Origin: Holophagae bacterium
GTDB taxonomy: Bacteria; Acidobacteriota; Thermoanaerobaculia; Thermoanaerobaculales; Sulfomarinibacteraceae
DNA: 32,175 nucleotides
NCBI GenBank assembly: GCA_030618605.1
Contig: JAUXDC010000008.1
Span: 1-32,175, forward strand
Direction: 5' to 3'
The notes under the pieces are model-generated. The model was not told the origin of the DNA. It ran no database searches and saw only the letters and a list, made by a program, of their open reading frames with translations. Numbering within the stretch: position 1 is the first letter of the stretch; each line of letters begins with the position of its first letter. Made by a program: the position numbers and the translations under genes. Below, piece after piece: positions 1 through 32,175 of the stretch.

Positions 1-10
1 TCTCTGGTCA

Positions 11-43
11 GAAAAAAGTCGGCTCCCCGGGGGAAGGGAGCCG
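11..43 (-). terminator. Possible Rho-independent terminator reading leftward
   Basis: Positions 20-27 and 36-43 form a perfect 8-bp GC-rich stem around an 8-nt loop. On the minus strand the stem is followed by ACTTTTTTC, a run of six T. That is the layout of an intrinsic terminator for leftward transcription. No clear minus-strand gene ends here, so its client is unknown. On the plus strand the same hairpin directly precedes the AAAGGAGG of the small frame at 58-114, so it could instead be a leader structure. Confidence 0.35.
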
Positions 44-57
44 AAAGGAGGAGTTGG

Positions 58-114
58 ATGAAGCGCTTGACTCCATCCCTGCGATTCGTCCCAATCGGGG
101 GACGTCTGGTATGA
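58..114 (+). CDS. Possible 18-aa peptide
   Basis: An ATG at 58 follows a near-perfect Shine-Dalgarno AAAGGAGG (44-51) by 6 nt and opens 18 codons ending in TGA. The peptide is basic and short, beginning MKRLTPSLRFVP and ending GGRLV. I do not recognise it. The ribosome-binding site is the only real support, because a frame this short is expected by chance. It could be a leader peptide, a small secreted or signalling peptide, or nothing. The hairpin at 20-43 abuts its ribosome-binding site. Confidence 0.2.
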   Translation: MKRLTPSLRFVPIGGRLV

Positions 115-146
115 AATACGGATGTCCAACGAAAAGGTTCTTACCC

Positions 147-309
147 AGGAGGGTGTAGGGCATTGAACAGCTAAGCCTTTCGGGTGTCGTAAAGACCCTT
201 TTTCGTTGCATCCTCGGCCCGTACGGTGAGTATAGCGTCTCGAATGCGCCTCAAATGGCACTTCACGACCCTCCGAAATCCATCCGCCGTCAATGCCCTA
301 CACCCTCCT
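147..309. repeat. 163-bp fold-back element with 20-bp inverted ends
   Basis: Positions 147-166 and 290-309 are exact reverse complements over 20 bp. Inside, the two halves continue to match imperfectly, for example around 178-210 against 245-280, so the whole element can fold into one long interrupted hairpin. It has no coding capacity. The form suits a miniature inverted-repeat element or a large REP-type repeat. It resembles the elements at 19255-19415 and 26168-26334 in size and form, but not clearly in sequence. Confidence 0.6.
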
Positions 310-380
310 AGCGGAGCCGGAACCAAAGGCCGTGACCTAAGGTTTGAACCCAAATCTCGCGGTTGCCGGTCGTTCATGGC

Positions 381-3116
381 ATGGTATGGCATGGTAATGG
401 TGTGACAACCTCAGCCGCTGACTTTCTCAGTCTCGCAGAACGAGAGGCCTCCCGGCACGGTGGCGAGAGCATGGTATTCCTCAGGGAGCTGCTTCAAAAT
501 GCCAGAGACGCCGGAGCGCGAAAGGTCGTCATTGAAACCAGGGTCGAGCAGGGTGTCGAGGCGATCACGGTGACGGATGACGGGAGAGGAATGGCCCTGG
601 AGCATGCCCAGCGCTTTCTTTTGACCCTCTACGCCTCGAGCAAGAGGGGAAACGCAGATACCGCTGGGCAATTCGGTGTTGGTTTCTGGTCGGTTCTGAG
701 ATTTGAACCGACCGAGATCACCCTTCGGTCGCGCTCGGTGGGGGCCGAGGAAGGCTGGGAGATCGTCTTCGATTCCGGCCTGGGGGTACGTGACCATAGA
801 AAGTGCCGGATGCCGGTGGGCACCTCCATCCGGATGGTACGTCCGGCACGTACCGGCGATCTTGGGACGTCGGCATGGGAATTGGTTCGGCGGGATTCGC
901 GCCATCTCAGGCAGACGGCACCTTCCGAGGAATTGCTGGAGGTTCTTGTCAACGGTCGCCAGGCGACAGAACCGATAGCAGCCCAAGAACCGGGCATTGT
1001 GTTTCGTCGATCCGGTCTTCGGGGTGCAGTTTCTCTGGGAGCAATTCCAGAGGTGATACTGCTGGCCCACGGTCTCAGGGTCCGGGCGGCTGCCTCTGTC
1101 GATGACCTGCTGCTTCGCCCGGATCGTCGGCTCAAGAAATATTCCCAGGTCCCAACCTCCGGGTTGTCGCCCCGTGTCGTTATCGATAGCGATCGTTTGG
1201 CCGTGTTGATGGACCGTGGCGACGTGGCACAAGACCGGGCTCTGGTTGCCGTAGCTCGAGTCATCCGGTCGGAGACCCGCCGTCTGTGCGAAATGGAGCT
1301 GGAACGCCTGGCGCCTCGGTCTTTATGGCAGAGAATCCGAGATACCGCGGTTGGTCGCCGGCTTGCGATTGGTGTCAGCGTATTGATGCTGGCCGGTGTG
1401 GTCTTCGGGCTGTGGGGCGCCGCCATTTTGAACGAGAGACTATCCCGCTCGGGAATCCCAGGCCCTCCTCCCGCAGCCGGAGGATTGACGCCCAAATCGT
1501 ACTTTGATCGGTCATTTTCGTATGGCGGTCCGGTGACCGAAAGGATCGAAGGTGTCGGAGGCGTTCCCGACCTCGCGTACCGACCCCCGGATCAACGGCC
1601 GTTCCTGGCGGCCTTCCACGTTGCCGGTATCGACGAAGGAGGAAAGCCGCTCAAGAATGAGTGGCCGTTGCGGTTGGCCGAAAGGTGGGATGGTAGCTCT
1701 GCGTCGAGCCTCAAAATTGAGCTTGGTTTTCTGGCATCCACGCCTCTGCTGAGGCTTCCGGTTTCGACGGGTCACGTTGTTGACGCGGCATCGGTTCTGC
1801 TCAATGGACACTCTGCGAATTTGTGGTTGACGCCCGACAACGAGCCGGTCCTGCGCCTGGATTCAGAGAAGGCAGGACGGGTTGCCTATCGGACCGTCGA
1901 GCGCGCGTTCGAGATACAGGGTGCCGGGCGTTGGCCTGTTCTTCCGCCTGCTGTGGCTCGAAGGGCAGCCGGCCTTGAGAAATTGCCGTCCGCGCAAAGG
2001 GTTGATGAGGCAATAAAGCTGGTCAGGGTCTCGCTGGGCTCATCCGGGCAGTTTGAAAATTCGAATTCAGGTAACTCGCAGCCGGCAGGTTTTTTCGGCC
2101 CGGTCTTCAGGGCCGGGGGCGGTGATTGCGATGTCGTCAATACCGTCCTGGCGGCCGTTCTCAGCAAGGCCGGGCTGAGATCCAGATTGGCTATTGGTTG
2201 GAGAGGGGCCGGGGGAGCACCGATGCCGGGTCTTCATGCGTGGGTTGAAGTCGATCTGGGAGCGGGTCGGTGGGTTCCTGCCGACGCGACGGTCCCGATA
2301 ACGGGTGGGGCGGTCGTGCCACAAACCGAACAAACAGTTGAACTGTGCATCAATGATCGTCCCGAAGGGAATCCGGATCGGTCACTTTGGAGGGTCGGCC
2401 TGCTGGGAGGGAGTTCCCTGATTTTGGTCGTCGTGCTTGTGGTGAGGAAGTTCAAAATTCAACGGGAGTTCAATACACCCGGCGACCTCGACACTGGACC
2501 TCTGGTCGAGTCGTTGGTGCGGGACCGGGAGGCATGGCCTGGGTTTGCCGGGGCCAGGAGGCGCGACCTGGTTCCGGCTCACGGAGCGGATCGGCAGTCT
2601 CTGGCGGGTATTGAAGATGCCGCCTTGAGTATGGACCTTTTCGTTGCTGAGTCTCCGGGCGAATGGGTGGCGCGGGCCAGAGAGGGAGGCGCCATGGTCC
2701 TTGACGGGTCGACTCATGCCGGGCGCGTTGCGGCTTCGGCATTCGGCGCTTTTGACCTCGGTCGATGGGAGGATCTTTGGCAGCGATCCCGAACTGATTC
2801 GTTGTGCTTGGAGATTCAAGAAGCCCTCCTCCAAAACGGGATGAAACTGAAAATTCGACGTGCAGACGGCGTAGCGGGTGGCGTTGGCTCAGGATTCTTG
2901 GTGGACGGTGGGGCGACGGCTTGGATGGTGATTGACGACGATAACCGTCAGTGGCGGTTGTGTCGCGATCGTATGGAAGAGAATCGTGCGGAGGCGATTT
3001 TCCGTGCCGTCGATATCGTCTTTGCAGTCTTGCCGTCATCCGGGGCGCCGGCCCAACAGGCCCTGGCGGCGCTGGCCCGGGATGCATTGAAGGCCATGGA
3101 GCAACGGCCGGTATGA
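381..3116 (+). CDS. Membrane protein fusing a GHKL/Hsp90-type ATPase to a transglutaminase-like domain
   Basis: Residues 1 to about 150 form a GHKL ATP-binding domain. The N-box reads RELLQNARDAG (Glu36, Asn40), the G1 box TDDGRGM (Asp66) and the G2 box GQFGVGF (96-102), as in Hsp90, MutL and histidine kinases. Linker sequence follows, then a membrane segment at about 327-350, a roughly 320-residue region and a second membrane segment at about 671-688. The region between them ends in a transglutaminase-like fold with a plausible Cys-His-Asp triad: Cys583 in GGGDCD, His619 in GLHAW and Asp635 in PADAT. A cytoplasmic tail of about 220 residues closes the protein. The likely topology is ATPase inside and transglutaminase-like domain outside. 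ATG 381 lacks a clear ribosome-binding site; TTG 363 and GTG 402 are alternatives. The stop overlaps the next gene's ATG, so the two are translationally coupled. The substrate is unknown. Confidence 0.85.
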   Translation: MVWHGNGVTTSAADFLSLAEREASRHGGESMVFLRELLQNARDAGARKVVIETRVEQGVEAITVTDDGRGMALEHAQRFLLTLYASSKRGNADTAGQFGVGFWSVLRFEPTEITLRSRSVGAEEGWEIVFDSGLGVRDHRKCRMPVGTSIRMVRPARTGDLGTSAWELVRRDSRHLRQTAPSEELLEVLVNGRQATEPIAAQEPGIVFRRSGLRGAVSLGAIPEVILLAHGLRVRAAASVDDLLLRPDRRLKKYSQVPTSGLSPRVVIDSDRLAVLMDRGDVAQDRALVAVARVIRSETRRLCEMELERLAPRSLWQRIRDTAVGRRLAIGVSVLMLAGVVFGLWGAAILNERLSRSGIPGPPPAAGGLTPKSYFDRSFSYGGPVTERIEGVGGVPDLAYRPPDQRPFLAAFHVAGIDEGGKPLKNEWPLRLAERWDGSSASSLKIELGFLASTPLLRLPVSTGHVVDAASVLLNGHSANLWLTPDNEPVLRLDSEKAGRVAYRTVERAFEIQGAGRWPVLPPAVARRAAGLEKLPSAQRVDEAIKLVRVSLGSSGQFENSNSGNSQPAGFFGPVFRAGGGDCDVVNTVLAAVLSKAGLRSRLAIGWRGAGGAPMPGLHAWVEVDLGAGRWVPADATVPITGGAVVPQTEQTVELCINDRPEGNPDRSLWRVGLLGGSSLILVVVLVVRKFKIQREFNTPGDLDTGPLVESLVRDREAWPGFAGARRRDLVPAHGADRQSLAGIEDAALSMDLFVAESPGEWVARAREGGAMVLDGSTHAGRVAASAFGAFDLGRWEDLWQRSRTDSLCLEIQEALLQNGMKLKIRRADGVAGGVGSGFLVDGGATAWMVIDDDNRQWRLCRDRMEENRAEAIFRAVDIVFAVLPSSGAPAQQALAALARDALKAMEQRPV

Positions 3117-4618
3117 CTGAACTCCTGCTCTCGGTTGATCCGGACGCGGCATTCGACGCGGTGGCTCATGATCAAATCGGCGGCCCCTATCAGGTTCCGG
3201 CCGAATTGGTCCGCCTGGTCCTTGCCTTTGGCGCCACCACCGTCGACGTTCAATGCCGAAGGGGCCGGGTCGTGGTCGATGCGCCTGGGGCGGTCCTGCC
3301 GGAGTCAGCCACCGAAGCGCTGAGGCGGGCCTCGTGTCAGGGAAAGGATGTCGTGAGGATTCAGGCCCTGGCGACTCTGGAGGATCTCGACGCCTCGGCC
3401 CTTGGATGGGCGGTTGGGTTACGTCCGCGGCGGCTGGTGATCCGTTCGTGGGCGAGGGGACGGTCGACGACACTCAAGGCCAGGGGCCGCGAGGCACTTC
3501 ATCTTTCGCACGGCGGCGGTCGGCCGGAAGACGGGGTTTTCATCGAATTGACCCGGCCGCAGCTGAATTTCAAACGAGCTCACAGGTGGCTCGAGATAGC
3601 CTGTCGTTTTGCAGTCGTGCCCGTCGTCGTCAACGGCCGGAATGTGCAACGCGACATGGACTCAGGGTGTTTCCGGGCCCGCATCGCAACGCCCTTGCCG
3701 GCCGTGATCGGGCTTGGAGTCGATCTGGGCGCACCAAGGCTGTGGTTGCTGCGCCATGGGGTGGTGGCGACTCGTGTTGGTGTTCCCAACTGGCCGCCTT
3801 TCGAAGCGGCCGTCGAATTACAGGGCCTGGTGCAGGGCAGGGTTTCGGCAGCGCAGCTCAGGGAGGCTATGACGCCGCATCTTCAGGCGTTGATCTCCCG
3901 TGTCGTCGAGTTGACTCTGAGGGTCGTCCCGCGCCTCTCCGAGTTGAGTGCCGACCATCGACAACGAATTATGTCCGCGCTGTTCAAGGCTGCGGAGAGG
4001 GGTCTGGCACTCCAGGCGATCCGGCAATCGCCCCTGGTGGAAATCGTCGATGGCGATACCAAACGATGGGTGTCGCTCGAGGCCCTGGAACAGTGGCCGG
4101 GGCCGCTACCGGGAGTTCTCGGAAATGATGCGAAACCCGGGGAGATTGAGACACCTCACATGCTCCTCGGTCTGGGAGAACGGCAGAGGGTTGCCGCCTT
4201 GATTGGCAGAATCCTGCCAGGCGCCGTCATCAGGCCGCTCGGTCCGGCGCCGGCTTTCAGACGATCGGTGCGTGCGGTGCTGGTGTTCCTTCGTGGCTTG
4301 CTGGGGCCCCACTCACTTCCCAACAGCCGTTTGACACATGAGGAGAGAGGCCTGATCGAGGCATTGGAGGGTGCTTTGAGGGTTGGGGGACGACCGGTCG
4401 CCGTCTCACTGTGCCCTGGTCGGGGTGTGCCCCGAACCATTGTGCGCCGCCTGATCCTGGCCCGGGACCGAACGGAAACTCGCCAGGCTGTTCTGGCGGT
4501 TTCGATGGACCCGGCATGGGCCTATGTCGTTGCTGTCGCAATGAAAGGGCCGGACTGCACGGTGGCGTCCAAAATTCGATCGGCCTGGTTTCTTCGGAAT
4601 TCCGGGGGTCTGGTGTAG
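3113..4618 (+). CDS. Degenerate GHKL/Hsp90-like protein, partner of the upstream ATPase
   Basis: This 501-residue soluble protein starts at an ATG overlapping the previous stop (ATGA). The frame is open further upstream, but the overlap marks the natural start. Residues 20-185 follow the order of a GHKL domain: a helix at the N-box position (about 28-40), a strand pair ending VVVDAPGAV at the G1 position, ALATLEDLDASALGWAV at the G2 position, and a later strand with VVVNGR. The N-box Asn and the Gly-rich G1 and G2 residues are missing, so ATP binding is doubtful. Residues 190-501 match nothing I recognise; they are rich in Arg and Leu and have no membrane segment. I infer a catalytically dead paralogue that pairs with the active ATPase. 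The GHKL assignment rests on the order of motifs by eye; a weak Hsp90 (HtpG)-like relative is the alternative. Confidence 0.7.
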   Translation: MTELLLSVDPDAAFDAVAHDQIGGPYQVPAELVRLVLAFGATTVDVQCRRGRVVVDAPGAVLPESATEALRRASCQGKDVVRIQALATLEDLDASALGWAVGLRPRRLVIRSWARGRSTTLKARGREALHLSHGGGRPEDGVFIELTRPQLNFKRAHRWLEIACRFAVVPVVVNGRNVQRDMDSGCFRARIATPLPAVIGLGVDLGAPRLWLLRHGVVATRVGVPNWPPFEAAVELQGLVQGRVSAAQLREAMTPHLQALISRVVELTLRVVPRLSELSADHRQRIMSALFKAAERGLALQAIRQSPLVEIVDGDTKRWVSLEALEQWPGPLPGVLGNDAKPGEIETPHMLLGLGERQRVAALIGRILPGAVIRPLGPAPAFRRSVRAVLVFLRGLLGPHSLPNSRLTHEERGLIEALEGALRVGGRPVAVSLCPGRGVPRTIVRRLILARDRTETRQAVLAVSMDPAWAYVVAVAMKGPDCTVASKIRSAWFLRNSGGLV

Positions 4619-4668
4619 CATCGGGGGGTCAGATCGCCAAGATCACTATTTTAAAGGAGGAGGGGAAC

Positions 4669-5076
4669 ATGTCGTTGATGTTGTCTGGAATGTTGTTGGC
4701 ACAGGATACGGGGTATGACGCTGCCGGTAGTGCCGCTGGTGCAGCAGGGAGTCTGCTGTTTATGATGATCTGGTTTGCCGTAGTGGTCCTGGCCATCGCC
4801 GGGATGTGGAAGACCTTCGTCAAGGCAGGAAAACCAGGGTGGGCGAGTTTGATCCCGTTCTACAACCTGATCGTACTTCTGGATATTGCTGGCAAACCAC
4901 TGTGGTGGTTCATCCTGCTCTTCATCCCATTGGTGAACTTCGTCGTTGTGATTCTGGTTGGAATCGCCGTTGCCGCGAAATTCGGCAAGGGCGCCGGCTT
5001 CGGTTTGGGCATTGCGTTCCTCCCGATGATTTTCTATCTTATTTTGGGCTTTGGGGACGCGCAGTACCAGGGGTGA
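4669..5076 (+). CDS. Small membrane protein, DUF5684-like
   Basis: This 135-residue protein starts at an ATG 9 nt after AAAGGAGG. An alanine- and glycine-rich N-terminus is followed by about four hydrophobic segments (roughly 28-47, 61-75, 80-104 and 111-130). The motif GKPGWASLIPFYN after the first segment is typical of DUF5684 proteins, which are often found beside signal peptidase or as standalone membrane proteins of unknown function. It lies 50 bp after the degenerate GHKL gene on the same strand and is closed by a strong terminator. It may be read with that operon, although its good ribosome-binding site would also suit a separate small transcript. Confidence 0.75.
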   Translation: MSLMLSGMLLAQDTGYDAAGSAAGAAGSLLFMMIWFAVVVLAIAGMWKTFVKAGKPGWASLIPFYNLIVLLDIAGKPLWWFILLFIPLVNFVVVILVGIAVAAKFGKGAGFGLGIAFLPMIFYLILGFGDAQYQG

Positions 5077-5116
5077 ACGGCCGTTATTAATCGCTCAAAT
5101 GCGGTTTGACTCAACC

Positions 5117-5145
5117 AGCGCCACGGGAGACCGTGGCGCTTTTTT
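5117..5145 (+). terminator. Strong Rho-independent terminator
   Basis: A perfect 10-bp GC-rich stem (5117-5126 with 5131-5140) encloses a GAGA tetraloop and runs straight into a T tract (5140-5145). It lies 41 bp after the stop of the small membrane protein and ends the rightward operon that begins with the GHKL gene. Confidence 0.9.
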
Positions 5146-5318
5146 GTATCGGATCTCAGGTTTCAGGGAACAGGGTACAGGAAGCAGGAAGGGAGCGCAC
5201 GACTCCGATTAGCATTGTGTTTCTTGGACATGTTGAGGTTCCGAAGAGCACGATGCAGGTACGGAGACCTGCGTTCCTGGTGCCCGTAGCGTTGAAGGTT
5301 GGGGTTCCGCGGAGGGTG

Positions 5319-6014
5319 TCAGTCGGTAGCTTTGAACAGTTCATCGAGGGCTTCGGCAGAAGGATCGTCGAGGTGGAGAAACTGGATCCCAATCCCGCTG
5401 ATCCGTTCACGGTCGTCCCTGGTATGCCGGACGACCTCGGCGCGGCCTGTCACCAATTGATCACCGCCGGGGCACCGGAACCTGAAGTCGAATTGTTGGC
5501 CGATGTTCAACATATTGGATGTATCCAGGAGCATTCCTGAGCGGGAAATGTTCTGGGTATAGGTTCGGATCTGGCAATCGCGGCCGCCGATCCCGATGCT
5601 GAGATGGGTCAATAGCCGTATTGGGGTTCGGGTCCCTACATCGATCACTTCGATGATTGCCTGTCGAAGACCGTCCGGGTCATCGATCGAAACAACCCGG
5701 TTGACTCCACTTCCTACATAGGCATTGGCTTCATCGAGACGGTCGCCGGTCGTCAGAACGACCAGTCCGGCATTCCTGCATGGGCTGTCTTTGGACCGGA
5801 CCGTTTGCACGAAATTTTCGAAAGGGTGGTCTCCCAGTGGAAGGGTTGCGATGATACCGTCGTATTGACGACTTTTCACTGCGGCCATTGAGGCGCCAAT
5901 GCCTCGAACGTGGTCCAGATCAAAACCCACCGGTGTCGCCAGAAGGTCCCACAGGTCCGACGTTCCGTCGGCAGCAAACAGGACTGATTTGGAGATCGAT
6001 GGTTTCCGGTCCAT
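5319..6014 (-). CDS. PilZ-domain protein with a degenerate receiver-like N-terminus
   Basis: This 231-residue protein probably binds cyclic-di-GMP. Residues 128-230 form a PilZ domain with both nucleotide-binding signatures: RTPIR (129-133, RxxxR) and NISRSG (155-160, N/DxSxxG), followed by the GIGIQF strand. Residues 8-125 have the alternating strand-helix pattern of a response-regulator receiver, but the strand that should carry the phosphorylated Asp reads DGIIATLPLG, and the usual Lys is replaced in GVNRVVSID. I therefore read it as a pseudo-receiver. A -10-like TACACT lies 7 nt before the ATG, with no Shine-Dalgarno sequence. It may act as an adaptor in motility, polysaccharide export or gene control; the neighbours do not say which. 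Confidence 0.82.
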   Translation of the reverse strand: MDRKPSISKSVLFAADGTSDLWDLLATPVGFDLDHVRGIGASMAAVKSRQYDGIIATLPLGDHPFENFVQTVRSKDSPCRNAGLVVLTTGDRLDEANAYVGSGVNRVVSIDDPDGLRQAIIEVIDVGTRTPIRLLTHLSIGIGGRDCQIRTYTQNISRSGMLLDTSNMLNIGQQFDFRFRCPGGDQLVTGRAEVVRHTRDDRERISGIGIQFLHLDDPSAEALDELFKATD

Positions 6015-6021
6015 TGGGTGA

Positions 6022-6050
6022 AGTGTATCTCAACTCCGAGGGTGTAGGAA
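6022..6050 (-). promoter_or_regulatory. Putative leaderless promoter of the PilZ gene
   Basis: On the minus strand TTCCTA (6045-6050) and TACACT (6022-6027) are 17 bp apart. The -10 ends 7 nt before the ATG, which places the expected transcription start at the start codon. The -35 is weak. Confidence 0.4.
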
Positions 6051-6125
6051 AGAAACTGGTATGTTGGCGTCAACCCGAGCCCGAGCCAGTTCCCCTTCCC
6101 GATGCTTGAGCGTGAGAAATGAGAA

Positions 6126-6217
6126 AGCTATTAGCCATCAGCTGTTAGCAAGACAATTTCACGGCTCTCGGATCGACGCATTCCGAGCTAACCGCTAAGA
6201 GCTAACCGCTAATGGCT
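6126..6217. repeat. GCTAAC/GTTAGC repeat cluster
   Basis: The 12-mer AGCTAACCGCTA occurs at 6186-6197 and again at 6200-6211. A related inverted copy with TTAGC cores lies at 6126-6149, so the left and right parts can partly pair. The cluster ends 10 bp from the stop codon of the minus-strand DDAH-like gene. It looks like a dispersed intergenic repeat and has no coding content. Confidence 0.55.
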
Positions 6218-6226
6218 CCCGCCGGG

Positions 6227-6988
6227 TCAGGAAAAAACCAAACTGCAGCATGTGACGGCGCCTTCGGCCTTGGCCAGTTCGGAAGCGGGGATGGGGATGA
6301 CATCGAACCCCGCTTCTTCGAGGCGGCGGTGGGTCAGGGGAAACTCGGCGGGGTAGATCAGCCGGGGACCGATCATCAGGGCGTTGGCGCCGTGGCCTTC
6401 AGTCGGATCAACCTCGATCACAGTGGAAACCCCGAACTGATCAACATCGACCCACGCAGGGTTGACCAGAACGGCGTCTTCGCCGATCGCCGTCACTGCA
6501 GATTTAAGGTGAAGACAACCGGTGACTGCGGCGGCGGCGACCACATAGCCGTGAGGCTCGAGGAACAGACGAAGTTGTTCGAGCCCGGCCTGATTGCTCC
6601 GGCTCGACAGTCCGACGAAGAAACGACTGCCGATGCGCAGCACATCTCCTCCGTCAAGAATGCCCGGCGCCTCGATCCTTGCCAGGGGTTTGAACTCCTC
6701 CAGTTTCTTGGCAATTGACACAGTCTCCGGCCTGCGGCTAGGGGCGCCCGGGCGGGCGATCACCGCGACCTCGTCGACGACTACCGCGGTGTCTTCGACG
6801 AAGACCGAGTCGGGAAGGTCGGGTTCCGGTGTCAGCGGCAAGACCTGGCACCCGCAGGCCCTCAGTGCCTCAAGGTACATTCGGTGCTGACGTTTTGCCG
6901 CCTCGAGGTCGATCGTTGCGCGATCGAGGTGAGTCAGTTCGCATGCGTTGATGTTGGGGCTGATCTCTCTCGTCAATGCTCGCAGCAT
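6227..6988 (-). CDS. Dimethylargininase (DDAH) family amidinotransferase-fold hydrolase
   Basis: This 253-residue protein matches the usual DDAH length. It has the guanidine-modifying enzyme signatures: FVEDTAVV (Glu65-Asp66, substrate guanidine binding), GCLHLKSAV (His160, general acid-base) and VTCCS near the C-terminus (Cys247, the nucleophile by analogy with human DDAH1, where the first Cys of TCCS is catalytic). The expected reaction is hydrolysis of N-omega-methylated arginine to citrulline and a methylamine; arginine deiminase-like activity on a related substrate is possible. It is transcribed alone, divergently from the phosphatase gene. A -10-like TACAAT lies 6 nt before the ATG and there is no Shine-Dalgarno sequence. 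Confidence 0.9.
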   Translation of the reverse strand: MLRALTREISPNINACELTHLDRATIDLEAAKRQHRMYLEALRACGCQVLPLTPEPDLPDSVFVEDTAVVVDEVAVIARPGAPSRRPETVSIAKKLEEFKPLARIEAPGILDGGDVLRIGSRFFVGLSSRSNQAGLEQLRLFLEPHGYVVAAAAVTGCLHLKSAVTAIGEDAVLVNPAWVDVDQFGVSTVIEVDPTEGHGANALMIGPRLIYPAEFPLTHRRLEEAGFDVIPIPASELAKAEGAVTCCSLVFS

Positions 6989-6994
6989 CTCTCG

Positions 6995-7000
6995 ATTGTA
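6995..7000 (-). promoter_or_regulatory. Putative -10 element of the DDAH-like gene
   Basis: TACAAT on the minus strand ends 6 nt before the ATG, a spacing that predicts a leaderless mRNA. I see no convincing -35. Confidence 0.35.
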
Positions 7001-7088
7001 GCGGATCGAAGCTGTGCTCCTCCTGGGTGAAGATGGTTCTCAGCCGAACCTGACTGCTTCGTTGTCGTATTGTTATAAGGGGGTAGCT

Positions 7089-8195
7089 GTGTTTAGGCGG
7101 ACCAAACAGTTTTTCAGGGAATATACCGATGGGGTCGATGTCGGCCGTGTTCATACCGTCCTCGGCAAGGATGTCACTCGTGCCTACGCTGTCTTGACCC
7201 GGGATCACCCGGAGAGTGGCCAGCCGAAGGGTCGGATCGGTCGCCTGTGGGATCGTTCCAAGCGCCTCTTCCTCGGGCTTTCCTACAAGTTGTCGCCGGC
7301 GCGCCGAGTTCTCTTTGCCGTTGCGATGATTCTGGTGGTGATCGGGGTGCAGAGGCAACGTTTTACGATCGATTCAATGCATATCACCATGACATCTCCT
7401 CCTCTCGCTCTCCTCCTGAGTATTGGTGCGCTGGTGTTTTTGATTATCCTCGAATTGGCAGACCGTGTCGTCGTTCGAGATGAGTTGGAGGTAGCCCGTC
7501 AGTTGCAGGCCGAGTTGATCGCCGATCACTCTCCCGAGGTTCCGGGCTGGGACTTTGCCTTCTCGTATGAAACGGCCAATACGATTGGAGGGGATTACTA
7601 CGAGTTCATTCCTCTTTCGGACGGCAGGCTCTTTGTTGCGGCGGGTGATGCCAGCGGGCACGGTATCGCCGCCGGCCTGGTCATGGCGGTTGCCAACGCA
7701 ATTCTTAAACTGGCCGTCGACCAGAATCCTGACCCGGTCTCGGTCGCGGAGATGGTCAACGGCGCCCTGTACCGCACAGGCGGTCCGAGAGCATTCATGA
7801 CGCTGTTCTGTGGTTTGTTGGAGCCGACGACAGGAGATTTTCACTATGTCTGTGCCGGGCATCCCTTTCCTCTTCATCGAAAACTCGACGGATCACTGAC
7901 GGAATTGGGAACCGGATGCCTGCCCCTGGGTCTCCGAGCGCTGGTGCCGCTCCGAGCCTCTTCGGTGACTCTTGGGCCTGGTGATTCCCTTGTTATCTAC
8001 AGTGACGGTATTCCGGAGATGCTCGATGGAGAGGGCCGGGATTTCGGATTCGACCGACTCCGAAGGTCCGTTGGCTCAGGCGGCACCCCGCAACAGATTC
8101 ACGACAGTATCCTGCGAGCCCTGGACGAATTCGCTGGGGACGTTCCGGCGTTGGACGACCGGAGTTTGGTTGTTATTCGGAACGACGGGTCCTAA
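7089..8195 (+). CDS. Membrane-anchored PP2C/SpoIIE-type serine phosphatase
   Basis: I start this 368-residue protein at GTG 7089, 5 nt after AAGGGGG. The frame is open 25 codons further upstream, but that part looks non-coding. After a basic N-terminus there are two membrane segments (about 74-87 and 105-122), then a short coiled linker of the form ELEVARQLQAELI that is common before SpoIIE domains. The phosphatase domain follows, with GGDYYEF (167-173), GDASGHG (186-192) and YSDGIPEM supplying the metal-binding aspartates. Such RsbU/SpoIIE proteins dephosphorylate anti-sigma-factor antagonists. No STAS or anti-sigma gene lies nearby, so the partner is elsewhere or unknown. Confidence 0.88.
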   Translation: MFRRTKQFFREYTDGVDVGRVHTVLGKDVTRAYAVLTRDHPESGQPKGRIGRLWDRSKRLFLGLSYKLSPARRVLFAVAMILVVIGVQRQRFTIDSMHITMTSPPLALLLSIGALVFLIILELADRVVVRDELEVARQLQAELIADHSPEVPGWDFAFSYETANTIGGDYYEFIPLSDGRLFVAAGDASGHGIAAGLVMAVANAILKLAVDQNPDPVSVAEMVNGALYRTGGPRAFMTLFCGLLEPTTGDFHYVCAGHPFPLHRKLDGSLTELGTGCLPLGLRALVPLRASSVTLGPGDSLVIYSDGIPEMLDGEGRDFGFDRLRRSVGSGGTPQQIHDSILRALDEFAGDVPALDDRSLVVIRNDGS

Positions 8196-8237
8196 GGGAT
8201 AAATCTCGCGCCAAGATCACCACGAGCACAAAGAGGG

Positions 8238-9287
8238 TCAGGAATTGTCTTCTGACCCGAGCGTCTTCCTCAGTTGGTCCGACTCCTGCCGAAACTCCAG
8301 ACTGAGGTTTCTCCGCTCAGCCTCCGGCAGGGCACTGGCTGCGACGCCGTTTTGTACCAATTGTTCGAGAACGGCGAGCCCCAGACCCATCGTGTGCACG
8401 ACCTTGAGATACTCTTCGGTCAGGGTGGTATTGAACATCGGGGGATCATCCGAGTTGAGGGTAACGAACAGTCCCTCGTCCAATAATCGAGGGAGTGGAT
8501 GCTCAGCCAACGAGGGCGCGACGCCGAGGCAGACATTGCTGGTCGGACACACGTCGAGAGGAATCTGTCGATCCCGCAAGATCGCAACAAGGGACGGATC
8601 TTCCAGGCAGCGTACTCCATGTCCGATACGGTCGGCGCCCAAGGTGTCAATTGCTCCCCAGATACTCTCGGGGCCGACAGTCTCGCCCGCATGCGGCAGG
8701 CTTAACAATCCAGCCGCTCGTGCCCGGTCAAAGGCAGGTTCAAAAAGTTCTGGTGGGTTCCCGACTTCCGGTCCTCCGATCCCAAAACCGACAACACCCT
8801 GCGACATTGCCTCGATAGCCCAATCGACGACTGTCAAACTATGTTCGACGGGGCGAACGTTTCTGGAGATGTCGAGCACCCAACCCACATCGACGCCGAG
8901 TTCGGCTACAGCCCATTTCCGGGCTCGGCTCAAAGCCCGCATTTGATCATCGAAAGGAATGTTTCGGTTCCGACTGAAATGGGTAAAGGGAGTGAAGATG
9001 ACCTCGCTGTAGCGAATATTCTGAGCAGCCTGACCTTCCAAAAAGTCTCGGGCAATCAGCTCGATATCGTCAGGGGTGCAGATGCACGAAGAAATCGCGA
9101 GGTAGATCTCAATGAAATGGGGAAAACCCGTGAACCGATACCACTGTTCAAGCTGATCAGCGGTTTCAACTGGAAGAGGCACTCCATTTTTCTGAGCGAG
9201 TTCCAGAAGGAGAGCCGGCCGGATCGTGCCCTCCAAATGCACGTGCAGCTCAACCTTCGGCAACGTGCGAACGAACTCATCAATCAT
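8238..9287 (-). CDS. add: Adenosine deaminase family protein
   Basis: This 349-residue protein has the full metal-site pattern of adenosine/adenine deaminases: HVHLEG (His15, His17), LPHAGE (His199, Glu202), GHGVR (His223) and LNSDDPPMF (Asp280, Asp281). It converts adenosine, or a related aminopurine, to the keto form with release of ammonia, in the cytoplasm. Related subfamilies act on adenine or modified purines, so the exact substrate is not fixed. Its ATG lies 8 bp inside the end of the upstream esterase-like gene, making it the last gene of a three-gene overlapping operon. It converges on the phosphatase gene with 42 bp between the stops. Confidence 0.92.
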   Translation of the reverse strand: MIDEFVRTLPKVELHVHLEGTIRPALLLELAQKNGVPLPVETADQLEQWYRFTGFPHFIEIYLAISSCICTPDDIELIARDFLEGQAAQNIRYSEVIFTPFTHFSRNRNIPFDDQMRALSRARKWAVAELGVDVGWVLDISRNVRPVEHSLTVVDWAIEAMSQGVVGFGIGGPEVGNPPELFEPAFDRARAAGLLSLPHAGETVGPESIWGAIDTLGADRIGHGVRCLEDPSLVAILRDRQIPLDVCPTSNVCLGVAPSLAEHPLPRLLDEGLFVTLNSDDPPMFNTTLTEEYLKVVHTMGLGLAVLEQLVQNGVAASALPEAERRNLSLEFRQESDQLRKTLGSEDNS

Positions 9288-10668
9288 CTTGATCTCCTTC
9301 TACCTCGTCTGAGGAATTCTGCCCGAGGGCTTGGAATCGCTGAAGAGCGTGAGGGCTGGGCTGGGAACGCGAAATTTCTTTCACGAAATAAACGAAATCG
9401 AAGGACTCACTGGGTACGAGTAAGGCGTTAGTGTCCTGTGCTTTCCACTGCCGCTCCTGACGAAGCCATCGAGCCGCGGCAGCATTCTGTTCGATTTCAC
9501 GGAGGTCGAGCAAAAAGAACGGCTCTTCGACTGCAGCGAGAGCTCCGTCCATGATGTCGGTGGAAACAGGCTCGAACACACGTTCACCTGGAGGAAAGTC
9601 CGGTGGGTATGATCCTGTTCCGAATGCCCCGCCGATCGCGATGTAGGCGTCACCAAGTTCGGCGCTCAACTCGATACCCATGGGTTTCAGTGCGCCTTCC
9701 ATTAGGCCGGGCATGCGGAACGAGCCCTTGGCGATGTGCAGATTGTGTGCCCAGAGAATCGCTTTTTCTCCAGGGATTTCCTTGCCAAGAATCTGAAGGG
9801 TCATCTGAGCCATGCCGTGTTCGCGGATGGCCCCAGAAGCTTCTCTGTTGGCAGAGGAAAAGAACTCATTCCCGATCTTTCCGACCTTCGCCAACATCAG
9901 TATTCTCTCGTACTCTTTCTCGGAAGATGATTCAATCAGCTGTTCCTTTTCCTCTTTCACAAGCTCGATCAGTGCCTCATAGTTGGCGGCAAGTTCTCTC
10001 CGCCTCTCATCAGACAGCGCCCCATATCTCTCCCAAGTGCCGGGCCAGAAGTCGCCACGCTGAAGATCGAGACCAAGCAAGGGTTCGTCCAGCAGGATGT
10101 CGGCCTCCGTGGATTTGAGAGAAGCGATGACGGCCCGAATCCCAGGGGTGGGCGCCGTGATGTCCACACCGAAGATGCGGACCTTCTGACCGGGTTCTAG
10201 GTCTTGATTGAATTGCCGGATCCACTTGATGATTTCCAGCATCTCCTCGGTGTCCAAGAGATACCAGCCTGCGAGGTTGTTCATCAGATCTCGCAGCTCA
10301 CCCTCTCCGGATAGGACGTAACGATCGAGGGATTCTGCATGTGGCAGACTTTCTTCGAGAATCAGGGCTCGAAAGGCCAGATCCTCAATGAGATATCTAA
10401 CCAAACGACCTTTGAGCAGGAGTTGCTCGCGGGTGTCGTGACGACTCTCACCGAGGCCGACAAGCCGCGCCGATCCAAGGCTCTCGCGGAGGGGCTCGAG
10501 GCCAGTTCCAGACGATGTGGGGTCGAGGCTGTCAAGAGCGACCGCATGGTCTGAAGCCCATTGGATGAAGGCCTTGGTTTCGGACGGTCTTTCCTCGGCT
10601 TTCGTTGACTGTTGTGCGCACCCGCCCACACAAAGGGCGCACGCCGCCAGTGCTATGTTGAGCCTCAT
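9280..10668 (-). CDS. Erythromycin-esterase-like lipoprotein
   Basis: This 462-residue protein begins with a signal peptide ending in a lipobox-like VGGC (Cys17), so it is probably a periplasm-facing lipoprotein. It has the erythromycin esterase (EreA/EreB, PF05139) signatures LGESRHDTRE (Glu74, His77), LILEES at about 102-107 and, later, WAHNLHIAKG. Cytoplasmic resistance esterases open macrolide lactones, but most environmental members have unknown substrates. The lipoprotein anchor and the purine-enzyme neighbour argue against a simple resistance role. It overlaps the VOC gene at its start and the deaminase gene at its end. Confidence 0.85.
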   Translation of the reverse strand: MRLNIALAACALCVGGCAQQSTKAEERPSETKAFIQWASDHAVALDSLDPTSSGTGLEPLRESLGSARLVGLGESRHDTREQLLLKGRLVRYLIEDLAFRALILEESLPHAESLDRYVLSGEGELRDLMNNLAGWYLLDTEEMLEIIKWIRQFNQDLEPGQKVRIFGVDITAPTPGIRAVIASLKSTEADILLDEPLLGLDLQRGDFWPGTWERYGALSDERRRELAANYEALIELVKEEKEQLIESSSEKEYERILMLAKVGKIGNEFFSSANREASGAIREHGMAQMTLQILGKEIPGEKAILWAHNLHIAKGSFRMPGLMEGALKPMGIELSAELGDAYIAIGGAFGTGSYPPDFPPGERVFEPVSTDIMDGALAAVEEPFFLLDLREIEQNAAAARWLRQERQWKAQDTNALLVPSESFDFVYFVKEISRSQPSPHALQRFQALGQNSSDEVEGDQDD

Positions 10669-11090
10669 AATGGAATGCCGTTTCCACCCACCGTCGTGTT
10701 GAGGGGATGGTCTTCCGATTCGAACGAGAGGAACTCGATCGGCGCACCGTTTTCAACGATGAAGGCAACCATGACGCCCGGAGTGGGGGAGTTGGGCCCG
10801 ATCAGCATTTCCTTGCCTTCGATTGCCTTCTCGATATCATCTACGACAAAGGCGACGTGAGGAACGGTCCTGACGAGTTCGGGCAGCGGTGAATCCGCCT
10901 CGAATCGCAACCACTCAACGCCGTAATTGCTGGTATCAAATCCAACGACAGACATCCCGTACTCTTCGAGATAGACCTCGCCGGGTCGTTCTTGGGTCGT
11001 TGGGATGCCGATGTGATGGTATTTCAAGGTCTTGCCTTCCTGGCGAAGAGCGGTGGACGCTGCGCCGCCACGTGGACTCTCGATACTCAT
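10665..11090 (-). CDS. VOC (glyoxalase/bleomycin-resistance fold) protein
   Basis: This protein has at most 141 residues and shows the paired beta-alpha-beta-beta-beta pattern of the vicinal oxygen chelate family: KYHHIGIPT opens the first module and VPHVAFVVDD the second, closing with APIEFLSFE. The two modules make one domain typical of epimerases, glyoxalases and small-molecule binding proteins; the substrate cannot be told. ATG 11090 is the first ATG, but TTG 11027, preceded by AGGAAGG and starting right at the first strand, may be the true start. The stop overlaps the esterase-like gene's ATG, so this is the first gene of the three-gene operon. Confidence 0.72.
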   Translation of the reverse strand: MSIESPRGGAASTALRQEGKTLKYHHIGIPTTQERPGEVYLEEYGMSVVGFDTSNYGVEWLRFEADSPLPELVRTVPHVAFVVDDIEKAIEGKEMLIGPNSPTPGVMVAFIVENGAPIEFLSFESEDHPLNTTVGGNGIPL

Positions 11091-11123
11091 ACCGTTGCGG
11101 CCGGCAACTTGTTGCAAAGAGGC

Positions 11124-11151
11124 TTGACACTGCTTGAGAAGATCATATGGT
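11124..11151 (+). promoter_or_regulatory. Putative sigma70-type promoter of the amidohydrolase gene
   Basis: A perfect -35 TTGACA (11124-11129) is followed after 16 bp by TATGGT (11146-11151). It would give a 5' leader of about 28 nt containing the GGAGGGG ribosome-binding site. It lies in the divergent gap with the VOC operon. Confidence 0.55.
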
Positions 11152-11186
11152 TGTACCGAGAGTTCCGAAACATCATTGGAGGGGAT

Positions 11187-13187
11187 ATGCGTTTTTTTGC
11201 TGTTCTTTTTTGTGTCGCCTTGGTGAGCGGTGTTGTTTTTGGCGAAGTTATGCCCATCTACGACATCCAGTACACCGAAAATATTCCGGCCGATTCACCG
11301 GTTTTGGGACAGACGGTGACCATTGAGGGCGTGGTCACGGCCGCGAACTACAACGGTTTTTTTGTCACTGATGCCGCCGGGCCTTGGAACTCGATCTACG
11401 TCTACACCGACGCCGCGGGCTGTGCGGTCGAGGCCGGGGATGGGGTGACCGTCGTCGGTCTGGTCGAGGAGTACTTCGGTATGACAGAAATCAAGGAGGT
11501 TAGCGCGGCTGTGCCGGTTGCCTGCAGCATCACCTCAAGTGGGAATGGGTACGACGTGCTGACCCTGTCCACGATGGATGTCGCCCTGGAGCAGTACGAG
11601 TCTCTGCTCGTGGATGTTGTCGATGTCGATGTGGTCAGTCTTGGTGACCACGGAATGTGGACAGTGGACGACGGCGGCGGCCCGGTGGTGGTCGACGACG
11701 ACATGGATTACCTCTACGTGCCGGTGGTGGCCGATGGCCTGGCGTCGATCACCGGCGTCGTGGTCTATAGTTTTGATGAATTCAAGATCAATCCGCGATT
11801 CTCATCCGATATCGTGCCCCTCGATCCTTCCCCGCACTTTGCACTGTTCGGAGACATCGTCACCATGAACGGCAGCCTGGATGTGCTCGGGGATCATTAC
11901 ATCGAAATCCAGAATGGGAAGATTGTCAGCATTTCGGGAACCGCGCCGTCTGGAGTCCAGGTAGTCAACACAGGCGGCCTGATCTTCCCCGGCCTGATTG
12001 ACCCCCACAACCACCCGCAGTACAACGTGTTGGGCCATATTCCCTTTACTCAGACCTTCGTCGATCGTGCTGGTTGGCGGGGCGACCCGATGTACGGTGA
12101 CTTCAATACCCAGTATAAAGCGATTCGCGATTTTCCGGGTGCGCCGGGCTCGTACGAGCAGTACAACAACATCTGGAAACTCGCCGAGGTTCGGGCCATG
12201 GCTGCCGGCACCACCATGATTCAGGGCAGCAATACATATGATCATTCGTCGGACGGCCACGCCCGCCTCGGTATCGGCATCAACAATGTCGGGCGCTTTC
12301 CGTCGCATGCATATTCCTCGACCTTCCCTTTGACATACTCATCTTGGGACGACCGATCGGCGGAGTTCTGGAATCGCTTCACGATCCACCTCTCAGAAGG
12401 CATCAGTGGGGAAGCCCTGGACGAACTGGAAACCTGGGAGGATATGGGTCTGCTGGACTATCGCACAACCATCATTCATGGTGTGCCCTACGGGCCTGAG
12501 GAGTGGGCACTCCTCGCCGCAGCCGATGCCCACCTGGTCTGGTCGCCAATGAGCAACTGGGTGCTCTACGAAGCCACCGCGAACGTTCCTGAGGCGATCG
12601 CTGCCGGCGTCAACGTTGCCCTGTCCCCCGACTGGACCCCGTCCGGCGCCCCGGATTTGCTCGAGGAGATGCGTTTCGCCGAGCAGATCAACCAGGATGA
12701 GTGGGCGGGAGTCTTGACGCCGGAGTTTTTTGCGAAATCGGTCACCCGGAATGCTGCGTTTGCAATGGGAATTCACCACCGTGCCGGTCAAATTGCCGTC
12801 GGTTTTGACGCCGATATTGCGGTATTCCCGGGAGACCCGGCGGCACCCTACGAAGCGCTGATGGCGGCGTCGGCGAAAACCGTTCGACTGACCGTGGTAG
12901 CAGGCATTCCCCGCTACGGTGACCCCGATCTGATGGATCAGTTCACCTTCCTTGAGAACGTGGAAGACCTCAAACTCTGTGGGCATACGAAAAGACTCGC
13001 TCTGGCCGTCACCCACCACGGGATCCCGGAGTCTGAGACGCCCTTCGCCGACATTCTGACCGCTCTCCAGACGGCCTACGATGCGACGACGCCACAACTC
13101 TGCCGGTTCCTGGGGGTCGACCCCTGTCTCTTCGGTGACGGATTCGAGAGCGGCGACACATCGGCGTGGTCGGTAGCGGTACAGTAG
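11187..13187 (+). CDS. Secreted metal-dependent amidohydrolase with N-terminal OB-like domain
   Basis: I start this 666-residue protein at ATG 11187 after GGAGGGG; it opens with a signal peptide (about 1-19). Residues 25-212 look like an OB-fold module of the kind found in secreted nucleases (GQTVTIEGVVTAAN, then GFFVTDA). Residues 215 to about 610 form a cytosine-deaminase-like amidohydrolase with DPHNHP (His274, His276), a later IHLSEG, TIIHGV and LSPDWTPSG as the remaining metal and catalytic positions, and a late FDADIAVF strand. The C-terminus carries two Cys in TPQLCRFLGVDPC and ends FGDGFESGDTSAWS plus five residues, a tail I associate with exported proteins of such bacteria. The substrate, possibly a nucleobase or cyclic amide, is not known. 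Confidence 0.85.
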   Translation: MRFFAVLFCVALVSGVVFGEVMPIYDIQYTENIPADSPVLGQTVTIEGVVTAANYNGFFVTDAAGPWNSIYVYTDAAGCAVEAGDGVTVVGLVEEYFGMTEIKEVSAAVPVACSITSSGNGYDVLTLSTMDVALEQYESLLVDVVDVDVVSLGDHGMWTVDDGGGPVVVDDDMDYLYVPVVADGLASITGVVVYSFDEFKINPRFSSDIVPLDPSPHFALFGDIVTMNGSLDVLGDHYIEIQNGKIVSISGTAPSGVQVVNTGGLIFPGLIDPHNHPQYNVLGHIPFTQTFVDRAGWRGDPMYGDFNTQYKAIRDFPGAPGSYEQYNNIWKLAEVRAMAAGTTMIQGSNTYDHSSDGHARLGIGINNVGRFPSHAYSSTFPLTYSSWDDRSAEFWNRFTIHLSEGISGEALDELETWEDMGLLDYRTTIIHGVPYGPEEWALLAAADAHLVWSPMSNWVLYEATANVPEAIAAGVNVALSPDWTPSGAPDLLEEMRFAEQINQDEWAGVLTPEFFAKSVTRNAAFAMGIHHRAGQIAVGFDADIAVFPGDPAAPYEALMAASAKTVRLTVVAGIPRYGDPDLMDQFTFLENVEDLKLCGHTKRLALAVTHHGIPESETPFADILTALQTAYDATTPQLCRFLGVDPCLFGDGFESGDTSAWSVAVQ

Positions 13188-13205
13188 CGATTGACTCCGA
13201 TGGCG

Positions 13206-13211
13206 TAGAGT
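13206..13211 (+). promoter_or_regulatory. Putative -10 element of the lipoprotein gene
   Basis: TAGAGT ends 6 nt before ATG 13218, and the gene has no Shine-Dalgarno sequence. It lies in the 30-bp gap after the amidohydrolase gene, so read-through from that gene is also possible. Confidence 0.25.
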
Positions 13212-13217
13212 GGGTTG

Positions 13218-13790
13218 ATGATGGATACTCAGATTCTGATCCGTGCCGCCGCAGCGCTGGTCTTGTGCATCGTGATCGGCTGTTCGACGGTGACGTCGGT
13301 AAACCCGATAGGCCGGGTGCTCGAAGTTGATCTCAGTGCCGAATTGACCGGCACGTGGATGGGTCCTGAAGGCAACCAGTTGCAAATTCACTGCGACGGC
13401 GCTGGGCATTTGACGTACGCGGTGACTGAGTGGAAAGAGGATCATAACAACTTCGTACTCGAGGTTGGCGATGGCGTGCTCAGGTCGGTCGGTGAACGGA
13501 TTTTCTTCAATTTCGTCGAAGATCAAGAGTGCGAGCGGCCGACCTACAGTTTCCTTCTTGTGCGTGCCATGGACGGACAGCTGGTCGTCTGGTTGCCCGA
13601 CGTCGACGAGTTCCGAAAACTGGTTGAAGAGAAGGTGCTGATCGGTGAGGTCGAGGGCTCTCAGGAGACCGATGTTGTGCTGACCGGATCGAGCGAGGAG
13701 ATCACCAAGGCCCTCGAGAACCTCGACCTTGCCGAACTCTTCGACTGGTCCGAACCGGCGGTCGTGCTCGTACGGACGGCCAGGCGGTAA
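13218..13790 (+). CDS. Hypothetical lipoprotein
   Basis: This 190-residue protein has an N-terminal hydrophobic stretch ending in VIGCS, a plausible lipobox. The mature part is acidic, with a beta-rich first half (LTGTWMGPEGNQLQIH, typical of small lipocalin-like or META-like folds) and an acidic helical end. I do not recognise the family. A second ATG follows immediately at 13221. It lies 30 bp after the secreted amidohydrolase on the same strand, so co-transcription is possible. Confidence 0.65.
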   Translation: MMDTQILIRAAAALVLCIVIGCSTVTSVNPIGRVLEVDLSAELTGTWMGPEGNQLQIHCDGAGHLTYAVTEWKEDHNNFVLEVGDGVLRSVGERIFFNFVEDQECERPTYSFLLVRAMDGQLVVWLPDVDEFRKLVEEKVLIGEVEGSQETDVVLTGSSEEITKALENLDLAELFDWSEPAVVLVRTARR

Positions 13791-13826
13791 CAGCCCAGGC
13801 TGCTGCTGAATGGCGGCGTCACCGTT

Positions 13827-13908
13827 GCGGGCCGGGAGGCCCGCGCTCCTTGCTCGTTGTCCTTGGCTGGTTCACTTCCGCCTTCATTTTTCATCCTTCC
13901 GCCTTCAT
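13827..13908. repeat. GC hairpin and CTTCCGCCTTCAT repeats upstream of nnrS
   Basis: A perfect 7-bp stem (13827-13833 with 13838-13844, loop GGGA) is followed by two exact 13-bp direct repeats of CTTCCGCCTTCAT (13875-13887 and 13896-13908). A reverse-complement relative lies near 21082-21093. These look like dispersed intergenic repeats. Confidence 0.5.
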
Positions 13909-13923
13909 CTCCCCCTTCCCCTG

Positions 13924-13929
13924 TATCAT
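13924..13929 (+). promoter_or_regulatory. Putative -10 element of nnrS
   Basis: TATCAT ends 6 nt before ATG 13936. There is no Shine-Dalgarno sequence and no clear -35, because the upstream DNA is repeat sequence. Confidence 0.35.
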
Positions 13930-13935
13930 CGGCCG

Positions 13936-15090
13936 ATGAATCACGTATTTTTTCAAAAGGGTTTCCGTCCTTTCTTTCTTTTTGGGGCTTTGCTTGGGGC
14001 AGCGCTTGTTCCTTGGTGGGCTGCTTCATATGACGAGAGTCTGACGGGGGAGCCCGGACTTGAGGGCATCGCTTGGCATAGCCACGAGATGATCTTCGGG
14101 TTCGCCGTGGCGATTCTTGCGGGTTTTCTGTTGACCGCGGTCGAGAACTGGACCGATCGAAAGACTGCTCGGGGCGGGCTCTTGATCGCATTGGTCGCCA
14201 TTTGGGCCATCGGCCGGCTGGTGGGTTTTGGCGGCGTCATCGCATCGATCGCGGGCCTCGCGGAACTGAGCTTCCTGCTGGTGCTTACCGTAGTCATTGG
14301 TATTCCATTGATCCTGGCCGGCAGTCGCCGAAACTACCTGCTTTTGGCAGCGTTACCGGCGCTCTGGTTCTGCGATGTCGTCCACCACCTCCGTGCCTCC
14401 GGGCTCTTGCCGCAAACTTCGGTGCGCGGAGACCTGGTGGCGGTGGATATCATCGTGCTGATCCTGGTCGTGGTTACCGGGCGCATTGTTCCGCTGTTCA
14501 CACGCAACGCCCTACAGGATCAGCGCGTGCAGGCTATTCCAAGCCTCAATATGGCGGCCATCGTCGCCGTTGGCCTGATGGCTCTGGTCGAGATCTTCGC
14601 TCCAAGCGGTATCGTGATGGCGGTGGTTGCCGGCGCCGCGGGCCTGTTGGTTTTTGCACGAGCCGTACGGTGGGGAGCGCATCGCACCCTCGGCAGCCCC
14701 ATCTTGTGGATCCTCCACCTGGGTCACGCATGGATCGGCGCCGGTCTGCTGATGAAAGCCGTCTCCGCCGTCTGGTTGGGCCTACAACCGAGTGTCGCGA
14801 CCCACGCCCTGACCGCAGGCGCCATCGGCACGTTGACCCTGGGCATGATGGCGCGGGTCACTCTGGGCCATACCGGCCGCACGCTCAAGGTGTCGCCGTT
14901 GATCACGATTGCCTTCATCGCCATCACCATCTCTGCGGTGTTGCGCGTCTTCGGTCCCTGGTTCCAGCCCCAGTTGACTCGCACGGCTCTGATCGTTTCG
15001 GCGGGCTGCTGGTCCGCGGCCTTTATTCTGTACGTTGTCGTCAATGTTCGTTATCTGTTGACCCCTCGGCCTGACGGCAAGGAGGGGTAG
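13936..15090 (+). CDS. nnrS: NnrS family haem- and copper-binding membrane protein
   Basis: This 384-residue polytopic membrane protein has about 12 hydrophobic segments. It opens with QKGFRPFFLFG and contains AWHSHEMIFGF and later GRIVPLFTRNAL, all hallmarks of NnrS. Characterised NnrS proteins contain haem and copper and protect denitrifying or pathogenic bacteria from nitric oxide stress. The position just upstream of the nap genes fits nitrogen-oxide metabolism. I chose ATG 13936 because homologous sequence begins there; the frame upstream is repeat DNA. Confidence 0.93.
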   Translation: MNHVFFQKGFRPFFLFGALLGAALVPWWAASYDESLTGEPGLEGIAWHSHEMIFGFAVAILAGFLLTAVENWTDRKTARGGLLIALVAIWAIGRLVGFGGVIASIAGLAELSFLLVLTVVIGIPLILAGSRRNYLLLAALPALWFCDVVHHLRASGLLPQTSVRGDLVAVDIIVLILVVVTGRIVPLFTRNALQDQRVQAIPSLNMAAIVAVGLMALVEIFAPSGIVMAVVAGAAGLLVFARAVRWGAHRTLGSPILWILHLGHAWIGAGLLMKAVSAVWLGLQPSVATHALTAGAIGTLTLGMMARVTLGHTGRTLKVSPLITIAFIAITISAVLRVFGPWFQPQLTRTALIVSAGCWSAAFILYVVVNVRYLLTPRPDGKEG

Positions 15091-15103
15091 AGAGGGGAAA
15101 GTT

Positions 15104-15145
15104 TGAAGGGTGAAGGGTGAAGTTTGAAGTGTGAAGTTTGAAGGG
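15104..15145 (+). repeat. Six tandem copies of a 7-bp repeat
   Basis: Six uninterrupted heptamers of the form TGAAGNN (TGAAGGG, TGAAGGG, TGAAGTT, TGAAGTG, TGAAGTT, TGAAGGG) fill the gap between nnrS and the next gene. The last copy merges with that gene's ribosome-binding site (15141-15148). Confidence 0.85.
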
Positions 15146-15155
15146 GGAGACTGAC

Positions 15156-15644
15156 ATGCGAAATGGAGTTTGTTCACTGATCGTTCTGGGAATCATACTG
15201 TGTCCCTTGAGCCAATCTGCCGCATCGAATGAAGCCGAGGCTGCGATCGAGACTGTTCTGGACGCTTTCCACCTCGCCGCGTCCGAGGCTGATGGTGAAC
15301 TCTATTTTTCCCTCTTTTCCGACAACGCCGTGTTCATCGGTACCGACGTCACCGAGCGCTGGTCGATCGAGCAATTCAAGGCCTTCGCAGAGCCGTATTT
15401 TTTAAAGGGCCAAGGATGGACCTATGTTCCCGGCGAACGCCACGTTGCCGTCTTGCCCGGAGGAACATCCGCCCGGTTTGACGAGATCCTCTCAAACGAG
15501 AGTTATGGGACCTGCAGAGGTACCGGTGTCCTGATCCTGACCTCCGCCGGGTGGCGAATCTCGCAGTACAGCCTGACGATCCCAATTCCCAACGAACTGG
15601 CCCGAGACTTCGTTGGCCTCATCAGGGAGTTGGGGACCCCTTGA
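15156..15644 (+). CDS. Exported SnoaL/NTF2-like protein
   Basis: This 162-residue protein has a signal peptide (about 1-23, ending QSAAS). The mature part has the NTF2-like cone fold pattern of DUF4440/SnoaL-3 proteins: IETVLDAFHLAASEADGELY, then LFSDNAVFIGTD and a C-terminal strand run ending near SQYSLTIPIPN. Such proteins bind small molecules or act as accessory domains; no catalytic set can be assigned. It starts at ATG 15156, 7 nt after AAGGGGGA. It sits between nnrS and napD on the same strand, so it may belong to the nitrate operon. Confidence 0.8.
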   Translation: MRNGVCSLIVLGIILCPLSQSAASNEAEAAIETVLDAFHLAASEADGELYFSLFSDNAVFIGTDVTERWSIEQFKAFAEPYFLKGQGWTYVPGERHVAVLPGGTSARFDEILSNESYGTCRGTGVLILTSAGWRISQYSLTIPIPNELARDFVGLIRELGTP

Positions 15645-15731
15645 CCACAATCCTTTCCTAGAGAACAGCAGAGAGCGGATTTCCGGGTTCAGGCAGACCT
15701 CGAAATGCTATTATCTCTTGTGGATTGGTTC

Positions 15732-16016
15732 ATGTGCGAAATTCTGCAAATTTCAGGTCTCAGTGTTGTTGCCCAGGCAGGACAGCTCGCTGCGGCTGCG
15801 GATGCCATCGCCGACTTGCCCGGCGCGGAGGTCTTCGCCAGGGACCCCGAAACGGACCGGCTCGTGGTGGTCCAGGATCTGCCGAGCGTCGAGGAACACA
15901 TGGAGGGTCTGCGTCGAATCCAGGCCTTGCCTCAGGTGCTCGTGGCCGAACTGGTCTACCACCGCAGCGAGTTGGACGAGGAAAACGAAGAAACCCGGTT
16001 AGTCGGGAAACAATAG
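15732..16016 (+). CDS. napD: NapD, chaperone for periplasmic nitrate reductase maturation
   Basis: This protein of about 94 residues has the NapD pattern: LQISGLSVVAQAGQLAAAADAI, then GAEVFARDPETDRLVVVQD and a final VLVAELVYHRSE strand, a ferredoxin-like fold. NapD binds the Tat signal of NapA and holds it until the molybdenum cofactor is inserted. The frame is open from ATG 15705, but ATG 15732 fits the family's N-terminus better, and a TATTAT at 15709-15714 could be a -10 between the two. Neither start has a good ribosome-binding site. It precedes napA by 9 bp. Confidence 0.82.
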   Translation: MCEILQISGLSVVAQAGQLAAAADAIADLPGAEVFARDPETDRLVVVQDLPSVEEHMEGLRRIQALPQVLVAELVYHRSELDEENEETRLVGKQ

Positions 16017-16025
16017 GAGTAGGGG

Positions 16026-18794
16026 ATGGGTGATCCACTTTCACGACGGGGATTTGTCAAAATTGGTGTCGGCGCAGCCACAGCGTCCGCCCTCGGTATG
16101 CCAACATTTGCAACGGAAGCTGCTGCGGCGATTGAGGTCGGTGTCGACTGGGAGAAAAGCGTCTGCCGCTTCTGCGGGGTTGGTTGCGGTCTGATTGTCG
16201 GCAGTCGTGACGGCCATGTCGTCGCTGTCAAGGGCGACCCGAAGGCGCCGGTCAACCGCGGCCTTCTGTGCGTTAAGGGCTACGCAAATGCCACGATGCT
16301 CTACGGCGCCGATCGGCTGACGAAACCGCTGTTGCGGATGAAGAACGGTCGATTCGACAAGCAGGGCGACTTCGTCGAGGTCTCGTGGGAGCGTGCCTTC
16401 GACGAGATGGAAAGGCAGTTCAAGAAGGTCTACGGTGAGCTCGGTCCGACCGGTGTGGGCGTGATGGGTTCGGGCCAGTACACCATTCCCGAGGGATACG
16501 CCGCCGTCAAGTTGGTCAAGGCGGGTTGGCGTTCGAACAATCTCGACCCCAATGCGCGCCACTGCATGGCGTCGGCGGTGGCCGGGTTCATTCAGGTGTT
16601 CGGCATCGACGAGCCTGCCGGGTGCTACGACGACATCGAGTTGACCGACACCGTGGTCACGTGGGGCGCAAACATGGCGGAGATGCACCCGATGCTCTGG
16701 GCGAGGGTGATCGACCGGCGGCGTGCGGCGCCGGGCACACGGATCATCAACCTGACGACCTATTCGAACAGGACGTCGGATTCGGCCGACGAAGAAATCG
16801 TCTTTCGTCCACAAACCGACCTTGCGATCCTCAACTACATCGCCCGCGAGATCATCGAACGAGGCGCTGTCGACAGGCAGTTTGTCGATCGCCATTGCGC
16901 GTTTGCCACCGGCCCGTACGACATCGGCTACGGCATGCGGTCGAACGACGCCGTCGCCTTTCCGGCCGAAAAGGACACCCTCGCCCGCGAACGGCGAGTC
17001 ACCCTGACCCCTGAGGAGGCGATCGCTCAGCGCCGGGGTGGTGGAGACCAGGCGGTCGTTGTCGATCAAAAAAACACTGCCAAGGCAGGCGCTCACTGGA
17101 TCATCGCCTTCGAGGATTACCGAAAAGCCCTCAAGCCCTACACTCTCGATTTCGTCGCCGAACTGGCGAAGGGTGACCCGGACGAAGACCTGGACGAATT
17201 CAAGGCCAAACTGAAACGGCTCGCCGATCATTATGTGGACTCAAATCGAAAAATTGTCTCCTTCTGGACGATGGGTTTCAACCAGCACACTCGTGGGACC
17301 TGGGTCAACGAGCTGATTTACGCCGTTCACCTCTTGACCGGCAAGCACGCCAAGCCCGGCAACGGCGCCATGTCCCTGACCGGACAGCCGTCTGCCTGTG
17401 GCACGGCGCGCGAAGTTGGTACTTTTGCCCACCGCCTCCCGTCCGACATGGTGGTTGCCAATCCGGCTCACCGGAAGCGTTCTGAAGAGATATGGCGATT
17501 GCCCGGGGGGACCCTCAATCCCAAGGTCGGCAGCCACATCACGAAGATGATGCGTGACATCGAGGATGGGTCTTTGCGCTGGCTCTGGGTACAGGTCACC
17601 AACCCCTTCCAGTCGACCGCCAATGCGAACCACTGGATCACCGCCGCACGAGAGAAGGATTGTTTCATTGTTGTTTCGGACATCTATCCGACCCTGTCGT
17701 GCAAGGTGGCGGATTTGATTCTGCCCGCCGCGGGACACTTCGAGAAGTGGGGCCTTTACGGCAATACCGAAAGGCGGACGCACGCATGGCGGCAAGTGGC
17801 GAACCCCATCGGTCAGGCGAGGAGTGACGTCTGGCAGATGATGGAGTTTTCCAAACGTTTCACCCTGGCTGAGACCTGGGGCCAACACAGTGTGCCCGGA
17901 CTCTCGGCCGCAGGCTTCGAAGACGGCCGCCTGGGCTCCGTACTCGAGCAGGCGAAGGGAATGGGCTACAAGCCTGAAGATACCCTGTACGACGTGCTCT
18001 TCGCGACGCCGGAAGCTCTCAAGTTCAGCTGGCCCGACCCGGTGGCTGCCGGTCGTCGAAACGGCACCGTCGAGGCTGCCGGCATCGACTGGTTCCCCGA
18101 GAAGGCGCTGTTCGAGGAATACACCAAATTCGGACAAGGTCACGCCCACGATCTTGCAGACTTTGACACCTACTACCGAGACGATGTGCGGGGTCTCCGC
18201 TGGCCGGTCATCGACGGCAAGGAGACGTTGTGGCGATTCAACGAAGACTACGACCCCTACGTCACGGCCGGCGCCGGATTCGAATTCTATGGACCGGCGT
18301 TCAAAAGCCTGAAACGTGGAACCCTGGACGCACCAGGTGGCGGCGATCTCGAGTCCCTGGCCGGCAAAGCGAAGATCTTCTTCAGGCCCTACGCGGCTCC
18401 GGCCGAGAGTCCGGATGAAAAGTTTGATCTTTGGCTCTGCACCGGCAGGGTCCTTGAACACTGGCATTCGGGTTCAATGACCCGTCGTGTGCCCGAACTC
18501 AACGCGGCGATGCCGCACGCCCTGGCCTACCTTCACTCTGCCGATGCCAAGGCACGGGGTGTGCAGCACCACGAAGAGGTGTGGATTGAGTCGCGACGGG
18601 GTCGGGTCAGAGTGGTTGTGGAGACGGAGGGGCGTAACCGGGTCCCGCGCGGGATGGTCTACATTCCGTGGTTCGACGAGTCGGTGTTCATCAACAAGGT
18701 CACCCTCGACGCCACCTGCCCGATCTCCAAGGAGATCGACTTCAAGAAGTGTGCCGTCAAGCTGTACCCGGTGGGTCAGGAGGCACGATCATGA
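16026..18794 (+). CDS. napA: Periplasmic nitrate reductase, catalytic subunit NapA
   Basis: This 922-residue molybdoenzyme reduces nitrate to nitrite in the periplasm. A Tat signal opens it (SRRGFVKIG, 6-14). The [4Fe-4S] cysteines are Cys47, Cys50, Cys54 and Cys82. Cys180 in [10 protein letters not shown] is the likely molybdenum ligand. Further landmarks shared with NapA are [32 protein letters not shown] and [13 protein letters not shown]. It is longer than E. coli NapA (828), with extra sequence around 308-345 and in the C-terminal half (about 660-770). The stop overlaps the napB ATG. A ribosome-binding site (AGGAG) precedes ATG 16026. Confidence 0.96.
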
Positions 18795-19255
18795 ACAGGC
18801 TATTTCTCATCGCACTCATGATCGTCTCGCTGTCCTGCACCTCTGCGCCGGAGAATTCCGATCCGGTCGATTTGGGAATTTCAGATGCCGAAATCGGCTT
18901 GAGTGGTCACACTGTTTTTGAGGATCCGGCACAGCAGTCGGCGCCTCCTAATGAAGTCGAACCGGGCGAATCGACAGTTCGTCAACGCAGCTACCCGGAG
19001 GCTCCGCCAGTGATTTCACACAGCACCGCTGGTTTTTTACCCATCACTGCCTCGGAAAACCTCTGCCTCGATTGCCACGATGTCCCGGCGGCCGAGGATG
19101 TTGGTGCGACGGCCGTTCCGACCAGCCACTACCGTGATCTGCGCAGTGCCCCCGAGGTCAAGCGCGACGAGATCGCAGGCGCCCGCTACTACTGCGCCAC
19201 CTGCCATGTCGCCCAGACCGGTGCCGCGCCATTGGTTGAGATGCGCCGACCCTAG
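18791..19255 (+). CDS. napB: NapB, dihaem cytochrome c subunit of periplasmic nitrate reductase
   Basis: This 154-residue protein passes electrons to NapA. It has two c-type haem sites, CLDCH (92-96) and CATCH (135-139), and the distal ligand histidines in [11 protein letters not shown] (His77) and PTSHY (His113), as in E. coli NapB. The N-terminus is a signal sequence ending SLSC, so it may be lipid-anchored, although the lipobox is not perfect. The ATG overlaps the napA stop. The stop codon's last base is the first base of the fold-back repeat at 19255-19415. No napC, napG or napH gene follows. Confidence 0.92.
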
Positions 19256-19415
19256 TGTACCCCGCCAGAATTGCTTGGGATTCTCAGCGGTCATTTTCGT
19301 CGCTGGCGGGGTTGCGCCTCCTCAACGTAGGGCATGGCTACGCAATCGTCGTCGCGCCTAGCCAGCAACAAAAATGACTCGCCGAGTTCTCGCCATCAAT
19401 TCTGGCGGGATACAC
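19255..19415. repeat. 161-bp fold-back element at the end of napB
   Basis: Positions 19255-19272 and 19398-19415 are reverse complements at 17 of 18 bases. Further in, GTCATTTTCGTCGCTGGC pairs with the sequence ending near 19377 with two mismatches, and CGTAG and CTACG flank the centre. The whole element can fold into one long interrupted hairpin. It has no coding content. The left end coincides with the napB stop codon. Confidence 0.7.
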
Positions 19416-19519
19416 TTGAGTTGCGTCATAAGAAATGGCGCAGCTGGTTCATTCGTGGTCCAGGACCGCGTTGAACAGGTTACGCTGGAGGGTGTTTACC
19501 AGTAAAGGAGGGAGAGTCT

Positions 19520-20026
19520 ATGCGATTGGCTAGATTTGTATCGTGTATCGCACTGTTGGGTGTGGTCCTCGGCTGTGCACCGGCGGTCGATACCACCGAG
19601 CTGAACAAACAGGTCGTGATGGAGCTGGTGGAGGCGATCAATGAATCCCGCTACGACGATCTCGACCTTTACATTGCGCAGACCTACCACAGGCACTGCC
19701 AGGCCACGCCCGATGTCAGCGTCGAAACCCTGGACGAATTCAAGGCGATGATGAAGGACTACGGGGGGGCGTTCAGCGACGGGCAGGTCGAGATTTTCGA
19801 AATGATCGCCGAGGGGGATTTTGTCGCTATCATCGGCACCTATCGGGGCACACACACTGGTCCGATGGGGGAGTTTGCCGCAACGGGCAAGGCCCTCGAT
19901 TCCGAGTTTGCGGGCTACCACCGCTTCGAGGACGGCAAGATCGTCGAGACCTGGGTGACATGGGACAATTTAGCCATGCTGCAGCAACTGGGCCTGTTCC
20001 CACCCTCGCAGCCCGCAGGCGAGTAG
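19520..20026 (+). CDS. SnoaL-like ester-cyclase-fold lipoprotein
   Basis: This 168-residue protein begins with a lipoprotein signal (VVLGC, Cys19) and then has the SnoaL-like polyketide cyclase pattern: NKQVVMELVEAINESRYDDLDLYIAQTYHRHC (split by eye), LDEFKAMMKDYGGAFSDGQ, and GKIVETWVTWDNLAMLQQLGL at the C-terminus. Proteins of this family without a polyketide cluster usually have no known substrate. ATG 19520 has a strong ribosome-binding site, AAAGGAGG. It follows the fold-back element and may be transcribed separately from nap. Confidence 0.83.
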   Translation: MRLARFVSCIALLGVVLGCAPAVDTTELNKQVVMELVEAINESRYDDLDLYIAQTYHRHCQATPDVSVETLDEFKAMMKDYGGAFSDGQVEIFEMIAEGDFVAIIGTYRGTHTGPMGEFAATGKALDSEFAGYHRFEDGKIVETWVTWDNLAMLQQLGLFPPSQPAGE

Positions 20027-20102
20027 CCGGTCTTCCGATCAGTAGAAATGTCATCCGTGGGGGAACGGCACTAAACCCAATACCGTTTGGTCGAGGGTGT
20101 CC

Positions 20103-20169
20103 GAGGCGGGCGAGACGCCCGCCTCCACAATGAGCAGGGCGTTGTTGTGGGTGCAGCCGTCCCGGCTGC
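20103..20169. repeat. Two GC-rich hairpins in the gap after the SnoaL lipoprotein
   Basis: A perfect 10-bp stem (20103-20112 with 20116-20125, loop AGA) and a perfect 7-bp stem (20153-20159 with 20163-20169) occupy the 205-bp gap between two convergent genes. No T tract follows either. They look like dispersed palindromic repeats rather than intrinsic terminators. Confidence 0.55.
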
Positions 20170-20231
20170 GCCGTTATCTGAACAGTAAACCCAGCATAGG
20201 CACACAACGGGGCTGACGCAGGTTAGAGCGC

Positions 20232-20972
20232 TTATTCAATTGAGAACGCCATCAACTCAACAGGAATGGTGGCGCCGTTGACACAAATACACCGGTCATT
20301 GTCCTTGAAATCCCAGCCTGCTCCACCATCCTGGAGGGAACCCCCATCACCACCGGTGCCGCTCAGCCAGAGGAAGCCGCAGTCGAGGGGGTGTTGCTCG
20401 TTTTGTACCGTGACCCATTTGCGGCCGACCGTGCCGAGGTCGCAGGCGGCCGGCAGGTCGAATTGGTAGAGGTCGAATCCGAAACCGGTATAGGGAATTC
20501 CGGTATTGGTAATGGCCGGCACCACCGACTGCAGGTCACAAATGACTGCGCCCGGTTCGCCAGCGTTGTCCTCGTAAAAAATCACGTCGAAAGTCATGCC
20601 GGTGGGATCGCATGCAAAAAACCCAGCGCTGGATACGACACTGAGGCCCCAAACGGTCAGGGAACCGATGTCGAACCAGTCCGGATCGGCCGCCTGGTCG
20701 ATAGTCTCGGCAGTAATATAGGTTCCCCAGGTGGCTTGTTGGCTCCCCATTATGTCCAACTCGTCGTCCGTCGGGTCGTGGGGGTCCTGCCCCAGAAGGA
20801 ACCCGGGATCGGCGAGGGCGCCGCAGGTTGGGGCTATTTGCCGCCCAAGATCGGATACAGATCCGGAGCGAATGGTGATACCGGCCATCTGGTCCTGGTT
20901 CGCAGTCGCCGGTCCCGTTGCTACAACCAACAGTGCGATCACACATACAGCAAGAGTCCATCTGGTTTTCAT
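20232..20972 (-). CDS. Secreted protein of unknown function
   Basis: This 246-residue protein has a clear signal peptide (about 1-25, ending ATANQ). I start it at the ATG (minus strand, 20970-20972) preceded by AGGAGG; the frame is open further upstream but without such a site. The mature part is beta-rich with several Cys, and phrases such as FDVIFYEDNAGEPGAVIC and KWVTVQNEQHPLDCGFLWLSG recall extracellular beta-sandwich modules. The C-terminus ends in PVELMAFSIE, a short tail I associate with exported proteins in related bacteria. No enzyme motif is visible. Confidence 0.75.
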   Translation of the reverse strand: MKTRWTLAVCVIALLVVATGPATANQDQMAGITIRSGSVSDLGRQIAPTCGALADPGFLLGQDPHDPTDDELDIMGSQQATWGTYITAETIDQAADPDWFDIGSLTVWGLSVVSSAGFFACDPTGMTFDVIFYEDNAGEPGAVICDLQSVVPAITNTGIPYTGFGFDLYQFDLPAACDLGTVGRKWVTVQNEQHPLDCGFLWLSGTGGDGGSLQDGGAGWDFKDNDRCICVNGATIPVELMAFSIE

Positions 20973-21114
20973 CGTCGGTTCCTCCTCATGATCCGAACCC
21001 CACCACAAACGCAACCGGATATCGGCCCCGTCAAACTCAAACTCTCTGAATGTTGGAAGAATAATATCAGAGACCTGGGAGGATGAAGGCGGAAAACACG
21101 AGGCGGAATTGTAG

Positions 21115-21136
21115 GGGCGGACCCCCGTGTCCGCCC
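21115..21136. repeat. GGGCGGA hairpin repeat
   Basis: A perfect 7-bp stem (21115-21121 with 21130-21136) with an 8-nt loop lies between two divergent genes. It has the look of the common dispersed GGGCGGA/TCCGCCC palindromes and overlaps the region where the hydrolase promoter should be. Confidence 0.5.
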
Positions 21137-21158
21137 GGATCCAGCTTTGGCGTTGCGG

Positions 21159-21164
21159 TACAGT
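21159..21164 (+). promoter_or_regulatory. Putative -10 element of the alpha/beta hydrolase gene
   Basis: TACAGT ends 7 nt before ATG 21172. There is no Shine-Dalgarno sequence and no convincing -35. Confidence 0.3.
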
Positions 21165-21171
21165 TGTGAAC

Positions 21172-22020
21172 ATGACCAAGACCGTACTGAAGTCGACCGT
21201 TCTCGTGGTTATAGTCCTCGGTCTGCTGTGGGGTGGCGCCATGTTGTTTGAGAAATCCTTGATCTTCTTTCCCTCGCCGGATCCGTGGCCCATTCAAAGC
21301 GGCGGCACGGCGGGGGGCTGTTCGTTCACAGATCATCTCTTTTCGACTGAGGACGGTGTCAATCTTCACAGCCGGTGGTTTCGGCCGGGACTATCGGCCG
21401 AAGCCGACCCTGCGGAGCGAAAAGTCGTGCTCTTCTTCCACGGCAATGCCGGAAACTTGAGCGGCCGGACCGAAATGATGGTGCACCTCGCCGCCCTGGG
21501 GGTGGAGGTCATGATCATCGACTATCGCGGCTATGGTCATAGTGAGGGCCGGCCGTCGGAAGAGGGGGTCTACCGTGACGCCCGGGCCGCCTGGCAGTTT
21601 CTCGCTGTGGAGCATGGGATCGCCGCCGACCGGATTGTCGTGTTCGGCAAGTCTCTCGGAGGCGCCGTGGCGATTGATCTTTCATCCCACGTCAAACCGG
21701 CCGGCTTGATCGTGCAGTCCAGTTTCACCTCCGTGCCCGCGATGGCCTCGCGCCACTATCCCTTTGTACCGGCCTTTGCGCTTCGTACCAAGATGGACTC
21801 GTTGTCGAAGATTTCTTCGATTAACTGTCCGAAACTGTTCATTCACTCGACGCACGATGAGATCGTGCCGTACGAGATGGGCCGGAAGCTATTTGATGCA
21901 GCCACTCAGCCGAAGACCTTCTACGAGATCGTTGGCGCCGGCCACAATGAGACGCTGGCCGTGGGTGGAGTGCAGTACCTCGAAAAGATCGGTGAATTTC
22001 TGGAGAGTCTGCCGGATTGA
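21172..22020 (+). CDS. Membrane-anchored alpha/beta hydrolase (ABHD12/17-like)
   Basis: This 282-residue protein has an N-terminal membrane anchor (about 5-25). Its hydrolase domain carries FFHGNAGN (the oxyanion-hole region, 88-95), a nucleophile elbow GKSLGG (Ser161), Asp229 in HSTHDEIVP and His258 in GAGHNET, so the catalytic triad is complete. The order and the HGNAGN motif place it with the BEM46/ABHD13/ABHD17-type serine hydrolases, whose bacterial substrates are mostly unknown; esters, lipids or thioesters are possible. Confidence 0.88.
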   Translation: MTKTVLKSTVLVVIVLGLLWGGAMLFEKSLIFFPSPDPWPIQSGGTAGGCSFTDHLFSTEDGVNLHSRWFRPGLSAEADPAERKVVLFFHGNAGNLSGRTEMMVHLAALGVEVMIIDYRGYGHSEGRPSEEGVYRDARAAWQFLAVEHGIAADRIVVFGKSLGGAVAIDLSSHVKPAGLIVQSSFTSVPAMASRHYPFVPAFALRTKMDSLSKISSINCPKLFIHSTHDEIVPYEMGRKLFDAATQPKTFYEIVGAGHNETLAVGGVQYLEKIGEFLESLPD

Positions 22021-22052
22021 TGCCCGGTATACTCAAAAAGGGGAGATGACCC

Positions 22053-22253
22053 ATGCGGACTCGTGATACCAAGGTTGAGGTGTTTTCCTCGTTCGAGGAT
22101 GAGAACGCTGCAGAGCACCGCCGGTTGGCGGCCATGAGCCCCGAAGAATGCTGGGGGGAAATGGCGGTCCTTCAGGAACGGATGTGGGGTCCGGAGTGGG
22201 CGACCACGCCGATTGAAAAGGTTGCTTCCTGGGAAGATGTGAACTGGGTCTAG
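22053..22253 (+). CDS. Small acidic protein, possible antitoxin-like partner of a nucleotidyltransferase
   Basis: This 66-residue soluble protein starts at an ATG after AGGGGAGA. It contains VFSSFEDENAAEHRRLAAMSPEECW (split by eye), a helix-rich pattern I have seen in small proteins encoded just upstream of DUF6036-type nucleotidyltransferases. The next frame, 3 bp downstream, is a remnant of such an enzyme, which supports the pairing. The function is not established; an antitoxin-like or assembly role is inferred from position only. Confidence 0.6.
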   Translation: MRTRDTKVEVFSSFEDENAAEHRRLAAMSPEECWGEMAVLQERMWGPEWATTPIEKVASWEDVNWV

Positions 22254-22256
22254 TTC

Positions 22257-22523
22257 ATGCATTTCACCCAAGAGTACTTTGAGCGGGAGGGGACCGCCGT
22301 ACATCTGGGCGTCGAACCCAATCGAATCGATCTGCTGACAACTCTTCAGGGGGTTTCGAACGTCACAATTTTTGAGAACGTTGAGCGTGTTGAATTCGGT
22401 GGAGTATTTCTCAATATTATTGCGTACGCGGATCTATTGGCGGTCAAACGGCATTCCGGGAGACCGCGGGATCGTGCCGATGCCGATGAGTTGGAGAAGT
22501 CTCGCCGGGATTCAGTTCGATGA
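22257..22523 (+). pseudogene. Truncated DUF6036-like nucleotidyltransferase
   Basis: These 88 codons match the C-terminal half of DUF6036-type nucleotidyltransferases: GTAVHLGVEPNRIDLLTTL, then VFLNIIAYADLLAVKRHSGRPRDRADADELEK (split by eye). The family usually runs about 150-180 residues and begins with a GGxAV and DxD catalytic part. That half is absent here, and the frame begins 3 bp after the small upstream gene. I read it as a deletion remnant that has kept an open frame; a short stand-alone protein is less likely. Its end overlaps the miaA start. Confidence 0.6.
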
Positions 22524-23449
22524 ACAACCTCTTGGTGATCCTCGGGCCGACGGCGTCGGGCAAGACCCGGCTTGGCGTTGAGCTTGCGCGCCAGTGCGGA
22601 GCTGAGATCCTCTCCGTCGACTCCCGCCAGGTCTACCGTGGCCTGGACATTGGTTCGGGCAAGGACCTCGACGAGTATCTCACTGGGGGCGAGCCGGTTC
22701 CCTACCACTTGATTGATATCGTCGATCTCGAGGTCGAGTTCAGCGTGTTCGAGTTTCAACGGCGGTTCTTTGAAGTCTTTGAGAGCCTGCAGCAACGAGA
22801 GAGGCCGGCGATTGCTGTTGGCGGCAGTGGTCTCTATCTCGAAGCGGTGTTGAAGGCTTATCGCATGGTCGATGTGCCTGTGGACGAAGGGCTGCGGTCC
22901 GAGTTGCAGGGCCACTCAATCGAGGAACTCGGACAGCGTCTGAGAGAACTTCGCCCGACCCACAATACGACCGATTTGAAGGACCGGGAACGGTTGACTC
23001 GTGCCATCGAGATCGCCCGGTACACAGCGAGGCACGAGCCGGCGCCGGCGCCCGAGATCGATGCGCTGGTGCTCGGCGTACGCTGGGACCGCGAGGTCTT
23101 ACGCAGGCGCATCCGGGATCGGCTCTCGACCAGACTGCGCGGTGGACTGATCGAGGAGGTTGAGCATTTGCACGCTGGTGGTGTTTCGTGGGAGAAGCTG
23201 TCCTTTCTTGGGCTGGAGTACCGTTTTGTTTCGGAGTTCTTGCGAGGCACGATTCGAAGCGACAACGACCTCAAGCAGAAGCTGAGCTCGGCAATCTGCA
23301 CCTTCGCCAAAAAACAGGAGACCTGGTTTCGGCGAATGCAGAGGCGGGGCATGGTGATCCACTGGATCGATGAAGGCGATGTAGCCGAAGCCCGCCGAGT
23401 GATTGAGAGCAACGGCGGATTTGCTGGGATCGGCAATAGGCCGACATGA
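22520..23449 (+). CDS. miaA: tRNA dimethylallyltransferase
   Basis: This 309-residue enzyme transfers a dimethylallyl group to adenosine 37 of tRNAs that read codons starting with U. It has a P-loop GPTASGKT (9-16), the SVDSRQVYRGLDIGSGK motif after it, VGGSGLYLEAVL at about 99-110 and the DLKDRERLTRAIEIA helix. The TWFRR near the C-terminus is also typical. The ATG overlaps the stop of the nucleotidyltransferase remnant and its own stop overlaps the glycosyltransferase ATG, so it is translated within an operon. Confidence 0.95.
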   Translation: MNNLLVILGPTASGKTRLGVELARQCGAEILSVDSRQVYRGLDIGSGKDLDEYLTGGEPVPYHLIDIVDLEVEFSVFEFQRRFFEVFESLQQRERPAIAVGGSGLYLEAVLKAYRMVDVPVDEGLRSELQGHSIEELGQRLRELRPTHNTTDLKDRERLTRAIEIARYTARHEPAPAPEIDALVLGVRWDREVLRRRIRDRLSTRLRGGLIEEVEHLHAGGVSWEKLSFLGLEYRFVSEFLRGTIRSDNDLKQKLSSAICTFAKKQETWFRRMQRRGMVIHWIDEGDVAEARRVIESNGGFAGIGNRPT

Positions 23450-24771
23450 CGGCAGACGAGCGCCGTTGTCAACACTTCATCGAGTGGGTTGAGAGGAGGG
23501 GCAGTGCCTCCCGGCCGCTGATCGGGACAGGCGCCGAGGGCGTCCCTCGTGCCGTGGTCATTCCGGTCCTGGCCGAGAGCGACAACTTGTTTGAGACCCT
23601 GAGAAGCCTCGCACAGAACCCGGCCGAGGAGTTTCAAGACACGCTTGTCATCTGTGTCGTCAACAATAGGGCGGAACCCTTTGCCCGTGTCGATCAGATT
23701 GCCGACAACCAACTGGCCCTGAAGCACCTCGAGCAGATTGTGCAGGGCGGGCTCTCATCGGCCGATCCGGGTGGCAAGATCAGTGCCTTACGGCTGGCCT
23801 ACATCGATGCCTCGTCGCCCGGACAGGAGTTGGGGCGCAAGATGGGAGTGGGGGAGGCCCGTCGAATCGGGCTGGATACCGCCCTTCGAGTTCTGTGCCG
23901 GAACGACTCTCCGGATGGTCTGCTGATCAGCCTGGATGCGGACTCACGTGTCGAACCCAACTATTTTCAAGCGATTCGTGAGCACTTTGCCGCCCATGAC
24001 TCCGGCGCCGGGGTCGTGGCCTTCGCTCACCCTGTGCCGGACGACCCGGTGCATCGAGAGGCCATCCTGCTGTACGAGATCTTCCTCCGATACCACGAAT
24101 TGGGCCTTCGGGCTGCCGGATCACCCTACGCCCTGCCGACAGTAGGTTCGACGATCGTGGCGCGGGGGAGCGCCTATGTAGCTGCCGGCGGCATGAACCG
24201 CAAGCAGGCGGGAGAGGACTTCTACTTCATTCAGCAGCTGGTCAAAACCGGGTCCGTCACCCGGATTGATTCGACAACCGTCTTTCCTTCGGCCCGCGCG
24301 TCGGACAGGGTCCCGTTCGGCACCGGCGCCAGCATGGGCAAGTATCTTGATGGAGGCGGGGACTTGAATACGGTGTACCACCCCGAGTCGTATCGGATTC
24401 TCGGTGCGTGGCTGGCTTTGGTTTTAGATCGCCTGGATGGATCGCCCGACGAACTTGTCGAGGCCGCAGCCTCGATTGCTCCACAACTTGCGGCTTTTAT
24501 AACGCAGCAGGGCTTCGAGGACGTCTGGCCCAAGCTCAAGAAAAACGCCCCGGATCTTGAAGGGCTCGCAGCACAATTTCATCGCTGGTTCGACGGTTTC
24601 AAGAGCCTCAAGCTGATCCATCATTTGAGGGATGGCGGTTTTCCGCCGATGGCGATTGAAGAAGCGGTTCTGAATCTATTTCCTTCGCTCGAGACGGGAA
24701 TCGACGGTTCCGGGAAAGCCGACCGATTGTCGTGTCTGCTCGATCAGCTGCGCGTTGCCTGCCGGAGTTGA
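23446..24771 (+). CDS. Family 2 glycosyltransferase-like protein
   Basis: This 441-residue protein has a GT-A fold pattern: AVVIPVLAESDNLFETL (36-52) binds the nucleotide, SLDADSR (162-168) supplies the DxD-type metal site, and AGEDFYFIQQL (255-265) is the acceptor-site ED motif. No membrane segment is present, so it is probably cytoplasmic. The C-terminal 150 residues are helical and not recognised. The donor and acceptor sugars cannot be told. It is coupled to miaA by a 4-bp overlap, a link I would not expect from function. Confidence 0.82.
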   Translation: MTADERRCQHFIEWVERRGSASRPLIGTGAEGVPRAVVIPVLAESDNLFETLRSLAQNPAEEFQDTLVICVVNNRAEPFARVDQIADNQLALKHLEQIVQGGLSSADPGGKISALRLAYIDASSPGQELGRKMGVGEARRIGLDTALRVLCRNDSPDGLLISLDADSRVEPNYFQAIREHFAAHDSGAGVVAFAHPVPDDPVHREAILLYEIFLRYHELGLRAAGSPYALPTVGSTIVARGSAYVAAGGMNRKQAGEDFYFIQQLVKTGSVTRIDSTTVFPSARASDRVPFGTGASMGKYLDGGGDLNTVYHPESYRILGAWLALVLDRLDGSPDELVEAAASIAPQLAAFITQQGFEDVWPKLKKNAPDLEGLAAQFHRWFDGFKSLKLIHHLRDGGFPPMAIEEAVLNLFPSLETGIDGSGKADRLSCLLDQLRVACRS

Positions 24772-24828
24772 AATCTAATTCTCACCGGACGGTGAAGGCC
24801 CGCATCATCAACGGTTGTCAACGCTTTG

Positions 24829-24857
24829 TTGGCCGAAATCTACAATGTCGCTATAGT
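24829..24857 (+). promoter_or_regulatory. Putative leaderless promoter of the HD-GYP gene
   Basis: TTGGCC (24829-24834) and TATAGT (24852-24857) are 17 bp apart. The -10 ends 6 nt before ATG 24864 and no Shine-Dalgarno sequence is present, so the mRNA probably begins at or within a base or two of the start codon. Confidence 0.5.
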
Positions 24858-24863
24858 AGCGCC

Positions 24864-26000
24864 ATGGAGAGACTCTCCAATTTTGTGACGGACAGGATGT
24901 CAGTGCGCGGACGCAATCTCCTGTCGATGGTCTTCTTCGGGGTACTGTCGCTGCTGATTGGGGCCATTCAGTTCCAAATCCCGGGCGTCGATGGCGGGGT
25001 CTCTGATCTGCGGGAAGTGGCGGTCCTCAGCAGCGTACTCTACCTGACCCACTGGGCATACGGCCTCGGCGTGGCGCTCATTACGGCTTTCTCCACACCT
25101 GCGGACGGGTCCTTCTTCTCGACCTTTGCCATGCACGCATGCGGCGTCACTGCCGCCTGGTTTTTCTACCGTGAGGCACGGGTTCGCCTGAAGAGTGACC
25201 TGGCCTTTGGTTTGGCGATCTTGGGGTTCAACCTGATCTACTACCTCGTGATCCTGGTGCCGGTGATGGTCGTCACCAACGCTGCCGCCGGTCTGATCGA
25301 GGTCGGTGACATCTTTGGCACGTATCTGGAGGTTCTCAGCGCGCTCCCATTCGAGATTGTCGCCACCGCCGGTATCACCACTTTGTACGCGGTGGCCTAT
25401 CGATTGCGGGAGGATCGCCGCAAGGTGCTTGAGAACGCCTACGACGCGACCCTCGAGGGGTGGGCCGGGGCGCTCGAACTTCGTGATCGCGAGACCTCGG
25501 GCCACTCTCGCCGAGTCGCTAAGGTGACCGTCCGCCTCGGTCGCGCATTCGATCTTTCGGACCGTCAACTGGCCGACCTGCGGCGCGGCGCCCTCTTGCA
25601 CGACATCGGTAAGATGGGGGTCCCGGAGAGCATTCTCCGCAAGTCAGCACCTCTCACCGATGACGAGGAGGAGATCATCCGTGAGCACCCAGACCACGCC
25701 CGCCGCCTACTCGAGCCGATCGGATTCCTGCATCCGGCAATGGACATCCCCTACAGCCACCACGAACGCTGGGACGGCAGCGGTTATCCCCGAGGCCTGG
25801 CCGGCGAGGAGATCCCTTTCGCAGCGAGGCTGTTTGCGGTGATCGACGTTTGGGACGCCCTGGCTTTTGATCGGCCCTACCGTGCAAAATGGAGTCACGA
25901 GCAGATCGTTCAGCACCTGCGTGAAGGCGCCGGCACCCTCTTCGATCCCAGGATTGTAAAGGTTTTCCTCGAAGAGGTAGTGGGCGACGAGAAGCCCTGA
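24864..26000 (+). CDS. Membrane HD-GYP domain protein, probable cyclic-di-GMP phosphodiesterase
   Basis: This 378-residue protein has about five membrane segments in residues 18-180, then a short linker and an HD-GYP domain (about 195-375). The domain has LLHDIGKMGVP (His246, Asp247), HPDHARRLL, SHHERWDGSGYP (299-309) and DVWDAL, so both the metal site and the GYP motif are intact. The expected reaction is hydrolysis of cyclic-di-GMP to GMP. The membrane part may sense a signal; its family is not clear to me. It is the only gene of this type in the window and may act in the same signalling network as the PilZ protein at 5319. Confidence 0.9.
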   Translation: MERLSNFVTDRMSVRGRNLLSMVFFGVLSLLIGAIQFQIPGVDGGVSDLREVAVLSSVLYLTHWAYGLGVALITAFSTPADGSFFSTFAMHACGVTAAWFFYREARVRLKSDLAFGLAILGFNLIYYLVILVPVMVVTNAAAGLIEVGDIFGTYLEVLSALPFEIVATAGITTLYAVAYRLREDRRKVLENAYDATLEGWAGALELRDRETSGHSRRVAKVTVRLGRAFDLSDRQLADLRRGALLHDIGKMGVPESILRKSAPLTDDEEEIIREHPDHARRLLEPIGFLHPAMDIPYSHHERWDGSGYPRGLAGEEIPFAARLFAVIDVWDALAFDRPYRAKWSHEQIVQHLREGAGTLFDPRIVKVFLEEVVGDEKP

Positions 26001-26324
26001 TACCCAAAGAGGCATCTCGTTACTCTTCGAGACTATGGTCCTCGACAAAACAGAGTTCAAGGCGGCTTCCGCAGGCCAGGGTCCACGAGAACATCAGTTC
26101 GGCCGTGGGATTGGCTTTCCAACGCTCAGCTTGGGAAACTGCTTGTTGTGTCAGCCTCTTGCAAAAAGCCACAAGAAGAGCAACCACAAAAAGGTACGAA
26201 AAAGCACAAAAAAGGGAACAAGAAGAAATTAACCTATTTCTTTATAAAGAAATATGACCAATCGCTCTGTCTTAATCGTCTTTCTCTTCGTGCCTTTTTA
26301 CGCCTTTTTATGGCCATTTTCTCC
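26001..26324. other. Non-coding gap between convergent genes
   Basis: The gap between the HD-GYP gene and the minus-strand cytochrome gene holds a small inverted repeat near 26117-26140 (TTTCCAA against TTGGGAAA) and most of an AT-rich fold-back element (26168-26334). I see no gene in it. Confidence 0.65.
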
Positions 26325-26334
26325 TTATTGTGGC
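26168..26334. repeat. 167-bp AT-rich fold-back element with a central palindrome
   Basis: GCCACAA (26168-26174) pairs with TTGTGGC (26328-26334). Inside, an A-rich left arm and a T-rich right arm match imperfectly, for example CCACAAAAAGGTACG-type sequence around 26184-26205 against the complement at 26291-26313. The centre is a perfect 20-bp palindrome (26235-26254). The element is much richer in A and T than its surroundings. The stop codon of the cytochrome gene (26325-26327) lies inside its right arm, so the element could end transcription from both sides. Confidence 0.7.
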
Positions 26335-28328
26335 ATTCCCTTCGATTTATGTAAGCGCCTCGATAGATTGTTTTTCTTTCTGTCAACTCCGAGAGGAGAG
26401 TTGTTAATCAGGTTTCGGTCTTCTACCGTCCCAGCCTGCTGAGCCCGGCTGAGTTCCTCGATCTCATCCTCGGTATAGCCGAGTTCCTTCCAGTCCATGA
26501 CGCCTTGGGGACCGTGGCAATTGTCACAACTGAGGGCGCCGTCTAACCGAATGGCGTGGCTGATTTCCAGCATGGGGTCTGTGGGCACCCAACGTGGTTC
26601 GGTGTTGCGTCCAGCCTTGACGTCTTCAAAGCTGTTGAGGTTCCACCCGTCGATATCCATGTAGGACATGAAACGGTCGAGCATGTAAATCTTGAACATC
26701 CAGCCATACATCATGCCCATCATGCTCTTGTCCATCTCGAGGCGTGCGGCCTGGTCGGGATCCCCGTTTTGATAGTAGTCAGGCAGGTTATAGGGTACGA
26801 ACATGCCCCCAAACGGTCCGATGTTGCCGAGGTCGATGTGCTGCCGACCGTTGAACCTCTTCATGGGGTAGATCTTTGACGGTCGGCCGTTCCTCGCGAT
26901 CGGGCGCATCACGTCTTCAAACCAGCCCTCGTAGTCGAAATTCTCAAACTCGGGCCAGCGATATTGGGCGTTGTAGAAGGTGTAGAGACCGGCTTCGTTG
27001 GGATTGTCGCCGATGGGATTTCCCAGGAACGTACAGTCGCCGTTCCACCAGACGTAGTTGATGCCCTCTCCGGGCGCAGAGAGCTTCAGCTCGTCGTGAT
27101 AGATGTGAATTCCAGGACCTTCTTCAAATTCGGTTGTGCCGAAGTCTCGCCGGGTGACGTTGTCGGGATGCAGCGATGGGATGTGGCAGGTCTGGCATGC
27201 CATGACGTCGATGTGGCTGTTAAGTGAGGGACCCAGGTCGCTGTTTTCATCGTGGGGTGGGTCGTCGTGGCAGTCCAGGCAGGACACCTCCACATGAGGG
27301 AGATCGTTGGCCATCATCGTGGTCGTATGTGTGCCCTTGGCCATCAGATGACCCTGGGCATGGTGGCAGTCAAGACAACTCAAACCGGCGGCGGCGTGCA
27401 CGTCCCAGGTGGGGGAGTAGGGAGTGCCGCGTTTCGAACCGGGGTGCTGGACTCTGGGGCGCTCGCGACCGAGGTTCAGCAGACTCTGGGAGTACTCGGG
27501 GCCGGCCGGGTCGATATAGAGGTCTCCGCCCATGTTGTGTTGATGACATCGCAGACAGGCGACGGCTGAAGGTTTTGTCACCGACAGGGCGGCTTTCAGG
27601 GTGCGGTCCTGACTCCAACGGTTGCGTCCGTTGGGGTCGGTGACAACCTGTTTTTGATTCATGTCGTAGGCGATGGCGTGGCAGATCAGACAGTCGATGG
27701 CTTCCCTTTCCACTGTCAGGGTCCGGTACAGGGGCATCATCTCGCCCAGGGGCGCCTGGTATTGGCCGCCGATGTGGCACTGGCCGCAGCCTTCGCTCAT
27801 GGTGTCGCCGTCGGCTGTCGTGACGACCTCGGCCCAGGCTGTCATGGCAAAGGAGCCGGGTTTTGGGCAGGGGCGGTTCAACTTGCCCATGGCAAAGTTG
27901 TCGGCCTTTTCACCGTTGAAACCCCAGACATTGGGGTGTTCTTTCGTGAAAAATCGAAAGTGGGCGGAATCGGTCAGATTCGCCATCAAGTCGACCGTTT
28001 GCTCTTGGCCTACCGCGTCGGTGTAGTCGAGTGTCTCGTGACACTTCAGACATGTGGCCGGCCCGTCGTAGGAAAGAATACCCGCCTCTCGGAACAGCTC
28101 GACATGGTTGAATTCGGAGGCAGCCTGCGGGAAATTGATTTCCAAGGCGGTAAAAATGGTCTCGAATTCCTCAGGAGTGACGGGAACGACCACCCGGGGG
28201 ATGCGCCCGGGCCTGCTGTCGGCAGGCATCATGACATTGATCAGATGGGACCACGAGAGTCCAACTACCACAACAACAATCAAAAAAACGGCGAATGAAA
28301 CCGGACGCCAACTTCGGAATAACGGCAC
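26325..28328 (-). CDS. Membrane-anchored octaheme cytochrome c
   Basis: This 667-residue protein starts at GTG 28328, 5 nt after AAGGAG; the frame is open upstream but without such a site. Residues 9-30 form one membrane anchor, and the rest should be periplasmic. There are eight CxxCH haem sites, at about 93, 181, 213, 258, 318, 350, 378 and 601. None is CxxCK. The spacing and the HIDVMACQTCHIP stretch resemble the octaheme tetrathionate reductase family and its relatives, some of which reduce nitrite or hydroxylamine. The long stretch without haem sites between the seventh and eighth (about 220 residues) could be a substrate or partner domain. The reaction is unproven. Confidence 0.86.
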   Translation of the reverse strand: MPLFRSWRPVSFAVFLIVVVVVGLSWSHLINVMMPADSRPGRIPRVVVPVTPEEFETIFTALEINFPQAASEFNHVELFREAGILSYDGPATCLKCHETLDYTDAVGQEQTVDLMANLTDSAHFRFFTKEHPNVWGFNGEKADNFAMGKLNRPCPKPGSFAMTAWAEVVTTADGDTMSEGCGQCHIGGQYQAPLGEMMPLYRTLTVEREAIDCLICHAIAYDMNQKQVVTDPNGRNRWSQDRTLKAALSVTKPSAVACLRCHQHNMGGDLYIDPAGPEYSQSLLNLGRERPRVQHPGSKRGTPYSPTWDVHAAAGLSCLDCHHAQGHLMAKGTHTTTMMANDLPHVEVSCLDCHDDPPHDENSDLGPSLNSHIDVMACQTCHIPSLHPDNVTRRDFGTTEFEEGPGIHIYHDELKLSAPGEGINYVWWNGDCTFLGNPIGDNPNEAGLYTFYNAQYRWPEFENFDYEGWFEDVMRPIARNGRPSKIYPMKRFNGRQHIDLGNIGPFGGMFVPYNLPDYYQNGDPDQAARLEMDKSMMGMMYGWMFKIYMLDRFMSYMDIDGWNLNSFEDVKAGRNTEPRWVPTDPMLEISHAIRLDGALSCDNCHGPQGVMDWKELGYTEDEIEELSRAQQAGTVEDRNLINNSPLGVDRKKNNLSRRLHKSKGMPQ

Positions 28329-28479
28329 GGTGACTCCTTGGCTAGACAGACATTGGGGCAGAGGGTGTGAGAACGAGCAATCGGGGGCTGCCCCTTTGTA
28401 CGACAACCCCGCCGAAACCATATCACGCTTCACGATTTCGTTCCCGACGATCTGGACTGACTCGGATCAATTCATTCTC

Positions 28480-28509
28480 TTGCCATCTGCGGAGAACACC
28501 CGTCATAAT
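28480..28509 (+). promoter_or_regulatory. Putative leaderless promoter of the DUF2238-like gene
   Basis: TTGCCA (28480-28485) and CATAAT (28504-28509) are 18 bp apart, each one base from consensus. The -10 ends 6 nt before ATG 28516. Confidence 0.5.
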
Positions 28510-28515
28510 CAGGTG

Positions 28516-29175
28516 ATGAATAAAGCGAGCAACGCCCCTGTCCGATACCTGCCCCATGGACTCCTTGGTATCTATTTGGCGCTGTTCACGGTCTGCGCTA
28601 TCAGACCCTTCGATCGTGAAGTCTGGATTGCCGAAAATATTCCGATTGTCCTGATCGTGGCGACCTTGGTGCTGACCTTCCGGTGGTTCCGGTTCTCGAA
28701 CACGGCCTACCTGATGATGGCGGTGCTGGTCTTTCTGCACACCATCGGCGGCCACTACACTTTCGAGCGGGTGCCTTTTCAGTGGGTCTCGGACACCTTT
28801 GGTTTCGAACGTAATCACTTCGACCGCATGGCCCACTTCTCGGTCGGATTCTATGCCTTTGCGTTTGCCGAATTGCTTGACCGCCGGAAGCTTATCGAAG
28901 CCCGCTGGTTGCTGTTTGTTGTCCCGGTGATGGCGATTTTCACTGTGGCAGCGGTCTACGAGATCATCGAGTGGATCTTCGCCGTTCTCTCAGACCCGTC
29001 GGCCGGCGCGGCCTTTCTGGGTTCTCAGGGCGACTCGTGGGACGCCCAAAAAGACATGCTCGCCGATGGATTGGGCGCAATCGCCGCGTCGGCCCTTTAT
29101 CTTTTTCTGCGGGGCCGGGGTGTCTCGGGATCGGCCCGGCTATTGAGCGACTCATCCAGGAGCACCTCCGAATAA
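28516..29175 (+). CDS. DUF2238/YjdF-like membrane protein
   Basis: This 219-residue protein has about six hydrophobic segments. The motifs LHTIGGHYTFERVPF, FDRMAHFSVGFYAF and AAVYEIIEWIFAVL, followed by GSQGDSWDAQKDM and a closing glycine-alanine membrane helix, are those of DUF2238 proteins such as YjdF. Conserved His, Glu and Asp residues at the membrane face suggest metal or proton handling, but the function is not established. It is divergent from the octaheme cytochrome. Confidence 0.88.
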   Translation: MNKASNAPVRYLPHGLLGIYLALFTVCAIRPFDREVWIAENIPIVLIVATLVLTFRWFRFSNTAYLMMAVLVFLHTIGGHYTFERVPFQWVSDTFGFERNHFDRMAHFSVGFYAFAFAELLDRRKLIEARWLLFVVPVMAIFTVAAVYEIIEWIFAVLSDPSAGAAFLGSQGDSWDAQKDMLADGLGAIAASALYLFLRGRGVSGSARLLSDSSRSTSE

Positions 29176-29623
29176 TCGAGGGAGAATCCTCCAGAAGAGA
29201 ATTAACACAGAGGACACAGAGGACACAGAGGAGAGCACCAACGGGGTCGTTAGATCCGCCCGGTACGCGGACTCCGTCCGCTAACGGCAGAAGAGAAACG
29301 AGCTCCAAGAACCAGTTTTTGTCACCCGCCTTTCTTCTGCCCCAGCACGCTTCGCGTACAACCGGGCTCCGGGGCACAATGCCAAAGACGGATCTTGAGC
29401 GCGTCGGACTGGTTTGCCCCTAGCGGGCGAAGCCTGCGTGTTGAAGGCCTGCACTTCGATGGGACGCCCTGCGTCCAGGGCGATGGGCAGGTCTGTGGGC
29501 GAACGCCGGGAGGGTCCTTGGGTTGGCCTCTGTGTTCCTCTTTGTCTCTGTGGTGAATCTGCCGACAGACTCTGCGGACAGCTTAAATCGGGGGCTGATC
29601 TTTTTGGTTCCGGCTCCGCAGGG
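29176..29623. other. Non-coding gap with inverted CACAGAGG repeats
   Basis: The gap holds three exact tandem copies of ACACAGAGG (29205-29231) and, about 295 bp on, an inverted degenerate set (29527-29553) beginning with a perfect CCTCTGTGT. A perfect 7-bp hairpin lies at 29465-29482. The intervening sequence has no convincing gene on either strand. This form is typical of large dispersed intergenic repeats. Confidence 0.6.
29205..29553. repeat. Inverted repeat pair of ACACAGAGG arrays
   Basis: Left array: three perfect 9-bp copies at 29205-29213, 29214-29222 and 29223-29231. Right array, inverted: CCTCTGTGT at 29527-29535, then two degenerate copies to 29553. The left array begins 29 bp after the stop of the DUF2238-like gene. 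Only the ends are clearly inverted; the interior is not an obvious palindrome. Confidence 0.6.
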
Positions 29624-30931
29624 TTAGCGAATACCCATCATTGCGAGCAGAATGATAATGACCGTCGCCACGATCGGGAAGAGCACGGTGACAACCCCAA
29701 GGTCTTTGTAGCCTTCTTTGTGGGTGACACCCATGACCATCAGGAGCGTAATGACCGCTCCGGAATGGGGGAGGGAGTCCAGTCCTCCCGACGCGACGGA
29801 ACAGATCCTGTGGAGGACATCTGGGTCGATCCCCATTTCCATATATTTTGGGCCCATCGTTTTCATGAATATCGTCAATCCACCGCTGGCGGATCCAGTG
29901 ATCCCAGCCATGATGTTGACTGCGCAGGCGGCAGACGCGAGTGGCGGCAAGGGCAAAGACATCGCGAAGTCGACGAACGTCTTGAACGCGACAACGCCTT
30001 TTACGACAAAACCAAAACCGACGATTGCAGCGGTATTCAACAAGGGCATCACACTTTGAGAGACACCTTCATTGAGTGTCTTGAGGGGATTTTCTATTCG
30101 TCTCCAAAACAGGATGTATGTCAGAGCTGTCCCGGCCGCCAGGGCTATCGTTACGGCGTAAATTGGGTTCATGTTTTTCAAGATCACGATAAGTGCAATC
30201 ACACAGACCAGGGGAAGGAATGCCAGCCTCCAATCGGGAAGCAGACTCGGGTCAACGAGGGACATCCTCTCCATGTCGTCGTTGGGCCCCGGGACGAAAT
30301 GTTCGTCGTTCCTCTCGGCGACTCGTGACTGCCATGAGAGGTACCAAAAGCCCAAAGCAAACATGATGATGCTTGCCACGATTCCGAGAATAGGCGCCGC
30401 CGTCGCCGGCGTACCGATGACCTGGGCTGGGATGAGGTTTTGAATGGCTGGTGTACCGGGCAGGGCAGTCATCGAGAAGGTCCCCGCACCAAGAGCAATC
30501 GCGGCGACTATCAGTCTTTTCGGTAAATCCGCCTCTTTGAACAGGACGGCTGCGATCGGATAGATCGTGAATACGACCACAAATACATTGACGCCGCCAT
30601 AGGTCAGAGTTGCAGTCGCCAGGATGACCACGAGAAGAGCCTTCTTGGTTCCAAAGGCACTGAGCAGCTTGTATGAAATTGAGTTGGCGGAACCGCTGTC
30701 ACCCATGGCCTTGCCAAAGAGTGATCCGAAGAAAAAGATCAGGAAGAACGCTCCGATGAAATACTTGAAGCCCTCCGCATACGAACCGGAGATGCTCGAC
30801 CAGATCTCAGCGTTGTTTGTCAGGATGACGACGAGGGAACACAGGAGAGACGCGGGGATGATGCTCCATCCCTTGAAAGCAAGAAGAATAACCAAGGCAA
30901 TCGATATGAGGACTCCAATAACTCCCAACAT
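29624..30931 (-). CDS. GntP-family permease
   Basis: This 435-residue membrane protein has about 12 hydrophobic segments, the length of GntP permeases. It carries the family patterns GSLFGKAMGDSGSANSIS near residue 70, FSMTALPGTPAIQNLIP at about 152-168 and, late, ITGSASGGLTIFMKTMG and ASGGLDSLPHSGAVI. GntP proteins import gluconate or related sugar acids by proton symport, and one branch carries hydroxybutyrate; the substrate here is open. It starts at an ATG after AAGGAGA. It follows the RND pump gene by 56 bp on the same strand, which may be coincidence rather than an operon of related function. Confidence 0.9.
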   Translation of the reverse strand: MLGVIGVLISIALVILLAFKGWSIIPASLLCSLVVILTNNAEIWSSISGSYAEGFKYFIGAFFLIFFFGSLFGKAMGDSGSANSISYKLLSAFGTKKALLVVILATATLTYGGVNVFVVVFTIYPIAAVLFKEADLPKRLIVAAIALGAGTFSMTALPGTPAIQNLIPAQVIGTPATAAPILGIVASIIMFALGFWYLSWQSRVAERNDEHFVPGPNDDMERMSLVDPSLLPDWRLAFLPLVCVIALIVILKNMNPIYAVTIALAAGTALTYILFWRRIENPLKTLNEGVSQSVMPLLNTAAIVGFGFVVKGVVAFKTFVDFAMSLPLPPLASAACAVNIMAGITGSASGGLTIFMKTMGPKYMEMGIDPDVLHRICSVASGGLDSLPHSGAVITLLMVMGVTHKEGYKDLGVVTVLFPIVATVIIILLAMMGIR

Positions 30932-30987
30932 GATAGATCTCCTTTTCTACGAGGTCTGCCCCATTCTACTCGGAGCGTGCCCTTAGT

Positions 30988-32175
30988 TCACGCCACCAAC
31001 CGTTGCGCAAATCCTCGAAGGTCTTCCAAGAGCGTGTAGACGATCGGTACGTAGATCATGGTGAGAAAGGTCGCAACCAGCAGGCCGCCGATGGCGACGA
31101 CGGCAAGTGGAGAGAGACGCTCGAGGCCGACGGCCCACTCGAAAGCAATGGGAATCATGCCGGCGATGGTTGAGATTGCGGTCATCAGGATCGGCCGCAT
31201 CCTGACGCCAACCGCGTCGATCAGGGCATCGTTCATCGAAGCGCCGTTTGAGCGCGCGGTGCGCACAAAATCGAGCAGCAGAATCGAGTTGTTGACAACA
31301 ATTCCTGCCAGCAGAATCATGCCCATCATCGCGGGCATACAGGCATGGCGGTCAAAGATCAGCAGGGCCCACGCGGCGCCGATCACCGCGAGAGGAATCA
31401 CCGACATGATGGTGATCGGGTGAAGCCATGATTTGAAGCTCGGGACCAGTGCAAAGAAGAGAAATATCACACTCAGGCCAAGTGCTGCTCCAAGTCGACC
31501 GAAGGCCTCTGTCATCTGAGAAATTTCTCCCTGATAGGAGATTTGATAACCGGGCGGCAGCTCAAGATCTTCCAAGGCTTCGAGCTTGTCCTCGTTCAGG
31601 TGCGAGATCGCCCGGCGGGCTCGAAAGACCTTGATGTCGAGGGTCCGCACCAAGGCTTGGTGGGTAATGATCTGGGTGCCGGGGATCAGCCTGATTGTGC
31701 CGAGTTGGACGAGCGGGACAAGGCCTTTCGTTGTTCTGATTGTGAAGGTCTCGAGGCTTTCGAGATCGGCTCGGTCAGCGGCCGGCGCCTGGATCCAAAT
31801 GGACATGCTGTCCTGGTTTTCGACGCGAATAGTTGAGGCCGGCATGCCGCCGACGACGCCCGAGATCTGAGCTGTCACTTCGTCAGGTCCGATTCCGTAG
31901 AACGCGAGTTTGCCGGGATCGAGTTCCAGGGCCGCCTCAAGGGTGTCCAGTCGCCACGAAGGACTGATCGAGGTCACGCCTCGCATTGTCTTGTAAAGAC
32001 GCTGTTCGACCTCCCTGCCCAGACGATCGAGAACTTCGAGGTCAGGGCCGGAAATCATAACGTCGATCGGCGCGAGAATGGTCGACAACGGAGTTGCGCC
32101 AAAGCCGTAGACAGCCACCTGGGCGAGGCCCGGTATCTGCTGAAACTGCCTCTGTAGTTCACTCTCGATTACCCA
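30988..32175 (-). CDS. RND-family efflux transporter, C-terminal part (cut by window edge)
   Basis: The visible 395 residues are the C-terminal part of an AcrB/HAE1- or CzcA-type inner-membrane pump; the frame runs off the right edge and the start is outside the window. A periplasmic pore and docking region comes first (PGLAQVAVYGFGATPLS at its start, then LELDPGKLAFYGIGPDEVTAQI). Six membrane segments follow, with the signature GMILLAGIVVNNSILLLDF and RMRPILMTAISTIAGMIPIA in the second half. The canonical transmembrane aspartate pair lies upstream and is not visible, so drug and metal subtypes cannot be separated. Confidence 0.93.
   Translation of the reverse strand, partial: WVIESELQRQFQQIPGLAQVAVYGFGATPLSTILAPIDVMISGPDLEVLDRLGREVEQRLYKTMRGVTSISPSWRLDTLEAALELDPGKLAFYGIGPDEVTAQISGVVGGMPASTIRVENQDSMSIWIQAPAADRADLESLETFTIRTTKGLVPLVQLGTIRLIPGTQIITHQALVRTLDIKVFRARRAISHLNEDKLEALEDLELPPGYQISYQGEISQMTEAFGRLGAALGLSVIFLFFALVPSFKSWLHPITIMSVIPLAVIGAAWALLIFDRHACMPAMMGMILLAGIVVNNSILLLDFVRTARSNGASMNDALIDAVGVRMRPILMTAISTIAGMIPIAFEWAVGLERLSPLAVVAIGGLLVATFLTMIYVPIVYTLLEDLRGFAQRLVA

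Follow-up and report, generated by a model that had tools for sequence, protein, structure and literature searches.

A GHKL ATPase fused to a transglutaminase-like domain and its pseudo-ATPase partner: a conserved two-gene system of Acidobacteriota with a putative role in the cell envelope

What could be achieved by joining, within a single polypeptide, an ATP-binding site of the GHKL type and a transglutaminase-like (TGL) active site, and by pairing this polypeptide with a second, GHKL-like protein? The question is raised by two genes at one end of a 32,175-nucleotide stretch of DNA from a Holophagae bacterium (contig JAUXDC010000008.1; hereafter the window), which is one contig of a 396-contig assembly and begins 380 bp upstream of gene 1. 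Both open reading frames were confirmed on the forward strand, together with the 4-bp overlap (ATGA) between them that had been reported in the initial annotation. The features referred to below are as follows:

381..3116, +: gene 1, 911 aa from ATG 381 or 904 aa from GTG 402; order GHKL ATPase, transducer, TM1, external region, TGL domain, TM2, C-terminal domain (the location of the regions is predicted)
480..704, +: GHKL ATP-binding core, residues 34-108 (Pfam HATPase_c_3); N-box Asn40, G1 box Asp66/Gly68/Gly70, Lys88, G2 box Gly96/99/101
891..1355, +: second domain of the ATPase module, about residues 171-325, delimited by conservation and by its position after the GHKL core
1374..1430, +: membrane segment 1, about residues 332-350, from hydropathy, basic residues on the N-terminal side
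1443..1970, +: predicted external region before the enzyme, about residues 355-530, without known family, Leu459-Pro460 invariant
2094..2288, +: TGL core, residues 572-636 (Pfam Transglut_core), with Cys583, His619 and Asp635
2388..2444, +: membrane segment 2, about residues 670-688, from hydropathy, basic residues on the C-terminal side
2478..3113, +: C-terminal domain of gene 1, about residues 700-911, without known family, probably cytoplasmic
3113..3116, +: ATGA overlap of 4 bp between the stop of gene 1 and the start of gene 2
3113..4618, +: gene 2, 501 aa, soluble partner; N-terminal ~230 aa a degenerate paralogue of the GHKL-transducer part of gene 1, C-terminal part without known family

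Since the homologues start at the residue that position 402 encodes, GTG 402 is probably the conserved start of gene 1, rather than ATG 381. The overlap at its other end suggests translational coupling of the two genes, and the junction reads ATGA or GTGA in many of the homologous loci.

On the basis of its motifs, gene 1 can be assigned to the GHKL ATPase superfamily. The HATPase_c_3 match at residues 34-108 scored 40.2 bits against a cut-off of 25 (E 4.3e-10) and the protein carries the N-box asparagine (Asn40, within ELLQNARDAG), the DxGxG element (Asp66, within DDGRGM) and the GxxGxG element (GQFGVGF, at 96-102). The intact site described in the initial annotation was thus found where it had been placed, and the GHKL residues checked were kept in 40 or all of the 41 near-full-length homologues. 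A deviation, where present, is confined to one row per position and consists of a gap, an unknown residue or a substitution; at least one of these rows (L067) has a short N-terminus. Following the core, Arg279 is invariant in an alignment of 21 gene 1 homologues. An invariant arginine at such a place is expected of the nucleotide-reading residue of a transducer, as found in HSP90 and MutL, and the region of about residues 171-325 probably has that role. The AlphaFold model of gene 1, which was made from four sequences, had a mean pLDDT of 35.

The relation of this module to known GHKL proteins is one of general plan: like HSP90/HtpG, MutL and sacsin, gene 1 has a GHKL core with N, G1 and G2 boxes that is followed by a second domain, but it differs from all of these in its fusion to membrane helices and a TGL enzyme and in its pairing with a pseudo-GHKL protein. 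The nearest PDB profile to the GHKL part is that of HtpG/HSP90, and the NCBIfam cut-off for the sacsin N-terminus was just reached by the protein of the window (50.5 versus 50). These similarities, and the presence of groES-groEL adjacent or close to the pair in several genomes within the window's family, could be taken to indicate a membrane chaperone, with a GHKL part that folds or remodels clients and a TGL domain by which clients outside are processed or cross-linked as a form of quality control. We consider such a function improbable, given that the scores for the HSP90 family stay far below the cut-offs (45.8 bits versus 455 for PRK14083 and 19.9 versus 371 for HtpG) and that the groESL neighbourhood was not seen outside the window's family. 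Assignment as MutL was rejected as well (44.7 bits versus 180), and so was assignment as a sensor histidine kinase, as the GHKL match already starts at residue 34 and a HisKA match was lacking in the Pfam search.

With Cys583 (in GDCD), His619 and Asp635 in the proper order and a Transglut_core match above the cut-off (residues 572-636, E 1.3e-7, 32.3 bits versus 23), gene 1 also classifies as a member of PF01841. In addition, its profile matched the structure of TgpA (6g49) across the TGL region with an E-value of 2.5e-4. The three residues, which the initial annotation had put forward as a plausible triad, were confirmed at their positions and are invariant in all 41 near-full-length homologues, and the proposed fusion of GHKL and TGL domains in one chain was borne out by matches to both HATPase_c_3 and Transglut_core in 21 out of 21 aligned homologues. 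Considering that each of these homologues matches both families and that the catalytic residues hold across 41 of them, the domain matches are not due to chance. The invariant columns of the 21-row alignment, whose members share 20-75% identity with the window protein, are mostly those of the GHKL boxes and, in the TGL domain, of GDCD, LH.W and Asp635. At this degree of divergence, such a concentration of invariant positions in two sites shows that both are under strong selection. Within the genus, dN/dS was 0.25-0.32 for both genes.

The initial annotation had placed a single membrane segment between the two domains. The separation by the membrane stands, but hydropathy analysis indicated two segments instead of one (about residues 332-350 and 670-688), and these occur at nearly equal places in most of the 22 homologues compared, one or both being below the threshold in a few rows (L027, L055 and L065). 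The flanks of both segments agree with the positive-inside rule. Given the two segments, the TGL domain lies probably outside the membrane and the C-terminal ~200 residues are probably back in the cytoplasm, so that the simplest topology would be that of a cytoplasmic ATPase, an external TGL domain and a cytoplasmic C-terminus.

The protein encoded by gene 2 (P0002) had, taken alone, no match to a Pfam or NCBIfam family. Nevertheless, it has a GHKL fold, as established by profile-profile comparison, by Foldseek and by the Pfam matches of its homologues. Five of the 20 homologues matched HATPase_c_3 (best E 3.8e-9), and the family profile retrieved MutL chains from the PDB (best E 0.004). The comparison with the ATPase region of gene 1 gave a probability of 98.9% (E 1.1e-17, 194 columns), and the reversed control 0.8%. 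Against a control set of mostly MutL-type proteins the values were 97.3% and 2.4e-11, and although the alignment depths of the two comparisons differ, gene 2 is likely closer to gene 1 than to this set. The initial annotation, in which gene 2 was called GHKL-like, had proposed structure prediction as a check on both proteins, and for the GHKL part of gene 2 the outcome was positive: the AlphaFold model, based on a shallow alignment, was fairly confident over about residues 25-180 only, and all 50 Foldseek matches listed for it were GyrB/ParE/topoisomerase II, MutL or HSP90-type chains. The N-box asparagine is missing in all 24 aligned rows, which read ELVRLxL, ELVRAAL, QLVRHAL and similar, and the DxGxG pattern is kept in 4 out of 21. 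Judged by its sequence, gene 2 is a diverged paralogue of the gene 1 ATPase region that lacks intact ATP-binding motifs, and hence a pseudo-ATPase.

A second, more distant relation possibly exists between the C-terminal parts of the two proteins. Profile comparison aligned them over most of their length with a probability of 18.7% and a P-value of 0.0013, which is suggestive only; controls with the same part of gene 2, either reversed or compared to other regions, gave P-values between 0.02 and 0.5, and the score of the comparison went up when more sequences were included. Should this homology be real, then gene 1 would have arisen by insertion of a loop of helix, TGL domain and helix into a gene 2-like protein.

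The pairing of the two genes is strict. When each gene was searched for with its own profile, both were recovered from the identical 17 out of 396 sampled Acidobacteriota genomes and from none of the others. The initial annotation had named homologues that never occur as a pair as an observation that would speak against it, and in this sample pairing was complete. Strand and order were shared in all 41 loci where both genes could be read. According to profile position, gene 2 starts within about 36 nucleotides of the stop codon of gene 1 in 40 of these loci and 143 nucleotides from it in the remaining one. The pairwise distances of the two genes correlate with r 0.96, but part of this correlation, as of the co-occurrence, is owed to common descent and linkage rather than to contact. 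The whole-genome profile searches covered the Acidobacteriota, and other phyla were covered by a single-sequence scan of contigs that detects close relatives only. Gene 1 was found in the window's family and in the families labelled f13, f30, f39 and f75, and within the order of f39 it was present in 28 out of 34 genomes.

The distribution bears directly on the question whether the pair could be a defence or self-killing device, in which a TGL effector is released by an ATPase sensor. GHKL and TGL domains have both been found in conflict systems (PMC3710099, PMC8195603), and the PADLOC model of TmtA matched the GHKL stretch of gene 1 with an E-value of 8.5e-13. Only about 95 residues are involved, though (residues 14-109 against positions 59-151 of a model of 1486), and gene 1 was rejected as a TmtA. 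Moreover, no gene that looks defence-related was seen among the scanned neighbours, gene 1 is present in nine out of nine near-complete genomes of one order (that of f39), the gene tree groups by host family, no homologue was found in plasmid or phage records, and the one match among viral contigs involved the GHKL domain only. A role in defence is therefore very improbable, and a location in defence islands, which the initial annotation had named as a point to check, finds no support. The pair looks like a vertically inherited envelope system instead, and there is strong reason to regard the two genes as a real and conserved system.

The neighbours other than the pair itself vary between loci, which led us to reject a fixed third gene. 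In the window, the pair is directly followed by a gene for a small DUF5684 membrane protein (4666-5076, +; E 2.6e-25), which was also found 3' of the pair in two loci of the same genus and was not seen elsewhere. Divergently placed groES-groEL genes are located beside or near the pair in L003, L025 and L031, all of the window's family, and a protein of ~1120 aa adjoins it in L025 (10975-14346, -), with relatives in L026, L027 and L028; this protein combines an MFS/nucleotide-transporter-like membrane part with HEAT repeats and a cyclic-nucleotide-binding domain. The neighbours in other families include an MBL-fold protein, DUF3014, a LiaF-like protein, a zinc peptidase, a C69 peptidase, QueC and ribosomal protein L9. 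Elsewhere in the window, the region 13810-18794 (+) looks like one for nitrate/NO metabolism, with genes for NnrS, a NapD-like chaperone (15705-16016) and a molybdopterin oxidoreductase that appears to have a twin-arginine start (16026-18794), and a 702-aa frame at 26325-28433 (-) has a cytochrome c7/c3-type multihaem match at residues 344-417.

Among described systems, those around TgpA come closest on the enzyme side. TgpA loci usually have a cytoplasmic ATPase partner. TgpA of Pseudomonas aeruginosa (PA2873) resides in the inner membrane with its PF01841-type TGL domain outside; it is reported to be critical for viability, and its purified external domain has been assayed for transglutaminase activity (PMC3507681). 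Gene 1 resembles it in the predicted external TGL domain, over which its profile matches 6g49, but it lacks the multi-helix TgpA_N region (PF11992; no Pfam match in gene 1), its ATPase is a GHKL domain in the same chain rather than an AAA+ MoxR protein, and its partner is a pseudo-GHKL protein where TgpA loci have MoxR and DUF58. Neither of the latter two was seen among the neighbours identified, which represent the scanned part of a neighbourhood cut off 380 bp upstream of the pair. The genome of the window has its PF11992 gene on a separate contig (C210). Since a canonical TgpA-type gene is mostly kept alongside the pair in the window's family, the pair is not simply a TgpA substitute, and replacement was rejected for this family. 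In FtsEX with its peptidoglycan hydrolase activators, and likewise in LapD-LapG, a nucleotide state inside the cell controls a wall hydrolase or TGL-type protease outside. The likeness to these systems is one of principle only; they use other ATPase or receptor families and consist of separate proteins. We infer that the pair is functionally like MoxR–TgpA or FtsEX, without being a member of either. Current family libraries cover the gene pair only in parts, searches of the open-access literature found both domain types in conflict systems and no GHKL-TGL fusion, and the two-gene arrangement appears to be undescribed.

GHKL proteins are generally ATP-gated dimers. The reading that we favour, with moderate confidence, is that both genes encode one membrane machine, in which an ATP-gated clamp of gene 1 and its pseudo-ATPase partner controls the external thiol enzyme. 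The GHKL-transducer ATPase and the C-terminal domain of gene 1 would be cytoplasmic, the Cys-His-Asp enzyme would be outside between the two membrane helices, and gene 2, as a pseudo-ATPase copy of the GHKL-transducer part, would pair with gene 1. ATP binding would close the clamp, formed either by gene 1 and gene 2 or by a gene 1 dimer that is regulated by gene 2, and hydrolysis would open it. The movement, passed on via the two helices, may switch or position the enzyme, which in turn would cut or join peptide or amide bonds in a substrate of the envelope. What can be read from the sequences themselves is that both active sites are present and conserved, that there are two hydrophobic segments, that gene 2 is homologous to the ATPase region and that the pairing is strict; the outside location of the enzyme, ATP hydrolysis, complex formation, coupling from inside to outside and the envelope substrate are what we infer from them. 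The mechanism tentatively offered in the initial annotation, an ATP-driven change inside that would control a thiol enzyme outside while the partner would regulate the dimer, is compatible with all of the results.

The main rival to an ATP-gated clamp is signalling in the reverse direction. In that case the external TGL-like domain would bind or cleave an envelope peptide and thereby change the state of the cytoplasmic GHKL module, which, together with gene 2, would act on a target in the cytoplasm, much as a sensor histidine kinase does but without phosphotransfer. GHKL domains of membrane proteins are most often the outputs of external sensing, and the predicted topology offers two cytoplasmic domains and a soluble partner that could form an output side. 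An intact Cys-His-Asp triad in 41 out of 41 homologues, though, argues for catalysis over sensing alone, and the dimerisation domain of histidine kinases was not found by Pfam in gene 1, which makes inward signalling rather unlikely in our estimation. For the outward direction, with the clamp acting on the enzyme, a claim on what the system does can be made with moderate confidence.

To our knowledge, there are few ways by which cytoplasmic ATP controls enzymes beyond the inner membrane, and a conserved single-chain example would add a GHKL-based route from cytoplasmic ATP to an external enzyme. More tentatively, the pair may represent a new class of envelope machinery: a GHKL clamp of one active and one dead subunit would drive an external enzyme of transglutaminase fold through the membrane and from within a single chain, and gene 1 would derive from a gene 2-like protein that acquired the helix-TGL-helix insert. 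Both active sites are accessible to point mutation and a pseudo-ATPase partner is built in. With such a role, a gene pair that is all but universal in one order of Acidobacteriota would have its first assigned function.
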